A program made the position numbers and the translations under genes. Below the pieces are notes generated by a model. It did not search any database. It was not told where the DNA came from and saw only the letters and a program-made list of their open reading frames with translations. From Methanosarcina acetivorans C2A (GTDB taxonomy: Archaea > Halobacteriota > Methanosarcinia > Methanosarcinales > Methanosarcinaceae), in the NCBI RefSeq assembly GCF_000007345.1, contig NC_003552.1:372001-436000 (forward strand): a DNA stretch of 64,000 bases, read 5' to 3'. Each line of letters starts with the position of its first letter. The stretch's first letter is position 1. Shown piece after piece: positions 1 to 64,000 of the stretch.

Positions 1-1
1 T

Positions 2-121
2 GAAGGCATCAGGTCGATTTTACTTGCGGGCTTGCTTCTCTTCTTTCTTCTTTTCAGTCTTTTCGAGAAAGACCGCTCTCCTGCGTCGAGCGGGACAAGA
101 ACGACACGATACAGCGAATAA
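2..121 (+). CDS. C-terminal end of an unknown membrane protein (partial)
   Basis: An open frame runs in from the window edge and stops at TAA 119-121. The 39 residues are a hydrophobic stretch rich in Leu and Phe followed by a polar, basic tail (KDRSPASSGTRTTRYSE). This is the usual look of a C-terminal membrane anchor. The family cannot be told from so little, and the frame could be chance. Confidence 0.4.
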   Translation, partial: EGIRSILLAGLLLFFLLFSLFEKDRSPASSGTRTTRYSE

Positions 122-207
122 CATTGTATGGGGCAGAGATATTGTAATTTAGTCTGCTTGAGCTCAGCTCACTTCTCAACTCATTAAGTAGTCTGCTTGA
201 GCGGAGC

Positions 208-387
208 GAAACAGACAGCGCACTGCAGAGCCGCAACTCTGCCGAAACAGACAGCGTATTGCAGAGCCGCAACTCTGCCGAAACAGACAGCGTACTGCAG
301 AGCCGCAACTCTGCCGAAACAGACAGCGTATTGCAGAGCCGCAACTCTGCCGAAACAGACAGCGCACTGCAGAGCCGCAACTCTGCC
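208..387. repeat. 36-bp tandem repeat, five units
   Basis: Five head-to-tail 36-bp units start at 208, 244, 280, 316 and 352, and a decayed sixth starts at 388. Units differ only at a few bases (gcgcactg, gcgtattg, gcgtactg). There is no spacer, so this is not CRISPR. Because 36 is a multiple of three, several frames stay open through it on both strands, giving repetitive spurious ORFs. Each unit contains the self-complementary part GCAGAGccGCAACTCTGC, so every unit can form a small hairpin. Confidence 0.85.
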
Positions 388-563
388 GAAACAAACAGCT
401 TGCTGTTGCACTTGCAGTGCAACTCCCAGAAAATCTCCGATTTTCTGTGATCCCGAAACGGCTGTTCTCGGGCAGGACAGAATTCAGGAATTTGATTCAG
501 GCGTTGTTTTTTCAAAAATATCAACCACGTGAAGGTTGATATGGCCGGAAATTTCGTTTTTTA

Positions 564-1571
564 TCAATAGTTTTCCTTATGAAGGGTTTTATACAAGGTC
601 TTCGCGATTGAATATTTTATGTTCTCCAGGCTTACGCTGTAGTATGGAATTAGCTCAGGAGAAAAGCCCATTATAAAATCCACAAATGTGGGGACATTTG
701 CTGCCATTACGTTCATGTATTCGAAGTTTCGGGACTTCAGGTCAAGAAATTCATTATGATACAGAAGAGCATTGGAACCCAGATGACCAAAATCCGGGTC
801 AAGGGCTGAGGTCCAGATTACAGCACATTTTTTTCCGTAAAGATTTAAGTGAGCTGCAACAGCTTCACCCTCGGGAGTTTCTGAGACAAACATGTATCCA
901 ATGTCTTTTTCCTGAATCAAATTAAAAACTCTTTTAAAGAACTCTCCTGGCAGGGGAGGCTTTAAATTCTGTTTTTCGTAAGCCAATGAAAGCAGACGGT
1001 AATATGTTTCAGGATCATTCCATGCCCTGGTTTTAAGTCCTGCCTCAGTTGCAGTTTCAAGTTCCATCCGCCTTTCCTCTGAAAGGTTGCTGTCTATGTT
1101 TTCTTTCAGGTTCAGATAATGGGTATAACGTACAGCAGAATTCCATCCATTCCACGTAAAGGGTCTTATATCCTCAAAGCCCGGAGAGAACGTAAGATGA
1201 ATGCCATCAAATCCCTGCTTGCAGAGAAATTCCCTGAGAGAATTGAGAATTTCGTGAGTTTCCTGTTCCCGTTTACTTGCTTTGGAGCTGGCACTCTCTT
1301 TTATAATAGGTCCACTGTAGCTGGTCATATTACAGGTTGAAGTTGCCACTTTCAATATTCCTTTGATATCTTTTATAAAAAGAGGACATCCTCCCACAAG
1401 CTCGCCGTTTCTGAAACAGCCGTAGATTTTTAGATCTTTTGCCAGGACATCCCTGCTAATTTCAAGCCATTCACTGGTATGAAAGAGTGTACCGGGTTGA
1501 GCTTTTTCTACAAGCAAATTCCATTCTTTGTATTCGGATGGCAATAATTCTCTAACTTCAATTCCGTCCAA
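564..1571 (-). CDS. FemAB/BioF2-like GNAT-fold acyltransferase
   Basis: A 335-residue soluble protein of the FemAB-like GNAT superfamily, whose members transfer aminoacyl or acyl groups to cell-envelope or other amine substrates. The N-terminal block LVEKAQPGTLFHTSEW is characteristic. The middle has a second acetyltransferase-like half (YEKQNLKPPLPGEFF and the following AVAAHLNLYGKKC strand). The start is a TTG with a GGGG ribosome site 8 nt upstream. It stands alone between repeats and a methyltransferase gene. The substrate is unknown; a role in surface glycan or lipid modification is only a guess. Confidence 0.75.
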   Translation of the reverse strand: MDGIEVRELLPSEYKEWNLLVEKAQPGTLFHTSEWLEISRDVLAKDLKIYGCFRNGELVGGCPLFIKDIKGILKVATSTCNMTSYSGPIIKESASSKASKREQETHEILNSLREFLCKQGFDGIHLTFSPGFEDIRPFTWNGWNSAVRYTHYLNLKENIDSNLSEERRMELETATEAGLKTRAWNDPETYYRLLSLAYEKQNLKPPLPGEFFKRVFNLIQEKDIGYMFVSETPEGEAVAAHLNLYGKKCAVIWTSALDPDFGHLGSNALLYHNEFLDLKSRNFEYMNVMAANVPTFVDFIMGFSPELIPYYSVSLENIKYSIAKTLYKTLHKENY

Positions 1572-1663
1572 TTTTAAGCCCCGTGTAAATAGATAATTAT
1601 TTTTACCTGTGCTGAATGACTCGGTTCCGGTATCTGGTGATAAAGTGAATGTTACTCGTCAAC

Positions 1664-1700
1664 ATAAAATAAAATAAAATAAAATAAAATAAAATAAAAT
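1664..1700. repeat. (AAAAT)n microsatellite
   Basis: A run of about seven 5-bp units (ATAAA/AAAAT) lies in the space upstream of the FemAB-like gene and downstream of the methyltransferase gene. It is a simple-sequence tract with no coding content. Confidence 0.85.
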
Positions 1701-1759
1701 GAATTTTTATATTTGTCTACCGAAAGCATGTTTGATTCGATCTCCATCTGAACAGCCAT

Positions 1760-2536
1760 TTAACTCCGAAATATTATTGCATGATATTTGTATTCGTAAT
1801 ACATTGATTGTACACAAATCATTTCAAAACCATTTTTATTTGCAATTTTTTTAATTTTATTGGGATAATGGGAATACCCCAAAATGTCTCTTGGGCGTCT
1901 TTTCAAGCTTGCTGATATTGAATTTTTAACCCCGCAAACCGCTTTGGATAATATTTTCCGGCAACTTTTATCCTGTGAAAACAGCCCCATTTTCCATAAG
2001 GGGTATAAGCGAGGGTCCAACATATCAAATAATACTATTTTACCTCCTTCATTAAGATGTTTTGATGCATTGAAAATAAAATCATCAATTTTTTGATATG
2101 TCAGGTATTGAAATACTCCGGCTGCAGTTATTCGATCGAAGGAAGAGTCCAGCTTGTCCCAGACAATTTTGTCGTCAGCCAGGATTAAAGTTGTATTTTT
2201 ACAATTTCTTTCCCTTATTCTTTTGCTTGCTTCCTCAAGCATGGAAGGGGAAAAGTCAACTCCTATAGTCTTTTCATATTCCTGTGCATAATAGACCAGA
2301 AGCTCTCCGGCTCCGCACCCAAAGTCAAGAAGGATTTTTCCGCCATCCAGGTGGAATAATTTTTCCTTTGCCTCCATAGCAAGAAATTCCTCAGCTGAAG
2401 ATCTGTGGCCCCCGCTTCTTTTATCTGCAAAAAACTCTTCCCATACATTTTTTGGTTTCAAAATCTCTTTTTCATATCCTGCGGACCTGTTTTTTTCATA
2501 TACTCCAGACACTTTATTTTCATGCCCCTCCAACAT
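1760..2536 (-). CDS. Class I SAM-dependent methyltransferase
   Basis: Soluble methyltransferase of about 258 residues. Motif I is ILLDFGCGAGE, followed by the acidic strand-2 end IGVDFSPSMLEEA, the post-I segment TLILADD and the motif IV region FDRITAAGVFQYL. This is the type-11/25 fold used on small molecules, lipids or glycans. I place the start at ATG 2536, which has GGGGGT 10 nt upstream. A longer GTG version from 2584 has no visible ribosome site. The substrate is unknown. It has the same orientation as the FemAB-like gene but 190 bp separate them. Confidence 0.75.
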   Translation of the reverse strand: MLEGHENKVSGVYEKNRSAGYEKEILKPKNVWEEFFADKRSGGHRSSAEEFLAMEAKEKLFHLDGGKILLDFGCGAGELLVYYAQEYEKTIGVDFSPSMLEEASKRIRERNCKNTTLILADDKIVWDKLDSSFDRITAAGVFQYLTYQKIDDFIFNASKHLNEGGKIVLFDMLDPRLYPLWKMGLFSQDKSCRKILSKAVCGVKNSISASLKRRPRDILGYSHYPNKIKKIANKNGFEMICVQSMYYEYKYHAIIFRS

Positions 2537-2584
2537 ATTTTTTGATACCCCCAAATTTTGCTTTTTATACCTCTTCCTACACAC

Positions 2585-3114
2585 TCTAAAATTGCCATAT
2601 TGTCAGTTCTCTTAGTTATTCTCCCCAAAATAACTGAAAACTGTAAAAAGATAATAAAAAGTTTTATTTTATATATTAGTATAAATAAATTTCTCTAGCG
2701 GCTGAAGTTTCTTCAAATCTGTTTTTTAATATTAATTATTCCCCGGTTCTATCTTTCCTCCAGTTCATAAATATTAATTCCTTCCTAATTTATCCAAAAC
2801 TTGACTCCATATGGTTTCAAAAAGTGTGTATCCTTTGAGCCATAGTTTCTCGTTTTAAGTGAATTAGTATATAATTAGATAATTTAAAAAGTATTTTATG
2901 CTCTTCCGTCCTCTCTTTTAAGGAACTCTTGCAGTTAAGATGTGAAGCCAGTAACATAAAACTCCACCCTGTCTAAACATTTCATTTTTATAAACTCTCA
3001 AAGGCTTGCTTTTGAAATTATTTTTTAAGCAATAAATTATTTTTTAAGCAATAATTGAAGCTTAAGCAATAATTGAAACTCAAACTCTAAAATAACCCCG
3101 AAGGTCTGATTAAA
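2585..3114. other. AT-rich intergenic region with short direct repeats
   Basis: No gene is seen here. Near the right end (about 3016-3078) the block TTTTTTAAGCAATAA occurs twice and TTAAGCAATAATTGAA twice in tandem, just upstream of the surface-protein start at 3115. These may be a regulatory or slippage-derived repeat. Confidence 0.6.
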
Positions 3115-4125
3115 ATGTTCAAAAGAAGGAATATTGGCAAATGGCTGGTGCTTACATTATTTATTTGTTTTTTATTATCTGGTTTTGCAAGTGCCGATGA
3201 AAACGAATTGAATGACTCCGAAGCTAATGAAATCTCTGCTTCTATACAGGAATTTGCAAATGACCCCTCTTTCATAGCCTGCAGGGGAACCATACCGGAA
3301 ACAATTGATCAGGAGTGGAAAAACTCAATTGTAGATTGCTGGCTAAATCTTAACCGAGTAGGGCCTTCATATTCCGAATTTGACAGCTCTATTTCGGGTG
3401 TTGCTTCCAATAGTGAAATAATAATAATTGAACTGGGTTCTGCCTACAAAGAAGAGGTAGACGACTCGCGAATTGACGAAATGTATCAGAAAATCGAGGA
3501 TTACTGCGAAGAGCAGGAGGGAATAAGTGAGATTCCTGTGGTTTTTATGTGGGCATGGGATGAGGAGGATCTCGCGTTACCTGACTATGGGCCCCAGATT
3601 TTTGAAGAAGCTAAGAAGAATCCATTGTTTGTGGCTGCTCGAGGAACAATGCCTGTAATTAAAGATGCGAGTGAAAAAGTGGAATGGACAGATTCACTTG
3701 TTCAGTGTAGTCGGTCACTTGCCAGTCCTTCTAAAACTGATGAAGGAGTTATGCCGTATTTTGTCGAATTCGGGGGTCCTGTGAGTAGTTTTGGAACCGA
3801 CATTAATGGATATTTGGCAGTAGGTTTCGAGGGATACAGTTCAGAAAAAGTAAATGAATCAGTAATTGATGAAATATATCAGGTAATAGATGAACAGTGT
3901 GAGAAGAAAGACATAAGTGATGTACCGGTCGTTTTTGAGTATATAGGATACATAACAGAAGCTGAGGCAGAGGTTGATGAACCGGATGTGAATGAAAGCA
4001 ATGATACTAACTTATCAGGTAATGAAGAAGAGATCACTGGCAATGGGACAAACAATCAAACACCTGGCTTTACTTCAATAATGCTAGTCCTGAGCTTATT
4101 GTTCTTGGTTAAAACAAGAAAATAG
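3115..4125 (+). CDS. Exported protein with two internal repeats and a PGF-CTERM anchor
   Basis: A 336-residue surface protein of unknown function. An N-terminal signal peptide (about residues 1-27, ending FASADE) is followed by two related domains of roughly 110 residues. Each opens with a block of the type dPsFIACRGTIP / NPlFVAARGTMP and contains a conserved W..S.V.C segment. An acidic Asn-rich linker leads to the C-terminus TPGFTSIMLVLSLLFLV-KTRK. That PGF motif, hydrophobic stretch and basic tail match the PGF-CTERM signal processed by archaeosortase and attached to lipid. The ATG start has AAGGT at suitable spacing. It is monocistronic. Confidence 0.75.
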   Translation: MFKRRNIGKWLVLTLFICFLLSGFASADENELNDSEANEISASIQEFANDPSFIACRGTIPETIDQEWKNSIVDCWLNLNRVGPSYSEFDSSISGVASNSEIIIIELGSAYKEEVDDSRIDEMYQKIEDYCEEQEGISEIPVVFMWAWDEEDLALPDYGPQIFEEAKKNPLFVAARGTMPVIKDASEKVEWTDSLVQCSRSLASPSKTDEGVMPYFVEFGGPVSSFGTDINGYLAVGFEGYSSEKVNESVIDEIYQVIDEQCEKKDISDVPVVFEYIGYITEAEAEVDEPDVNESNDTNLSGNEEEITGNGTNNQTPGFTSIMLVLSLLFLVKTRK

Positions 4126-4215
4126 AACTCGCATCTTAAGCAGGTTCCTCAATAAGACTTTTTTAAGGGGTACTGTCCGTGTGCTGATTAAAGCTTACAG
4201 CCGGAGTTCTAAATT

Positions 4216-4830
4216 ATGAAATGTGAAGATACAAAGAAATTACATATCGCAATATTTGCTTCTCACACCGGAACCAATATGCAGGCGATTATTGATGCTT
4301 GCAGAAGGGGGGATTTGAACGGGGAAGTATGTGCTGTCATAAGCAACAACTCAAATTCGCAGGCATTGGAGAAGGCAAGGATAGCAGGAGTTCCTGAATA
4401 TCATCTAAGTAATAAAACATATCCGGAAGAAGACGAATTGGATGAAGCAATATGTAAAGTACTAACTGAAAGTGGTGCAGACATAGTTGCTCTTGCCGGG
4501 TACATGAAAAAGTTAGGACCTGAGGTTTTGAAACATTACAAGGGCCGTATACTCAATATTCATCCTTCACTCTTACCCAAATACGGTGGCAAAGGAATGT
4601 ATGGAACCCATGTGCACAGAGCGGTTATTGATGCCGGAGAGAAAACGACAGGAGTTACAATTCACCTGGTCGAAGAGGAATATGATACCGGGAAGATAAT
4701 TCGGCAATGTGAAATTGAGGTCCTGGATGGTGATACGATAGATACCCTGTCAAAAAGGGTACTTGAAAGAGAACATGCTTTCTATGTGGAGACCTTGAAA
4801 CTGATAAGTGAAGGTGTAATCAAACTGTAA
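4216..4830 (+). CDS. purN: Phosphoribosylglycinamide formyltransferase (GAR transformylase)
   Basis: Catalyses transfer of a formyl group from 10-formyl-tetrahydrofolate to GAR, the third step of purine synthesis. The 204 residues match the family length. The N-terminal nucleotide loop is FASHTGTNMQAI. The catalytic triad of the family is visible as N114 and H116 in NIHPSLLP and D157 in EEYDTGK. The ATG start has GGAG 9 nt upstream. It stands alone, as purine genes often do in methanogens. The purN assignment over the PurU hydrolase is supported by the lack of an N-terminal ACT domain. Confidence 0.93.
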   Translation: MKCEDTKKLHIAIFASHTGTNMQAIIDACRRGDLNGEVCAVISNNSNSQALEKARIAGVPEYHLSNKTYPEEDELDEAICKVLTESGADIVALAGYMKKLGPEVLKHYKGRILNIHPSLLPKYGGKGMYGTHVHRAVIDAGEKTTGVTIHLVEEEYDTGKIIRQCEIEVLDGDTIDTLSKRVLEREHAFYVETLKLISEGVIKL

Positions 4831-5101
4831 TGATAGAAATGGCAACGTGTAATGATGGAAATGACAATGACAGGTGATTCATTCATCCATTGTATCAGTG
4901 TAGCCTGGCAGCCGAGGAGCATTACGTCTTCATGCAGTGGGTGCGGATAAGCGGGTTCAACCGAGGCTGGATATAGGAAGAGCTGAAGAGGTTATGCAGT
5001 ACGAAATGTGACGCACGGAATAAGACGTCTATTGAGGATGAGTAAGAAAGTATTGATCAAGAAAGTATAATACTTATCCTGTTATGGAAAGGAATGGTCG
5101 A

Positions 5102-5980
5102 ATGCCTGAAATATATATCTCTGATTTGGATGGAACTTTGCTTCAGAATAATGCTACATTATCAGATTTTGCTGTAGAGAATTTGACGAGATTATTAAAT
5201 GAGGATTTAAATTTTACAATTGCCACCGCAAGAAGTGTAGTCTCTGTTCAACAAATATTAAAGTATTTACCTTTGAAGCTGCCTGTCATAGAGTTTAATG
5301 GGGCATTTATCAGTGATTTTGAGACAGGCAGACATTTAATTATTAATGATATTTCAGGAGATATCAAGGAAGAGATATTCGAACATATTTTACAATCTAA
5401 TCTTACTCCCTTCATATCCAGCTTTAATGGTACTGAAGACTGCTTATATTATGAACAGGTTGAAAATGAAGGTATGGAATGGTATGTAAACAGCAGGATA
5501 AGGGCAAACGATAAGCGACTAAGGAAAGCGGTTCTGTGAGAAACACTTGATGAGAATGTTGTATGCTTCACTGTTGTGGATAAGCTAGATAATCTGCTTG
5601 AGCTAACAAATCTGCTACAGGAAAAATATACAAAACAGATTGAAGTCCACATTATGGAAAACCAATATTCTCCGGGGTGGTATTGGCTCACCGTACACGA
5701 TTATAAGGCGACAAAAGCCCAGGCTATCAGTATTCTTCTAAAGCAATATGGATTGAGATCAAAAGACTTAACCGTATTTGGAGATAACGTAAACGATATA
5801 AAAATGTTCAGATTAGCCAGGCATAAAATAGCCGTCAGTAATGCAAAACCAGAGTTAAAGAAATATGCAACCCTAATTATTGGAACAAATGAAGAGGATA
5901 GCGTTGTAAAGTACATTATGGGAAAATGTGAACTACCCGCTAAATCTAAAGATTTAACGGGCTTCCTGAATCATAGATAA
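5102..5980 (+). pseudogene. HAD-family Cof-type phosphatase interrupted by one in-frame TGA
   Basis: The frame encodes a Cof/IIB-type HAD hydrolase (sugar-phosphate or nucleotide-type phosphatase). Motif I is ISDLDGTLL near the N-terminus, and motifs III/IV are in LLKQYGLRSKDLTVFGDNVNDIKMF near the C-terminus. The two halves lie in the same frame and are split only by TGA at 5537-5539, between KAVL and ETLDENVV. All motifs are intact on either side, so this looks like a very recent nonsense mutation (for example from CGA or GGA) or a sequencing error. The start ATG 5102 has AAAGGA 8 nt upstream; an alternative ATG is at 5084. Confidence 0.8.
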
Positions 5981-6273
5981 CCTTTTGGCATCTCAAACAG
6001 GCTTTAATTCCGGTAGTCCCTACCGTACTGAGTTCTATCCATTCGTCCGCTCCGGCTTTACATGAAAACGAGTGCACGATAAATCCTCCAGCTCAGGAGC
6101 GGGAGGGTCCGGTTCGCCCAAAACTGAGAAAAAAGCTTTCTAAGGCCTGGATATCGCCTTGGGGATGGAGGATTAGGGAGCACAATGCTTTCATCCCACC
6201 TGCAAGCCTAAGGCTGGCGAGGAAGGGGACTTCCCGCCTTAGAATTAAATAGAATGGTTAAGCCGGTATTTTT
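5981..6273. other. Non-coding, relatively GC-rich segment with small hairpins
   Basis: No convincing ORF. The right part (6200-6245) carries short inverted repeats (AGCCTaAGGCT and GGAAGgggaCTTCC) and is richer in G+C than the flanks. It could be a relic of an RNA or an IS end, but I recognise nothing specific. Confidence 0.4.
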
Positions 6274-7041
6274 ATGATTACTGCAGGACAAAGCAATACT
6301 GATAACATATATATCCGAGAAGCCTCTTCCGAAAGTGATTTAGAAGAAAGCTTACGGACTATAAAGGCTTCTTTCATAACTGTAGCAAAGGATTTTAACC
6401 TTATGGAAGAGGATAACCCTTCAAACCCTGCCTTTACCCCACTTTCCGCAGTAAATTTTCGCATATTCACATTTTTTCCTGCTATCGATTTTCAATAAAA
6501 CGTGGATTTATTGGACTTTTATGCAGGAGGTAAAGCAGCTATATGGTGTATCATAGAGACAAAAAAACGATATCATTCAATTTTCACCAAGTTCCATTAA
6601 AAGTCCAAATTAATTTGATTTGTTTCAAAAACGCTATCAGGGAAAATATTGATTTTTGAAAAAATACTGCGGAATGTGGGCTTTACCAATATTAATAAGC
6701 TTAAAGAAATGAAAGTAAATGGCGCAAAGATGTACGGTTTATACTTGGGAATTAAACAGGAGGGTTTTGTAGCAATTGAGAAAGCAAATGATGAGATTTT
6801 TAATATGGAGAGATTAGCAGTTCATCCGGATTCAAGACACAGAGGTTATGGGGGATACCTGATAGACTTTGTAGTTGAATATGCTAAACAAAACGGGGGG
6901 AAGAAAGTCTCAATTGGAATCATAAATGAGAATGAAAGACTAAAGAACTGGTACAGGAAATATGGGTTTGAGGAAACGGGATCAAAAAAGTTTGAACATA
7001 TGTCTTTTACTGTTTGTTTCATGGAGAAGGTTCTTCTATAA
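6274..7041 (+). pseudogene. GNAT N-acetyltransferase gene split by a 243-bp MITE
   Basis: The first part (6274-6437) encodes the N-terminus (IREASSESDLEES... NPSNPAFT). The second part (6681-7041) encodes the acetyl-CoA-binding half, with the motif VHPDSRHRGYGGYL (the R/Q-x-x-G-x-G/A loop) and the C-terminal KKVSIGIINENERLKNWYRKYGF. Both are in the same frame. Removing the inserted element and one copy of the duplicated CTTTAC joins them as ...NPAFTNINKLKEMKV..., giving an ordinary 172-residue GNAT protein. The remaining C-terminal part could still be made from TTG 6649, but it lacks the first strands of the fold. Confidence 0.85.
6438..6680. mobile_element. MITE-like element inserted in the GNAT gene (element D)
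   Basis: A non-coding 243-bp element. Its ends are inverted repeats: left CCCACTTTCCGCAGTAAATT, right (reverse complement) CCCACATTCCGCAGTATTTT. An inner perfect inverted repeat TTGGACTTTTA / TAAAAGTCCAA lies at 6511-6521 and 6598-6608, and the two halves are imperfectly complementary over most of their length. It is flanked by the direct repeat CTTTAC (6432-6437 and 6681-6686). Its removal restores the GNAT frame. The parent IS is not in the window. Confidence 0.8.
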
Positions 7042-7093
7042 ATGCACATGATCGATGAATATTACTACACCGGCTCTGATTTTCTCGCTTCGC

Positions 7094-8020
7094 TCAAGCG
7101 GACTTATTCTTTTTTTGTTCTCTTTTCCTGAATGCAACTTTCTCCCCACAGTACTGGTGCAGCTTCTTAGTGCCTCCCGCCTCACTGACCACTGTAAGCA
7201 TTGCCCGGGGGTCAATAATTCGGGTCCCCATCACTGCTGTAATTCCCCTCTCGAAGAAAGGTTCCGGGTAGAGAGGAGCACTCGGGCCAAGCAGGACAAC
7301 TTCTCTTGCTGTACCGCGGAAGGAAAGGAGTTCGTCAAAGGTCCTGTTGGCAAGGGTACTTGCACTGAGGATGATTACATCCGATGCGGGGAGGATTTCT
7401 CTGGCTTTTCCCGAAGGGAGAGTCCTGGTTTTAGGGGATTCGATTTCACGCTTTTCGAGGACTGTGAGTTTCTCGGTTATTTTCAGGATTTTTGGGACAA
7501 GAGGGCCGAAGTAGCCGATCATTGCAACCCTATCCCCGGGCTTTATAAGGTCCAGGATGTCCGAGTAGGAGCGCTGGAAGTGTTCGGGTTCCAGGTCCCG
7601 CAGCATGTGAGAAAGCGCATTTGCGGTTGCAATCCCGACTGCTGCTTCAAGGGGTTTTTCCGACAGGGCAAGTTCGAGCACCTTATCCGCAGTTTTCCCT
7701 TTCAGGGTTTCCGTAAAACCCAGGGCAGGGCAGCAGGAAAACTCGTAGAGGGGGGTGCAGGCAACTCCTCCGTAGTTTTCGGAGATCAGGACGCCCGTAT
7801 AGGCAAGCCCTATCCTGACATCCTTTACTTCGATTTCTTCAAGGGCAGGTCCCAGGTCGTTTTTAAGTGCAGATACAAGGGCGGGGAGGATTCCGGTTTT
7901 TTCCCCTATTCCTTCCTCTGCCCTTTCCCTTCTTTTAATTCCTGTCATTCTTCTCTCCTTTTTTCCTTTTTCTTCTTTTTCCGGGAGCTTTACCCTTCCG
8001 AGATATTCTGTTTCCGGCAT
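7094..8020 (-). CDS. DUF4213/DUF364 Rossmann-like protein, metal-operon associated
   Basis: A 308-residue soluble protein. The N-terminal half has the DUF4213 signature region ENYGGVACTPLYEFSCC. The C-terminal half is the DUF364 Rossmann-like domain with PGDRVAMIGYFGPLVPKI and the final MGTRIIDP block. The family is annotated as putative heavy-metal chelation, with no proven reaction. It is the last gene of the molybdate/tungstate import operon, 25 bp behind modD, which fits a role in handling the imported metal. An internal ATG at 7948 has a stronger ribosome site (GGAG, 6 nt) and may be the true start; the first 24 residues are highly charged. Confidence 0.8.
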   Translation of the reverse strand: MPETEYLGRVKLPEKEEKGKKERRMTGIKRRERAEEGIGEKTGILPALVSALKNDLGPALEEIEVKDVRIGLAYTGVLISENYGGVACTPLYEFSCCPALGFTETLKGKTADKVLELALSEKPLEAAVGIATANALSHMLRDLEPEHFQRSYSDILDLIKPGDRVAMIGYFGPLVPKILKITEKLTVLEKREIESPKTRTLPSGKAREILPASDVIILSASTLANRTFDELLSFRGTAREVVLLGPSAPLYPEPFFERGITAVMGTRIIDPRAMLTVVSEAGGTKKLHQYCGEKVAFRKREQKKNKSA

Positions 8021-8045
8021 GCTGCTACCTGCTTATTCTTTTTTC

Positions 8046-8837
8046 TTATATTCTGTTGATCTTCGTTGTAAAGTCAAGGGGTTTTGCGTAATATGGAGCG
8101 CTTATGACGATAATATCGACGAAGGGAGCATATTCGGGAATCTTTTTTGCTTCGATTCCTCCAACTGCAAGTTCGAGTTTGGGATTGAGCTTCTTTAGTT
8201 TGGGCCCGAGTTCCTGCAGTTCTTCCGGGGATAGGTGGTCAAGGAGCATTATATCTGCCATTTCGGCATATTTGAATGCTTCTTCTCTTGATCTGGGTTC
8301 GATTTCTATCTTCTTTACAGCTCTGAGTTTTCCCAGTTCTCCGACAACTCCCAGATGATTCTGGCTGAACTGGATGGAGTCGCTGAGGGAGTTGCGGTGG
8401 ATGTCTCCTCCGCCTGCCCGGACGGCTTTCATCTCAAATATCCGGAACCCTGGATGGGTCTTTCGGCTTGTTGCAATAATAAGGTCCGGGTTTACCTTTC
8501 GGCCTGCACTTACCATGGAAGCTGTTTTTGTGGCAATCGCGCACGTGATGGTAAGGAAGGTCTGGGAGACTCTCCATAACCTGAACAGGAGTTTGAGGTC
8601 TCCTTCGGCTTCGAAAATTGCATTTCCTGGCTTGAAAGTCTCCCCGTCTCCCAGGTAATTCAGGGTTTTCAGGCCTTTTCTTTCATAATACTCCGCCAGT
8701 TCTCCGGCGCAGGCACAGGTCCCGTTTTCTCTTGAAATAATTCTCATTTTTCCCTGGCCTTCAAGTCTGAGCAGTTCTGCGCTTTCATCCTGATAGGGAC
8801 AATCCTCGTAAAAATAAAGGTCAAAAAGATCTATCAT
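8046..8837 (-). CDS. modD: ModD-like protein (quinolinate phosphoribosyltransferase homologue)
   Basis: A 263-residue protein related to nicotinate-nucleotide pyrophosphorylase (QPRTase), of the ModD subgroup found in molybdenum transport operons. Visible family features are the segment TCAIATKTASMV, the motif ATSRKTHPGFRIFEMKAVRAGGGDIHRNSLSD (basic substrate-binding residues), and the barrel end LAVGGIEAKKIPEYAPFVDIIVIS. The function in molybdenum uptake is not established. The ATG 8837 is chosen because GAGG lies 6 nt upstream; a TTG at 8852 is the alternative. It lies between the ABC ATPase gene and the DUF364 gene. Confidence 0.82.
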   Translation of the reverse strand: MIDLFDLYFYEDCPYQDESAELLRLEGQGKMRIISRENGTCACAGELAEYYERKGLKTLNYLGDGETFKPGNAIFEAEGDLKLLFRLWRVSQTFLTITCAIATKTASMVSAGRKVNPDLIIATSRKTHPGFRIFEMKAVRAGGGDIHRNSLSDSIQFSQNHLGVVGELGKLRAVKKIEIEPRSREEAFKYAEMADIMLLDHLSPEELQELGPKLKKLNPKLELAVGGIEAKKIPEYAPFVDIIVISAPYYAKPLDFTTKINRI

Positions 8838-8960
8838 GCTTTGCCTCAACAATTTTTATTTTATGTTTTTCTTTACTTTACCAATCCGTGTTAACTTTAT
8901 TTCCGGTTCTGTTAACCTTTTCCTGATTTATGTTCATTTAATTCTTTATCTGCGTTCATC

Positions 8961-10022
8961 TTATCTTATTATCCTGGCATTCGAAGCTTTGAACACAGCA
9001 TACATTTCCCTGCCCGGTTCGATCCCGAGCATTTCACACGAGGTCGGCGTAACCACGGCTTTAATTTCTGAATTCCCCATCTTTACCTCGACCACGACAA
9101 GGTGTTCCTTTTTGAAAATTCCCGAAACTCTTCCTTTCAAGGTGTTCCGGGCCGAACTTTCCACAGTCCCTCCGGCAAGGATGATTTCTTCCGGGCGGAT
9201 GGAGACCGTGACATTTTCTCCGGGTTCGGCGGGGTCTGCGGAATAGATTTCCATACCTTCGGCGTCAATCACTGTGAGTTTTCCTTCGAGAGCCTTTACC
9301 GTTCCTTTCAGCACGTTGGTGCCCAGAAACTCGGCCACGAAATCCGGAGAAGGCCTCCTAAAGACGGACTCAGGGTCTCCTACCTGCATAACTTCTCCTT
9401 TCCTTATGACCACTACCCGGTTTGCCAGGGCCCAGACGTCTTCGAAATCATGGGTCACGTGCAGGACAGTGGTGCTGTAGTCAGCAATTGCCTTTTTCAG
9501 CATCTCCCTGAGCTTTTCCCTTGTCCTTGCGTCAAGGGCACTGAAGGGCTCGTCCAGAAGGAGCAGCTTTGGCCTGGCAACAAGGCTTCTTGCAAGGGAT
9601 GCCCTTTGCTTTTCTCCTCCGCTCAGGGTGTCCGGTTTCCTGTGCAGGAGTTCTCTTATCCCGAGGACTCCGGCAATCTGAGTTACCTCGAGTTCGATCT
9701 GTTTTTTGTCCTTTAGCTTTTTCCTGAGGGCGTATGCGATATTTTCAAAAATATCCATGTGGGGGAAAAGCATGTTGTCCTGGTACACTATGCTGATCTG
9801 TCTTTTGTCGGGGGAAAAGAAGGTTATGTCCCTGCCTTCAAGGAAAACACTCCCTTGCCTGGGCCCGTAAAACCCTATTATGGTTTCAAGCAGGAGAGAC
9901 TTCCCACTGCCTGAGGGCCCGATCAGGGCTACATAGTCACCTTTTTCGGCTCTCAGGTCTATGCCTTTAAGTTCGAAGCTCCCCACATCAAGGTAGATGT
10001 CCCTGACTTCCAGGAAACTCAC
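8961..10022 (-). CDS. modC: Molybdate/tungstate ABC transporter ATP-binding protein
   Basis: A 353-residue cytoplasmic ATPase of the import complex. Walker A GPSGSGKS is at residues 35-42, the signature LSGGEKQ at about 133-139 and Walker B LLLLDEP at 153-159, followed by the H-loop region VLHVTHDF. The C-terminal ~120 residues form a TOBE-type domain (NVLKGTVKAL...EEIILAGG), which in ModC proteins binds oxyanions. The GTG start overlaps the modB stop (GTGA) behind a GGAGG site, showing translational coupling. Whether molybdate or tungstate is preferred cannot be read from the sequence. Confidence 0.9.
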   Translation of the reverse strand: MSFLEVRDIYLDVGSFELKGIDLRAEKGDYVALIGPSGSGKSLLLETIIGFYGPRQGSVFLEGRDITFFSPDKRQISIVYQDNMLFPHMDIFENIAYALRKKLKDKKQIELEVTQIAGVLGIRELLHRKPDTLSGGEKQRASLARSLVARPKLLLLDEPFSALDARTREKLREMLKKAIADYSTTVLHVTHDFEDVWALANRVVVIRKGEVMQVGDPESVFRRPSPDFVAEFLGTNVLKGTVKALEGKLTVIDAEGMEIYSADPAEPGENVTVSIRPEEIILAGGTVESSARNTLKGRVSGIFKKEHLVVVEVKMGNSEIKAVVTPTSCEMLGIEPGREMYAVFKASNARIIR

Positions 10023-10879
10023 AGCCTCCCTCCTTCAAACCTTTCAAAGCTGAGGATTGCAAGAAAAGCAATTCCCATAAGCAAAATCCCGCTTGTCACT
10101 GCCATTTCCAGGTTTCCGTAGGAGATGTTCAGGTAGAGGGTCACGGGCAGGACTTCGGTGTGCATGTAAGAGCCCCCTGCAAGCACGAGCACGGCCCCGA
10201 AAGCCCCTATGCAACGGGCAAAAGTAATTACGCTCGAAGCAAAGAGCCCGCTTCTGGCCATGGGCAGGGTTACATGCCTGAAAGTCTCGAACTCTCCGTA
10301 CCCGAAACTCCTTGAGACCTGCTCGTATCGCGGGTTTATGTCTTCAAAGGTGGAGTAGATAACTCTTACAGCATAAGGAAAGGCGACAAAAAACTGGGCG
10401 ACCACTATCCCGAGCTTTGTGAAGGTCACCTTTATCCCTGCTGCCTCAAGGTAAGGACCTAGAAACCCGTGTCCGAAAAGGAGCAGAAGAGCAAGGCCCA
10501 TGACCAGTTCCGGAAAAGCCATCGGGAGTCCCAGTATTGCCTTTATGAGGCTTTTTCCCGGAAATGAAAAGCGGGAAAGGGCATAGGCTGTCGGGATCGA
10601 ACAGCACATGACCGAAAAGGTCGAAGCAAATGAGGTCAGCATGGAAAGCTTCATGGAATAGAACATTTCTTCCGAAAGCAGGGCCGAGAGGATTTCTGAG
10701 GGTGTGAGGACGAAGAGCAGGATCCCTACGGATAAAAAAAGAAGCAAAGTGAAGAAGAAGGCAATGCCTATGGTGAGTTTCCTGAACCAGGATTGGTTCA
10801 GGCCCTGGGGTTTTAAGGTGTCTGAAAATTTCAAAATATCCAGAGACTTTAAGACGTCCGGGGATTTTAAGACTCGCAT
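10019..10879 (-). CDS. modB: Molybdate/tungstate ABC transporter permease
   Basis: A 286-residue integral membrane protein with about six hydrophobic segments. The permease EAA-type cytoplasmic loop is visible in YEQVSRSFGYGEFETFRHVTLPMARSG. The ATG start lies inside the end of modA (13 bp overlap). The first ~25 residues contain a small repeat (LKSPDVLKSLDILKFSDTLK) and are hydrophilic before the first membrane segment. It pairs with modA and modC. Confidence 0.9.
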   Translation of the reverse strand: MRVLKSPDVLKSLDILKFSDTLKPQGLNQSWFRKLTIGIAFFFTLLLFLSVGILLFVLTPSEILSALLSEEMFYSMKLSMLTSFASTFSVMCCSIPTAYALSRFSFPGKSLIKAILGLPMAFPELVMGLALLLLFGHGFLGPYLEAAGIKVTFTKLGIVVAQFFVAFPYAVRVIYSTFEDINPRYEQVSRSFGYGEFETFRHVTLPMARSGLFASSVITFARCIGAFGAVLVLAGGSYMHTEVLPVTLYLNISYGNLEMAVTSGILLMGIAFLAILSFERFEGGRL

Positions 10880-11682
10880 GGCTCAAAGCCCCATTTTTCC
10901 CAGACCTCTTTTGCTTCTTCGCCTGCAATGTAAGTGTTGAATGCTTCTGCCAGTTCAGTGTCTTCGGTATAAACTGAAACCGCTGTGGGGATGGTCTTTA
11001 TTTTATTCTGTTCTTCGGGGATAGGGATTGTTTCGAGTTTTCCGCTGGCTTCACTCCAGCTTGCCATATCCTCCCAGATGATTGTCGCGTCCGCTTCTCC
11101 AGATACAATGTAGATGAGAAGCTGGTTTACGGTCGCAGTTTTGACAATTGTGTTATTCTCAACTTCAGGAAGGATGCCTTCCTTTGTACAGATTGCTTCC
11201 GAGACTCTGCCTATAGCAGGGCCTTTAGGGTCTCCAAGAGCCAGTTTTACTCCGGGGTTTGCCAGGTCATCGAGCTTGCTTATGTTTGCCGGGTTTCCCT
11301 CGGGAACTGCAATTATCGGGACGTGCAGGGTCAGGTTGGTTACGCTTTCGTTGTAAACATAATTCTTTTCCATAGCCTGTCCGGTATAGTAGAAATCCCC
11401 GGGAATAAAAACATCACATTCCTTTGAGGTCAGGATCCCGAAGAGTTCGGCACTTCCTCCGTATCGAACCTCAATATCCGCTCCGGTCTCGTTCTCAAAA
11501 TTTGCAACCAATTCGTTCATGGGCTTTATCAACCCTGCGCCGGAACAAACCGTGATCTGCTGCCCGGAAAACTCTTTTTCCTGGGTTTCCGAGACCGTAG
11601 ATGTTCCTTTCTCAGTACAGCCTGAACCGGCCAGGGAGATTGCAAGTACCATGATTATTAAGAGTGCGCAGACTTTTTTCAT
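10867..11682 (-). CDS. modA: Molybdate/tungstate-binding lipoprotein
   Basis: A 271-residue extracellular binding protein. The signal peptide ends in the lipobox LAGSGC (Cys22). The mature part shows the ModA-type features: ITVCSGAGLIKPMNELV, VRYGGSAELFGIL (oxyanion-binding Ser), DVFIPGDFYYT, LALGDPKGPAIGR and ATIIWEDM. It is the first gene of a five-gene minus-strand operon. The ATG has GAGGT 7 nt upstream. A TATA box and a ModE-like palindrome lie just upstream. Confidence 0.9.
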   Translation of the reverse strand: MKKVCALLIIMVLAISLAGSGCTEKGTSTVSETQEKEFSGQQITVCSGAGLIKPMNELVANFENETGADIEVRYGGSAELFGILTSKECDVFIPGDFYYTGQAMEKNYVYNESVTNLTLHVPIIAVPEGNPANISKLDDLANPGVKLALGDPKGPAIGRVSEAICTKEGILPEVENNTIVKTATVNQLLIYIVSGEADATIIWEDMASWSEASGKLETIPIPEEQNKIKTIPTAVSVYTEDTELAEAFNTYIAGEEAKEVWEKWGFEPCES

Positions 11683-11710
11683 TCAAAAACCTCTTCTGAT
11701 GAAAGTTCAA

Positions 11711-11756
11711 TGTTATGTCTGAACTCGCATAACGGTTAATAAATCTTTTTATAAAA
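11711..11756 (-). promoter_or_regulatory. mod operon promoter with ModE-like operator
   Basis: On the minus strand a TATA box (TTTTTATAAAAA, 11746-11756) is followed downstream by the inverted repeat GTTAT-N12-ATAAC at 11712-11733, or GTTATG-N10-CATAAC. From memory, the same half-sites and spacing occur in the E. coli ModE operator of modA. The palindrome covers the expected transcription start about 26 bp after the TATA box, so binding would repress the operon when molybdate or tungstate is plentiful. No ModE gene is in the window. Confidence 0.65.
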
Positions 11757-11856
11757 ACCCAACATATAAATATAATTAAAAAGTAGTTTATACTTGAGAT
11801 TGTCTACCATTACTGGTATTTCAAAAAAAGTAAAAAAAAGGCGTTTTCTTCCCTAT

Positions 11857-12498
11857 TTATAGTTCGGAAATTCTCTTCCTATATTTCTCGAGTTCTTCGG
11901 CCCCTCTTTCCTTTGTAAGGCTGCTCACCTCATAGATAATATGGGACGGCAGTACCTTCATCCCCATATACTCAAAAACACAGTGGGTAACCGATTCAAG
12001 GTGCCTGTTCAGGTCTCCATGCTCCCCTCCTTCGGAATACCATTCCTCCGAAGCCCCTGTGGTGGTGGTGATCATTGTAGTTTTTCCTTTCAGGAGTCCG
12101 GTCTCGTAGGCGCTGTTTGTGAGAGGATTGAAGCCAAAGCCCGGAGCAAGAACTCTGTCTATCCAGCCTTTGAGGATCGCAGGCATGGACGTGAAGTAAA
12201 TCGGGAACTGAAATATCAGGAAGTCGGCCCATTTTACTTTTTCCATCTCAGCCAGTATGTCGGGAGCAAAAGCTCCTGTTTTGGATGCTTGAATCGCCTC
12301 TAGGAAAGGCTTGAAAACATCCGGCTTTTTCCGATCCGTGAAGTCCTTCTCAGTAAGCACGGGATTGAAGTTCATTGCATAGAGGTCCGAAAGTTCTACT
12401 TCGTGGCCCTTTTCTTTCAGAGCAGCAAGGGCTGTGTCTTTCAGAGCAGCGTTAAAGGATTTCGGTTCCTGGTGTGCGTAAATGTACAAAACTTTCAT
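11857..12498 (-). CDS. NAD(P)H:quinone oxidoreductase-like flavoprotein (NQO1/KefF/MdaB family)
   Basis: A 213-residue flavodoxin-fold protein of the NQO1-like family, which reduces quinones and related electrophiles with two electrons from NAD(P)H using FAD or FMN. Diagnostic parts are MKVLYIYAHQEPKSFNAAL (cofactor loop), the WADFLIFQFPIYFTSMPAILKGWIDRVL helix-strand unit and GKTTMITTTTGASEEWY. It is the last gene of the minus-strand redox cluster. The start ATG has GGGGG upstream. Confidence 0.85.
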   Translation of the reverse strand: MKVLYIYAHQEPKSFNAALKDTALAALKEKGHEVELSDLYAMNFNPVLTEKDFTDRKKPDVFKPFLEAIQASKTGAFAPDILAEMEKVKWADFLIFQFPIYFTSMPAILKGWIDRVLAPGFGFNPLTNSAYETGLLKGKTTMITTTTGASEEWYSEGGEHGDLNRHLESVTHCVFEYMGMKVLPSHIIYEVSSLTKERGAEELEKYRKRISEL

Positions 12499-12570
12499 TT
12501 TATTCCCCCTTTTTCTAGCTATGGAATTCGTTTCCCGGAATAAAAAAGTAAGGCTCCCTCTTTCGTAGAG

Positions 12571-13146
12571 TTATGCATTTATTTTCTTCAGTAACCACGC
12601 CATGTTCTGGCCCAGCACCTGCATGGTCCGGATGCCTTCCTCATCTTTTTCGACTTCCCCTTCAGCAAGTCCTATTCCAATGTTCCAGTAACTTGCCCCC
12701 GGGATTACCATCTGGGAAATCGTGAAGAAATGGTTGATAGAATCGAAGACATGAACTGCCCCGGCTCTCCTGACCGCAACAACGGCTGCACCCACTTTGT
12801 ACCTGAACATTTCGTTATTAGCTTTGGCGACAAAGCCTGCCCTGTCTATAAGTGCTTTAAGCTCAGGGGTCAGGTCTGAGAAATATGTGGGCGAAGCAAG
12901 GATTATGCCGTCGGCTTCAAGCATTTTTTCAATACATTCATTGACAATGTCTTTGTCAATTACACATCTTTTGTCTTTGTTCTCATAGCATTTTGCACAG
13001 GCTGTACAGCCGTGGACGCTTTTTCCCCCAATCTGCACCATTTCGGTTTCGATTCCTTCCTTTTCAAGCTCGGCAAGGATGTGTTTTATGAGAGTGACTG
13101 TATTGCCTTCCTTTCGCGGGCTCCCGTTAAATGCAATGACTTTCAT
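12571..13146 (-). CDS. Iron-sulfur flavoprotein (NADPH-dependent FMN reductase fold)
   Basis: A 191-residue flavodoxin-like protein with the FMN loop FNGSPRKEGNT and the compact cluster motif C-x2-C-x2-C-x7-C (HGCTACAKCYENKDKRC), typical of the Methanosarcina Isf family. These carry a [4Fe-4S] cluster plus FMN and pass electrons to oxygen, peroxide or other acceptors. I chose ATG 13146, with GGAG 9 nt upstream, rather than 13170, whose first codons contain that ribosome site. Neighbours are the flavoredoxin and NQO1-like genes. Confidence 0.88.
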   Translation of the reverse strand: MKVIAFNGSPRKEGNTVTLIKHILAELEKEGIETEMVQIGGKSVHGCTACAKCYENKDKRCVIDKDIVNECIEKMLEADGIILASPTYFSDLTPELKALIDRAGFVAKANNEMFRYKVGAAVVAVRRAGAVHVFDSINHFFTISQMVIPGASYWNIGIGLAEGEVEKDEEGIRTMQVLGQNMAWLLKKINA

Positions 13147-13181
13147 TATTTGTTTCTCCTGATTACTCATTCTTTTTCAGT

Positions 13182-13754
13182 TCATCTTTTCTCCATCAGG
13201 CTTTTCCCCGTTTTCAAGGCTGCTCCCGCATAGTCCCCTACTGTCCAGTAGCTGTTATCCGGCATGGTAAGGAGCAGGGGGTCCATCTTTTTGATGTCGG
13301 GCTTTCCCTGTATCAGGTACTGCTCTTCGGAATAAGCTGCAATAATTTCCCCCACAAAAAAGTAGTTTGTCGGAAACTCCAAAGTTTCAACCACCCGGCA
13401 CTCAAGGTTCAGCGTACACTCTTTGATCATGGGCGCGGTTTTGAGCTCCCCGTAGAACACTTCAAACAGGCCTGACTTGTCGACCTTTTCCCCGGAAACC
13501 AGCCCGCAGTAGTCGGTCTTTTTCACCATTCCGGAATAAGGGAAATTCACGCTGAAACTTCCGTTTTCCGCGATCCCTTCCGGAGTGTAATGGGATTTAT
13601 TGACTCCGACTCCAAGCATGGGCGGGTTTGCATTCACACGGCTTACCCAACCCAGGGCCATGAGATTGGCTTTTCCTTTCACATTTGCCCCGAGAAGGGT
13701 CACAGGCATCGGATAAATAAATACGTTGTTATTGATCTTGATTTTCTCTGCCAT
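13182..13754 (-). CDS. Flavin reductase-like FMN-binding split-barrel protein (flavoredoxin type)
   Basis: A 190-residue protein of the flavin reductase/flavoredoxin family. The N-terminal half has PMPVTLLGANVKGKANLMALGWVS, then PPMLGVGVNKSHYTPEGI and GSFSVNFPYSGMVKKTDYCG, which line the FMN site. Members reduce or bind FMN and pass electrons between flavoproteins. It lies 35 bp upstream of the iron-sulfur flavoprotein gene, which fits an electron-transfer pair. Confidence 0.85.
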   Translation of the reverse strand: MAEKIKINNNVFIYPMPVTLLGANVKGKANLMALGWVSRVNANPPMLGVGVNKSHYTPEGIAENGSFSVNFPYSGMVKKTDYCGLVSGEKVDKSGLFEVFYGELKTAPMIKECTLNLECRVVETLEFPTNYFFVGEIIAAYSEEQYLIQGKPDIKKMDPLLLTMPDNSYWTVGDYAGAALKTGKSLMEKR

Positions 13755-13915
13755 GTTTCCTTTCCCCCAGCCTATTTATGCATTCATATCTTATATCGAG
13801 TTCGAAGATATCGAGTTCGAAGGGCATCGGGTTTAATGGTTCTCGGATTTGATTGCGCCTCTTCAAAAAATGCATGGGAATGCATGGGAATAGAGCTTGG
13901 GGAGTAAAAAGTAAA

Positions 13916-14206
13916 TCACAGCTTTTTTCTATATACACTAATTTCAGTTTCTTTCTCAAGACATCCTGAAAGCAAAGGAAATATTTCTGTAAAATGCCTG
14001 GATTTTAAGTGTTCATCCAGGCTGCTTTCGTCTTTCCATTCTTCTAACATCGTCAGGATTCCCGAATTCTCCGATTCCTGATATACTCCGTATTCGATGC
14101 AGCCTTCTTCTTTTACGGATTCTTCTACAAGCTTTTTACACAAATCCATAAATTCTTGAATTTTTTCAGGTTTGACCTGGTTTTTGGCAACAACCTTTAT
14201 CGTCAA
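13916..14206 (-). CDS. Antibiotic biosynthesis monooxygenase (ABM/YgiN-like) domain protein
   Basis: A small (96-residue) dimeric ferredoxin-like-fold protein. The core matches the ABM pattern: TIKVVAKNQVKPEKIQEF, EGCIEYGVYQ, and LEEWKDESSLDEHLKSRHF. Relatives act on quinols or remove reactive aromatic compounds. The start is most likely TTG 14206, with GGGG 6 nt upstream, giving MTIKVVAKN. A TTG 12 nt earlier lies inside that ribosome site. It sits in the redox cluster. Confidence 0.82.
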   Translation of the reverse strand: MTIKVVAKNQVKPEKIQEFMDLCKKLVEESVKEEGCIEYGVYQESENSGILTMLEEWKDESSLDEHLKSRHFTEIFPLLSGCLEKETEISVYRKKL

Positions 14207-14301
14207 TAAAATCCCCAACCTATAAAGAGTCCTGTTCTTTCGGTTCTCAATTCTGTCAGTTCTTAATCCTGCCAGTTCTTAATCCTGCCAGTATTATAGC
14301 C

Positions 14302-14826
14302 TCATCCTTTTTTCTGGCCGTACCTGTTGTGGTAAACTTTTTCTTCCCTGTACCTGTCCTGAGGTTCGGGTTTCTCGGCAGGATAACCGACAGGCACAAG
14401 CCCGAGAGGAAATACATAATCCGGCAGTCCGAAAGTTTTCCTGAAACCTTTAACCCTGTCTGTCATGGGAAAAATCCCTGTCCAGACTGCTCCAAGCCCT
14501 GCATCATGAGCTGCAAGCAGAAGGTTCTGGATGGCTGCCGAACAGTCCTGTACCCAGTACCCCGGCGCTTTTTCCAGAGTCGTATCCCCACAGACCAGGA
14601 TTGCAAGAGGCGCTTCCCCGCACATTCCCGCATAAGGACTGAAAGTGGGAATCTCGTCCAGAATCTTCCTGTCATCGATAACAATAAAGATCCAGGGCTG
14701 GGCGTTAACTGCGGAAGGAGCGTTCATTGCAGCTCTCAGCAGTTCGGTAACAAGCTCCCTAGGAACTGGCCTGTCGGTGTATTTTCGAATGCTTCTGCGA
14801 GTGTGGATTGCTTCAAGAGTTTCCAT
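14302..14826 (-). CDS. Nitroreductase family protein
   Basis: A 174-residue FMN-dependent reductase. Typical elements are IHTRRSIRKYTDRPVPRE (FMN phosphate contacts), AMNAPSAVNAQPW, APLAILVCGD, and the GAVWTGIFP segment near the flavin. The family reduces nitro-aromatics, quinones or other activated double bonds with NAD(P)H. ATG 14826 follows GGGGAG by 8 nt; the ATG at 14841 overlaps that site. The gene lies between the frameshifted ferredoxin-type gene and the ABM gene. Confidence 0.88.
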   Translation of the reverse strand: METLEAIHTRRSIRKYTDRPVPRELVTELLRAAMNAPSAVNAQPWIFIVIDDRKILDEIPTFSPYAGMCGEAPLAILVCGDTTLEKAPGYWVQDCSAAIQNLLLAAHDAGLGAVWTGIFPMTDRVKGFRKTFGLPDYVFPLGLVPVGYPAEKPEPQDRYREEKVYHNRYGQKKG

Positions 14827-14897
14827 GTTCAGACTCCCCATTCATTCGTGAATGATTTGGGTGGGGAAATGCTTCTGCAGTTTTCTCTCACCCCGTT

Positions 14898-15796
14898 TTA
14901 TTGTCTTTTTCCGCCATAAGATCTAACATGCTTCCAGGCTTTATGATGGCTGGCAAAAAGATCCTTATCTACGTATATTGCATCGTTGTCCCTTTTATAT
15001 AGCGCTCTATCATTTCCTATCGGACAGACCTTGATACATATTCCGCAAGGTGAAATGTAACGCTTGTTTAATTCAGCGCTATAAGAGGAGCAGGCTTTCC
15101 TATCTGTTAGTCCGCTGGGATAATCTTCCTTATTTAGAGCATTTGCCGGGCACATCTTTACACAACGCATACAGCGAGTGCAAAGTTCAGTCTCCAGCAT
15201 CGGATCTGGAGGAAGTTCAGCTGTGGACAGAATTGAACCTAAACGGACCCTGGGACCATACTCCGGGGTAAGGATCGTATTATTTACCCCAAAGTTCCCC
15301 AGGCCAGCGAGCAAAGCAGCATGTCTGTGAGAAAAGAATGCAATGGGATTTTCCAGGAGTACCTGAACGTTCCCATACCCGTCTCTCGGTACGAAAATAG
15401 ATGGATATCCTTTATCGGTCAGGAAATTGGCAAGTCGATATGTGTATTGATCCAGTAAGGTATTTACAGTATTGTACAGTTCGCGGTAATATATCGAAGG
15501 AGACGTCTCCAGCACCGGTAAAGGGATCGGCAATCCGATAACTATCACTGATTTTGCTCCCGGATATATGGATTGAGGATAGAATTCTTCAGGCATCCAG
15601 GGCAAAAAAGGAGGTTTAGTCCATCTCTCAATACTGGCAACCCCAACCATGGGTATATCCATACTTTCGCATTTCTGGAGGAGGGCTTTTTTAAGATCTT
15701 CAGTCGTAGGTTCATCCCTTCTTTATAATTCATTATTGCCACAGGGAGTCGGCTTTTTCTACTATTTTTTTCCATTAATTCAAATATTTCGCTCAT
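14898..15796 (-). pseudogene. Double [4Fe-4S] cluster protein (QueG-like) with a frameshift
   Basis: The main frame (14898-15662) encodes two ferredoxin-type motifs, CTRCMRCVKMCP and CGICIKVCP, behind a corrinoid/QueG-like N-terminal domain (SIYPGAKSVIVIGLPIPLP, FGVNNTILTPEYGPRVRLGS). The expected N-terminus lies in another frame from ATG 15796 (MSEIFELMEKNSRKS...NYKEG). It joins to DEPTTEDLKKALLQKCESMDIPM if one base is added at the GGG run complementary to 15716-15718. So the gene is a single -1 frameshift away from intact, by mutation or sequencing error. If real, only a form starting at ATG 15662 would be made. Confidence 0.75.
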
Positions 15797-15847
15797 TAAC
15801 AAATCCGGGAGTTGATGAGTCCAGGGTTTGTGGCAACTGGAGAAGAG

Positions 15848-15900
15848 GCATGAGCATACCCCGTAGTTTGTAGCGGGGTGTGCCAGCGCATCTTTGGTTT
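15848..15900. repeat. Dispersed hairpin sequence, copy 1 (IS200/IS605-end-like)
   Basis: The segment catgagcatACCCCGtagtttgtagCGGGGTgtgccagcgcatctttgg forms a hairpin with an ACCCCG/CGGGGT stem. A related sequence (about 80% alike by eye) is at 44522-44575, and a shorter related hairpin is near 44366-44392. Hairpins of this kind bound IS200/IS605-type elements, but no tnpA or tnpB is near. Confidence 0.45.
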
Positions 15901-15917
15901 TTTTCTTTAATGTCTGA

Positions 15918-16475
15918 TTACTTAAACAGGTTTAAGCCTGCAGTTTTTGCTTTTTCCATAAGTTCAACATCACCCTTTACTTCTCCGGGGGCGTGGTATC
16001 CGACTCCTACTATCGTATCCTTTACTTCCATGCCCATGAAGTTTGAGATCTGCCCTGCAAACTCCTCAAAGACCCCTTTGAAAGCAGCAGCGTCAGGGGC
16101 TCCCTGAGTTCCTATGATTACAGCCTTTTTCCCGGCCGGGACGCGGGAGGAGAAGTCTGCGTTTATGAGGGAATAGCAGCGGTCAAGGAAAAGCCGCATC
16201 TGACCTGTAAACTGGCCGAAGTAAATAGGAGAGCCAAAGACAACGCCGTCAGCTGCTAACAGTTCATCGAAAAGCTCCGCAAGGTCGTCTTCAAGCTTGC
16301 ATTTGTCATTGGCTTTGCAGTAGTTGCAGCCCTGACAGCCTTTGTAGTCCATCTCGTTGAGGAAGAAGTTCCGGGTCTCAGCCCCTGCTTCTGCCGCGCC
16401 TTCAAGGACCTGCTGAACAAGGATATTTGTGTTTCCGTTCTTTCGGGGACTTCCAACAATACCTATGACTTTCAT
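15918..16475 (-). CDS. Iron-sulfur flavoprotein (FMN reductase fold), second copy
   Basis: A 185-residue flavodoxin-like protein. It has the FMN loop VGSPRKNGNTN and the cluster motif C-x2-C-x2-C-x5-C (KGCQGCNYCKANDKC), then GVVFGSPIYFGQFTGQMRLFLDR and an IGTQGAP loop. It is related to the 12571-13146 protein but clearly diverged. ATG 16475 has AAAGGTG 8 nt upstream; a TTG at 16493 is less likely. It is divergent from the HxlR regulator gene across a 260-bp space rich in palindromes, which suggests direct control. Confidence 0.88.
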   Translation of the reverse strand: MKVIGIVGSPRKNGNTNILVQQVLEGAAEAGAETRNFFLNEMDYKGCQGCNYCKANDKCKLEDDLAELFDELLAADGVVFGSPIYFGQFTGQMRLFLDRCYSLINADFSSRVPAGKKAVIIGTQGAPDAAAFKGVFEEFAGQISNFMGMEVKDTIVGVGYHAPGEVKGDVELMEKAKTAGLNLFK

Positions 16476-16549
16476 TTTGTTCACACCTTTCAATGCTTTT
16501 TAAATTACCTTTCTTTTTTAATCACATTTATCTGTCAGATCTATAACCT

Positions 16550-16641
16550 GATTTTAAAATCAAATTCCAATTTGATTTTAAAATCCAATTCCTATACCCG
16601 ATTTTAAAAACCGATCTAAAATTCTTTTTGCATTACGTAAT
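16550..16641. promoter_or_regulatory. Palindromes in the divergent flavoprotein/HxlR promoter region
   Basis: GATTTTAAAATC occurs at 16550-16561 and again at 16574-16585, joined by AAATTCCAATTT. Together these make a 36-bp palindrome broken only at its centre (CC). A degenerate third copy starts near 16600. A separate perfect palindrome, ATTACGTAAT, lies at 16632-16641. HxlR-family regulators bind short AT-rich palindromes between divergent genes, so these are candidate operators. Confidence 0.5.
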
Positions 16642-16735
16642 CTACGCGTGCTGCTATTTAATTTGCAACTACTATACTTATATACCATACATACAATCCG
16701 GATACTTAGTAACAAAAAGGATAGAATGAGAGTTT

Positions 16736-17119
16736 ATGGTTAGTGAGAGGAACAACAAAAAAAACTATCAATGCCCTGTGGAAGCAACCCTGGACGTCAT
16801 AGGGGGCAAATGGAAGCCTCTGATCCTCTGGCAGTTGAGAGGAGAAAAACTGCGTTTTTCAGGACTGCGGCAGAATATGCAGGGTATTTCTCCCAAAATG
16901 CTTACAAAACAGCTTCGGGAACTTGAAGCCGACGGGCTTGTTTTCAGGGAGGTTTATCCCGAGATCCCACCAAGGGTTGAATACTCTCTTACAGAATTTG
17001 GAAAAACCGTAATTCCGGTTCTCGAAGCGCTCTGTGAATGGGGAAACGGCTACCTCGGCAGGGAATGCATTCTTGGGAAAAATGAGGGAGCAAAAACCTC
17101 TGAGAGGCTTTCACAGTAA
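16736..17119 (+). CDS. HxlR-family transcriptional regulator
   Basis: A 127-residue winged-helix protein. The family core is complete: CPVEATLDVIGGKWKPLILWQL, LRFSGLRQNMQGISPKMLTKQLRELEADGLV and RVEYSLTEFGKTVIPVLEAL. HxlR proteins sense aldehydes, quinones or disulfide stress in studied cases. A Cys at the start of the domain (QCPVEA) is the position often used for redox sensing. The gene is divergent from an iron-sulfur flavoprotein gene and probably controls it and itself. Confidence 0.9.
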   Translation: MVSERNNKKNYQCPVEATLDVIGGKWKPLILWQLRGEKLRFSGLRQNMQGISPKMLTKQLRELEADGLVFREVYPEIPPRVEYSLTEFGKTVIPVLEALCEWGNGYLGRECILGKNEGAKTSERLSQ

Positions 17120-17164
17120 CTGTTTTTTATCAGCGGGTAATTAAGGGCAACTCCCGAAAGCAGG

Positions 17165-18565
17165 TTAATTCCCTGCAAGCGGGTCGTTTCTCATTGGGTC
17201 GTTTCTCATATTTTCTCCTTCCTCAGCAAGCACTTTGAACTCCCGGATAACCATGATCAGGGTTACCGCAAAAGCCAGGGTATCTGCAAGCGGGAAAGCT
17301 GCCCAGACCCCGAAGAGTTCGAGATATTTCGGGAGTATGAGCACAAGGGGGATCAGGAAAAGCACCTGTCTGCACATGGATAAAAACAGGGAGGGTCTTG
17401 CTTTTCCGAGGGCCTGGTAAAGAGCTCCTCCTACGACCTGAAAGCCTATCAGGGGAGTTGCCAGCACCACAATTCTTACGGCGTTTTTTCCTTCGACTAT
17501 CAACTGGTGGTCTCCGCTGAAAATTCCGAAAAGCTGCTCCGGAAACAGGTAGAGTACCAGGAAACCTGCAATGGACATGCCTGTTGTGATAATGATAGCA
17601 AGCTTTACCGATTCCCTGACACGCCCAAAGTTTTTTGCCCCGTAGTTGAAGCCTACAATCGGCTGAAGGCCCTGGATTATTCCGAACATGGGCATTAAGG
17701 TAAACATCAGGAGCTTACTGATGATTCCGAAAATAGCGATGGCTATGTCTCCTCCGTAAAAGGCAAGGAGGTTGTTCAGGATTATTATCATGAAGCTGCT
17801 TGACACGTTGCGTGCAAAGGGAGACGCTCCTATTGCCAGGACTTCTTTTATGATTTTGCTGTCCGGCTTGAGGTCAGCAGGGTGGAACCTGAGTGTACTT
17901 TTCCCGCTCAGGAAGTACCGGGCAATGTAAAGCACTCCTATTCCCTGGGCCAGAACCGTTGCAATGGCAGCTCCTCTAATCCCCATCCCGAAACCAAAAA
18001 TAAAGATGGGGTCGAGTATTATGTTCAGGCCTCCTGCCATCATCATGGAGTTCATGGCAACCTTTGCATTTCCCTCGGAACGGGCAATGGAATTTGTCAC
18101 CATTGCAAGGGAAAAAAGTACTGTTCCATAAAGGATTACTTCCAGGTATTCGAGAGAGTAGGGAAGAATAGTTTCCGTAGCTCCGAATAGTTTCAGGAGA
18201 GGAACTATGAAGGAAATCCCGGCTCCCGTGATCAGGAGGCTTGAAAGAATGGATAGGAATATCAGGTTTGAAAAGGTTTTATTGGCTTTTTTCATCTCCC
18301 TTTCTCCCATGCGGCGGGAGATTATGGATGAACCGCCTATCCCTATGGCAAGACTTACAGCCATCCCTACCATCTGGATCGGGAAGGCTACGGCAATTCC
18401 GCCGATAGCCTGGATACTGTCTGCCCCATAAGCATGACCTACAAATATCGTATCTACGAGGTTATAAAAAGCCTGCACCAGCATTCCTACCATTGCCGGT
18501 ACTGAAAGTTTAAGGAGAAGTTTACTTATTTTCTCGTTTGCAAGCATCTGACTTCTTTCGTCCAC
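17165..18565 (-). CDS. MATE family efflux transporter
   Basis: A 466-residue membrane protein with about twelve hydrophobic segments in two similar halves, as in MATE multidrug exporters driven by Na+ or H+. Family signatures include KLSVPAMVGMLVQAFYNLVDTIFVG at the N-terminus, the GGSSIISRRMGE loop, and FGIIQGLQPIVGFNYGAKNFGRVRE in the second half. The GTG start has GAGGA 8 nt upstream. It is convergent with the HxlR gene, so co-regulation is not implied. Confidence 0.92.
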   Translation of the reverse strand: MDERSQMLANEKISKLLLKLSVPAMVGMLVQAFYNLVDTIFVGHAYGADSIQAIGGIAVAFPIQMVGMAVSLAIGIGGSSIISRRMGEREMKKANKTFSNLIFLSILSSLLITGAGISFIVPLLKLFGATETILPYSLEYLEVILYGTVLFSLAMVTNSIARSEGNAKVAMNSMMMAGGLNIILDPIFIFGFGMGIRGAAIATVLAQGIGVLYIARYFLSGKSTLRFHPADLKPDSKIIKEVLAIGASPFARNVSSSFMIIILNNLLAFYGGDIAIAIFGIISKLLMFTLMPMFGIIQGLQPIVGFNYGAKNFGRVRESVKLAIIITTGMSIAGFLVLYLFPEQLFGIFSGDHQLIVEGKNAVRIVVLATPLIGFQVVGGALYQALGKARPSLFLSMCRQVLFLIPLVLILPKYLELFGVWAAFPLADTLAFAVTLIMVIREFKVLAEEGENMRNDPMRNDPLAGN

Positions 18566-19063
18566 CTGAAAATTCCTCGAACTTTTTCATATATTCTTCT
18601 TTTATATTGGGTTATGGATACTCTCAAAATCACCTATATAATATAAGGTTTATCTAAGGGTTTATCGGTAACAGGTCGGCATCCGGGGAAAATCGGGATT
18701 AAACCTCAGAAGAACCCCCCGGAAAATACATTCGGCTGCCAATACAATGAGAAACCCTTCACCCAACAGATAAAAATAATACCACTTTACAGGTAGGAAT
18801 AATACCATTCAACAGGTACATAAGTCTTCCACTCGTACGCCTGCATAAATTGAGGCCCCTACTTTTATCTGGATGTAAAACGTATGGGGTTCAGAACATT
18901 GTAATATTTCTTTAGTTTGCTCCGTACAGGACTCGAATTTATGTGGGCATAGGGGCTAAAAAGGTAAGGGATAAAGAAGGGCCAAAAAAGGTTTAAGGGA
19001 GCTTGATGAAGGCTTCCGGGTCTGGAAATTTTGAATTTCGGAGACAAAAACAGGGTTAAGCGC
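18566..19063. other. Intergenic region between divergent MATE and helicase genes
   Basis: About 500 bp with no gene. Short near-repeats (aataccac/aataccat..caggta at 18777-18820) are the only pattern seen. It presumably holds both promoters. Confidence 0.5.
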
Positions 19064-21439
19064 ATGGAACAGAAGAACGGATACATGAGGTACTTTACAA
19101 AAAAAAGCTGCTACCCTAATCAGGGAGAAGCCATGGAGAAGATTCACTCTGCTCTCCTGAATCAGAAAATCGTACTTTTTGAAGGGGCGTGCGGAACAGG
19201 CAAGACCCTGAGCTCCCTTGCTCCTGCCCTACACGTGGGCAGAAAGCTCAACAAGGTCGTAATCATAGTCACGAATGTCCACCAGCAGATGGTCCAGTTC
19301 ATCCACGAAGCCAGGGACATCAACAGGGACAACAGCATAAAAACAATTGTTTTCAAGGGCAAGACCTCCATGTGTCCCGATAATCTCGACTACGAGGAGT
19401 GCAGGCTGAAAGGGGAAAACACATACGATCTCCTTGATTTTGAGCGTGAGGTCTCTTCAAAGGAAAAAGAACTCAAGGACGCCTATGAAAAATACAAACG
19501 GACAAAAGACCCTGCCCTTTACGCCCTCCGAAACGAGCTTGAAAAAGAACTCGAAGAAGCCCGAAAAAAAGCTCAAGGCCTGAGGAGCCACTCCTGCTCA
19601 AAGCTTTATGAAGTCCTCAGGTTCGAAGGAAATGAGTTTTCTTCCTGGCTCTTTTCCGATGTAAGAAGCCCCGAAGAGATAATGGAATATGCGGAGGACC
19701 GGGGCATGTGCGGGTATGAGCTGCTCAAAAAGGAACTTAAAAACACGGAACTTCTTATCTGCAATTTCCACCATGTACTCAATGCTGACATCTTCATGAC
19801 CCTCCTTAAATGGCTTGAGCGAGACCCTGAAGACATTATTCTTATCTTTGACGAAGCCCACAACATTGAGGCTTCTGCCAGGTCCCATTCCTCCGTAATG
19901 CTCTCCGAGCTAACCATTGAAAAAGCTCTTTCCGAGGTAGGGGAAATTCCCGAGCCTGACAGCTCTCCTGTATTCGGAACACGTACAGGTGTGTCCGGGA
20001 CAGGCTCCGGATCCGGGCCTGGGATTCCTCTTGACCAGGACTATGCTTCCCGGCTCTATGCAAAAAGGCTCTTTTCCTGTCTGCTTAATGCAGTCAGGGA
20101 GACCTATGACTCAAAACTGAAGTTCGGAGAGAGGAACAGGCTTGGAAAACACTGGCAGGATATCCAGATAAGCGACCCTTATGAACGCCTCGACATCCTG
20201 AAAGCTCGTTTTTTGCGGGATGCAAAGAAAGAAGGGTTTGCAGATGAAGAAAAAGTGCTGACTCGGCTGCGGGAAATCGGGGAATTCGGAGGTAGGCTGG
20301 AAGATATCTACGCTGAAAATTACAAAAAAGGGCTACTTCCAGTGCCCAAGCGCTCCCAGATTCGATATGTTGCCGATTTTCTTTCTTCCTATCTTGTGCT
20401 TTCGGACAGGCAGAACTATTACCCGATCCTGAACATGCGCAGAGACTTCAAAAGCGACAGGGTAGTCGGAAGGCTTGAACTTTTCACCTGTATTCCCAAA
20501 AATGTGACTCAGCCTTTGCTTGATTCCGTTTATTCGGCTGTGCTGATGTCAGCTACCCTCCGGCCTTTCGAGATGATCAAATCCACTCTCGGTATTACGC
20601 GGGAAGTGGAAGAAATTATCTACGGGATCACTTTTCCAAAGGAAAGAAGGCTTACCCTTGCGGTTTCGGTCCCACCCCTTTTTGCAAAAAACAGGGACAG
20701 CCCCGAAACTCTGGAAAGCCTGAAAGAATCGCTTCTTGCTGCCACGGCTGCATCGCCAGGGAATGTGATCATTTATTTCCAGAGCTATGCGGAAGCCCTC
20801 CGCTATACAAAACTCCTTGAACCCGAGCTTTCAGTCCCTGTTTTTCTTGACGAGATCGGGGTCTCAGCCCAGGAAATCAGGCAGAAGTTTTTCAAAAAAG
20901 GGGAGCAGGGAGGAAAAGCCGTGCTCATAACCTATCTCTGGGGAACCTTAAGCGAAGGTGTCGATTTCAGAGACTCCCGCGGCAGGACCGTAATTGTCGT
21001 AGGTGTGGGATACCCGGCTCTGAATGACAGGATAAAAGCCGTAGAGTCTGCTTATGATACGGTTTTTGGCTGCGGGGAAGGCTGGGAATTTGCAGTCCAG
21101 GTGCCAACTATAAGGAAGGTCAGGCAGGCAATGGGGAGAGTTGTCCGCTCCCCGGGAGATTTCGGGGTAAGAATCCTCCTGGATGCCCGCTACCAGGGTT
21201 CACAGGCGCGTAAATTGGGCAAGTTTTCGGTTTTCGGTTACTTCCCGCCCGAGGAAAGTAAGGAGTTTCTTGATGTAGCTCCAAGGGATGTCGGAAGCCT
21301 TGTAGAAGAATTTTTTGCAAATATAGTGCCCTACTCTCCTGAAAAAAAGGATCATGGGAATAAGGAAAACGAAAAAAAGGGGCTTAAATCTCCTGCTTCA
21401 GGTCGGCTGGAGTTCGGGAGCCTTGCAGAAAAGCTCTAA
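19064..21439 (+). CDS. XPD/Rad3-like (DinG-type) iron-sulfur DNA helicase
   Basis: A 791-residue superfamily-2 5'-3' helicase. Walker A is GACGTGKT (41-48), and the Walker B/DEAH box is LIFDEAHN with Asp263. Four cysteines between them (104, 113, 178, 216) are placed as in the XPD [4Fe-4S] domain. The C-terminal half has SATLRP, YFQSYAEAL, the motif V region GTLSEGVDFRDSRG, and motif VI QAMGRVVRSPGD. It probably acts in DNA repair. The chosen ATG is 19064; a TTG at 19031 and an ATG at 19085 are alternatives. Confidence 0.9.
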   Translation: MEQKNGYMRYFTKKSCYPNQGEAMEKIHSALLNQKIVLFEGACGTGKTLSSLAPALHVGRKLNKVVIIVTNVHQQMVQFIHEARDINRDNSIKTIVFKGKTSMCPDNLDYEECRLKGENTYDLLDFEREVSSKEKELKDAYEKYKRTKDPALYALRNELEKELEEARKKAQGLRSHSCSKLYEVLRFEGNEFSSWLFSDVRSPEEIMEYAEDRGMCGYELLKKELKNTELLICNFHHVLNADIFMTLLKWLERDPEDIILIFDEAHNIEASARSHSSVMLSELTIEKALSEVGEIPEPDSSPVFGTRTGVSGTGSGSGPGIPLDQDYASRLYAKRLFSCLLNAVRETYDSKLKFGERNRLGKHWQDIQISDPYERLDILKARFLRDAKKEGFADEEKVLTRLREIGEFGGRLEDIYAENYKKGLLPVPKRSQIRYVADFLSSYLVLSDRQNYYPILNMRRDFKSDRVVGRLELFTCIPKNVTQPLLDSVYSAVLMSATLRPFEMIKSTLGITREVEEIIYGITFPKERRLTLAVSVPPLFAKNRDSPETLESLKESLLAATAASPGNVIIYFQSYAEALRYTKLLEPELSVPVFLDEIGVSAQEIRQKFFKKGEQGGKAVLITYLWGTLSEGVDFRDSRGRTVIVVGVGYPALNDRIKAVESAYDTVFGCGEGWEFAVQVPTIRKVRQAMGRVVRSPGDFGVRILLDARYQGSQARKLGKFSVFGYFPPEESKEFLDVAPRDVGSLVEEFFANIVPYSPEKKDHGNKENEKKGLKSPASGRLEFGSLAEKL

Positions 21440-21508
21440 TTAGTAAAAACGGCTTCTTCACGCTAGCTTCCAGTTTTTCAAATATGTTTTATTTTGTCTT
21501 AACTGTAA

Positions 21509-21586
21509 ATAAAGGAAAAATGTAATGGAAAAATATAAAGGAAAAATGTAATGGAAAAATATAAAGGAAAAATGTAATGGAAAAAT
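21509..21586. repeat. 26-bp tandem repeat, three units
   Basis: The unit ATAAAGGAAAAATGTAATGG plus AAAAAT occurs three times in a row between the convergent helicase and PKD-protein genes. The top strand is almost free of C. No gene lies in it. Confidence 0.85.
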
Positions 21587-21608
21587 GGAATTTTGTAAAC
21601 TTCCATTA

Positions 21609-24260
21609 TCATTCCTTCATATTCTTCAGCATCAGTCCAGCTAGCCCCAGAAATCCGATCACGGTTACTATACTTAATATGGTTATGGTATTAAAGTCCC
21701 CTGTGCTCTCATTCGATTCGGTTTCTTCTGTCTCTTCCTTTTCTGATTGAATCTCGCCAACCGATCTTTCTTCGGCAGGAATCTGTTTACTTTCTTCTTC
21801 AATCTGCTTCGTAACCGTACCCGTTATCGCAAAGAAAGAAAAACCGGAGACACTGGCTGTGTAATAGAGGTAGTTATCATCTTCAGCTGTCCGGTTGGCT
21901 GTAAGCTGCTCCCAGTTTTTCTCATCATTATACCTGTTAAGGACAATCGAATCCTGATCTATATTTTCATTCTGCAGCCAGGACTTTTCAACCTTGAAGC
22001 AGACCACCGGGTTTTCTATATTCTTTGAGGTTGCATACCCGCTGTTCCCTACCCAGACGTTAAAGTACTTGTAGACCTCTCCTTTGGACAGCTCCGAAAC
22101 AAGAGTGGATTTCGTTTTTAATTGTTCGACAATAGTTGTTGTCTTGCCTGCGTTTCTGATCGAATCAAACCCGACATACGCAACACAGGTTGCATTCTTT
22201 GTGAAATCAAACTTCACAGCGTTGCCGTTTATGATAAAGACCTGAGCAAGCTCTTTAGTTTCAACGTTTCTTGCAGGTTCGGGGGATCCCCCGCCTCCAC
22301 CTCCGCCACCACTGCTGCTTCCTCCGCTGCTCTTCTTCTTTACATCTATTTCCATGGTTTTTGTGTTCGTGCCGTTTTCATTGGTTGCGGTCAGTTTAGC
22401 TTCGTAAGTCCCTCTGGAAGTGTAGGTATAAGCAAAGCTTGCCTCATTAGAGTCTTCGACACCATCACCATTAACATCCCAGCTTCTTCCGGTTGCGTTT
22501 TGTGAAAGGTCGGTAAAGAGGACTGTAAGAGGGTAATAACCGCTGGTGACATTTGCACTGAAGTCTGCAACAGGAAGCCCTTCGTCCTCTTCCGGTTCCA
22601 GCACTTCTATTCCGAGAGTTTTTGAAGCCGTACCGTTTGGATTGCTTACTGTCAGGTTAACGGTATAGTCTCCCGGAGCTTCATACACGTAAACCGGACT
22701 CTGGACGGTAGAGTCAGGCTGTCCGTCGTTGTCAAAGTCCCAGCTCCATGAAACTGCATTTTGTGAACGGTCGGTAAACTGGACTGCAAGAGGGGCAGGG
22801 CCCTGAGTAGTGTTTGTGCTGAAATCTGCAACAGGACGCACCATTTCAGGAGCTTGAAGGACATTTACCGAATCTGTTTTTGAAGATTCCCCTTCCGCAT
22901 TGCTTGCTGTGAGCGTTACCGTGTAAGCTCCTGCTGAGGTATATATGTGTACGGGGTTCTGGTCTGCTGAAGTGTTTCCGTCTCCGAAATCCCAGTTCCA
23001 GGCTGTTGGAGAGCCCGTACTCGTATCGGTAAATGAAACCTCCAGTGGGGCATTTCCGGAGGTAACATTGCTGGTAAAGTCAGCAACTACCTGTTCAGCG
23101 CTTTGAAGGACATTTATCGAATCTGTTTTTGAAGATTCCCCGTCCGCATTGCTTGCTGTGAGCGTTACCGTGTAAGATCCCGCTGAGGTGTATGTATGTA
23201 CGGGGTTCTGTTCTGTTGAAGTAGTTTCGTCTCCGAAATCCCAGTTCCATCCAGTGGGATCTCCTGTGCTTTTGTCAGTGAATTTAACTGTCAGCGGGGC
23301 ATCCCCCGAGGTAACATTGCTGCTGAAGTCCGCAACAGGGGGTACAGGTTCAGGCGTTGGGTATACAAGAGGCAGGTAATCTGAATATTTGCTGTTTATA
23401 TCATATGCTGAATCGGAAATCCCGTCTCCGTCCTCGTCCTTTGCAGTATCGGAAAATCCCGTTCCATCAGGTTTTCCCCAGTAGTTTCCACCCAGATAAG
23501 AGCCGCCAATTATATTGGTGCCTTCGGTTTTTGTAGTGTTATAGGAATTCCCATTTCCGCCATTTAAGGTTACCTTGGTGTTATTGAAATAGTTGTTATA
23601 CACGGTATTATAGTCGCACTGGCTGCATTCATAGAGCCCTAAAACATTATTCGAAGTTACAGTATTGCCTGAAATGATATTATCGTCAGAGTTGCCTATA
23701 TAGATGCCGCGCCCGGAATTGGTAACTGTATTTCCGGAAATGTTATTGATACTGGAGCCCAAAAGATAAATTCCATACGCTCTATTGTCTTTGACCAGAT
23801 TATTCGAGACAGTGCATCTTTTGGATTTTTCAAGATAAACTCCCTGCGAGTCGCCTGTGAGTTTGTTATTCTCAACCCTACAGTTACTGCATCCGGAAAG
23901 GCAGATTCCTGAGACGCCGGACCCGGTTGCTGCGGTAACTGTTATGCCGCTAATTTTGACCCCGTCTGCATCCACAAAGGTCGCGTTGTCTGTTGAACTT
24001 TTAGCTTTGATTATTGTATCATCAGGGTCTCCGGATTCCGATCTGATCGTGAGGCTATCTGTATATATTTTGAGATTCTCGGTATAAGTCCCGGCTTGAA
24101 TGGTTATTACATCCCCTGAACTTGCATTGTCAACAACAGCCTGTATTGAATCTCCTGGTTGGACGATGAGCTCATCCGCGGCTCCGATGCCTGAAATTAA
24201 TATTAAAATGAGAAACGCAATTAGTGAAACGGTTAATCTACTTTGTAATCTACTTTTAAT
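21609..24260 (-). CDS. Surface protein: beta-helix, four PKD domains, PGF-pre-PGF type C-terminus
   Basis: An exported protein of about 883 residues. A signal peptide (KSRLQSRLTVSLIAFLILIL then SGIGAADE) precedes a right-handed beta-helix (NosD-like, with repeated NTVTNSGRGIYIGNS-type turns). Four PKD domains follow (each with VADFS...SPTAWNWDFGD-like strands), then a Gly/Ser linker, a PGF-pre-PGF-type domain (YYTASVSGFSFFAITG) and a C-terminal membrane helix. The only canonical start (GTG 23975) would remove the signal peptide. Upstream, an ATT at 24260 has GGAGG at 8 nt, and no ATG, GTG or TTG lies between it and the preceding in-frame stop. The start is therefore non-canonical or mutated. 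Confidence 0.82.
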   Translation of the reverse strand: MKSRLQSRLTVSLIAFLILILISGIGAADELIVQPGDSIQAVVDNASSGDVITIQAGTYTENLKIYTDSLTIRSESGDPDDTIIKAKSSTDNATFVDADGVKISGITVTAATGSGVSGICLSGCSNCRVENNKLTGDSQGVYLEKSKRCTVSNNLVKDNRAYGIYLLGSSINNISGNTVTNSGRGIYIGNSDDNIISGNTVTSNNVLGLYECSQCDYNTVYNNYFNNTKVTLNGGNGNSYNTTKTEGTNIIGGSYLGGNYWGKPDGTGFSDTAKDEDGDGISDSAYDINSKYSDYLPLVYPTPEPVPPVADFSSNVTSGDAPLTVKFTDKSTGDPTGWNWDFGDETTSTEQNPVHTYTSAGSYTVTLTASNADGESSKTDSINVLQSAEQVVADFTSNVTSGNAPLEVSFTDTSTGSPTAWNWDFGDGNTSADQNPVHIYTSAGAYTVTLTASNAEGESSKTDSVNVLQAPEMVRPVADFSTNTTQGPAPLAVQFTDRSQNAVSWSWDFDNDGQPDSTVQSPVYVYEAPGDYTVNLTVSNPNGTASKTLGIEVLEPEEDEGLPVADFSANVTSGYYPLTVLFTDLSQNATGRSWDVNGDGVEDSNEASFAYTYTSRGTYEAKLTATNENGTNTKTMEIDVKKKSSGGSSSGGGGGGGGSPEPARNVETKELAQVFIINGNAVKFDFTKNATCVAYVGFDSIRNAGKTTTIVEQLKTKSTLVSELSKGEVYKYFNVWVGNSGYATSKNIENPVVCFKVEKSWLQNENIDQDSIVLNRYNDEKNWEQLTANRTAEDDNYLYYTASVSGFSFFAITGTVTKQIEEESKQIPAEERSVGEIQSEKEETEETESNESTGDFNTITILSIVTVIGFLGLAGLMLKNMKE

Positions 24261-24758
24261 TTCTAATTCCTCCGTCCATTCAAAAAATTGGGGGCGAAAT
24301 CTGTATTATGGATATAATTTCATCTGTTGGGGGCTACTCTGACCTCTCTTAAATTCCAACTATGTACAGATTTGACTTTTAATGATTTAACAAGTATATT
24401 TTTTATAAACAGACTTACTTCTTTATGTTAAGAGCTTTAATTAAATTGGAAAGCATATGAAATGATATAAATATATTGGTTTAGATTAATACTTTTAAAT
24501 AGAGATAAAATATGTCATATGAGGCTGAAGTCTGGAGCCCTTTTATATTATAGGGTTACAAAGCATAAATGAAGATAAAAGGTTCTTCTGAACCTGAAAA
24601 TATTAAAAAATATATAACAGGAGAAACCTTCATCAATCAATTTTTCTGTATCAAAATCTTCACTCAGTTTTCAGTCAATTTTTCCTTTTTTGGTATTCTT
24701 AATCTTTTTATTTTTCTTTCATAGAATAATATGGTGGATCGGCAAATCATTCCGTATA
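24261..24758. other. AT-rich intergenic region upstream of the PKD-protein gene
   Basis: No gene found. The direct repeat TTGGGGGC occurs at about 24288 and 24327, within the probable leader of the PKD-protein gene. The rest is strongly AT-rich. Confidence 0.5.
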
Positions 24759-24978
24759 CTATATCAAGTTTTGGGGTCTGTGTGGCTTCTTCCCCCCAGT
24801 CCTCTGGACAACTTCTTTCCCTCTATTTTTCATATCTTCATATGTGAGGCCAGTTTCTGATTTCGGTTCCGATTCTGTTGCAGATTCGGTTGTATATTCT
24901 TCGGAAAGGCTTTTTACCTTCCACGTTATTGTAAAAGACGAGAAGTTCGAAACTGTGGCTGTGAAGTACAGGATTACT
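24759..24978 (-). pseudogene. Remnant of a PGF-pre-PGF domain protein
   Basis: A minus-strand frame ending at TAG (24759-24761) reads ILYFTATVSNFSSFTITW and then a Glu/Ser/Thr-rich tail. The first part matches the YYTASVSGFSFFAITG end of the PGF-pre-PGF domain in the neighbouring PKD protein. The rest of the gene is absent, and its tail lacks a membrane anchor, so this is a decayed fragment of a paralogue. Confidence 0.6.
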
Positions 24979-25091
24979 CAAATATAATGAAGTTGATATT
25001 TATTGAGACTACGTGGAAAATCTAAAGAAGATGGACAACATTTATTATTCATATAAACAAATGATACCGTAAATATCGGGGGATAGAAAAG

Positions 25092-25532
25092 ATGGGCGTA
25101 GAAGAGACCATTAAAGAAATTGCAGGTGAACTTGAAAGAATTGCAACTACGAAAACTGTCGTAGGAGATCCTATTACAGCTGCCGGGAAAACAATTATTC
25201 CTGTTTCCAAACTCACAATGGGTTTTGGAGGCGGAGGCGGGGAAGGTAAGAAGGAGAAAGAATCCGGATATGGAGGCGGCGGAGGTGCAGGCGCGAAGAT
25301 CGAGCCTGTTGCTTTTATTATGCTCTCCGAAGATGATGCAAAAATCTTCCGGATCTCTGAGAAAGGTGATGTAGGGTCAATCCTCAGTTCCCTTCAGGAG
25401 GTCGTGCCTGATGTTCTGGAGAAGATCAAAGGCAAGACCGGCAAACATAAAAAAGAAGAGGGTCCGGAAGTCGGCAAAACGGAAGTTAAAGAGCATGAGG
25501 AACCCGAAGAGAAAGGGGGATGTTTCCAGTAA
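25092..25532 (+). CDS. GerW/YtfJ family protein
   Basis: A 146-residue protein with the GerW family fold: RIATTKTVVGDPITAAGKTIIPVSKLTMGFGGGGGEG, a second Gly-rich loop YGGGGGAGAKIEPVAFI, and a charged C-terminal tail ending in Cys. In Bacillus, YtfJ is a spore protein, but the family is widespread in archaea that do not sporulate and its role there is unknown. It is followed by a DUF2953 gene, the same order of partners as ytfJ-ytfI. The start ATG has GGGGGAT upstream. Confidence 0.87.
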   Translation: MGVEETIKEIAGELERIATTKTVVGDPITAAGKTIIPVSKLTMGFGGGGGEGKKEKESGYGGGGGAGAKIEPVAFIMLSEDDAKIFRISEKGDVGSILSSLQEVVPDVLEKIKGKTGKHKKEEGPEVGKTEVKEHEEPEEKGGCFQ

Positions 25533-25634
25533 ATCCTCCGGGTTAAACCTTTTTAAGGGATTTTTCAGGGATCAGAACTAAACTTTTGGGTCTTCAGATA
25601 GTCAGGGCTATCTTTTTCCCTCAACTTGTTCAGC

Positions 25635-26663
25635 ATGATTATCATCTATCTCTTTCTTCTGGTTTTTCTGCTTGTTTTATTCATACTTTTTACAGCAATA
25701 GGCCTCACTTTCAAGCTCAAGGTTCTGAGTGTGGAAGAAAAGAAAGAACTGGGAGGTCTATTTACTGTAAAATGGCTGCTTTTTTCCCATACCTTTTCAA
25801 TTAAAGAGCCCGGGGAAGAAAAATGCCTTCCCGAAGAACCGGAATCGGAGCCTGGTGAAGCAGAAACAAAAAGAGAAATGGTCGTGGAAACCGGAACTCC
25901 ACAGGAGAAAAGAGGGCCTGAGCAGTCTGAAAGCAGAAAAGAAGACCTTCTAAAAGCAGAACTCAAAATGCAGATGGAAAAAGATAAGGAGGCCGGAGGA
26001 AAGGCTCCTGAAGAGGAAACTGTAATCCTTGAGGGTAAAGAGAAAACCGGGATTAAAGAACAGGCTGAGGGCAAAGAGAAAATTACGGTTGGAGAAAGGA
26101 CTGAAGGCAAAGAGAAAATTGAAATTGAAGAAAAAGCCGGGATTGAAGAAAATATCACGTTGAAAGAAAAAACTGAGGACAAAGAGAAGAGAGGGCTATT
26201 TGCCCGGCTAAGAAGGAACAAGAGAGCCGGTCCGGAAGCTGAGGTTGAGGCAAAAAAAGGCATGAGCACCAGGGAAAAACTTCACTGGGGCCTGGAAGCT
26301 TACAAAGCCCTTCGAAAACCACTGTTCCGTCTGTTTTCCGACACACTTTCCGCAATAAAAATCAAGAACCTGAAAGCTGACCTTACTTTCGGGCTTTCCG
26401 ATCCCGCAGATACTGGGATGCTTTGCGGGTTTATACATGCTTTTCTGGGAATGGTTTACAGCCGCTGCCGGAACTGCAACTTTTCTGTGTGTCCCGTGTT
26501 TATGGAGACACTGCTGGATTTCCGGGGGAGTGCGGAAATCCGTATAAAAATATATTCGCTGATTTTTCCATTCATTAAATTTATATTTAACTGGAAAACT
26601 TTATCTTTCACTTATTCGATTGTTAAGGAAAAACTTCGGGGTAGTTCGAAGATAAACTCCTAA
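25635..26663 (+). CDS. DUF2953 membrane protein with long charged insert
   Basis: A protein of about 342 residues with an N-terminal membrane helix (IIIYLFLLVFLLVLFILF). A short beta region (LTFKLKVLSVEEKKELGGLFTVKWL) comes next, then about 130 residues of Glu/Lys-rich degenerate repeats (EGKEKTGIKEQ, EGKEKITVGER, EGKEKIEIEEK), and the DUF2953 core (LKADLTFGLSDPADTGMLCGFIHAFLGM). The family partners GerW. A TTG at 25626 is an alternative start. The repeat region is probably disordered or coiled coil and may vary in length between strains. Confidence 0.8.
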   Translation: MIIIYLFLLVFLLVLFILFTAIGLTFKLKVLSVEEKKELGGLFTVKWLLFSHTFSIKEPGEEKCLPEEPESEPGEAETKREMVVETGTPQEKRGPEQSESRKEDLLKAELKMQMEKDKEAGGKAPEEETVILEGKEKTGIKEQAEGKEKITVGERTEGKEKIEIEEKAGIEENITLKEKTEDKEKRGLFARLRRNKRAGPEAEVEAKKGMSTREKLHWGLEAYKALRKPLFRLFSDTLSAIKIKNLKADLTFGLSDPADTGMLCGFIHAFLGMVYSRCRNCNFSVCPVFMETLLDFRGSAEIRIKIYSLIFPFIKFIFNWKTLSFTYSIVKEKLRGSSKINS

Positions 26664-26691
26664 GCTTTATGAATAAGCAATGAGGATACAG

Positions 26692-27663
26692 ATGAACATG
26701 ATTAATGTAGTGTCTCCGTCCAGACTGCATCTTACCCTTATCGACCTCAATGCAGAGATCGGCAGGGTCGATGGAGGTGTAGGGATCACTCTCGAGTCAC
26801 CCGGCCTGGAAATTTCGGCAACTGAAGCGGATGCTGTCGAAGTTGTGGGAGATTCTCTTCTCGCAGGCAGGATGCTAAAAGCAGCAAAAGCTGTACTCCC
26901 GGCAGGGAAAGGCATCAGGATTCATATCAAAAGGGACCTCTCCGACCATGTTGGGCTTGGCTCCGGAACCCAGGCCGCACTCTCGGCAGCAGCAGCCGTA
27001 AATGAGATTTACGGGCTTGGGCAAAGTGTCCGGGAACTCGCAGTTGCCGTGGGTCGAGGCGGAACCTCCGGAATAGGAGTTGCTGCTTTTGAAAATGGAG
27101 GTTTTATCCTGGATGGCGGGCACAGGTTCAGGGATAAAGGGGCATTTTCTCCATCGGCAGCCAGCCATATGCCTCCAGGTCCTGTGCTTTTTAGAAGGGA
27201 CTTCCCCGACTGGCATATCGTCCTTGCAATTCCCGACACCAAGGGCGCCCATGATGTCGAAGAAGTCGATATCTTCAAAAAAGTCTGTCCCGTTCCTTTA
27301 AGGGAAGTCCAGGAAGTATCTCATGTGATTCTCATGCAGATGCTCCCTGCGATAATCGAAGAGGACCTGGAAAGTTTCGGCAAGGCAATCAACCATGTCC
27401 AGACTGTGGGCTTTAAAAAGCGGGAAGTAGAACTTCAGCCCGAACCCGTGCTCAAGGCAATGAAATATATGCAGGACAACGGGGCCAGCGGTTCAGGGGT
27501 TAGTTCTTTCGGGCCTGTCGTCTACGGGATTGTAGGGAGCCAGAGCGAAGGCAAAAAGCTCCAGAAGGAAGTCCAGCATATGCTTGACGAATCCCTTGGC
27601 GGAGAAGTAATGCTTACAAAGGCAAAGAACCGGGGTGCGGACATCTTCGGAGGCTCCGGTTGA
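26692..27663 (+). CDS. mptG: Beta-ribofuranosylaminobenzene 5'-phosphate synthase
   Basis: Condenses 4-hydroxybenzoate or p-aminobenzoate-type substrate with phosphoribosyl pyrophosphate and releases CO2. This is the first committed step of the tetrahydromethanopterin arm that joins the aryl group. The protein is of the GHMP-kinase-like fold, with SPSRLHLTLIDLN at the N-terminus, the Gly-rich loop DHVGLGSGTQAALSAAAAVN, GRGGTSGIGVAAFENGGFI and the C-terminal NGASGSGVSSFGPVVYG. ATG 26692 is chosen for its GAGG 6 nt upstream; ATGs at 26680 and 26698 are possible. It overlaps the next gene (TTGA). Confidence 0.9.
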   Translation: MNMINVVSPSRLHLTLIDLNAEIGRVDGGVGITLESPGLEISATEADAVEVVGDSLLAGRMLKAAKAVLPAGKGIRIHIKRDLSDHVGLGSGTQAALSAAAAVNEIYGLGQSVRELAVAVGRGGTSGIGVAAFENGGFILDGGHRFRDKGAFSPSAASHMPPGPVLFRRDFPDWHIVLAIPDTKGAHDVEEVDIFKKVCPVPLREVQEVSHVILMQMLPAIIEEDLESFGKAINHVQTVGFKKREVELQPEPVLKAMKYMQDNGASGSGVSSFGPVVYGIVGSQSEGKKLQKEVQHMLDESLGGEVMLTKAKNRGADIFGGSG

Positions 27664-28670
27664 AAATCAACACTTGGTTTGGAAGCCTTGAGGTCGGCAG
27701 TGGCGGAGAAATCCTTGCCTTCGATCTTTTCCCCAAAGGCATAAGGGAGCTTGCGCTCCGTTCCCTCTCATTAAGGAGCAGCAGGGAGAATCTCCCGCCC
27801 GAAGGTTTTGACCTGAAAGCTGCAGCCCTTGAGTGCGGGTTTGTAGCTTCCCTTTCGGAATATTATTCCCTTTTACATGAAGTCACGCTGGAAGCCGCAA
27901 AACTCCAGGTTTCAGAAGCTATTACCCCTGACCAGCGCATAGTTCAGGCAGTAGAAGCCCTGGATGACATCAATGAAACCACCAATTCCCTTTCGGAAAG
28001 GCTTTTTGAGTGGTACGGGGGATATTTCCCCGAAAGCGGGCTTGTCGGAGAGGCTCTAGCACTTTTTATCGTCAAATATGGCTCCCGGGAAAATGTTCCT
28101 CCTGATGACCCTCTTTACTTAAAAGCCAGGGACTCCATGGGAGCAAAACTTGAAACTGCAGATGAGGCGCTTCTTAAGGGTTTTGCAGAAAGCGTATGCA
28201 GTCTCTATTCCCGGCGCAAGCAGCTCGAAGCTTACATCGAGAGCAGTATGGAAGCCCTTGCCCCCAACTTGACTACTATTGCGGGCCCCATGCTCGGGGC
28301 AAGGCTCATAAGCATTGCAGGCAGCCTTGAAAAACTTGCTGCTTTTCCTTCAAGTACCATTCAGGTAATTGGGGCAAATAAAGCTCTCTTCAAACACCTG
28401 CGTGCCCGGGCCCCTTCCCCTAAACACGGGGTGATCTACAGCCATCCCTTTATCAATACCTCTCCCTGGTGGGTGAGGGGGAAAGTTGCAAGAGCCCTTG
28501 CAGCAAAAATTTCCCTTGCTGCAAGAATTGACTTTTATTCTGCAACAAAAGACCTTTCCCTTATGGGGGAACTGGAAGAAAAAGTCCGGAAGATCAGGGC
28601 TGCAAACCCGAAACCTCCCCAGAAGCGGCAGGAGGGCAGGGGAAAACCAAAGAAGAAGAGGAGGAAGTAA
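27660..28670 (+). CDS. Nop5/Nop56-type C/D-box RNP core protein
   Basis: The scaffold of the archaeal box C/D ribonucleoprotein that 2'-O-methylates rRNA and tRNA. It links fibrillarin and L7Ae. The 336 residues contain an N-terminal fibrillarin-binding domain, a coiled coil around YSRRKQLEAYIESSMEALAPNL, and the NOP domain with TTIAGPMLGARLISIAGSLEKLAAFPSSTIQVIGANKALFKHLR. A Lys/Arg-rich tail follows. The TTG start has GGAGG 6 nt upstream and overlaps the mptG stop, implying translational coupling. Confidence 0.93.
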   Translation: MKINTWFGSLEVGSGGEILAFDLFPKGIRELALRSLSLRSSRENLPPEGFDLKAAALECGFVASLSEYYSLLHEVTLEAAKLQVSEAITPDQRIVQAVEALDDINETTNSLSERLFEWYGGYFPESGLVGEALALFIVKYGSRENVPPDDPLYLKARDSMGAKLETADEALLKGFAESVCSLYSRRKQLEAYIESSMEALAPNLTTIAGPMLGARLISIAGSLEKLAAFPSSTIQVIGANKALFKHLRARAPSPKHGVIYSHPFINTSPWWVRGKVARALAAKISLAARIDFYSATKDLSLMGELEEKVRKIRAANPKPPQKRQEGRGKPKKKRRK

Positions 28671-29354
28671 ATGCCCGACATAAAGCTGCTTTCCGAAGGG
28701 ATTTTCGAGATTATGAAGGATAAAAGGCAGCTTGCTACCCTGAACCTTGACCCCGGAAAAGTGGTCTACGGAGAAAAGCTGATCTCTGTTGAAGGGGCCG
28801 AGTACAGGACATGGGACCCTCGCAGGAGCAAGCTCGGAGCCATGGTGCTCAAAAAATTCAATATTCCTCTGAGTAAGGATTCAAAGGTCCTCTATCTGGG
28901 GGCGGCTTCCGGGACAACAGTCAGCCATGTCTCCGATATCGCCTCCGAAGGGGCAGTCTACTCCGTTGAATTTGCCTCAAGAAGCATGCGCGACTTCATA
29001 AGGCTTGCTTCAAGACGCAAAAACATTTTCCCTATTCTTGCTGATGCGGGAAAACCGGATAGTTACGCTCATATTGTTGAACCTGTAGACCTCATCTTTC
29101 AGGACGTTGCCCAGCCTAACCAGGCAGAAATCGCTGCAAGAAATGCGGCACGCTTTTTGAATAAAAACGGCTATCTCCTGCTTTCGATCAAGGCTCGCAG
29201 CATCGACACTGCGGCAAGTCCGAAGGAAATCTTCAAGGAAGAAGTAAAAAAGCTTGAGCAGGCGTTTGAACCCGGATTCGAAATCCTTACTGCCAGAGAC
29301 CTTATGCCCTACCACGAAGACCACCTTGGAGTCCTGGCAAAGTTAAAGGAATGA
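28671..29354 (+). CDS. flpA: Fibrillarin-like rRNA/tRNA 2'-O-methyltransferase
   Basis: The catalytic subunit of the C/D-box RNP (227 residues). It shows the fibrillarin N-terminus (VYGEKLISVEGAEYRTWDPRRSKLGAMVLK), the SAM motif VLYLGAASGTTVSHVSDI, the acidic EFASRSMRDF and LIFQDVAQPNQAEIAARNA. The catalytic Lys-Asp-Lys-His set is represented by K in LSIKARSID and the DHL near the C-terminus. It begins directly after the nop5 stop, with GGAGG upstream. Confidence 0.95.
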   Translation: MPDIKLLSEGIFEIMKDKRQLATLNLDPGKVVYGEKLISVEGAEYRTWDPRRSKLGAMVLKKFNIPLSKDSKVLYLGAASGTTVSHVSDIASEGAVYSVEFASRSMRDFIRLASRRKNIFPILADAGKPDSYAHIVEPVDLIFQDVAQPNQAEIAARNAARFLNKNGYLLLSIKARSIDTAASPKEIFKEEVKKLEQAFEPGFEILTARDLMPYHEDHLGVLAKLKE

Positions 29355-29435
29355 ATCTCTAAAGGGGATGAATCTCTAAAGGGAGTGAAGCTCCAGAGAA
29401 ATATTCTGTTAAAAACAGCTCTAGAAGGGGCTGCT

Positions 29436-29951
29436 TTATCTTTTAATATTTACAAACAGCCTTTTTTTTGTGACCGGAATTAGCTTTTTCCATTCAACGA
29501 TGGCATCTTCGTAAAACTCGTATTCGTCTACAGTTTTATCCGATAATTTGCCATCCACCTCATATATATAAAAGCCCTCTTCTCCGTCCGTAGAGACGAC
29601 TTTTATCCTGTCTCCCATTTTCTTTACCTCTACAGCGGCTACACTTTTCAGGGCTTCAAGTAAACTCGTTCCCTCCTCCACCTCAAGCTTCCTGTTTTCT
29701 GCAAAACGGTCCAGAAAAGAATAGACATTATTCAACTTTATGCCTATCATATGAGTATTTCCGAACTTTTTCCTCTCTATGAGTTTGGCTTTTTCCAGCA
29801 CTTTCACATGTTTTGCAGCAACGGGCACGGAGATCCCTATTTCTCTTGCAAGCCCTGAGATGTGCTTATCCCCTTCACTCAGGCTTTCAAGAATAGAAAG
29901 ACGTGTGTCACTTGAGATTGCTTTGAAGAGATTTTCTCCGCCACCATTCAT
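29436..29951 (-). CDS. ArsR-type winged-helix regulator with a DUF4430-like C-terminal domain
   Basis: A 171-residue regulator. Residues ~1-75 are an ArsR-like winged helix (SSDTRLSILESLSEGDKHISGLAREIGISVPVAAKHVKVLEKAKLI). The C-terminal ~50 residues (STDGEEGFYIYEVDGK then VDEYEFYEDAIVEWKKL) resemble the DUF4430 pattern of W/FyyVNGk...v..y.l.dGD.VEW, which is the fold of the C-terminal domain of transcobalamin and intrinsic factor. It faces the DUF2162-ExbB-DUF2149-CobN operon. The resemblance is by eye only; it could be another small beta domain. Confidence 0.72.
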   Translation of the reverse strand: MNGGGENLFKAISSDTRLSILESLSEGDKHISGLAREIGISVPVAAKHVKVLEKAKLIERKKFGNTHMIGIKLNNVYSFLDRFAENRKLEVEEGTSLLEALKSVAAVEVKKMGDRIKVVSTDGEEGFYIYEVDGKLSDKTVDEYEFYEDAIVEWKKLIPVTKKRLFVNIKR

Positions 29952-30021
29952 ACTTTTATCCCTCTAGTACCTACTACCATGATGATCCTCTATTTTAGCT
30001 CAAATACTTATAATTATTGCC

Positions 30022-30038
30022 TTACTTAATACAAGTAA
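30022..30038. promoter_or_regulatory. Palindrome upstream of the ArsR-type regulator gene
   Basis: TTACTT-aatac-AAGTAA is a perfect inverted repeat about 70 bp before the regulator start. The half-site resembles that of the palindrome at 30452-30471, so both may bind the same regulator. Confidence 0.45.
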
Positions 30039-30039
30039 T

Positions 30040-30245
30040 ATATGCTCTTCACTTTTATACTTTTCTTTTTTTCCCTATGTTTTAACAAATTTACTTTATT
30101 GATCTTTCTATTGATATCTTTTTTTTTTAGATATTTTATCAAATTTACTTTCTTTACTTTTTTCATTCTTTCTATTCAATCCCTCATTTTGACAAGTTTA
30201 CTTTCATTTTTTCACATTCTCCCCTTCATTTATTGAAAATTTTCA
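30040..30245. other. Pyrimidine-rich tract
   Basis: The plus strand is strongly T/C-rich for about 200 bp, with the motif AAATTTACTTT or AAGTTTACTTT recurring three times (near 30090, 30140 and 30195). No gene is supported: the open plus frame is a low-complexity Phe/Leu run. It lies in the large divergent promoter region. Confidence 0.5.
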
Positions 30246-30451
30246 TGAGTTCACAGAGTGAATGATTGCATAATTTTTGTTAAATTCCGATTTTCATTTG
30301 CTATCAGTACCATACAATCCGATTTTTTAAAATTATTTTATATTAATACCTCTCCCGGAGATTTTTATTTCTCTGCCAATATTTTTCTCTTTCATTGGGG
30401 GCGACAACCGGGGATTTATACTTTTTTCTGAAAAACATAATCAATAGCCAT

Positions 30452-30471
30452 TGTTACCTTAAAAGATAACA
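30452..30471. promoter_or_regulatory. Operator-like palindrome before the DUF2162/ExbB/DUF2149 genes
   Basis: TGTTACCTTAAAAGATAACA is a near-perfect 20-bp palindrome 59 bp before the start at 30530. It lies downstream of a TATA-like TTTATACTT (about 30415-30423), so it would fall just after the expected transcription start. A repressor bound here would block the operon. Confidence 0.45.
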
Positions 30472-30529
30472 TTCATTACCCAAAAACCAGTTTTTATTTA
30501 ATCCTACTATAGATGCTCAGAAGGTACTT

Positions 30530-31219
30530 ATGGACTCTTCGACATTGACTGTTATCGGTATTTTGATAGGTATTCTTATCTTCGGGATTAAAACTGGATT
30601 AGGTTGTGGATTTTCAAATATCACTACGCGAGAGATTCTTACAATTGGCGGCAGTTATTTTTTTCTAGCTCTTTTATTCGGAAGTGTTGCTGACCACCTG
30701 AGCTTTGATGCTTTTGAGCGTCTTTCTGCAATGGGTATGGGAATCCATGTTCTTGTCTCCCTGCTCCTTATAGGGGCTGGCATCTATACCCAGAAAAAAT
30801 GGAATTCCGGAAAAGATGTTTCCAGACATACTTTCCTGGCCATATCAATGCCCTGTCCGGTCTGCCTGGGGGCTCTTGCAGTCTCCTGTATGCTCCTCTC
30901 ACAAAGCCTCAGCTATTCCGGGATAAAAATAGGGTTCCTTGTGGGAATTGCTTTTTTTATTGCAGTAGTAGCTTCTTCTTTTCTTTTCAGGTTCGGGAAG
31001 GTCCGGTGTGGAAAGACCCCCGAAACTATGGGAAGCGCCATGATGCTTCTCGGAATTTATTATCTTCTGGGAGCTCTGCTAATCCCAGCCTATATGAAAT
31101 CAAAACAGATGAACATGGCTCCTATGCAAACCGGAGAATCAGGCCTTTTTCCCCTTCTGGCTTTCGGGATAATAATCCTTGCAGGTTTTTTCCTTGACCG
31201 TGTGAGGTCTAACCAATGA
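30530..31219 (+). CDS. DUF2162 putative transporter
   Basis: A 229-residue membrane protein with about six or seven hydrophobic segments, matching the DUF2162 (predicted transporter) family. Cysteines occur in a conserved-looking loop (ISMPCPVCLGALAVSCM) and near GLGCGFSNIT, which might bind a metal or thiol. Its gene overlaps the ExbB-type gene by the ATGA junction and is first in the operon. The substrate is not known. The context of a chelatase-like protein and a proton channel suggests metal or corrinoid traffic. Confidence 0.8.
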   Translation: MDSSTLTVIGILIGILIFGIKTGLGCGFSNITTREILTIGGSYFFLALLFGSVADHLSFDAFERLSAMGMGIHVLVSLLLIGAGIYTQKKWNSGKDVSRHTFLAISMPCPVCLGALAVSCMLLSQSLSYSGIKIGFLVGIAFFIAVVASSFLFRFGKVRCGKTPETMGSAMMLLGIYYLLGALLIPAYMKSKQMNMAPMQTGESGLFPLLAFGIIILAGFFLDRVRSNQ

Positions 31220-31845
31220 GCAATATGGATCTGTTGTTCCGGACCATATACGTATTTTCATCGGCTTTACTGTATCCGGTAATGATACTTTTGACTCTAC
31301 TGGTCTTTGTTTCACTTATTCAGTTAGGAGAATTCCTTTCCGAATATTCAAAAAGAACCAGGGACCGGAACAGCCTGGAAGTTAGTTGCAAAAAAATCAG
31401 GCAAAGTCTTCATATTTCGGCTTTTTCGGAAGCATCGAAGGCTCTCCTGAATATAAAACAAAATTACATGGTCACGACCTTTGCAAAAGAGTCTGCACAA
31501 TACCTTGAAGATCAGAATTTCCCTGCGATCGGGAAGCTCTCCGAAGAATATGAGATAAGAATGGCAAAGCGCCTTGAGCACACGAAAATCATCTCAACTG
31601 TTGCTCCCATGCTCGGGCTTATGGGGACCCTTATCCCTCTCGGGCCTGCTCTAATAGGGCTTTCACAGGGAGACCTCGAAACCCTGGCACAGAATCTGAT
31701 GATCGCTTTTGCGACTACTGTTGTAGGGCTCTTTTCTGCCGGAATAGCCTATGTGCTTACCCAGGTCAGGAGGCGCTGGTACTGGGAGGACATGTCGGAT
31801 ATCGATTACATCCTGGATATCATCGAGGAAAAGAACGGAAATTGA
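31216..31845 (+). CDS. MotA/TolQ/ExbB-type proton channel protein
   Basis: A 209-residue membrane protein with three membrane segments. The C-terminal pair carries the family signature STVAPMLGLMGTLIPLGPALIGL followed by LAQNLMIAFATTVVGLFSAGIAYVL. The family couples ion flow to mechanical work with an ExbD/TolR/MotB partner. The next gene (DUF2149) supplies a plausible partner. Methanosarcina has no outer membrane, so the usual TonB role does not apply. Confidence 0.87.
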   Translation: MSNMDLLFRTIYVFSSALLYPVMILLTLLVFVSLIQLGEFLSEYSKRTRDRNSLEVSCKKIRQSLHISAFSEASKALLNIKQNYMVTTFAKESAQYLEDQNFPAIGKLSEEYEIRMAKRLEHTKIISTVAPMLGLMGTLIPLGPALIGLSQGDLETLAQNLMIAFATTVVGLFSAGIAYVLTQVRRRWYWEDMSDIDYILDIIEEKNGN

Positions 31846-31870
31846 CCGCTTTTTAATAAGGAGGAATATC

Positions 31871-32266
31871 ATGCGAAAATCCAGACGATACAGGCGGACC
31901 GGGCTTTTAAACGACCCTGAAGAGCAAAACCCCATGACTGGGGTTGCCAACCTCTTTGACGTTGCAATGGTCTTTTCCGTGGCTCTGCTCGTAGCTCTTG
32001 TGATGTCTTACCACCTCCCCGAACTTCTGAGCTCGAATGAGGACATTACAATTGTAAAAAACCCTGGAGCTGAGGACATGAAGATAATCATCAAGGATCA
32101 GGGAAAACCTATAGAAGTCCTTAACATGACCGAAAACATCGGGGGAGGCACAGGCGAAGCTCTGGGAACGGCTTATAAGCTGGCTGACGGCAGAGTGATT
32201 TACGTGCCTGAAGATTCGGAGGGGAATGAGACCTCCACTTCAAGTGGTACATCCACTTCAGATTAA
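31871..32266 (+). CDS. DUF2149 protein, ExbD/TolR-like
   Basis: A 131-residue protein: a basic cytoplasmic N-terminus, one membrane helix (about residues 27-48, NLFDVAMVFSVALLVALVM) and an extracellular domain with a Ser/Thr-rich tail. Asp30 at the start of the helix sits where ExbD, TolR and MotB carry their proton-binding Asp. ATG 31871 has GGAGG 7 nt upstream. It lies 25 bp behind the ExbB-type gene. The function is unproven; the ion-channel stator role is inferred from this residue and the context. Confidence 0.82.
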   Translation: MRKSRRYRRTGLLNDPEEQNPMTGVANLFDVAMVFSVALLVALVMSYHLPELLSSNEDITIVKNPGAEDMKIIIKDQGKPIEVLNMTENIGGGTGEALGTAYKLADGRVIYVPEDSEGNETSTSSGTSTSD

Positions 32267-32314
32267 TTTTTTTCAACAATTTACACAAGTTTAATTGTTT
32301 TATCTAAAATTTTC

Positions 32315-32457
32315 TTTAGTCACTCCCTTTAGTTACTCCCTTTAGTTACTCCCTTTAGTTACTCCCTTTAGTTACTCCCTTTAGTTACTCCCTTTAGTTA
32401 CTCCCTTTATTCCAGCCCTTTATTCCAGCCCTTTATTCCAGCCCTTTAGTTCCACCC
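32315..32457. repeat. 13-bp direct repeat array, 11 units
   Basis: Eleven contiguous 13-bp units: TTTAGTCACTCCC once, TTTAGTTACTCCC six times, TTTATTCCAGCCC three times and TTTAGTTCCACCC once. The array fills the space between the DUF2149 gene and the first CobN-like gene. The minus strand has GGG every 13 nt. It may bind a protein repeatedly, or be a slippage array that varies between strains. Confidence 0.9.
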
Positions 32458-32535
32458 GCAAATTATAAATCATCAAAACCCTAGCTGCCATCCTTTTTTT
32501 GAAGATCGGATGGTGGTGTTTCGTGAGCTGTATTT

Positions 32536-35500
32536 ATGTTTAGAAAGAAAGGCGAACCTGGAAGAAAACTCTTTTATGTGCTGATCCTGTTTTTATTATT
32601 TTCAGCACCTGTATCGGCAGAAGATAATAAGATCAATATAACCTATATTTCACTTTCACAAAGCGATGCGCTGGAGCTTGCCAGTCAGACCAACACATAC
32701 AGCGGCTCCATAGGATACACTTGGATCTCTGCATATAATTCCAGTACTTATGGGGCAAGTGACGAATTGCTTGCAGCAGGTGAGAGCGGATTTTTCGAGA
32801 CTCAGGATGTAGTTCTCTGTGATATGTTCTGGGAGCCCGTATATACACCAATGGAGGAAAGTTTCAAAGCAGCTTCTGACAACGGAACTGTATTCCTGGC
32901 TATTCGCTCCTCAGATACACCTTCTTATTTTGTTTATGATACAAACGGTTCTATTGATGACCCCATCTGTAATTACTACAATAACATGGGCACCAAAGGA
33001 GACGGACTCGAGAATGCGGAAAACCTGCTAATCTACCTTGCAACAGAATACGGAGGACTCTCGGAAACCGGTACTGATTCGCAAAATACTGATAATAACT
33101 CCGGCAACGAGTCTTTGGTGAATACTACTTCTCCCACTGCTTCTCTCCCCACTACCAACGCTACTGATTCTAGCAGCACGAATATGAACATAGGCAATAA
33201 ATTTCTGTTTATTCTGGGCACGGAATTCAACGACCCTGCCCTGAGCAATGCTGCATTAAATCCCGATATTTCATCGGAACTGGATATAACTATTTTCACA
33301 AAGAATGATTCGGTTCCTGAAGGGTTTGATTTCTCCGGATATTCGGTGATCTTTATCGAGTCTCAGGAAGAATCGGTATTTGAAGGCTGGGAGACAGGCA
33401 TAGCTTCTGCCAAAGCAAACGGTTCCATGGTCATAGGCTACGACCTCTCGTCCAATTTCACCCTCTCCAATGTTGACCTGTATTCTGAAAACTACACCGA
33501 TATCGAAAGGTACTGGGTGCAGGGCGGCGAAACAAACATGGAAAACATGCTCAAAGAAATGGGGCAGAAGTTTTCAGGTTCATGGACAAACGAAACCTTC
33601 ACACCGGAGATAGTGCAGGCAAAGACGAATATGACTTACATCATCAACTCTGACGTTGAAATATCTTTCATGGAGGATGTCCTTGCCGAAAGACAGGTGA
33701 TAACGGACAGGTTCAATGTCAAAGTTATGACAGGCACGGAAGCCATAAACAATGATATTGACGTATCAAACGATGATGTAATAATACTCTACATGGTGGG
33801 AGCTAACGAACTTCCTGAACTGAAGGATAAACTTCTTGAAGCTCAGGCCAACGGTGCACAGATAGGGATGTTCGGAATGCTGGCGGATGTGTACGGGATA
33901 GCAACGTTCGACATGGAAGCATCGCCGTATGATGTGTTGAAAGAATATCGCGTAAATAGCGGGTATGAGAATATGGAGAACTGGATCAGGTGTACCGGTG
34001 CGGTGCTTGAGGATGTTTATATACAGTACGCTCCTGCACAGGCACCTGATGTTCCGAAGAACGGTATATATCATCCGGATGCATTCCCAAGGATATTTGA
34101 GAACTGTACGGAATACCTTGGATGGTATGCTGAGCATGGGTATGACCCATCTGCCATCACAATAGGTATTATCAGTAACGATTTTGGACAGACCAATATC
34201 TCTTTCACAGCTGAGGATGCACTCATCCGGGAACTCAAGTCAAGAGGATGCAATGTCATTCACACGACAGATGATGTTTGCGCCGGAAATCTGGATATTT
34301 TTACCAGGGACGGAGAAGTACTGGTTGATGCGATCATTTCAATGAAAGGTTTTTACCTCAACTATGACGACCATGAGAAAGCAGTAGAATACCTGCAGGA
34401 AACGTACAATGTCCCTGTATTAAAAGCCGTTACTGATTATTATCAATCTCCTGAAGAATACCTTGCAAATACACAGGGACTCAGTTCCACTTCTATTCCT
34501 TCCCAGGTCACACAACCGGAAATAGACGGACTGACCGATTATATATGGATAGCAGGAAGGACTCAAAACGACGAAGGAACGTATTACTATGAACCTCTCA
34601 CGTACCAGGTTGAATGGATATGCGACAGGGCTATTTCCTGGGCAGAACTTGGAAAAATGGATAACGATGCCAAGAAAATCAGCATCATCTACTACAACCA
34701 TGAAGGCGGTAAAAACAACATCGGAGCCAGCTACCTTGATATCGGTTCAAGCTTCACCCTCCTGTTAGATGATATGCAGGCGGCCGGGTATGACCTTGGA
34801 AACAATAGCATTCCAAATGGAAGCGAATTCATTGACCTTTTCATAACGAGCAGAAATGTGGGGACATGGGCACCCGGAGAACTTGAAGAAGTCGTAGAGT
34901 CAGGCTACGTAACCCTGTTCCCTGTAGAGGAATACCTTGAATGGTACAGCACTCTGCCTGAAAGCGTCCGCGCAGAAGTCGAGGAAACATGGGGAGAAGC
35001 CCCTGGCGATGTCATGACCTATGAGAACGGGAGCGGAAAGTACTTTGTAATACCTACGATACAGCTTGGCAATATCAATTTCATACCCCAGCCGACAAGA
35101 TCAAAACTTTCCGATGAATCGCTCACATACCATAACTCATCGATACCTCCGACACACCAGTACCTTGCGACGTATTTCTGGATAAACAATGTATACGATG
35201 CCGATGCCATTATCCATTTCGGTACCCACGGTACGCAGGAATGGTTGCCGGGCAATGAAGTAGGATTGTGGAGATACGACTACCCGTCCCTCATGGTGGC
35301 TGAAACACCGGTTGTATATCCCTATATCATGGATAATGTAGGTGAAGGGACACAGGCAAAGCGCCGCGGTAACGCAGTTATAATCGACCACCTGACCCCA
35401 CCTATCGTTGAAGCCGGCCTCTACGGAGACCTTGCCACAATGCATGAGAAAATCCATAATTATGAGGATTCGAAGGTTGACAACGAAACCGAAATGATGG

Positions 35501-37737
35501 CACTGTACCGCAACAGTACGATACAACTCTATGACAATCTCAGCCTCGGAGAAGATCTCGGGGTTTCAACTGATGAATTGTCTGCCATGACAGATTCCGA
35601 ATTTGGGAACTTCCTTGACAGTGTGCTGCATGATTACCTGCACGAACTGCAGTCGGAACTCATGCCTTACGGTCTCCATGTATTCGGTGTTGCACCGGAA
35701 GACGAAAAACTTGTCTGTATGGTCAAATCCATGCTGGGTGATGATTTCACAGCCCATATCTATGCCGTGTTACCCGGGGACAGCGGAGATGACGAAGAGC
35801 GGGAAAATAAAGCGGATTCGGACGCCTTTTTACTTCTGAACGCTACTTTGCTCAATGGGACAAACGTGTCAACTGCCCAGCTTGAGATACTTAACCTTAC
35901 GAATGAAAGCATAACAGCAGACCTTGAACTGGCAACCGTGTATGCCAATAACCTTTCTCTGGCAACCCGTGAAATTGACCAGACCTTGAGAGCGCTAAAT
36001 GCGGAATACATCGAACCCGGAACCGGTAACGACCCGATACGTAATCCTGATGCTTTGCCCACAGGAAAGAACTTCTACAGCTTTGACCAGAGGACTATCC
36101 CGGATGAAGAGACCGAAGCCATGGGGCGTGCAGTTATCAACACGTGGCTTGACTCGTATTATGCAGAAAACGGCACCTATCCCACCAAAGTGGCCTTTGT
36201 CCTCTGGTCCGTTGAAACCATGCGCCATGAAGGACTGATGGAAGCACAGATTTACGAACTCCTTGGTGTGAATCTTAAAAGGACCAGCGGAAGGATAACA
36301 GGGTTTGAAGTTATTCCTGAGGAAGAGATGACGCACCCGAGAATTGATGTGTTGCTTGTGCCGTCGGGACTTTACCGTGACACTTTCCCGTACCAGCTTG
36401 AACTGATGGACAATGCGGTTCGCATGGTTGCCGACCTCAACGAGACGAATGAGACGAATTACGTCAGGATGAATTCGCTCATGATAGAAAGCGCAATGCT
36501 GGAAAGCGGGTACAATGAGAGTGTTGCACATTATATCTCAAGGTCCAGGATCTTCAGTGAAGCCGAAGGCACTTACGGTACCGGTGTGACAGAAGCCGTA
36601 GAGGCAAGTGATACATGGGAAAACACATCCGAGATTGCTGACCTGTTCATTTCCAGGATGTCAAATGTTTACGGAGCGGATGTATGGGGAGACAATTATG
36701 AGGATGTATTCAAGCTCAACCTGATGGAAGTAGATACAGCTATCCACAGTGATACGTCTAACCTCTACGGTCTCATGGACAACGATGACTACTACCAGTA
36801 TCTCGGCGGTCTCGGGCTTGCCGTAAAAACGCTGAGTGGTGTGGGTCCTTCAATGTTTGTTGCAGACTTCACAAGTGTGGACAACCCTGAGATAATCACC
36901 CTTGGAGAGGCCTTCAGTAAAGAGCTGACAGCCAGATACCTCAATCCGAACTGGCTTAACGGGATGATGGAGTATGATTATGCCGGGGCCAGGGAAATGA
37001 TGAAGGCTGTTGAGTATATGTGGGGCTGGGAGGCAACTACCCCTGACCTGGTAACGGATTCGGACTGGGACAAAATATATGAGACAATGATACTTGACTC
37101 GCAGAATGTCGGTGTGGACGAATTCCTTAAGGAAAATGCATACCAGTACCAGTCCATAACAGCGAGGATGATCGAAACCATAAGGAAAGATTCCTGGGAT
37201 GCTTCGGATGAAGTGCTGCAGAATCTGGTAGCCGAATACGTAGAATCTGTGGCTGAAAATGGGGTTACCTGCTGTCACCATACCTGTGGAAATTCCCTGC
37301 TTGACGACTATGTCCAGGGTATAATGTCCATTCCGGGGGTTGTTGATGAGGAAACAGCAGAAAAATATAAGGAACTGATGGAGGAAGCTACGCAAGCTTC
37401 TCAGTCTCCCAGTGAGAGCAGTAGCAGCAGTAGCAAAGGTCACCAGACAAGTGTTGCCGAAAAGCTCAACCAGACTTCTACAAGCAGTGCAGAAACTGCC
37501 AGCAATCAGACTGTTCAGGACTCAGACGCAGGATATGGTGTTGATTCTCCAGAGCTCGCTCCGGATGCCCGACAGGTTGCAGATTCCAATTACGTGGAGG
37601 GCTATGAGATGCAGAAAGAATCGGTTGAATCAGAAAGTAGTGGCATGTCTTTTTCGGGTGCAGACATTTTAGGGACCCTTTTTGTGCTGGTAGCAGCCGG
37701 TGGAATTTATCTGGGGTTCCGGAAAAAGAAGTTTTAA
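32536..37737 (+). CDS. Exported, membrane-anchored CobN/BchH-family chelatase-like protein (first copy)
   Basis: A 1733-residue protein related to the large subunit of cobalt and magnesium chelatases. A signal peptide (residues 1-29, ending APVSAED) precedes an N-terminal domain of ~140 residues, a Thr/Ser-rich linker and the CobN body. Body motifs include YYNHEGGKNNIGASYLDIG, HFGTHGTQEWLPG (from His894), NVGEGTQAKRRGNAVIIDHLTPP, RIDVLLVPSGLYRDTFPYQ and a CCHHTC motif (1579-1584). A Ser-rich stretch leads to a C-terminal membrane helix and RKKKF. Intracellular CobN needs CobS/CobT ATPases; none is here. The likely location is outside the cell. Substrate could be a corrinoid or another tetrapyrrole. 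Confidence 0.85.
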   Translation: MFRKKGEPGRKLFYVLILFLLFSAPVSAEDNKINITYISLSQSDALELASQTNTYSGSIGYTWISAYNSSTYGASDELLAAGESGFFETQDVVLCDMFWEPVYTPMEESFKAASDNGTVFLAIRSSDTPSYFVYDTNGSIDDPICNYYNNMGTKGDGLENAENLLIYLATEYGGLSETGTDSQNTDNNSGNESLVNTTSPTASLPTTNATDSSSTNMNIGNKFLFILGTEFNDPALSNAALNPDISSELDITIFTKNDSVPEGFDFSGYSVIFIESQEESVFEGWETGIASAKANGSMVIGYDLSSNFTLSNVDLYSENYTDIERYWVQGGETNMENMLKEMGQKFSGSWTNETFTPEIVQAKTNMTYIINSDVEISFMEDVLAERQVITDRFNVKVMTGTEAINNDIDVSNDDVIILYMVGANELPELKDKLLEAQANGAQIGMFGMLADVYGIATFDMEASPYDVLKEYRVNSGYENMENWIRCTGAVLEDVYIQYAPAQAPDVPKNGIYHPDAFPRIFENCTEYLGWYAEHGYDPSAITIGIISNDFGQTNISFTAEDALIRELKSRGCNVIHTTDDVCAGNLDIFTRDGEVLVDAIISMKGFYLNYDDHEKAVEYLQETYNVPVLKAVTDYYQSPEEYLANTQGLSSTSIPSQVTQPEIDGLTDYIWIAGRTQNDEGTYYYEPLTYQVEWICDRAISWAELGKMDNDAKKISIIYYNHEGGKNNIGASYLDIGSSFTLLLDDMQAAGYDLGNNSIPNGSEFIDLFITSRNVGTWAPGELEEVVESGYVTLFPVEEYLEWYSTLPESVRAEVEETWGEAPGDVMTYENGSGKYFVIPTIQLGNINFIPQPTRSKLSDESLTYHNSSIPPTHQYLATYFWINNVYDADAIIHFGTHGTQEWLPGNEVGLWRYDYPSLMVAETPVVYPYIMDNVGEGTQAKRRGNAVIIDHLTPPIVEAGLYGDLATMHEKIHNYEDSKVDNETEMMALYRNSTIQLYDNLSLGEDLGVSTDELSAMTDSEFGNFLDSVLHDYLHELQSELMPYGLHVFGVAPEDEKLVCMVKSMLGDDFTAHIYAVLPGDSGDDEERENKADSDAFLLLNATLLNGTNVSTAQLEILNLTNESITADLELATVYANNLSLATREIDQTLRALNAEYIEPGTGNDPIRNPDALPTGKNFYSFDQRTIPDEETEAMGRAVINTWLDSYYAENGTYPTKVAFVLWSVETMRHEGLMEAQIYELLGVNLKRTSGRITGFEVIPEEEMTHPRIDVLLVPSGLYRDTFPYQLELMDNAVRMVADLNETNETNYVRMNSLMIESAMLESGYNESVAHYISRSRIFSEAEGTYGTGVTEAVEASDTWENTSEIADLFISRMSNVYGADVWGDNYEDVFKLNLMEVDTAIHSDTSNLYGLMDNDDYYQYLGGLGLAVKTLSGVGPSMFVADFTSVDNPEIITLGEAFSKELTARYLNPNWLNGMMEYDYAGAREMMKAVEYMWGWEATTPDLVTDSDWDKIYETMILDSQNVGVDEFLKENAYQYQSITARMIETIRKDSWDASDEVLQNLVAEYVESVAENGVTCCHHTCGNSLLDDYVQGIMSIPGVVDEETAEKYKELMEEATQASQSPSESSSSSSKGHQTSVAEKLNQTSTSSAETASNQTVQDSDAGYGVDSPELAPDARQVADSNYVEGYEMQKESVESESSGMSFSGADILGTLFVLVAAGGIYLGFRKKKF

Positions 37738-37748
37738 ATTCCTGTGTG

Positions 37749-37782
37749 AAATACGGCGCAATATAACCGCCGTATTTTTTTC
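37749..37782 (+). terminator. Hairpin terminator after the first CobN-like gene
   Basis: AAATACGGCG (37749-37758) pairs perfectly with CGCCGTATTT (37768-37777), followed by a run of T. Copies of the same hairpin occur at 38106 and 44315. Confidence 0.8.
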
Positions 37783-37877
37783 TTTTTGTCTGTTCCGAAT
37801 CCATATTTTTTAGTTCGGTTTAATTGCAAACTTCTGGAATTAAATATCTGATGAGCCAGGAGTTCTAGTTATTTGGC

Positions 37878-37943
37878 ATGAAAGTACTTTATCTTTCATT
37901 TTTTGTGCCTGTTATTCAGAGAATTTCATGTTCGTTTTATCAG
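37878..37943. repeat. Dispersed hairpin repeat, copy 1
   Basis: Begins with the inverted repeat ATGAAAG...CTTTCAT and continues TTTTTTGTGCCTGTTATTC then a TTTCATGttCGTTTTAT end. Related copies are at 38197, 53613 and 63030. No ORF. Confidence 0.7.
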
Positions 37944-37981
37944 AATGCTCCAGGTTTTTGATACATTATATGGGGATAAAA

Positions 37982-38083
37982 ATGCAAGAAATATCTATAA
38001 TGATATCGATTTTTGTTTTATTCTTGTTAACCTCGTTATCCACTGCTCTGTATTTGTGGAGCCCGTACAGAATTCAGGAGTAA
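37982..38083 (+). CDS. Small membrane protein ORF, possible relic of a CobN-like C-terminus
   Basis: A 33-residue ORF with ATG behind GGGGAT at good spacing: a hydrophobic helix (SIFVLFLLTSLSTALYLW) and a short polar tail. The DNA at its end (ATTCAGGAGTAAAAAGTTTT then GTGAAATACGG) resembles the 3' ends of both CobN-like genes, and it has the same type of terminator. It is either a small membrane protein or the last trace of a third CobN-like gene. Confidence 0.35.
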   Translation: MQEISIMISIFVLFLLTSLSTALYLWSPYRIQE

Positions 38084-38105
38084 AAAGTTTTGTAATTGTA
38101 TGTGA

Positions 38106-38142
38106 AATACGGTACAAAATAATTCTTGCTGTATTTTTTCTT
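38106..38142 (+). terminator. Terminator hairpin, third related copy
   Basis: AAATACGG and CTGTATTT (with one G-U pair) flank a ~16-nt loop and are followed by a T-run. It is homologous in sequence to the terminators after both CobN-like genes. Confidence 0.6.
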
Positions 38143-38196
38143 TTTCCCGGCTTTGAGTCCGAATTTTTCCGAAATTCGACTTATTTTTGTCTTGAC

Positions 38197-38262
38197 ATGA
38201 AGGTACTTTCAATTACTTTCATTATTTGTTCCTGTTATTCGAAGAGTATCATGTGTGTTTTT
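38197..38262. repeat. Dispersed hairpin repeat, copy 2
   Basis: ATGAAGGTACTTTC...ACTTTCAT inverted repeat followed by TTGTTCCTGTTATTCGAAGA and ATCATGTGTGTTTTTTTA. It lies about 90 bp after a terminator, as copy 1 does, so terminator and repeat were duplicated together. Confidence 0.65.
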
Positions 38263-38593
38263 TTAATTAAGGCACATTTTCATCACAATTCTGGTGATAA
38301 TGTTGTAAAATTGCCTTTTTACTCTAACTGCTAACAATTATGAGCTGAAAACCGTCTTTTATATATTTTTTCCCACAATGCTTCAAATGTCGAATCTATT
38401 AAACAGAGTCGGTTGCTCTTTATTTTTTCTGGAAGTTCTGGAGTTGGATTTTATGTCGGAACCGAGAGCTTTTACTTTTATATTTAAATATTGACGGCTG
38501 TTTCTGTGTAAGTTCCGATATTAGAATAAATTTAAATTAAAATCATAATATGAACTCAGCACCCTGATCGTTTTTCTTCGGGGTGAAGGATTC

Positions 38594-38758
38594 ATGATAT
38601 TTTCTGGGGATAAGATGCATATGGCACAAAGTAGGTTTCTGTTTTTGCGTGCAGTGGTTCTTTTACTGCTAGCACGGAATGTATTGACTGCTGAAAAAAA
38701 GATAAATAACTGTAATTTTTCTTCCGTAAGGTTCCAGGACTCCTGGCAAATTAACTGA
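38594..38758 (+). CDS. Small exported ORF, possible N-terminal relic of a CobN-like gene
   Basis: A 54-residue ORF starting at ATG 38594 behind GGTGAAGGA and ending 8 bp before the second CobN-like gene. It has a signal-like hydrophobic core (FLFLRAVVLLLLARNVLTAE), then KKINNCNFSS, resembling the AEDNKINITYIS region after the signal peptide of the first CobN-like protein. It may be the leftover 5' end of a deleted third copy, or a translated leader. Confidence 0.35.
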   Translation: MIFSGDKMHMAQSRFLFLRAVVLLLLARNVLTAEKKINNCNFSSVRFQDSWQIN

Positions 38759-38766
38759 GGGATAAT

Positions 38767-41700
38767 ATGAATAAAATTCTCCATCTGTTGTTCCTTAGCG
38801 CATTTCTTTTTCTGGTGTTTACGCCAGGGGTGCTGGCAGAAGAACAAACAACAAATATAGCTTACATCAGCTACGCCCCAAATGAAGCACTTGAGAAGGC
38901 AAGTGAGACAAATGCTCATAGTGATCTCATCAATTACACCTTCATCAATTACTATAATGCAACTTCAAATGGAATAAGTGACGAGCTTCTGCAAGCAGCT
39001 GAAACCGGCTTTTTGGAAACTCAGGATGTCATTTTCTGTGATTATATCGGAAGCACAATTTTGGAAGATCCGGTAATAAATGAAACCCTGCTAAATGCTC
39101 ATAACAGGGGTACGGAACTGTATACCGTGAGGACAATGGGGAAGCCTCCTGATTACTTTGATTATATTTCCGATGGCAATTCTAACGACCCCATCTGCAA
39201 CTATCTTAACAACATGGGTACTGAAGGTGAAGGTCTTGAGAATGCAGAGAACTTGCTTTTTTATCTTTCAATTAAAAACAAAATAACTTATATCAGCTAC
39301 ATTCCCAATGAAGCACTTGAAAAGGCAAGTGAGACTAATGGTTATAGAGATTTCATTGAATACACCTTCATCAATTACTATAATGCTACTTCAAACGGAA
39401 TAAGTGACGAACTCCTTCAAGCCGCTGAAACTGGCTTTTTGGAAACCCAGGACGTCATTTTCTGTGATTATATCGGAAGCACAATTTTGGCTGATCCGGT
39501 AATAAATGAGACCCTGATAAGTGCCCATAACAGGGGTACGGAACTGTATACCGTGAGGACAATGGGTACGCCTCCTGATTACTTTGATTATATTTCCGAT
39601 GGAAATACTAACGACACTATATGCAACTATCTCAACAACACGGGTACCGAAGGTGAAGGTCTTGAGAATGCGGAAAATCTGCTGATACACCTTGTAAAAG
39701 ATAAACTAAATCTCCAGAATACTTCAGTTGTGGACAACGACACAAATGTAGACAGTAATGAGTTCTTATTTGTCCTGGGTACGGAGTTCAATGAGCTTGC
39801 CTTAGGTAATGCAGCTTCAAATACTAACGTTTCAGCCGAACTGAACATAACCATATTCACGCCTGATAATCCTGTGCCTGATGGCTTCGATTTCTCCGGG
39901 TATGGAGTTATTTTTCTCGAGTCACAGGACGAATCAGTGGTATCCGGCTGGACTTCGAGTATAAATTCTGCCAAAGCGGGAGGTTCGAAGGTCATAGGAT
40001 ATAACCTCTCATCAAATATCACCCTGCCGAATGTTGACCTGTATTCTGAGAACTACACGGAAATCGAAAGGTACTGGATACAGGGCGGTGAAACTAACAT
40101 GGAGAACATGCTCAGGGTCATGGGGCAGAAGTTTGCAGGTTTATGGACGGGAGAAGAGATCCCTGAGCCAGTGCTGATGCAGGAAAAAGTTAACATGACC
40201 TTCATTATTGGTGCTGACTCAAATGCATATTATCTCAGTAATGTCATCGATGAGAGAAGTGTGATCACTGATCTTTTCAACATAAACCTCATGAGTGGTA
40301 GCGATGCTGTTGCAAACTTCACTGATGCTTCAGACCAGGACTTCATAGTATTGTATATGATAGGCGCTGGTGACATATCCGCGTTGATGGACGTATTGTC
40401 CGATGCAAAGAACAATGGTGTACAGATCAGCCTCGGAAGTAGTGATGATGCATACGGGATAAGCACTATAGACACGCTCAATCCTCCTCATAATGTGATT
40501 GTGGACTATCTTGCTACTGACGGGGACACAAACATGGAGAATCTGATCCGTTACATGGCAGCAGAGCTTGATGATGTATATATACAATATTCACCTGTGG
40601 AGTCTCCGTCAATTCCAGACGATGGTATCTATCATCCGGATGCTTTTCCAAGGACCTTTGCGAACAGTACCGAATATCTGGAGTGGTATGCCAATCACGG
40701 GTATAACGAATCTGCACCCACAATAGGTATCATAAGCTACGAAATCCAAAAAGAACCTGTCTATCTTACTACGGACGATGCAATTATAAGGTATCTTGAA
40801 TCAAGGGGCTGCAATGTTATCTATACCACCGATCTGGTATGTAATGACGATGTTGATTATTTCACCAGAGATGGAGAAGTGCTTGTAGATGCTATTATCC
40901 ACCTGAAGGCTTTCTATTTGAATTATACCGATCAGGAAGCGGGTGTGGAATATCTTCAAAAATACAACGTGCCTATACTGAAAGGAGTACAGGATCCGTA
41001 CACAACACCGGATGAATACTATAACAGTACCCTTGGAATAGATACGATGAGCCTTCCGTCTATGGTAACGCAGCCTGAGATTGACGGGTGCCTTGATTTC
41101 ATCTGGATCAGTGGAAGCGTGGTTAATCCGGAAGATGATGATCAAACATATTATCAGCCTATTACAGGACAGGTACAATGGTTATGTGATCGTGCAATAG
41201 GATGGGCAGAACTTGGAAGGACCAGTAATAAGGACAAGAAAGTCAGCATCCTGTATTACAACCATGACGGAGGAAAGGAGAACATCGGTGCAAGTTACCT
41301 CGATATCGGTTCAAGTTTCACGTTACTGCTCGAACGGATGCAGGCAGAAGGCTATGATATAGGCAACGGTACCATCCCAAACGGCAGTGAGTTCATTGAC
41401 CTGTTCATCGAAAGCAGGAATGTCGGTGCATGGGCTCCCGGAGAACTTGAGAAGGTCGTCGATTCCGGCATGGCCACCCTCTTGCCTGTTGAGGAATATC
41501 TGCCCTGGTACAGCACTTTACCGGAATCTGTCAGAGCCGAAGTTGAGGAAACCTGGGGTGAAGCACCCGGCGATATAATGGTATATGAGAACGAGAGCGG
41601 GAAGTATTTCGTAATACCCACGGTGCAGCTCGGGAATGTCAACTTCATCCCGCAGCCAACCAAAGCAAAGCTCTCTGATGAATCCCTAATATATCATAAT

Positions 41701-44304
41701 TCTTCAATACCGCTAACGCACCAGTATCTTGCAGCGTACTACTGGATCAACGAAATATATGATGCCGATGCAATTGTCCACTTTGGAACACACGGGTCCA
41801 TGGAATGGTCCCCCGGAAAAGAAGTCGGCCTGTGGGAATATGACTATCCGTCAATCTGTGCAAATGACACACCTATAATATATCCGTACATTATGGACAA
41901 TGTTGGTGAAGGAAGCCAGGCCAAACACCGTGGTTTTGCAGTTATCATAGACCACCTGACCCCGCCAATCATCGAAGCCGGCCTCTATGGTGATCTTGCC
42001 ACGATGCATGATAAGATACACAGTTACACCAATTCAAGAAGCCTGAATGATACTGCAATGGCAGCAATGTATCGAAACACTACGACACAGTTGTATGAGA
42101 ACCTCAGCCTTGGAGTAGACCTGGGAGTTTCAACTGACGAATTGAATAATATGACAGACGATGAGTTTGAAGACTTTGTAAGTAATAATGTCCACGAATA
42201 TTTACATACACTGGAATCGGAACTCATGCCTTATGGTGTCCATATCTTTGGTGTGGCGCCTGAAGATGAAAAGCTCGTCTGTATGATAAAATCCATGCTG
42301 GGTGATGACTTTACAGATCATATCTATGATGTGCTGCCCGAGAACAACGGAACCGAGGAAGACCGGGACGATGAAGCAGATGCTGATGCGCTCTTGCTTT
42401 TGAATGAGACAATACTCAACGGAACAGGTGTCTCTGATGCCCAGCTCAAGGTACTGGGCCTCACAGATGACAATATAACAGCGGACCTTGAGCTGGCACT
42501 TGAATATTCCGAAAAGCTGGCTATGACAACCCGTGAGATAGACCAGACCATACGGGCACTGGATGCAGAGTACATAGAGCCCGGTGTAGGAAACGATCCG
42601 GTCCGCAACCCTGATGCAATACCAACAGGCAAGAACTTCTATGGTTTTGACGAGAGGAAATTCCCGGATGAAGAGACCAGTGCTATGGGTGCTATCCTTG
42701 CAGACCAGCTGGTAGCTGATTACTATGCCAATAATGGCGCTTACCCTAGCAAAGTGTCATACGTCCTCTGGGCCATGGAGACACTGCGCCATGGCGGACT
42801 TATGGAAGCCCAGATCCATTCTCTCCTGGGAGTCGAACCAATAAGAGATGACGGACGCATTACCGGTTTCAAAGTAATACCCCTGGAAGAGATGAACCAT
42901 CCCAGGATAGATGTACTGATCCATTCCTCTGGATTGTACAGGGATACCTTCCCCTATCAGCTGGAGCTGATCGATGAAGCTGTCCGCATGGTTGCCGGAC
43001 TGAACGAGACCAATGAAACAAACTACGTCAGATGGAATTCCTTAAAGATGGAAGATGCACTCCTGGAAAAAGGCTACAATGAGAGCCAGGCAGAGTACCT
43101 TTCAAGATGCAGGATCTTCAGCGAGGCCCCAGGAAACTATGACAACGGTATGGAAGATGCGATTGCAGCAAGTGATACCTGGGAGAATGAATCCGAACTC
43201 GCCGACCTGTTCATATCAACATCATCCTACATCTATGGACAGGATGTATGGGGAGATGGCTATGAAGATGTGTTCACTCTGAACCTCATGGATGTTGATT
43301 CAGCTGTGCACAGCGACTCATCGAACCTGTTCGGTCTGCTTGATGGTGACGGTTACTATGGTTATCTGGGAACTATCGGGCTTACAGTAAGGTCGCTCAC
43401 AGGAGAAACACCTGAATTGTATATAGCCAACCAGGAAAACACGGATGGTCTTGAGGTTATGACACTGAAGGAAGCATTGAGGACAGAGCTACGTTCAACT
43501 GACTTCAATCCTGCATGGATTACCGGGATGATGGAGGGTGATTATGCAGGTGCCAGACAGATAATGAAAGCGGTTGAATATTTGTGGGGATGGGACGTAA
43601 CGAATCCGGATATAATCACAGATTCTGACTGGGAGGAGATATATGACGTCTACATCAACGACAAGTACGACCTTGGTGTAGACGAGTTCCTGAAAACAGA
43701 GAATCCGTATCAATACCAGTCTATAACCGCAAGGATGCTTGAAACTGCAAGAAAAGGTTACTGGGATGCTTCCGAAGAAGTGATCCAGAGTCTGGTAAAA
43801 GAATATGCGGAATCCGTAGTTAAAGATGGGGTCACCTGCTGCCACCACACCTGTGGAAATTCCCTGCTTGATGAATACATTCAGGGCGTAATGTCAGTTT
43901 CTGGTGTTGTTGATGCGGAAACAGCAGAAAAATATAAGGAATTGATGCAGGAAGCTACACAAGCTTCTCAGTCGTCCAGTAAGAGCAGCAGTCACAGCAG
44001 CAAAGGACACCAGACAAGTGTTGCTGAAAAACTCAACCAGACCTCAAGCACCGGGGAATCGGTCAGCAACCAGACTGTTCAGGACTCGGATGCAGGTTAT
44101 GGGGTAGATTCTCCAGAGCCTGCGCCTGAAATGAAGAAAGCTGCAGATTCCAATTACGTGGAGGGCTATGAGATGCAGAAAGAGGCTGTTGAGGACAGCG
44201 AAAGCGGAGGTATGTCTTTCTCTGGCGCTGACATCCTTGGAACTCTCTTTGTGGTGATAGCAGCCGGTGGAATTTATCTGGGATTCAGGAAAAAGAAGTT
44301 TTAA
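38767..44304 (+). CDS. Exported, membrane-anchored CobN/BchH-family chelatase-like protein (second copy)
   Basis: A 1845-residue paralogue of the first copy. A signal peptide ends at about residue 24 (GVLAEE). The N-terminal ~140-residue domain occurs twice in tandem (about residues 31-171 and 172-312), nearly identical in DNA. The CobN body follows, with YYNHDGGKENIGASYLDIG, HFGTHGSMEW (from His1005), EGSQAKHRGFAVIIDHLTPP, RIDVLIHSSGLYRDTFPYQ and the CCHHTC motif (from Cys1691). The Ser-rich stretch and C-terminal helix with RKKKF match the first copy almost exactly. The ATG has GAGGG upstream. No ATPase partner is adjacent. Confidence 0.85.
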   Translation: MNKILHLLFLSAFLFLVFTPGVLAEEQTTNIAYISYAPNEALEKASETNAHSDLINYTFINYYNATSNGISDELLQAAETGFLETQDVIFCDYIGSTILEDPVINETLLNAHNRGTELYTVRTMGKPPDYFDYISDGNSNDPICNYLNNMGTEGEGLENAENLLFYLSIKNKITYISYIPNEALEKASETNGYRDFIEYTFINYYNATSNGISDELLQAAETGFLETQDVIFCDYIGSTILADPVINETLISAHNRGTELYTVRTMGTPPDYFDYISDGNTNDTICNYLNNTGTEGEGLENAENLLIHLVKDKLNLQNTSVVDNDTNVDSNEFLFVLGTEFNELALGNAASNTNVSAELNITIFTPDNPVPDGFDFSGYGVIFLESQDESVVSGWTSSINSAKAGGSKVIGYNLSSNITLPNVDLYSENYTEIERYWIQGGETNMENMLRVMGQKFAGLWTGEEIPEPVLMQEKVNMTFIIGADSNAYYLSNVIDERSVITDLFNINLMSGSDAVANFTDASDQDFIVLYMIGAGDISALMDVLSDAKNNGVQISLGSSDDAYGISTIDTLNPPHNVIVDYLATDGDTNMENLIRYMAAELDDVYIQYSPVESPSIPDDGIYHPDAFPRTFANSTEYLEWYANHGYNESAPTIGIISYEIQKEPVYLTTDDAIIRYLESRGCNVIYTTDLVCNDDVDYFTRDGEVLVDAIIHLKAFYLNYTDQEAGVEYLQKYNVPILKGVQDPYTTPDEYYNSTLGIDTMSLPSMVTQPEIDGCLDFIWISGSVVNPEDDDQTYYQPITGQVQWLCDRAIGWAELGRTSNKDKKVSILYYNHDGGKENIGASYLDIGSSFTLLLERMQAEGYDIGNGTIPNGSEFIDLFIESRNVGAWAPGELEKVVDSGMATLLPVEEYLPWYSTLPESVRAEVEETWGEAPGDIMVYENESGKYFVIPTVQLGNVNFIPQPTKAKLSDESLIYHNSSIPLTHQYLAAYYWINEIYDADAIVHFGTHGSMEWSPGKEVGLWEYDYPSICANDTPIIYPYIMDNVGEGSQAKHRGFAVIIDHLTPPIIEAGLYGDLATMHDKIHSYTNSRSLNDTAMAAMYRNTTTQLYENLSLGVDLGVSTDELNNMTDDEFEDFVSNNVHEYLHTLESELMPYGVHIFGVAPEDEKLVCMIKSMLGDDFTDHIYDVLPENNGTEEDRDDEADADALLLLNETILNGTGVSDAQLKVLGLTDDNITADLELALEYSEKLAMTTREIDQTIRALDAEYIEPGVGNDPVRNPDAIPTGKNFYGFDERKFPDEETSAMGAILADQLVADYYANNGAYPSKVSYVLWAMETLRHGGLMEAQIHSLLGVEPIRDDGRITGFKVIPLEEMNHPRIDVLIHSSGLYRDTFPYQLELIDEAVRMVAGLNETNETNYVRWNSLKMEDALLEKGYNESQAEYLSRCRIFSEAPGNYDNGMEDAIAASDTWENESELADLFISTSSYIYGQDVWGDGYEDVFTLNLMDVDSAVHSDSSNLFGLLDGDGYYGYLGTIGLTVRSLTGETPELYIANQENTDGLEVMTLKEALRTELRSTDFNPAWITGMMEGDYAGARQIMKAVEYLWGWDVTNPDIITDSDWEEIYDVYINDKYDLGVDEFLKTENPYQYQSITARMLETARKGYWDASEEVIQSLVKEYAESVVKDGVTCCHHTCGNSLLDEYIQGVMSVSGVVDAETAEKYKELMQEATQASQSSSKSSSHSSKGHQTSVAEKLNQTSSTGESVSNQTVQDSDAGYGVDSPEPAPEMKKAADSNYVEGYEMQKEAVEDSESGGMSFSGADILGTLFVVIAAGGIYLGFRKKKF

Positions 44305-44314
44305 ATCTCCAGTG

Positions 44315-44346
44315 AAATACGGCGCAATAACCGCTGTATTTTTTTC
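44315..44346 (+). terminator. Hairpin terminator after the second CobN-like gene
   Basis: AAATACGGCG pairs with CGCTGTATTT (one G-U pair) across a short loop, followed by T7. It is the same terminator type as at 37749. Confidence 0.8.
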
Positions 44347-44954
44347 CTTTTATTTATTTCAGTCGAATACCCCGCTAGCTTGCTGCGGGGATGGAAAACT
44401 TCCCCAGCAACCGTTAATGAGAAGATGGTTTATCAATTCCGTTTTCTGGTTTTTAACTTCTGCTTAAACTAAATTTTTTAGGGTTACTGCTTTCTTTAAC
44501 GGAATTTTGGGCGGTGGCGCGAACATACCCCGTTGCTTGCAGCTGGGTGCGCCAGCGCAACTTTGATTGTCAGAGTATTACTTTTTCTGTAAAATTTTAT
44601 GGTATTCCCGGACAAGGAAACATTGTAAGCAACGATATAAATTAGGGCATACATGGTTGAACTGAGAAATCAATAACATTAAACCTCCAACTGTATAAAA
44701 CACTTCTCTAGTCACAACGCTGAATGTGATTGATTTTGTAATTCAGGTGTGTAAGTCCTAATAAATACCTCATTAACCTTTTTCTGCCGCGTCGATTTTT
44801 TGTCGGCTTGTTAGGATTTGCATAAGAATCATTATCCTTTTATTGAGTATTATATAATGCATGGGATAAAAACGTATACAGGAGTGAGTCTCCAACGCTT
44901 GACCGATGACACAGGAAGTTCGCTTGAATAATTCTTTATAGGGGGTGTAACTCA
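44347..44954. other. Non-coding region with IS200/IS605-end-like hairpins
   Basis: A hairpin ATACCCCGctagcttgctgCGGGGAT lies at about 44366-44392. A second, ACCCCGttgcttgcagcTGGGT with flanks shared with 15848-15900, lies at about 44522-44575. TTCAGGTGTGTAAGTCCTA near 44748-44766 resembles the end of the element at 59593-59705. No gene is seen. Confidence 0.4.
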
Positions 44955-45077
44955 ATGGTAGAAGAAAAGAAAGAAGAGAAGAAGGAAGAAGAGGCTGCTC
45001 ATGTAGATCCGATACATCCTGAAGATGAACGAGGGGGAAAAAAGAAGCATCTGTTGAGTTGTGATAAGAGTAGCTGA
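44955..45077 (+). CDS. Small charged hypothetical protein
   Basis: A 40-residue ORF (MVEEKKEEKKEEEAAHVDPI..., ending SCDKSS) from ATG 44955 with GGGGTG upstream. The N-terminal half is nearly all Glu and Lys. No family is recognised. The ribosome site supports translation but the composition could be chance. Confidence 0.35.
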   Translation: MVEEKKEEKKEEEAAHVDPIHPEDERGGKKKHLLSCDKSS

Positions 45078-45105
45078 TCATCACTTTATAATTCAACAGG
45101 TTGCT

Positions 45106-45240
45106 GGAAAAGGCTGAATAAGGTCTTTGATCTCCTGAATGTTGCAATCAACCAGGATGTCCAGGAGATCCCTTTCCCATTCGAAAGTCTTGCTTGAAGG
45201 GCAGTGTCGCGAATTTGCTTTAAGTTCTAAGCCAATTTTT
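45106..45240 (-). pseudogene. Possible gene fragment, unrecognised
   Basis: A minus-strand frame reads SSKTFEWERDLLDILVDC then NIQEIKDLIQPFPATC and a stop. The residue mix looks protein-like, but no start or family can be named. The rest of 45,241-45,620 shows nothing. Confidence 0.2.
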
Positions 45241-45627
45241 TGTGTACTGTGTGTAATTTTGTTCTTCTGATATGGAATTTTCTACCCTGTAACTTCTTGG
45301 TATTTGTGATTTTTCAGAAAATTAGGCACACTTCCCACTGAATAAAGATGAAATCTATGAACTGTTGACTTAGATCCATAGCGACGAGGAACATCTTTCA
45401 AGTACAACCTGTCGTAACAACGTACAAAATGCCGTTAATTAACTTCCTCATATTTGCACGTGGTCTCCTTGTATGTGATTTCGGTGGAGGAATCTAAGGT
45501 TCAGAAATTAATAACCAGCTGGTTTTCTTCGGTATATGTCTGAAAAAGTTCTGCTATATTTTTTGAACAAATAAATTCAATCCCTGGAATTAAGACTCAG
45601 TCCCAAAATCTAGTGATAAAAGTAAGT

Positions 45628-45677
45628 GTAACATCACTACACAAAATTATAATCCTATAATTATGTAATGATGTTAC
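45628..45677. repeat. Inverted repeat before the truncated transposase
   Basis: GTAACATCA (45628-45636) and TGATGTTAC (45669-45677) are perfect 9-bp arms around a second inner palindrome ATTATAatccTATAAT. This may be the left end or promoter of the element carrying the transposase at 45688. Confidence 0.55.
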
Positions 45678-45687
45678 GGCAGAAGCA

Positions 45688-46596
45688 ATGGTGACTATAA
45701 ATCTTACACTTAATAACTTTTCTGAGCTCCATGCTCTCTTAGACGTTTTTGGTTGTTTTGGAAACGATTATGAATATACTACACGAGGAATTTTTCGTAG
45801 AAAAATTCCTCCCGTCTGTTCAATTTGTAATACTCCAATGGTTCATAATGGCTATAATCCCCATACCAAAGACGGTCTTGGGGAAATCAACATTGGTCGG
45901 TATAAATGCTCAAACTGTGGTAGTACACACGAAGAAGATTATAGTTTTTGGGAAGATATGAAGACTTTACTTTTTGATACATTCAATGATTTTTTCCAGT
46001 TACTCAGATACCATAACGTTTCATATGATGGAATTTCTGATCTAATGGATTTCATATATCCAAGATCAAGAAGCACGATTTTTAGAGCATTCTACAAAGA
46101 AATGGAACAGGAAACTATTCCATATTCAGAAAATATACATATGGTGCATTATGACGAACAACATCCAAAAGAAGGAAGATGTCAGAAATACCGTTTAACT
46201 TTACTGGATGCAAAAGCTCAAAGAACGATAGCAGATGAACTTTTCAAAGATAAGAGTCCAGAAACCATCAAGGAATTTCTAAAGAAAAATCTTGATGCAT
46301 CAGAGCCAGTGTTTATCGTTACGGATTTTGATAAGAGATACCCTGATATATTAAAGGAAATTTTTAGGGATAAGTTAGTCCATCAATATTGTTTGATGCA
46401 TTTAAATAAGCTTATTGTTAATGATTTTCCAAAGAACACAACGATAGAACAGGAACTTTTGAAGTACAGGTTATTAAGTATATTTTATAATAGAGAGAAT
46501 GAGATTAAATTTCTGCAAAAACTTCAATCTGAAGAACTCAACGTAATTAATAACAAAGAAAAGCATCAAGAATGGATTTGTTTTGTCCTGAAATAA
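45688..46596 (+). pseudogene. Truncated DDE/MULE-like transposase (family unassigned)
   Basis: 302 residues of a transposase. It has a zinc ribbon (CSICNTPMVHNGYNP, then CSNCGSTHEED), the catalytic-type segments HMVHYDEQHPKEG and FIVTDFDKRYPDIL, and the HQYCLMHLNKLI (C-x2-H) motif seen in MULE, IS256 and ISH6-like enzymes. The frame ends abruptly at 46596, where the IS481-type element begins, and the C-terminus with the last acidic residue is missing. Confidence 0.7.
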
Positions 46597-46601
46597 TTTC
46601 G

Positions 46602-47585
46602 CTTTGAAACTTTTTTCCTCTTGTCCATGTTTTCACCACCCAAACAATCTCACTCCTATTCTGAACTTTGCCTCAACTGGTAATCTATTCCAGAATGCTT
46701 CCTGTGGCGATTCTAACTGTTCAAGTTTCAAAGCTCCATGAGGCCTCTTGTTATACCACTGTACGAATTCTTCAAATGATTCAAACTCTCCTCTAAACCT
46801 TTGATATGTATCGAACCATTTCTCTATTTTTCCGTTTGTCTGAGGATGTCTTACCCTTGCAAGTATTGGTTTGATTCCAAGTTCTTCAATGCATCTTTTA
46901 AAGTCACTATCCCATGAACCATCCTTATTAATCCTGTGAGCTCCGAATTCACTTCCATGATCCATAATGAGCTCTCTTAAAGGGTATATGTCCCAGTACT
47001 CTTTAACAAGTTCATCAATCACTTTAATGGTGTTCTCCGTGTTGCAATGAACGTACTCTCCACCTGCAATTATCATTCTTGATGAATCATCAAGAATGGC
47101 ACAGACTTGCAGTCCTAACAGGGGATTCTCATGCCAATCGATGTGTGCAGCAGACATGCTGTGTTCGCGTTCGTATCTACACCATTTTCTTCTCTGTTTC
47201 TTTTTTCGGTTTTCCTTGGCAAGGTCCATGCTAAGTAGATAGTTATGGATTCTGTTATGAGATATCTTACGATTATATTTGCCTTCGATGAGAATCTCAA
47301 GGTAACAGGCTCCAAACTTATAATCAGAGTAAGTTTGGTCAATCAATTCCTTATCAGAGGAGGATAAGGGGTTCTTTGGTCTTCCAAGATTAATGCCAAC
47401 TTGAGGAAGCTGACCAGTTTCAACGTATTCTTTGTAGATCTGCTGAACTCGACGGGCTGAGATCCCCTGGATCTCAGCTATCGTCGAGGTAGATTCACCT
47501 TTCGATTTTTGAGCAATGATCCAACGTATCTTTTTTCCATTAAGTTTCACAAAAGATAAGGGATTACAACCGACATATTTAGCGC
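46602..47585. mobile_element. IS481-type insertion sequence (boundaries approximate)
   Basis: The element carries one transposase gene. GAAATAATTTCG stands on both sides (46590-46601 and 47586-47597) and may be a 12-bp target duplication. The 12-mer is nearly palindromic, so it could instead belong to the ends. Alternative ends beginning with TGTC are at 46622 and, on the other strand, 47575. The two flanks belong to different genes: a truncated transposase on the left and an RND exporter on the right. Confidence 0.6.
46633..47550 (-). CDS. IS481-family transposase (integrase-core DDE)
   Basis: A protein of about 305 residues with an N-terminal helix-turn-helix (GESTSTIAEIQGISARRVQQIYKEY) and an rve integrase core. 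The catalytic acids are in AAHIDWHENP, LIMDHGSEFGA and HPQTNGKIEKWFDTY. The C-terminal FVQWYNKRPHGALK is typical. The start is best at GTG 47550 (VKLNGKKIRWIIAQK). The longer frame from 47610 runs into flanking RND sequence. It appears complete and could be active. Confidence 0.87.
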   Translation of the reverse strand: MKLNGKKIRWIIAQKSKGESTSTIAEIQGISARRVQQIYKEYVETGQLPQVGINLGRPKNPLSSSDKELIDQTYSDYKFGACYLEILIEGKYNRKISHNRIHNYLLSMDLAKENRKKKQRRKWCRYEREHSMSAAHIDWHENPLLGLQVCAILDDSSRMIIAGGEYVHCNTENTIKVIDELVKEYWDIYPLRELIMDHGSEFGAHRINKDGSWDSDFKRCIEELGIKPILARVRHPQTNGKIEKWFDTYQRFRGEFESFEEFVQWYNKRPHGALKLEQLESPQEAFWNRLPVEAKFRIGVRLFGW

Positions 47586-49159
47586 GAAATAATTTCGGGA
47601 TAAAACACACCGAAATTTGCTTCCTTTACAATATCAACAATACTTGACGAGTCCTGTATGTATCTTCTCCCATCGACTTCGTGTTCAGAGAACTCATCGA
47701 TCCATTCCAGAAGTTCCGGGTCAGCATTATCATCTGTCTTTATGATGAGATTTAACTGGTCATCACCTCCAAGGATCTCTCCCATATGTTCCAGTTCTAG
47801 CAGAGCAGGCATGTCCTGTGGGGCTAAAGCCTGAATATCAGTCTGGGTACCTACAAGACCATCTGCATAAAGACCACCTACACACAGGAAACCTGCTATA
47901 GATAAAACAAGAATAGGATTTCTCATTGAAAATGTAGAAATTGCCTTAAGAGCTTTTTCAAGGAAATCCGGTTCATGTTCTTCTTCAACAACAACTGTAG
48001 AATGAGTTTCATGATGTGTGGATTTCTTATTAAAACCAAGTCTTCCAAGGATGTTCATTTTGGATAATTTATCAAAACCATAGAGTACAGCGACTCCCAG
48101 GAATAGAGATGAAATGAAGCACATCACTATACCGGTAATCAGAAGTTTTCCAAAATCCTGTGTCATTGGAACTGTGGATGCGAACAATGAGGAGAAACCA
48201 AGAGCTGTGATTATAAGTGCATTCAATACTGCCGGTCCGGCGTGTTTGATAGTGTCAATTACAGCCTCGTCCTCTGTTTTCCCATGTGCATGTTCTTCCT
48301 CTATCCTGTTATGGAACTGGATGGAATAATCAATGCCAATTCCTATAAGAACAGGGAAAGCTGACATTGATACCATTGTCATCGGAATGCCGAGGAAACC
48401 CATTGCACCAAAAGTGAATATTATGCCTACAAGTACTATTGGAAGGGGAAGCAGTCTCCACCTGACATGCTTGAACACCAGGTATAATGCTACTATCATC
48501 AGAAGAACAGATAATGCAAGTAGCATTATCATAGTTGAATTCATCTCCTCATCCATCGCTATCCTGAACGCAGAATCTCCAGTAACGATCACGTTGTAAC
48601 CAGCAGGAAAATTTGCAAGCTCAATGGAAATTTCTGTCTCCCTGAGGACTTCCTCTTTAGTGGAATCCGATACAGTACCTTCCATGATAACAGCCATTAC
48701 AGCGTGTGTATCGTCAGGCATAAGAGCACTTGGCATTGTTGAAGCAATTATCCCATCAATCGTTTCCGAATCATCCGGGATCGTACTTCTGCCAGTCATC
48801 TGATAATTGACTTCTTTAATAATGGTAGAAGGCGAAGTTACTTCTACCACACCTGGTATTTTCTGAACAGAAAGATAAGCTCTGTCAAGAGCTTTCAAAA
48901 GCTCCGGTTCCGTAACATCACTACCTTCAACCATTACCACAATGGAATCGGTACCAAAATGATTCAGATACAGGTAATCATAATTCTGATACACTTTTGA
49001 GTTCTTACTGACAAAGGTATCCGTACCTGAAGCCATTTCTATTAACTGAGCACCCTGAAAAGAAATAATTATCAGAAGCAGTGCTATCAATATGATTGGT
49101 ACTGTATTGTCCTTTACGAAAACACCCAGCTTTGGAAAAATATTTTTTATGATAAACAC
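47579..49159 (-). pseudogene. RND (HAE3/MMPL-like) exporter truncated by an IS
   Basis: The N-terminal 526 residues of an archaeal RND superfamily exporter. One membrane helix is followed by an extracytoplasmic domain, then a helix bundle with IGIGIDYSIQFHNRIEEE, and a second half starting NPILVLSIAGFLCVGGLYAD. The reading frame ends in the IS481-type element, so the second porter domain and last helices are lost. The only canonical start, GTG 49159, abuts the ribosome site AAGGA; ATA 49150 is 8 nt from AAGGAG. Two palindromic operators lie upstream. Confidence 0.8.
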
Positions 49160-49167
49160 TCCTTGTG

Positions 49168-49215
49168 ATTAATTCGGTATCAGCTTCCCGAAATTATCCG
49201 AATTCATCTTGAGAT
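49168..49215 (-). pseudogene. Fragment of the TetR gene in the RND leader
   Basis: CCGAAATTATCCGAATTCAT and its neighbours match the coding sequence at about 59185-59230 in the intact TetR gene (residues KMNSDNFGKLMPS). The promoter upstream also matches. A tetR gene once stood between this promoter and the RND gene and was mostly deleted. Confidence 0.65.
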
Positions 49216-49242
49216 TGCGCATGTTAGGCACAGTACGCTTTG

Positions 49243-49282
49243 TTGAACGAATTCAGTCAATATCTTGAATGAATTCAGTCAA
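49243..49282 (-). promoter_or_regulatory. Tandem TetR-type operators before the RND exporter
   Basis: TTGAACGAATTCAGTCAA (49243-49260) and TTGAATGAATTCAGTCAA (49265-49282) are 18-bp palindromes centred on GAATTC, 22 bp apart. On the minus strand they lie just downstream of a TATA-like AACTATATATTG. A bound repressor would block initiation. Confidence 0.7.
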
Positions 49283-49316
49283 TATATAGTTTACGACAAC
49301 TACATTATTTTTATAC

Positions 49317-49680
49317 ATGAATTGTCCCAGGTGTAAAAGTTCCAGTCATAAAAAGAACGGGAGAATTGATGGCCGACAACGCTATTAAATTTCATAATTG
49401 CGGATACAATTATTCAGTAGAGATAAAATCAACTTCTAGCCCCACATCTGTTAAATGACAGACTTTACAACTCTATCTTGAAGGATTAGGATTTCGTTCA
49501 ATTGGACGTTTTTAGATGTTAGTCATAGTTGGAGAAGTAATGGCAGATTATTGAAGAGTATATGCAGAGTTTCTCCCTAGAAACATTCATACTCGATCAA
49601 AAGCAGAAACATATACTGTTGAAGGATACAAAAGCATATTTAGGCATTTTTCTGTACAGCATTTTTAGTTCACCCGGTTT
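49317..49680 (+). pseudogene. IS1-family transposase remnant, copy 1
   Basis: Reads MNCPRCKSSSHKKNGRIDGRQRY, then stops and broken frames (TVRLYLEGLGFRSIGRF-like, ...EFLP.KHSYSIKSRNIYC). A large internal part is deleted compared with the copy at 53674. The zinc-ribbon and the LYLEGLGFRSIGRF helix-turn-helix are typical of archaeal IS1-type transposases. Confidence 0.7.
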
Positions 49681-49753
49681 CTTCAAACTATTTTTTTTGT
49701 ACTATTGAGTGATATCCGGATTGACCGATCACTCATGAGTTAAGTGAAAAAAA

Positions 49754-50331
49754 TTAATTCTTAGCCAGCCCTCTCCAAACAATCTGGAATCCGTCTTCCA
49801 TAGTCTTATTTTTATCCAGTGAAGAATCTGAATCAAAGATAAAGTTCACTACCGTTCTGCTAGCCTGATAAAACATTGCAATGATCAGCTCCGCGGAAAA
49901 GTCTTTGATCTCTCCCGTTTTAATTCCTTCATCCACAAGCTTGTGGAGGAAGACATACTCTTTCATCACTTCATCCCGCGTAAACTTTGTGATGTAGGGA
50001 GATGAGCAGAACTGCCCGACAAAAAGGAATTCTTCCTGATTGTCTACCCCCAATTGATTAAATTTGACCAGAGCTTTCTCAACTTGTCCTGGAAAGTGCT
50101 TTCTGCCTTGATCCCTTTTCCCATACAACGGCTTAGCTCTCCTTTTACCTCAAAATACAGGCTATTTATGAGATATTCCTTCGTAGGGAAGTAATTGAAT
50201 AGAGTGCCTGTGGCAACCCCCGCCTCCTTTGAAATCTGGGCGGTTGATGTGCCGTGAAAACCCCTTTCCGTAAAGAGCATCAGGGCTGCGTCCACAATTG
50301 CGGTTTTTTTGTCCTTAACCTGCGGGTCCAT
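49754..50331 (-). pseudogene. TetR-family regulator with a one-base frameshift
   Basis: A close paralogue of the intact regulator at 63159-63737. The N-terminal part has the TetR helix-turn-helix (FTERGFHGTSTAQISKEAGVATGTLFNYFPTKE) and stops at NWG. The rest continues in the next frame (VDNQEEFLFVGQFCSSPYITKF...WRGLAKN). In the intact copy these join directly. One G is missing in the coding-strand run complementary to C 50047-50051. Apart from that the gene is well preserved. Confidence 0.85.
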
Positions 50332-50355
50332 ATTTTAACTCTCGATTTCGAATAA

Positions 50356-50369
50356 TGACTAATCAGTCA
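50356..50369 (-). promoter_or_regulatory. TetR-type operator, TGACTAATCAGTCA
   Basis: A palindrome 25 bp upstream of the frameshifted TetR gene, followed by another half-site (TTTAGTCATTCA). The same palindrome (reverse complement) stands before its paralogue at 63754, which points to autoregulation. Confidence 0.6.
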
Positions 50370-50981
50370 TTTAGTCATTCATTTGTGTTTTTGTTATAAT
50401 AACTTTACATTTCCTATCCCGAAAGTTCCTGCATCAAGATTCTTATGGTGTTGGAAACTGGACCTCAAATATCTGGACCTTTTGAACAGGTTTGCAGTGG
50501 GTTTCTACAGCCTTTTTCATTTTGCTTTTTGATCATTGCCTGGATTACGGCTTCGTAATCCAGTCTCATGCCCTCCACGGTTGCGCCAGCAACCAGCTTG
50601 CTCCTGAATTATATGAAAAAGATGAAGAAACAAAAGCTGAAGCCGCATTTTTTCTTTTTGAATTCACAATTTCAAAATTTCAGTGCTGTATATTTCGAAT
50701 TGAAATTTCCTTTAAGTTCCTTGCCAGGTATAAAGCGATTTTTCATTTTGGCAGTTTTTCTGGGTAGGCCTCGCTGACACTTGGAAAATAACCACGGGAG
50801 ATGCCATACCGGTTACTTCGGAAAAGTTCAAAAATGATTGGAGAAAAACCACCGTTAAAGTTCAGCTTGTTCTTACTTCATCTGCCCTTCCGGTTAACAA
50901 AACCATACGATCATGTTCAAGTATTCCGGGTTAGGAGTCTTTTTCAGGCTCTTTCGAACCTAAAAAACTTTCGGCCATTCA
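50370..50981. other. Intergenic region with possible unrecognised gene fragments
   Basis: A minus-strand frame at about 50488-50620 reads RSKLVAGATVEGMRLDYEA then VIQAMIKKQNEKG, and a plus frame at 50763-50937 reads ADTWKITTGDAIPVTSEKF. Both look protein-like but lack starts and recognisable families. No intact gene is seen. Confidence 0.3.
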
Positions 50982-52026
50982 CTATTTCTGATTCGGGGAA
51001 TTACATTTGTAGTACATGAAAAGCTCCTCCCCCCAGCTCAGAGCTCCCGGATCCCAGGAACAGATGCCCTGCCTGGGAATGTTCCCATTCTTCTCGTAGA
51101 ATATGATTGAAAAAAAGGTGTCTGTTAGGAGGATAGATGCAGGCACTTCATTCCCCGGATAGATGAAGACATCCGGATTTTCACTGTTCAGGAGTTTGCC
51201 TGCCTCTTTTCTGTATTCCTCAAAAAGTTTCCCGAATAAGGGGTTCTTCAATTCGATTACATCCTTTTCTTCAAGCAGTTCCTTCTGCATGCTTTTGAAA
51301 GCGGTTTCAGTTATTATGATGTTTGTGTCGATACCTCTCCCCAGAAGCTCTGAATAAAGGAACGGGATGTCAGAATGGAAGACCGAAGCAAGGAGCAGGA
51401 CCTTACTTGAATTCAGAACCTCATTCAGGAAACCGCTCCGGAGCATTATGTTTTCTTTTTTAAGGGGCACGATTCTGCAACTGCCAAGTTCGTGAATCCT
51501 TTCTTTCAGGTAAGGGGGAAGGGAACTGAGATCATGGTTCTTCCAGTAATCCATATTCTCTTCGTAAAGCTCCAGGGTCCCGAGCAGACGTTCCATGTTT
51601 GCAACCACCACGGGTCCCATGCCCGAAAGCCGGTACGTATCTCCTTCCTTTGCCATCAGTCCTGTTTTCACAAGTTTATTTATCTGGGGGGTCATGGATT
51701 TCCAGGGAAAGTCAAAAGCTCCTTCATGCGTCTTCGGTTAAGTGAGGAATCATGATAAATTGCCTCCATTTTCGTAACAGTTCTCAAAAACTGTATCCCA
51801 TTGGTGATTGGAACTGGATATCGATTTCATGTAAAAAGGACAAAATTTAAGGCGACTTTTGGTGCAAAATCGATATCCTTCAGGCAAGAAAATTCCTTAA
51901 CCGATGACCAATGAAAGCTCCTTTGATATCTTCGGCACTTTTCGGGCCGTCGGCGAGGAACAAAAGCACATCCTTCCTTTTTTCAGAAAGGAATAGGATC
52001 TCTGTTAATGTTGATTTCATATCCAT
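50982..52026 (-). pseudogene. FilR1-type (DUF1724) winged-helix regulator split by a MITE
   Basis: The N-terminal helix-turn-helix (MDMKSTLTEILFLSEKRKDVL then LFLADGPKSAEDIKGAF, 51914-52026) and the C-terminal part (DFPWKSMTPQINKLVKTGLMAKEGDTYRLSGMG and the FilR1 domain, 50982-51724) belong to one gene. Removing the 189-bp element and one copy of the 10-bp duplication gives SAEDIKGAFDFPWKSMTPQ in a single 281-residue frame, normal for these methanogen regulators. As it stands, the DNA-binding part is separated from the sensor domain. Confidence 0.88.
51725..51913. mobile_element. 189-bp MITE-like element in the FilR1-type gene (element B)
   Basis: Ends are imperfect inverted repeats: CATGCGTCTTCGGTTAAG on the left, CATTGGTCATCGGTTAAG on the right (reverse complement). 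It contains an inner inverted repeat GGATATCGATTT / AAATCGATATCC (51816-51827, 51867-51878). The flanking AAAGCTCCTT is duplicated (51715-51724, 51914-51923). There is no ORF. The 10-bp duplication would fit mobilisation by an IS4-like transposase, but the parent is not in the window. Confidence 0.85.
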
Positions 52027-52112
52027 GTCCCTCGCTAGGCCTACAAATTTCATACATTGTCTATTTTTTACATCTTGCTTACTTTTCATACACTATTTGC
52101 ATGCACCGTTTT

Positions 52113-52760
52113 TCAGACATTTACAGGTTCTGACAGCTGTCTCTTCCCGGGAAGCTTTCCAAAAATCTTCCCAAAGATCTCCATTTCTTTTCCCCTGTGC
52201 CCGTCCATGTAAATAATCAGGGGCGGGAAAAGCACAAAGGTCACGAACATTGCCAGGAGGACGTCGATAACCTGACCAGCCCGAAACTGCTGAGCATAGG
52301 GAACGACGAGGCTATCAGGGCTGAAAAGTCTTCCCCGTGTTTTTCCATAATCTCCCGGACTTCATTGTCCGAATCCGGGACTTTTGACCTTCCGGTAAGT
52401 TCATAATTTATCTGTTTAACAATGGATGCCGGGCTTATGACCCCTACAACCCCTGGCACGGGTTCAACCTACTGGCCCAGGCGATCGGTTGCTTTCAGGA
52501 GCGCCGCAGACCCGACATCATTTCCCTCGACCATGATAATGATGCTTTCGGTTTCGAAGGTATTCAGGAAAAGATGGTCATAGTCCTTGTACAGCTACGA
52601 GTCCTTTGACACCCGGTTTTCGGTCCCAGATGCCATCTATATTCGCTGAGCGCCCTGGAAAGACAGCAAAACCAGTACGCAGACAACAGCAAGGATAGTT
52701 GCTCGGTTGTTCTGGATAAATATCCCTAATTTTTCATATGTGTTTTTTATGGCTGGTTCC
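52113..52760 (-). pseudogene. Degraded RND exporter with UAG codons and an internal deletion
   Basis: A paralogue of the truncated exporter at 47579-49159. The N-terminal ~165 codons stay in frame (IKNTYEKLGIFIQNNR...SFQGAQRI) but contain three TAG codons, where the paralogue has Glu, Lys and Ser. The frame then jumps through a large deletion to a C-terminal piece (VIDVLLAMFVTFVLFPPLIIYMDGHRGKEMEIFGKI). No ATG, GTG or TTG begins it. Its equivalent start is ATA with GGGGG 8 nt upstream. Confidence 0.8.
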
Positions 52761-53042
52761 CCCCGCCGGGCTGAATCAATAAATTTCACTTTTTTGAATT
52801 GTTACCTCAGGAAAACTCCACAGCAAAAGCTATCTATCGTGTTTCCTGAAAAGAAGCTTAAAATATGACCTTTTTACCGAATATCGATTTGATTTATCTT
52901 TTGTCTGCCAGATTTCCTGAGCATCGATCCGATTTACTGGATTCGATTTACCTGCTGTTAGTCAGACCTTCTGAAAATCCTCCGATTCTCCTATTATCAA
53001 TCGGATTACCTGAAAATATTAAGATTCACTGGACATTCTCTT

Positions 53043-53420
53043 TTAAGCCCAAACCAGCCTCCGGACTTTTCCGTGGTATCTGCTTGAATTCCCTACATCA
53101 CATGCTCCACATTCCAGACTCAGAACTTTTAACTCGGAAGAGGTTTCGGCAAGGGAAAGAATTAGATCATCCCTGATCCTTGATATCAGTTCTTCAGGTT
53201 CCTTGGCCCGGTAACAGGTCGGCTGCCCGTCGATTATTTGCACGTATCCTTTTTCCTCCATTCTCCGGAGGACCTTGTAGATCTTGGATCTGGGAACCCC
53301 GCTTGCCTCGAAAATTTCCCTTGCGTTTGCCTTTTTCAGGCAAACAAGAACGGAATATATCTTGGCTTCGTTTTCCGTGAAACCGAGTTTCTGCAGGTTA
53401 TCGATTATTTTCAGAGTCAT
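53043..53420 (-). CDS. TrmB-family regulator, truncated
   Basis: 125 residues with a clear TrmB N-terminal winged helix (LGFTENEAKIYSVLVCLKKANAREIFEASGVPRSKIYKVLRRMEEKGYVQI). Full TrmB proteins of about 240-260 residues carry a C-terminal sensor, which is absent here. After LSLECG the sequence looks random. The ATG has GGAGG 7 nt upstream. The promoter region is the TetR-type one, left by a vanished tetR gene. Confidence 0.7.
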   Translation of the reverse strand: MTLKIIDNLQKLGFTENEAKIYSVLVCLKKANAREIFEASGVPRSKIYKVLRRMEEKGYVQIIDGQPTCYRAKEPEELISRIRDDLILSLAETSSELKVLSLECGACDVGNSSRYHGKVRRLVWA

Positions 53421-53502
53421 GCTCTTTCCTCCGTGAAAGAAGTTAGAAATGAGATTTCAGCATCGATATTTTCCATTATTTTTGCCATGTTCCCGAGACT
53501 CA

Positions 53503-53525
53503 ACTGTTTTTTGTTCTCGCCATAC
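53503..53525 (-). pseudogene. Start of a lost TetR gene
   Basis: The minus strand has ATGGCGAGAACAAAAAACAG, then a stop, behind a GGAG-type site. It matches the beginning and leader of the intact TetR gene at 59496 (MARVTKTV). The rest of the gene is gone, leaving promoter and start codon in front of the TrmB-type gene. Confidence 0.6.
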
Positions 53526-53563
53526 TAAACTCCTTTCGTGTATGTTAGACACAGTATATTACA

Positions 53564-53581
53564 TTGAATGAATTCAGTCAA
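53564..53581 (-). promoter_or_regulatory. TetR-type operator before the lost tetR/TrmB gene
   Basis: TTGAATGAATTCAGTCAA, identical to the second operator before the RND gene, with the same TATA-like sequence (CTTTATATTG on the minus strand) next to it. Confidence 0.7.
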
Positions 53582-53612
53582 TATAAAGTTTACGATAACT
53601 ACATTATTTAGC

Positions 53613-53678
53613 ATGAAAGTTCCGGAGTGCTTTCATTTTTGTGCCTGTAATTCGAAATTTCATGTGCGTTTTATATAG
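53613..53678. repeat. Dispersed hairpin repeat, copy 3
   Basis: ATGAAAG...CTTTCAT inverted repeat, then TTTTTGTGCCTGTAATTCGA and TTTCATGTGCGTTTTATATAG. It lies directly before an IS1-type remnant. Confidence 0.7.
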
Positions 53679-54490
53679 AATTGCCCCAGGTGTAAAAGTT
53701 CCAGTCATAAAAAGAAAGGTAGAATTGATAGTCGACAACGCTATTAAATGTCATGATTACAGATACAATTATTCAGCAGAGATAAAATCAACTGCTAGCC
53801 CCACATTTATTAAACGACAGGCTTTACAACTCTATCTTGAAGGATTAGGATTTCGTTCAATTGGACGTTTTTTAGGTGTTAGCCATGTTTCTGTTCAAAA
53901 ATGGATTCGAAAATTGGGAGTGAATTCGAGGATCTAAAAAATGAAAATGACAGGCTGTCTCAAAACTAAAGTTAATTCTACAATTGTGTCAAATTTTTCT
54001 ACTACAAGGTTAATTCATGTATAAATTTCTCTAATTTAGGTGGTCTTGTTTTTAAATTCAACGTTGTTCATTATCCAATTGTAGAAATGGTTTGAGTTTT
54101 GAGACAGCCTGATGAGGTAGCTATTGTGAAATTAGATGAGATGCGTACATATATTGGGAACAAAAAAATACTGCTGGATCTGGATTGCTGTTGATAGAGA
54201 TGGGAAGAAATTCATCGACTGCTCTTTTGGCAGTAGAGGAACAAAAACAAGACAAAAACTCTGGAAAAGTTAAAGGCAAAAGAAGTTGGAGAAGTAATAA
54301 CTGATTATTTGAGAGCATATGCAGAGTTTCTCCCCAAGAAACATTCATACTCGATCAAAAGCAGAAACATATACTGTTGAAGGATACAAAAGCATATTTA
54401 GGCATTTTCTGGCAAGAATAAGAAGAAAGTCAAAGTGATATATAAAAAGCCTTCAAAGGCTGAAATACTCTGTTTTGCTCTTGATGAAAT
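53674..54490 (+). pseudogene. IS1-family transposase remnant, copy 2, with a MITE inside
   Basis: Zinc ribbon (NCPRCKSSSHKK), LYLEGLGFRSIGRFLGVSHVSVQKWIRKLG, then beyond the MITE EVAIVKLDEMRTYIGNKK...WIWIAVDRDGKKFIDCSFGSRGTKT, ITDYLRAYAEFLPKKHSYSIKSR and a basic end. It is the fullest of three copies but has several stops and shifts, and the first codon is ATA rather than ATG. The order of zinc ribbon, helix-turn-helix and DDE core is that of IS1-type transposases. Confidence 0.78.
53951..54111. mobile_element. 161-bp MITE-like element in the IS1 remnant (element A)
   Basis: Perfect 17-bp terminal inverted repeats CAGGCTGTCTCAAAACT, with similarity resuming inside at TTCTACAATTG on both arms. 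The flanking ATGA is duplicated (53947-53950 and 54112-54115). The shorter IS1 remnant at 58219 shows the uninterrupted site (GAAAATGAGGTAGCTATTG at 58252-58270), which confirms the boundaries. No ORF. Confidence 0.9.
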
Positions 54491-54808
54491 ACCGGAATAA
54501 AGAAATAGCTATGTTTGATTAATAATGCCAAAAGAAGAAAACTGGTATATTTTAATGTACAAAATAGACAATATAGCAAAAAATTTCCCACAGTTTAAAG
54601 CACAAAAGATCTTGTGTTTAGATGAGATTTTTCAACATTTCAAGAAGGTTGTAATTAATATATTTGTAAACTATATGTATTCAAAACTACTGTATTGAGA
54701 AAAACAGAATGTGTATTATATCGAAGTTCATCTCTCTTTTCATGAATGATACAAGACACTTTACTGCTCTTTGCTAGTGATACCACCTGATTTACTTACG
54801 CCTCCGGA
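54491..54808. other. Intergenic region after the IS1 remnant
   Basis: No gene. Its right end (about 54740-54790) matches the sequence before the second MBL-fold gene (59705-59765: ACACTTTACTG, CTTTGCTAG, GATACCACCTGATTTACTT), so the duplicated block begins here. Confidence 0.5.
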
Positions 54809-55939
54809 TCAGAAATCCCACCACGAAGTTGGAGACGTTTGCAGGTCTGAATCTAACAGGACTGTCTCGCCGATCATTGGAGCGATTATATTCACTTCTC
54901 TTATTTTTGCCTCTTTTAATGCCCTTTCTATTGGTTCATTCCAGGCATGATTAGCCAATGTAAATGCTCCCCAATGCATCAGCATCATTGTCTTACCACC
55001 TACATCCAGATTAGCCTGGATAGCTTGTTCAGGTACCATATGGAGATCCGGCCAATTACGGTCATATTGGGCACCTTCGATCAGGGTTATATCAAAAGGT
55101 CCGTATTTGTCTCCGATTTGCTTAAAATGTGGACCGTATCCGCTGTCCCCACTGGTATACACCCGGGTCTTATTTCCCAGGATGACCCAGCCTCCCCAGA
55201 GTGTGGTATCGATATTGAATGGATTTCTTCCTGAGCTGTGCCTGGATGGCGTCAAAGCAACAGTCAAACCCTGATACTCCGTTTCTTCCCACCAGTTGAG
55301 TTCCGTAATTTTTTCTTCCGGAATACCCCATCGGATCAGATGAGCACTACACCCAAGAGGAACAAAGAAATGCGATACTTTGTTATTTAGCTTTACAATG
55401 GACCGGTAATCCAAGTGATCATAATGGTCATGTGTAATAAGAACTGCATCGATTGGTGGCATTTCATCAATGAGATGCAGCATGATATCTTCACTGTATT
55501 CATATCTGTTTCTTCCCACAAATGAGACCGGTGAGACAACAGGGCCCAACATAGGGTCTATCAGTAACTGTTTATTATCTACGTTAAGCAGAAAAGCAGA
55601 GTGTCCGAACCATGTCAAACTATCGTTTTCACTGTTTATTTTGTTCCAGTCAATAACATAAACAGGAATTGGGCTTACAGGATTGCGGTCTTTAACTTCA
55701 GAAGCAGAAGTGTTGGTTGTCGATGTAGTATCTGAAGGATCTACAAATGCCCTCCTTGTTGGTACATCATTAACAAAATTGCCATCAACATAATTATCTA
55801 ATTCCCGATAAGCTTCTTTTTGTTCTGTCGTTGGAATCCCGCCGAAAGCAGGGTGTATGTCCATGAATAGGATAATTCCAACACCCGATAGAAGCAAAAA
55901 GCAGAATGTGTATGCTGCAGCTTTCTTGATTTTGTTCAT
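54809..55939 (-). CDS. Exported MBL-fold hydrolase (NAPE-PLD/UlaG-like), copy 1
   Basis: A 376-residue metallo-beta-lactamase-fold protein with an N-terminal membrane or signal segment (AAAYTFCFLLLSGVGIILF). The zinc motif is H-x-H-x-D-H at residues 170-175 (THDHYDHLD), preceded by LTWFGHSAFLL and LLIDPML. Later ligands are in YTSGDSGYGPHF and MLMHWGAFTLANH. The layout matches the NAPE-hydrolysing phospholipase D/RomA-like group, suggesting a lipid-type or phosphodiester substrate. It is closely similar to the protein at 59771-60943. Confidence 0.82.
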   Translation of the reverse strand: MNKIKKAAAYTFCFLLLSGVGIILFMDIHPAFGGIPTTEQKEAYRELDNYVDGNFVNDVPTRRAFVDPSDTTSTTNTSASEVKDRNPVSPIPVYVIDWNKINSENDSLTWFGHSAFLLNVDNKQLLIDPMLGPVVSPVSFVGRNRYEYSEDIMLHLIDEMPPIDAVLITHDHYDHLDYRSIVKLNNKVSHFFVPLGCSAHLIRWGIPEEKITELNWWEETEYQGLTVALTPSRHSSGRNPFNIDTTLWGGWVILGNKTRVYTSGDSGYGPHFKQIGDKYGPFDITLIEGAQYDRNWPDLHMVPEQAIQANLDVGGKTMMLMHWGAFTLANHAWNEPIERALKEAKIREVNIIAPMIGETVLLDSDLQTSPTSWWDF

Positions 55940-55984
55940 CCCCCACCCCCTATAATCCCATTTATCTCTGATCTTTTTTATTAT

Positions 55985-56180
55985 TCCTGCTTACTTGAAA
56001 AAACTACCATATTTCCACTAACAAGCGTGGATTCAATACCCGGAAATCTGCAATGATCGATTATGAGCGCACAGTTTTCTAGTGAGATTCCACACTCTTT
56101 CAATTGGATTCAGATTCGGGCTGTACGGCGGGATAAATAGAAATCGTCATTTGGTGAATCACTTATCGGATATGGTCAAT
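55985..56180 (-). pseudogene. IS630-family transposase C-terminal fragment
   Basis: The minus strand reads IPPYSPNLNPIERVWNLTRKLCAHNRSL, the characteristic end of IS630/Tc1-type DDE transposases with the third catalytic Glu (NPIE). Stops follow soon after, and nothing of the N-terminal half is left. Confidence 0.7.
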
Positions 56181-56184
56181 TTTT

Positions 56185-56664
56185 TTATCCAAGTAAAGCA
56201 ACATCATCAATCGTTTTTTCACATACTGTTTTTAATACAAATTGCTGCGCTTCTTTCAAGTCCCTATCATTCGGATGCTTCTTAGCAATCCCGCCTATTT
56301 TCCCGAATATACCGTATGTATCCCAGCCCCTGCACTGAAAGTTCCCAATAAACGAAACATGCTTCTTTGCTAATATATCTTTTATTCCTTTTGTGTAATC
56401 CCTATATCCTAAGCCACAGGTAGCTACAAGGAATACTTTTTGTCCCTTTGAAAACAGGTTTTCCTCAATGCACTTCTTTATTCTTTCATGAAATGTATGG
56501 AAGTACACTCCTGATGCAAATCCGATTACATCATACCCTGATAAATCAGGTTTTATTTTCCTGGTAACATCAATAACATCTGCAGATATGACACTTGCCA
56601 TTGCTTCTGCGATCTTCTTCGTATTCCCATGATGTACTGATGCATAAACAATAACTGCTTTCAT
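56185..56664 (-). CDS. Flavodoxin-like protein, copy 1
   Basis: A 159-residue flavodoxin-fold protein: VIVYASVHHGNTKKIAEAMAS (FMN phosphate loop), YDVIGFASGVYFHTFHERIKK and VFLVATCGLGYRDY. It is probably a small electron carrier or redox sensor in the cytoplasm. Its last ~12 residues (EKTIDDVALLG) differ from copy 2, where the IS630 fragment has altered the end. It is very similar to 58382-58840. The ATG has GGAG upstream. Confidence 0.85.
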   Translation of the reverse strand: MKAVIVYASVHHGNTKKIAEAMASVISADVIDVTRKIKPDLSGYDVIGFASGVYFHTFHERIKKCIEENLFSKGQKVFLVATCGLGYRDYTKGIKDILAKKHVSFIGNFQCRGWDTYGIFGKIGGIAKKHPNDRDLKEAQQFVLKTVCEKTIDDVALLG

Positions 56665-56832
56665 TTATTTTCTCCCATTCATTATTTATCTCAATTCATG
56701 TGTTCAAAACTGTTCATTTTTCAGGTCACAAATCCACGTAAAATAAACAGTGAGGTCTCTTCGGGGCAATCGCAATTTTCATGATAGGACTCCTTCAGTT
56801 AATTAATTGATAAACAGTTGCAAATACAGGCG

Positions 56833-58029
56833 TCATAGCCTTTCGTCGATCCAGTCAAACAGATACTCCGTTGCGGTAGTGTAACCTCCCATTTGACAAT
56901 GTGATTGGGAGGTTGTGGTCTCATCAAACAACATGTAGTGTTTGGGGCACTTTAATGCGTCAAAAAACTTTTTCGCCTGCCCGGGAATAATTTCAGCGGT
57001 TCCATCCATAACCAGAGTCTCACATGTAATCTTGTCTATTACGGATGTATTGTCATATTCCTCAAGGATCCTGAAGACTTCCTTTACGGACACACCATGT
57101 TTCCACGCGTAATCTTTCATCATAGAGTCAACAAATGATGGACGCAAAAACCTTGGCAGTTTACTCACAGGCTTTAATCTACTGATGATTGAACCTCCCC
57201 AACTGATATTCCCAGGATCAGCAATCAATAATTTGATCCTCTTTTCAAAAGCTGCGGCTCTTGGAGCCAGAAAACCACCGAAGCTCAATCCCATTAGTCC
57301 GATTCTGGAAGGGTCAATCCCCGGTATTGTCAGTGCAAAGTCTATCACCGGGCTTACGACATTCTCCCAGTCAGGCCTGAAGGTCATATTGTTGAGTCTC
57401 AGGGCGTACCCCTGCCCAGGACCATCATACACCAGACAATGGATTCCTCGTCTGATGGCGCCATCATACACCCAGCGTGTATCTTCGGCCCAGGTGTCCC
57501 TACCCGGTGTGATGATGAGCAGCGGAGCGTTATCTACTGCAACAGGAGATCTGTAGAAATGACCCGGAAGAAAACTGTTTTCATAAGGGATCTCAACATA
57601 CTGCCCGGGATAACCAGATAATTCAAGGTACCGCTCATAGCACTTTGAGCTTGCACGTGCATAATCGCCGATACGCGAATCATTGGGCTGGCTAAAGTTC
57701 ATCAGGGAGGCACGCCAGTAAGTTGACGCCCGAAGGAATGAAGTGGATGCAGTGATCTGTTTATCTGCCCGTTCCGCCTCTTCAGCTCTATATTGTAGAC
57801 GTTGTGCCATGGCACCCCATGCGTTTATCCAACGCCCTTCATCGCCGGGTTTAAGATGACCGACTACTTCAAGAACCTCTCCGAGGTCCGACATACCGTA
57901 TGGCATCAGGCCGAGGAGATGTTTCACTAAGGCATCCATCAGCATATTCTTACTGTACTTGGTGTTTGTCCAATGTGGCTCTGAACTTAAGATCTGTGAA
58001 AGATCCGGTATCGTATTCACTTCGCTCAT
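56833..58029 (-). CDS. Alpha/beta hydrolase, FrsA-like
   Basis: A protein of about 398 residues with an N-terminal helical region and an alpha/beta-hydrolase core. The nucleophile elbow is GLMGLSFGGFLAP (Ser). The probable acid is in LVMDGTAEI and the His in TTSQSHCQMGG. APLLIITPGRDTWAEDTRWVYDGAIRRG resembles FrsA and 2,6-dihydropseudooxynicotine hydrolase-type enzymes. The start at ATG 58029 follows AAGGAAGAGG closely; ATGs further upstream (58068, 58101) are possible. The promoter carries two TetR-type operators. Confidence 0.82.
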   Translation of the reverse strand: MSEVNTIPDLSQILSSEPHWTNTKYSKNMLMDALVKHLLGLMPYGMSDLGEVLEVVGHLKPGDEGRWINAWGAMAQRLQYRAEEAERADKQITASTSFLRASTYWRASLMNFSQPNDSRIGDYARASSKCYERYLELSGYPGQYVEIPYENSFLPGHFYRSPVAVDNAPLLIITPGRDTWAEDTRWVYDGAIRRGIHCLVYDGPGQGYALRLNNMTFRPDWENVVSPVIDFALTIPGIDPSRIGLMGLSFGGFLAPRAAAFEKRIKLLIADPGNISWGGSIISRLKPVSKLPRFLRPSFVDSMMKDYAWKHGVSVKEVFRILEEYDNTSVIDKITCETLVMDGTAEIIPGQAKKFFDALKCPKHYMLFDETTTSQSHCQMGGYTTATEYLFDWIDERL

Positions 58030-58143
58030 TCCGCCTCTTCCTTCTGATGTATTGTTTTCTTTTTCCATAGACCAATTTCCTCCACATGTTCCTGATAGCA
58101 TTTCCCTTCACAAGCGGAAAGCCGTCATAATCGGGACATCTTG

Positions 58144-58183
58144 TTAAACGAATTCAATCAAGCTATTGAATGAATTCAGTCAA
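58144..58183 (-). promoter_or_regulatory. Tandem TetR-type operators before the alpha/beta hydrolase
   Basis: TTAAACGAATTCAATCAA (58144-58161) and TTGAATGAATTCAGTCAA (58166-58183), again 22 bp apart, as before the RND gene. The TATA-like CTTTATATTG follows on the upstream side. Confidence 0.7.
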
Positions 58184-58218
58184 TATAAAGTTTACGACAA
58201 CTGCATCACTTTTTATGC

Positions 58219-58380
58219 ATGAATTGCCCAGGTGTAAAATATCCAAAATGTGAAAATGAGGTAGCTATTGAGGAATTAAATGAGATTCATACATATAATT
58301 GGAGAGCATATGCAGAGTTTCTCCCCAGAAACATTCATACTGGATCAAAAGCAAAAACATATTGGAAGAATGCAGCATCA
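58219..58380 (+). pseudogene. IS1-family transposase remnant, copy 3
   Basis: A heavily deleted copy: MNCPGVKYPKCENEVAIEELNEIHTY and then YAEFLPRNIHTGSKAKTYWK. It retains the sequence around the site where the MITE sits in copy 2, but without the insertion. Confidence 0.7.
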
Positions 58381-58381
58381 A

Positions 58382-58840
58382 TCAATTGTTTGTTTTACAT
58401 ACGGTTTTTAATACAAATTCCTGTGCTTCTTTTAAGTCCCTATCATTCGGGTGCTTCTTAGCAATCCCACCTATTTTCCCGAATATACCGTATGTGTCCC
58501 AACCCCTGCACTGAAAGCTCCCCATACACAGAACATCCTTCTTTGCCAATGTATCTTTCATTCCTTTTGTGTAATCCCTGTATCCTAAGCCACAGGTAGC
58601 TACAAGGAACACTTTCTGTCCCTTTGAAGACATGTTTTCCTCAATGCACTTCTTTATTCCTTCATGAAATGTATGGAAGTACACTCCTGATACAAATCCG
58701 ATTACATCATACCCTGATAAATCAGGTTTTATTTTCCTGGTAACATCAATAACATCTGCAGATATGACACTTGCCATTGCTTCTTCAATCTTCTTCGTAT
58801 TTCCATGATGTACTGATGCGTAAACAATAACTGCTTTCAT
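58382..58840 (-). CDS. Flavodoxin-like protein, copy 2
   Basis: 152 residues, almost identical to copy 1 (56185-56664) in the FMN loop (VIVYASVHHGNTKKIEEAM) and in FLVATCGLGYRDYTKG. ATG 58840 follows GGAAATGA; an upstream in-frame TTG at 58861 is less likely. The C-terminus ends at VCKTNN, where the IS1 remnant begins, so the last residues may have been altered by that insertion. It lies 77 bp downstream of the TetR gene. Confidence 0.85.
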   Translation of the reverse strand: MKAVIVYASVHHGNTKKIEEAMASVISADVIDVTRKIKPDLSGYDVIGFVSGVYFHTFHEGIKKCIEENMSSKGQKVFLVATCGLGYRDYTKGMKDTLAKKDVLCMGSFQCRGWDTYGIFGKIGGIAKKHPNDRDLKEAQEFVLKTVCKTNN

Positions 58841-58917
58841 TTCATTTCCTTTTTTCAACATATACCAGGCGGCTTATTTTTGTCTCTTTCTTATACGCAC
58901 TAAGAAACTCTGTCATC

Positions 58918-59496
58918 CTAATTTGATGGTAAACCAAGAACTTTAAAAATAATGTGTATAAGTATCTGTTCTTTTTCTGTTTTAACGGCTAAATCGTCCG
59001 TACTATCAGAGAAACCACTTAATCCACGTAAAATAAACAGTGCACTCTCTTCTGGGTAATCGCAATTCCATGAACCGTCTGAATTACCCTGCTTTATTAG
59101 AGACAACAGTATTGGCATAGCAACTGCTGCTTTTTTAATAGAACAGTATTCAATTATTGCGACATCACTGGATATACTCGGCATAAGCTTTCCGAAATTA
59201 TCCGAATTCATCTTGAAACTCAGCAGCATAGTTAGCTTTTCAAGTGCTGTACTTTCTGTCCTATTCATGACAGTTTCCATTTCTTTTTGCTTTTCTTCTG
59301 CCAGTTCATCAATAACTGCATAAAGCATTTCTGTTTTTGACTTAAAATAATGATACACAAGTCCCTGTGCCACGTTCATTCTCTTTGCAATATCTGATAT
59401 TTGTGTTTTATCAAACCCATTTTCCATAAAGAGCGCTTTCGCAGTGTCTATAATCTCCTGATGGCGCTCTTCAACTGTTTTTGTTACTCTTGCCAT
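58918..59496 (-). CDS. TetR-family regulator (intact member of the local regulon)
   Basis: 192 residues. The N-terminal helix-turn-helix is IIDTAKALFMENGFDKTQISDIAKRMNVAQGLVYHYFKSKTEMLYAVIDEL. The rest is a helical ligand-binding domain. The promoter carries TTGAATGATTTCAGTCAA, a variant of the operator found before the RND, alpha/beta hydrolase and TrmB-type genes. Pieces of the same gene remain at the RND and TrmB loci. It is therefore the best candidate for the repressor of all these sites. Confidence 0.9.
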   Translation of the reverse strand: MARVTKTVEERHQEIIDTAKALFMENGFDKTQISDIAKRMNVAQGLVYHYFKSKTEMLYAVIDELAEEKQKEMETVMNRTESTALEKLTMLLSFKMNSDNFGKLMPSISSDVAIIEYCSIKKAAVAMPILLSLIKQGNSDGSWNCDYPEESALFILRGLSGFSDSTDDLAVKTEKEQILIHIIFKVLGLPSN

Positions 59497-59536
59497 ATTA
59501 AGCTCCTTTCGTGTATGTTAGACAAAGTATATCTCA

Positions 59537-59554
59537 TTGAATGATTTCAGTCAA
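59537..59554 (-). promoter_or_regulatory. TetR-type operator before the intact TetR gene
   Basis: TTGAATGATTTCAGTCAA, with one base breaking the central GAATTC. It lies 41 bp upstream of the start and next to CTTTATGTTG, so autoregulation is likely. Confidence 0.65.
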
Positions 59555-59592
59555 CATAAAGTTTACGATAACTACATTATTTCTATACATTA

Positions 59593-59705
59593 GGAGTTAC
59601 GCACTTGAAATGTAAAAACAAGCACATGGGGCTTTATCATGAATATTGCGATTTAGATAGTATGATGTCTCATGCCACTGCTTTTTTGTTCAACTGCGTA
59701 AGTCC
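59593..59705. mobile_element. 113-bp MITE-like element with TA duplication (element C)
   Basis: Inverted ends GGAGTTACGCACTTGAA and (reverse complement of right end) GGACTTACGCAGTTGAA differ at two of 17 positions. TA flanks both sides, as in IS630/Tc1-mariner-type insertion. There is no ORF. Similar ends occur near 44748. Confidence 0.7.
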
Positions 59706-59770
59706 TATGATATAAAGACACTTTACTGTTCTTTGCTAGCGATACCACCTGATTTACTTGCACCCCTAAA

Positions 59771-60943
59771 TCAGAAATCCCACCATGAAGTTAGAGGCAT
59801 TTGCAGGTCTGAATCCAATAGAACAGTTTCACCGATTTGAGGAGCAATTATGTTCACTTCTCTTTCGTTTGCTTCTTCCAGCGCCCTTTCTATTGGCTCA
59901 TTCCAACCATGATTAGCTAATGTAAATGCTCCCCAATGCATCAACATCATGGTCTCACCATTTACATCCAAATTGGCCTGGACAGATTGTTCTGGTACCA
60001 TATGAATATCCGACCAGCTCGGATCATATTGGGCACCTTCGATTAAGGTGATATCAAAAGGTCCGTACTCCTTTCCTATTTCCTTAAAATGGATGTCGTA
60101 TCCGGTGTCTCCGCTAGTATATAATCGAGTGTTATTTCCAAGAATGACCCATCCACCCCATAGGGTAGTATCAATATTAAACGGATCTCTTCCGGAGAAA
60201 TGTCTGGCTGGTGTCAAAGCAACGGTTAATCCCTGATACTCCGTTTCCTCCCACCAATTGAGTTCAGTAATTTTTCCTTCCGGAATACCCCATCGAACCA
60301 GATGAGCACTAACCCCAAGAGGAACAAAGAAATGTGATACTTTGCTGTCTAGTTTTACAATAGATTGATAGTCTAAGTGGTCATAATGATCATGTGTAAT
60401 AAAAACTGCATCAATAGGCAGCATTTCATCAATAAGATGCAGCATAATATCTTCACTATATTCATATCTTTTAATTCCCACAAATGAAACCGGCGAGGCA
60501 ATAGGACTCAACATAGGGTCTATCAATAGCTTTTTATTATCAATGCTAAGCAGAAAAGCAGAGTGTCCAAACCAGGTCAGGCTATCATTTTCACTTTTAA
60601 TTTTGTTCCAGTCAATAGCAGAAACCGGAATTGGGCCGGTCGGATTGCGGTCTTTAGCCTCTGAAGCAGAATCCTCATCCGTTGATGAAGCGTCTGAGGA
60701 ATTTATAACCAACTCTGTAGGATCCTCATTAATAAATTTCCCATCAACATAATTATTTAAATGTTGATACATTTCTGTTTGTTCTTTTGTTGGATGCCCA
60801 CCGAAAGCCGGGTCTATGTTTATAAATAATATAAGAGCTGCACAAAACAGAAGTAAAAAGAATAAGAAATGTAACACGATCTTTTTGAGTTTAATTATTT
60901 TTGCTCTTTCAACCACAAGAACTCTAATTTTTCTAAACACCAT
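59771..60943 (-). CDS. Exported MBL-fold hydrolase (NAPE-PLD/UlaG-like), copy 2
   Basis: About 390 residues, a close paralogue of 54809-55939. An N-terminal membrane segment (VLHFLFFLLLFCAALILFI) is followed by FGGHPTKEQ, LTWFGHSAFLL, the zinc motif THDHYDHLD, YTSGDTGYDIHF and MLMHWGAFTLANH. ATG 60943 has GGAG 6 nt upstream; a TTG at 60955 is the alternative. The gene follows the permease gene by 22 bp, so it may be the third gene of the DUF362-permease-MBL operon. Confidence 0.83.
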   Translation of the reverse strand: MVFRKIRVLVVERAKIIKLKKIVLHFLFFLLLFCAALILFINIDPAFGGHPTKEQTEMYQHLNNYVDGKFINEDPTELVINSSDASSTDEDSASEAKDRNPTGPIPVSAIDWNKIKSENDSLTWFGHSAFLLSIDNKKLLIDPMLSPIASPVSFVGIKRYEYSEDIMLHLIDEMLPIDAVFITHDHYDHLDYQSIVKLDSKVSHFFVPLGVSAHLVRWGIPEGKITELNWWEETEYQGLTVALTPARHFSGRDPFNIDTTLWGGWVILGNNTRLYTSGDTGYDIHFKEIGKEYGPFDITLIEGAQYDPSWSDIHMVPEQSVQANLDVNGETMMLMHWGAFTLANHGWNEPIERALEEANEREVNIIAPQIGETVLLDSDLQMPLTSWWDF

Positions 60944-60965
60944 GTATAGCTCCAATAATAAGGTA

Positions 60966-61868
60966 TTATAGATGAAAGTCTATAATAAGCCCTGTTGTAA
61001 TTGCAAACAGAATTGTGAATAACAGGTAGATACCGAATTGCCTGGAACCAAGAACAATTTTCACAGCCCCAAGATTCGTTATCTTTGTTGCTGGCCCCGT
61101 TATCATAAATGCTGCGGCAGCACCCATACTCATGCCATGTCGCAACCACTCAAGCAGCAAAGGAATGGTTCCTCCGCCACACACATATAGAGGTACCCCT
61201 ATCGTTGCGGACATCAACACGCCAAATCCTCGCTGACTTCCAAATAGGCTTGCAAATGCGTCAGGAGACACGTAGCGCTGAAAAAGTGCCGAGAGAGCGA
61301 TACCAATAAGAAAATAGCCTCCCGTTGCCTTGACATTTCTCCAGATGTTTTTTAACAGGCGAATCAGCATATTGGGATCTGTATCTCGATTTGCCGGTTC
61401 TGCAAATCCGGAAAAATTAAAAAAATTCTTGTTTAGGAAAAAGAACCGGACACAAAGCCCCGCCAGGATACCGCAAATTAAACATGAAACAAAACGTATG
61501 ATGAACGCTGTCCTGCCGAGAGCGGCGCTGTAAATGAGTAGCTGGGGATTCAGCAAAATGGAGCTCATCATAAAAGCGGCCAGCCAGTCATCTCTCATGC
61601 CTTTTTCGGAGAATGAAGCAGCGATAGGTATGGTTCCGTACATACAAAGAGGAGAGGCGATTCCGAGCAGGCCTGCCGGAACCACCCCAAATACCCCAAG
61701 ACGTTTGTTTTGAATTGAAACAAACAACCTGTGGATCTTGTCCTTACCAAATACGGAAATTACCGAGCCCAGGAAAATGCCAAATGCCCAGTATTTTGCA
61801 ATTTGGTTGAATTGGATGCTGAAGTAGTACCAGAGATATATAAACTCCCTCTGGAGTAAATCAAGCAT
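60966..61868 (-). CDS. Permease of the DUF318/UPF0718 (ArsP-like) family
   Basis: A 300-residue membrane protein with about eight helices. Two repeated signature loops, ASPLCMYGTIPIAASF and GVPLYVCGGGTIPLL, hold the cysteines typical of this permease family, some members of which export organoarsenicals or other thiol-reactive compounds. The start overlaps the DUF362 gene by 8 bp, showing one operon. The substrate cannot be read from the sequence. Confidence 0.85.
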   Translation of the reverse strand: MLDLLQREFIYLWYYFSIQFNQIAKYWAFGIFLGSVISVFGKDKIHRLFVSIQNKRLGVFGVVPAGLLGIASPLCMYGTIPIAASFSEKGMRDDWLAAFMMSSILLNPQLLIYSAALGRTAFIIRFVSCLICGILAGLCVRFFFLNKNFFNFSGFAEPANRDTDPNMLIRLLKNIWRNVKATGGYFLIGIALSALFQRYVSPDAFASLFGSQRGFGVLMSATIGVPLYVCGGGTIPLLLEWLRHGMSMGAAAAFMITGPATKITNLGAVKIVLGSRQFGIYLLFTILFAITTGLIIDFHL

Positions 61869-62928
61869 CCAGCATCACCAATTCATACTCCTGACTACCC
61901 AGACCAAGCCCATCGGCATAATCAAGGATATGCGTACCATTTCTTGATTCCATGCGCTCGATAAGATCCTGTCCATTAGGAGCTGCATAAATCTGGTCAA
62001 CACTTGCTTGATCTAATGCAACAGGGTCTAAAGATGCCATAATTCCAATATCAGCCATTGTAGGCTCAGCAGGACTTGAGTCACAATCACAGTCTACAGA
62101 TAATCTATTTAAAACATTTATGTAAACTACATTGTCTCCTACTTCATTCATAAAGGCTCCATTAGCCTCTGCCATAGATTCTAAGAACTCATCTTGAGGA
62201 GTTTCTGAGATTTCAGCCCACATTTGCTCGACAACATTAGTTCTTCCAGCTGTATGGACATAGGATTTTCCATTAGGAGAGGCGATTCCAATAGCAACAT
62301 TCTTTAATGCACCACCAAAACCACCCATTGCATGACCTTTGAAATGAGAAAGAATAAGCCATGAATCATAATTTTCAAAATGAGAACCTACAATAAACTC
62401 ATCAAGATGTTGTCCAACTGGAACTGAAAGAGAAATCTCACCTTCTTCATCCATAATATCTGTTGGAGCGATTGCAGTAAACCCATGATCAATCATAACT
62501 TGTTTATGCATTGCTGTTTCAGCACGGCGGCCACCGTAAGCCGTATTACATTCAACAATTGTTCCATTCACCGACTGTACCAGATCTTTAATCAGATCAG
62601 GCGAAAGATAGTTGTGACCTCCAGGCTCGCCCGTACTGATTTTTACCGCTACATTTCCGGTAACATTACGGCCCAGTGCTTCGTAAACAGCCATTAGCCC
62701 TTCCGGACTGATATCAGTAGTCATATAGACTTGTGGTGCCCCATCCGCTACGCTTTCCGGAGCAGCCATCGCTTGAGACTCCTCACCAGAAACGCTATCT
62801 ACTATCGATGGTTCAGAAACATTCTCTGAGATGTTACTTTTGGTGTTATTGCTTTCATTCGTGACGCATCCTGCAATCAGGAAAAACATCAGGAGGGAAG
62901 CTAACAGAATAGCAAAATGTCTTTTCAT
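61861..62928 (-). CDS. DUF362-domain lipoprotein
   Basis: 355 residues. The signal peptide ends in the lipobox LIAGC (Cys21), followed by a Ser/Asn-rich linker and a DUF362 domain (VAVKISTGEPGGHNYLSPDLIKDLVQ, TAYGGRR, SHFKGHAMGGFGGALKNVAIG). DUF362 proteins are often associated with iron-sulfur clusters; here CDCDSS gives only a few Cys. The extracellular location is unusual for the family. ATG has GAGGAG upstream. First gene of the operon with the permease. Confidence 0.83.
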   Translation of the reverse strand: MKRHFAILLASLLMFFLIAGCVTNESNNTKSNISENVSEPSIVDSVSGEESQAMAAPESVADGAPQVYMTTDISPEGLMAVYEALGRNVTGNVAVKISTGEPGGHNYLSPDLIKDLVQSVNGTIVECNTAYGGRRAETAMHKQVMIDHGFTAIAPTDIMDEEGEISLSVPVGQHLDEFIVGSHFENYDSWLILSHFKGHAMGGFGGALKNVAIGIASPNGKSYVHTAGRTNVVEQMWAEISETPQDEFLESMAEANGAFMNEVGDNVVYINVLNRLSVDCDCDSSPAEPTMADIGIMASLDPVALDQASVDQIYAAPNGQDLIERMESRNGTHILDYADGLGLGSQEYELVMLDA

Positions 62929-63029
62929 ATTTCCTCCTCACATTTGAATCATGCTCTTTGAAGTTATTATAAATGTAAAGCATTCAAGTAATGCCCAAGC
63001 GGATGCCTTTTATTTCCTGTTTATTTGGT

Positions 63030-63100
63030 ATGAAAGTCCATGCGTACTTTCATCTTTTTGTGCCCGTTATTCGAAGAATTTCATGTGCGTTTTTATATAG
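63030..63100. repeat. Dispersed hairpin repeat, copy 4
   Basis: ATGAAAGTccatgcgtACTTTCAT is a perfect 8-bp inverted repeat with an 8-nt loop, followed by TTTTTGTGCCCGTTATTCGA and TTTCATGTGCGTTTTTATA. It lies between the DUF362 and TetR genes. Confidence 0.75.
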
Positions 63101-63158
63101 TGTATTTCTTAATCTGGTATGCGACTGACTGATCACTCATAAAAAGAGTGAAAAAAAA

Positions 63159-63737
63159 TTAATTCTTAGCCAGCCCTCTCCAGATAATCTGGAATCCATC
63201 TTCTATAATCTTGTTTTCATCAAGAGATGGATCTGAATCAAGGATAAAATTCACTACCGCCCTGCTACCCTGATAAAACATTGCAATGACCAGCTCCGCA
63301 GAAAAGTCTCTGATCTCTTCCGTTTTTATTCCTTCATCCACAAGCTTATGGAGGAAGACATACTCTTTCATCACTTCATCCCGCGTAAACTTTGTGATAT
63401 AGGGGGATGAGCAGAACTGACCGACAAAAAGGAATTCTTCCGGATTATCTACTCCCCATTTGACTAAATTTGACCATATTTTTCTTAATTTATCCTGAAA
63501 GGTACCCTCAGCTTCGATATCCTTCCCCATAGCCTGGCTTAACTCTCCTTTAACCTCAAAATATAGGCTGTTTATAAGGTCTTCCTTTGTGGGAAAGTAA
63601 TTAAAAAGGGTGCCTGTGGCTACACCTGCGTCTTTTGAGATTTGTGCGGTTGAGGTGCCATGAAAACCTCTTTCGGTGAAGAGCTTCAGGGCAGCATCCA
63701 TAATTGCTGTATTTTTGTCTTTGATCTGTTCTTTCAT
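63159..63737 (-). CDS. TetR-family regulator (second type, intact)
   Basis: 192 residues. The helix-turn-helix is ALKLFTERGFHGTSTAQISKDAGVATGTLFNYFPTKEDLINSLY, and the rest is a helical ligand domain ending WRGLAKN. It is the intact paralogue of the frameshifted copy at 49754-50331. The operator TGACTGATTAGTCA lies 17 bp before the start, suggesting autoregulation. It sits 230 bp upstream of the DUF362-permease operon and may control it. Confidence 0.9.
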   Translation of the reverse strand: MKEQIKDKNTAIMDAALKLFTERGFHGTSTAQISKDAGVATGTLFNYFPTKEDLINSLYFEVKGELSQAMGKDIEAEGTFQDKLRKIWSNLVKWGVDNPEEFLFVGQFCSSPYITKFTRDEVMKEYVFLHKLVDEGIKTEEIRDFSAELVIAMFYQGSRAVVNFILDSDPSLDENKIIEDGFQIIWRGLAKN

Positions 63738-63753
63738 GTATTCTCTCTACAAT

Positions 63754-63767
63754 TGACTGATTAGTCA
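63754..63767 (-). promoter_or_regulatory. TetR-type operator, TGACTGATTAGTCA
   Basis: The reverse complement is TGACTAATCAGTCA, identical to the site before the paralogous gene at 50356-50369. Confidence 0.65.
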
Positions 63768-63958
63768 GTTATGATCTAATATTATGTTATTATAAATACT
63801 TAATGGTGCTTTTACTTAACTCTTGCTAAGTGTTGTAGTACACAGGAGATTTTTGGCAACTATAAGATAATGGGCACTTTATGATAATACCCTTCACGAT
63901 AAAAATCTTCCAGAATAAGAAAGGCTTCTGGGAAAATGACCCTTACTCCTAAAAAAGG

Positions 63959-63993
63959 TAAAACCGGGCTTCAATTCCTGAAGCAGGTTTTTG
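63959..63993. terminator. Hairpin at the window end
   Basis: AAAACC..GCTTCA pairs with TGAAGC.GGTTTT, flanked by T on the right and A on the left, so it could terminate in either direction. The gene it serves is not in view. Positions 63,790-63,950 show no gene. Confidence 0.4.
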
Positions 63994-64000
63994 TCTTATC

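Follow-up and report, generated by a model that had tools for sequence, protein, structure and literature searches.

Exported relatives of the class I chelatases are already known: the HmuSTUV system of Bacteroidota and the "BtuS" family have in common a core of an exported CobN, ExbB and DUF2149. In HmuSTUV of B. thetaiotaomicron and P. gingivalis, the CobN-type protein HmuS is exported and twice membrane-anchored, and the genes for ExbB (HmuU) and DUF2149 (HmuV) lie alongside (PMC12583661, PMC13227078, PMC10434189). HmuS removes iron from heme without ATP, and its His-538 is essential for this; the use of its archaeal homologues was left unclear, because no complete hmu operons were found (PMC12583661). 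BtuS is a third, exported CobN type (Rodionov 2003, as cited in PMC6460266), which was noted in Methanosarcina and linked to metalloporphyrin salvage. It is named in the M. barkeri proteome, where these proteins respond to how Fe and S are supplied and the remaining operon was thought to be absent (PMC10846266). The transport cluster of pGLOV01/pSZ77 in Trichlorobacter (Geobacter) lovleyi has the gene order DUF2162-ExbB-DUF2149-CobN, and its CobN was already suspected of a tie to corrinoid transport (PMC3403914). CobNST and ChlHID share the CobN/ChlH body and the HFGTHG-type histidine with these proteins, but are cytoplasmic, ATP-driven and outside the exported clade.

Here, we describe a locus of Methanosarcina acetivorans which, with a probability of roughly 0.6, encodes an outward-facing, membrane-anchored chelatase-type enzyme and an ion-gradient stator dedicated to it. 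Together they would be the core of a family that spans archaea and bacteria and of which the heme dechelatase system HmuSTUV has been studied.

The locus and its exported CobN proteins

The window, i.e., the whole stretch of 64,000 nucleotides that was analyzed, contains DUF2162, ExbB and DUF2149 genes followed by two genes for exported, membrane-anchored CobN proteins, an order identical to that of the T. lovleyi cluster. The features are as follows:

29436-29951, minus strand: ArsR/SmtB-type winged-helix regulator (Pfam HTH_5, 3e-8), divergent from the DUF2162-ExbB-DUF2149 module
30530-31219, plus strand: DUF2162 membrane protein with 7-8 helices, candidate permease (PF09930, 1e-73)
31216-31845, plus strand: MotA/TolQ/ExbB-family ion channel, stator A subunit (PF01618, 1e-12, residues 110-183)
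31871-32266, plus strand: DUF2149 protein (PF09919, 9e-35)
32536-37737, plus strand: exported CobN-like protein 1 (CobN1), 1733 aa (Pfam CobN/Mg-chelatase, full-length, 1118 bits)
35215-35232, plus strand: HFGTHG motif of CobN1, containing the counterpart of His-538, the essential histidine of HmuS (alignment to HmuS)
37270-37293, plus strand: CCHHTCGN motif of CobN1, in the C-terminal extension
38615-38766, plus strand: probable remnant of the start of a third cobN gene, with the leader GGGGATAAGATG and the signal-peptide-like reading MHMAQSRFLFLRAVVLLLLARNVLTAEKK
38767-44304, plus strand: exported CobN-like protein 2 (CobN2), 1845 aa (Pfam CobN/Mg-chelatase, full-length, 1128 bits)
38887-39246, plus strand: CobN2 head domain, first copy (residues 41-160), recent duplication
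39313-39672, plus strand: CobN2 head domain, second copy (residues 183-302), recent duplication
43837-43860, plus strand: CCHHTCGN motif of CobN2

An earlier note, made from the DNA letters, had proposed two CobN-type proteins of 1733 and 1845 residues, a DUF2162-TolQ/ExbB-DUF2149 trio just upstream and a regulator facing them, and the Pfam matches bear out each of these genes. The channel gene, which overlaps that of DUF2162 by 4 bases, scores 48 bits against PF01618 (cut-off 22.9) and thus encodes a MotA/TolQ/ExbB channel subunit. For DUF2149, the most likely start is 31871, with AGGAGG just upstream, and not 31751. The regulator scores below the NCBIfam cut-off for ArsR metalloregulators, and a divergent ArsR-type gene occupies the same position in other Methanosarcina loci (L058, L065, L066, L077, L094). 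The decayed start upstream of CobN2 was compared with that of a paralogue (L010:9502-13860, MHTARSRLLVLCAVFFLLFAQNVSADEN). A new covarying leader hairpin is specific to exported cobN genes; in Methanosarcinaceae this element, RNA or DNA, is possibly a tetrapyrrole sensor.

CobN1 consists of a signal segment, repeated head domains, a class I chelatase body (470-1560), a Cys/His tail and a C-terminal helix, and it is 66% identical to CobN2, in which the two head copies align with each other at a score of 575. Both proteins start with a signal-like segment and end in a hydrophobic helix with the tail RKKKF, as judged by hydropathy, which also served to call export signals and membrane anchors among the relatives. 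A hydrophobic segment is N-terminal in 93 of 97 relatives and C-terminal in 88, most of those lacking the latter being truncated by locus or contig ends. Signal-like segments and basic-tailed membrane helices, as proposed earlier, are present in both proteins, and a cytoplasmic location, which would have spoken against the proposal, is not indicated for either.

The best solved relative of CobN1 in the PDB is HmuS (9d26, 1e-128), and its C-terminal extension with CCHHTCGN aligns with HmuS beyond the part that aligns with CobN/ChlH; this extension, in most members with a Cys motif, is common to HmuS and the archaeal exported CobNs. In the tree, the exported CobNs, HmuS among them, group together to the exclusion of cytoplasmic CobN and ChlH (support 100), and the window proteins fall outside the cytoplasmic CobN clade. 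Against the curated CobN equivalog models, CobN1 and CobN2 score 1359 and 1312 bits (best cut-off 1619), and against TIGR02257, 583 and 565 bits (cut-off 822). HFGTHG is present in both, matching the HFG(T/A)HG signature of class I chelatases. The body motif of HmuS, LSLDHxxEFMGG (His-1209, Glu-1212), is not kept: CobN1 has LMDNDDYYQYLGG, and CobN2 has LDGDGYYGYLGT, a degenerate D/Q motif of which part is lost. The columns of the HmuS heme ligands Met-79 and His-254 hold V and G in CobN1 and I and A in CobN2, in a head region that aligns poorly.

Motor genes and exported CobN across genomes

The M. acetivorans genome (5,751,492 bp) contains 12 CobN loci, ten of exported types (one a pseudogene) and two cytoplasmic. 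Its three ExbB, three DUF2149 and three DUF2162 genes are all that it has, and they form three modules beside exported cobN genes, an arrangement that excludes chance in a 5.75-Mb genome. The claim that the exported CobNs have no ATPase partner holds at the locus, where no chelatase ATPase is encoded, but not for the whole genome: a profile search yielded exactly one cobalto/Mg-type chelatase ATPase above the cut-off (TIGR02442, 942 bits, 1,045,707-1,047,710). It lies 0.63 Mb from the window locus, at a distance of some 6 kb from one of the cytoplasmic CobNs.

The expected co-occurrence of ExbB, DUF2149 and DUF2162 with exported cobN in other genomes was found as well. Among 246 archaeal genomes, 67 have both DUF2149 and exported CobN, 6 DUF2149 alone, 1 exported CobN alone and 172 neither (p = 5e-52, not corrected for kinship). 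Counted by genus from the genome lists, the same categories comprise 22, 3, 0 and 74. In a set of 86 DUF2149 loci elsewhere, which was gathered by DUF2149 itself, ExbB is adjacent on the same strand at 85, DUF2162 lies within 1.5 kb at 75, and CobN lies within 5 kb at 69. The archaeal core of exported CobN, ExbB and DUF2149 is conserved after all, despite the finding of no complete operon (PMC12583661, PMC10846266); in contrast to the M. barkeri account, ExbB, DUF2149 and DUF2162 adjoin the BtuS-type genes here.

DUF2149 has one transmembrane helix with NLFD at its start, invariant in all members, followed by a predicted beta-rich outer part. It is the positional counterpart of ExbD/MotB and is the HmuV of Bacteroidota. 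ExbB-ExbD, TolQ-TolR and MotA-MotB pair an ExbB-family channel with a single-helix partner bearing an invariant Asp at the helix start, and DUF2149 may be a partner of this type; homology to ExbD was not detected by profile comparison with a single ExbD sequence, and neither TonB nor a receptor is needed. AlphaFold predicts the structure of DUF2149 with low confidence (pLDDT 59), and the fold matches are meaningless. In DUF2162 (pLDDT 85.7), the invariant residues are K21, G27, P108-C109-P110-x-C112, G168 and P186. Its fold has no significant solved match in the PDB, and one member weakly matches the LysE-superfamily protein Mntp (5e-4), which is no more than a hint. DUF2162 stands where HmuT is in HmuSTUV, but treating the two as one family was rejected (hhalign probability 10%).

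The bacterial relatives combine the core with an exchanged third gene and another metal context. In the heme context, HmuY and a TonB receptor accompany it, both absent from the archaeal loci inspected; in Runella, it lies beside hyp genes with a NicO-like permease in place of DUF2162; and in a Prevotellaceae bin it is found among cobamide genes. A comamonad carries a riboswitch about 90 bp upstream of ExbB-DUF2149-CobN, and unlike the archaeal loci, the T. lovleyi operon, which is under tandem cobalamin riboswitches, also encodes a pair of TonB receptors and an ExbB-ExbD-TonB set distinct from the core.

Proposed catalysis, substrate and role of the motor

These observations are best read as a module for the salvage of metal-tetrapyrroles, in which an extracytoplasmic (de)chelatase would be driven by the ion gradient and substrates would differ between paralogues. 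The head domains of CobN may capture a metal-tetrapyrrole outside the cell, with the reaction taking place in the cavity of the body. At the HFGTHG site, the metal would be removed or exchanged and then handed over, perhaps via the CCHHTC tail, and the freed metal (or the ring) is likely to enter through DUF2162 as its permease. ExbB-DUF2149 would draw on the ion gradient to open and reset CobN by mechanical movement, filling the place held inside cells by the CobS/CobT or ChlI/ChlD ATPases. As the ten exported cobN loci of M. acetivorans share three motor modules, the ring or metal handled (Co, Ni, Fe) probably differs from one paralogue to the next. Co-occurrence, the tree and the solved relative HmuS lend good support to the idea of a surface metal-tetrapyrrole system for which a stator is the one visible source of energy, but such a system is not of a new kind. 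Free porphyrin continued to be made from heme in B. fragilis mutants lacking both btuS1 and btuS2 (PMC6460266), which counts against this reading. So do the HmuS-specific residues that are not kept (His-1209, Glu-1212 and, in the poorly aligning head region, His-254), the partial motif loss in CobN2 and the absence of the catalytic His from one clade.

Corrinoids, as favored by the earlier note, need not be the substrate, since sister systems stand in heme, cobalamin-riboswitch and nickel-hydrogenase contexts. Archaeal exported CobNs mostly carry the CobN-type motif DDxxQY where HmuS has DHxxEF, as well as CCHHTC for CxxxxC and additional head repeats. As a strict corrin marker, DDxxQY was rejected: the Prevotellaceae CobN encoded among cobamide genes shows the motif of HmuS, and an Azospirillum protein with a riboswitch nearby has DHxxEY instead. 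Cobalamin riboswitches accompany the relatives L056 and L192, and L156 has a cobamide gene context. No riboswitch was found in the window region, nor in the loci of Acidobacteria, Planctomycetes, Deltaproteobacteria, Prevotella and some archaea, and the B12 link is therefore not general. In the open papers on Methanosarcina surface proteomics that were examined, no CobN is named. The best single guess for the CobN1-type substrate is a corrin-like ring.

It is also conceivable, if unlikely, that the exported CobN is a corrinoid or tetrapyrrole receptor without chemistry, and that the stator and DUF2162 import the whole ring, as in B12 uptake. The relatives governed by cobalamin riboswitches, the DDxxQY motif and the repeated head domains would suit such a receptor, as would one conserved clade, including one M. 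acetivorans copy, that lacks the catalytic His and fits binding without catalysis. However, most paralogues keep the His that is essential in HmuS, the single studied relative is an enzyme, and the NicO-like nickel permease that replaces DUF2162 in Runella is easier to reconcile with a free metal than with a ring left intact.

Less plausible is that ExbB-DUF2149-DUF2162 is a general energizer of archaeal surface proteins with a loose tie to CobN. A few archaeal DUF2149-ExbB pairs do adjoin large beta-helix/CARDB surface proteins without CobN, which counts against the salvage module; in some ANME-type genomes, ExbB-DUF2149 adjoins surface proteins of the NosD/CARDB or PQQ-repeat kind and CobN is missing from the vicinity, and at 17 of the 86 DUF2149 loci CobN is not encoded within 5 kb. 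Yet exported CobN is present in 67 of 73 DUF2149 genomes, and DUF2149 is missing from just 1 of 68 genomes with exported CobN. Insertion of Co or Ni outside the cell into metal-free rings from the medium is quite improbable, even though the older relatives CobN and ChlH insert metal and a cobaltochelatase of the CbiK family, apparently with a signal peptide, is encoded at the Prevotellaceae locus: class I chelatases depend for insertion on an AAA+ ATPase partner, which is absent here, metal-free rings are scarce nutrients, and HmuS works in the opposite direction.

A bolder and more tentative proposal, which we consider possible but somewhat short of even odds, is that ExbB-DUF2149 works as a motor, of rotary or lever type, whose dedicated task is to drive metal extraction (or insertion) by an extracytoplasmic CobN, with the ion gradient from outside the cell in place of an AAA+ ring. 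Such a motor would be common to archaea and bacteria and separately adapted to heme iron, corrinoid cobalt and nickel, with the Methanosarcinaceae enzymes under the new leader element. Because the motor survives in archaea without TonB receptors alongside, ExbB-DUF2149 probably serves CobN, against the published drawing of the Hmu system. The archaeal loci have neither a TonB receptor nor an outer membrane and still keep the motor beside CobN, which predicts that HmuU/HmuV act on HmuS and not, or not only, on an outer membrane receptor.

Possible implications for metal acquisition

If the dedicated motor exists, the published role of HmuU/HmuV as the energizer of the TonB receptor HmuR would be wrong, and chelatases would have a third way of being powered. 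M. acetivorans is genetically tractable. Methanogens would be able to obtain Co, Ni and Fe from the rings of dead cells, and the unnamed families DUF2149 and DUF2162 would be parts of one machine. The pair of enzyme and motor is also found in gut and soil bacteria near iron, cobalt or nickel genes, which suggests that these organisms have in common a little-studied means of metal harvesting.

Kinship with HmuS and variety of the active site

The two CobN/Mg-chelatase ORFs of the window both cover the full Pfam profile:

32536-37737, CobN1, 1733 aa
38767-44304, CobN2, 1845 aa

On their 5' side, the genes for DUF2162, ExbB and DUF2149 (start most likely at 31871) form one tight run, with a 4-base overlap and then a 25-base gap, and the gene of an ArsR-type regulator faces the DUF2162-ExbB-DUF2149-CobN run. 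Judged by ORFs and Pfam, the arrangement described in the earlier note is real. The signal segment and C-terminal helix with basic tail claimed for both CobNs are also seen, as a signal-like segment at the N-terminus and a hydrophobic helix with RKKKF at the C-terminus. Within CobN2, a head domain of ~140 residues has recently been duplicated in tandem (window 38887-39672), and a probable remnant of a third cobN start lies between the two genes (window 38615-38766).

Among solved proteins, the nearest relative is HmuS (9d26, 1e-128), a heme dechelatase from B. thetaiotaomicron, and the alignment continues into a C-terminal extension that is unaligned in CobN or ChlH. Almost every archaeal member has the motif CCHHTCGN in this extension; Trichlorobacter has CCDHTCNN there, and several Bacteroidota have CxxFVCxN. 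Both trees (FastTree, 93 rows; IQ-TREE quick, 38 rows) place HmuS and all other exported proteins in a single, fully supported group, outside of which fall ChlH and the cytoplasmic CobN of M. acetivorans, Haloarcula, Streptantibioticus and Sphingobium. HmuS is membrane-bound, ATP-independent and requires His-538 (PMC12583661); its operon neighbors HmuU and HmuV, the latter a DUF2149 protein (PMC10434189), have been published, in a drawing, as the energizer of a TonB receptor. Archaeal HmuS homologs were left as unclear for want of complete hmu operons (PMC12583661), and the M. barkeri "BtuS" proteins were detected by proteomics, their operon being described as lacking (PMC10846266). The window system is a variant of this previously known HmuSTUV/BtuS kind. 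The earlier interpretation, a gradient-driven surface system handling a metal-tetrapyrrole or corrinoid, is partly supported and improved.

The His of HFGTHG is kept in nearly all exported CobNs. The opposite side of the site reads DHxx(E/D) in HmuS and ChlH, DDxxQ, as in classical bacterial CobN, in most archaeal members, Trichlorobacter and the Comamonad, and DHxx(E/T) in one archaeal clade (fetched loci L076, L080, L090, L112, L129). Another clade has neither the catalytic His nor the facing D-D/Q motif (L009:12684-17309, at about 448.7-453.3 kb in M. acetivorans; L060, L083, L117, L126, L134, L163); its members are, judging from these motifs, pseudo-chelatases conserved across genera. The motif variety suggests substrate diversification together with binding-only paralogs.

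Genomic association of exported CobN with the ExbB-DUF2149 stator

The complete genome (5,751,492 bases) contains 12 CobN loci, which by their surroundings comprise 10 of exported type, of which one (near 5,460 kb) is interrupted by stops, and two cytoplasmic ones, at 1.036 and 1.052 Mb, adjoining ABC transporters. ExbB, DUF2149 and DUF2162 occur three times each, all within three modules with ExbB/DUF2149/DUF2162 beside exported cobN:

402.5-404.2 kb, module 1 (window)
5470-5472 kb, module 2
5726-5728 kb, module 3

The sole chelatase ATPase over the cut-off in the whole genome lies near a cytoplasmic CobN, and the exported CobNs are therefore without a visible ATPase, as the earlier note had proposed, and with stators. 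Four consecutive exported cobN genes, with a ZIP-family metal transporter at their head (L010:14236-15003), occupy 448.7-470.5 kb (L009, L010), and the copy with stop codons (about 5,460.2-5,464.4 kb; L014:8163-12353) adjoins an intact one.

DUF2149 is found in 73 of 246 Halobacteriota genomes. When a profile of the tail specific to exported CobN (A4) was run on the same genomes, counting only strong full-length matches, 67 had both, six DUF2149 only, one the tail only and 172 neither (Fisher p 5e-52, kinship not corrected); by genus, our count from the genome lists gives 22, three, none and 74, respectively. The expected co-occurrence across archaeal genomes is thereby borne out. It extends to ExbB, which adjoins DUF2149 in 85 of 86 fetched loci, with CobN at most 5 kb away in 69; these loci were drawn by DUF2149 itself, a selection that only the whole-genome table escapes. 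In L070, L074 and L075, CobN-less ExbB-DUF2149 pairs adjoin very large NosD/beta-helix, CARDB or PQQ-repeat surface proteins, which may be another role for the stator. In L083 (11562-13634) and L091 (11556-13580; both g16 genomes), the module is immediately preceded by a multi-helix membrane protein, possibly a membrane pyrophosphatase.

A candidate leader element

Among the 5' leaders of exported cobN genes, a hairpin of nine pairs recurs. Its loop has the invariant letters GCC-N-NCAAGCAA, and next comes a GTTATC-N4/5-GATAAC dyad spanning the Shine-Dalgarno region and start codon:

L062:9881-9955 and L135:10423-10495, examples from Methanosarcinaceae
5,728,425-5,728,497 (L016:8426-8498), before cobN of the third module, sole M. 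acetivorans hit

At seven of the nine pairs, both bases vary while pairing is preserved, and this covariation vanishes when the pairing partner is slid. Because the loop is at times reverse-complemented (L064, L148), a DNA operator is possible. No Rfam family matches the element at E up to 1. A covariance model built from these leaders gave 43 hits when 197 archaeal genomes were scanned in full, every one in the window's family, Methanosarcinaceae; the leaders of the window's CobN1 and CobN2 do not match it. The fetched loci contain 43 hits above E 0.005; 35 coincide with a CobN ORF start, and the remaining eight are, as far as readable, at truncated or decayed CobN ORFs or contig ends. The covarying hairpin and dyad are a candidate for a new cis-regulatory element.

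Metal context and proposed powering

Bacteroidota loci have HmuY and a TonB receptor beside the core genes, which points to heme. In Trichlorobacter lovleyi, the order is TonB receptor-DUF2162-ExbB-DUF2149-CobN-ExbB-ExbD-TonB-TonB receptor, governed by two cobalamin riboswitches and surrounded by cobamide and cobalt-transport genes; the separate ExbB-ExbD-TonB set shows that ExbB-DUF2149 cannot just be the energizer of TonB. A riboswitch also lies about 90 bp 5' of ExbB-DUF2149-CobN in the Comamonad, and in Azospirillum CobN-ExbB-DUF2149 is followed by a riboswitch ahead of a transporter set, with nikR close by. The Runella locus (hypABF, TonB receptor, NicO/DsbD-like permease, ExbB, DUF2149, CobN, hypCDE) is a nickel setting. 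A Prevotellaceae bin has the order CbiK, CobN, HmuT-like/ExbB, DUF2149, CobB, adenosyltransferase, CbiB, CobS; its exported-looking CbiK-type cobaltochelatase (L156:4366-5187), directly 5' of CobN in this cobamide cluster, has an apparent signal peptide. Archaeal loci are sometimes near CbiM, a tetrapyrrole methylase or a B12/siderophore-type binding protein. Since the third gene varies (DUF2162, HmuT, NicO-like), it is exchangeable, leaving CobN, ExbB and DUF2149 as the core.

Most likely, a metallated ring would be captured outside the cell, the CobN body would then remove or exchange its metal, and the metal would be passed into the cell via the Cys/His tail of CobN and DUF2162, in which PCPxC is invariant, while ExbB-DUF2149 would cycle CobN using the ion gradient. 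What is established of this course is the anatomy. The argument for coupling of motor and CobN is comparative: the pair is retained beside CobN in archaea lacking both an outer membrane and an adjacent TonB receptor, and in M. acetivorans the stator genes occur only beside exported cobN, which would fit a motor acting on CobN. On present data, part of the supposedly lacking hmu-type operon does exist in archaea, and this archaeal variant carries an unexpected implication for how HmuSTUV/BtuS systems are powered.
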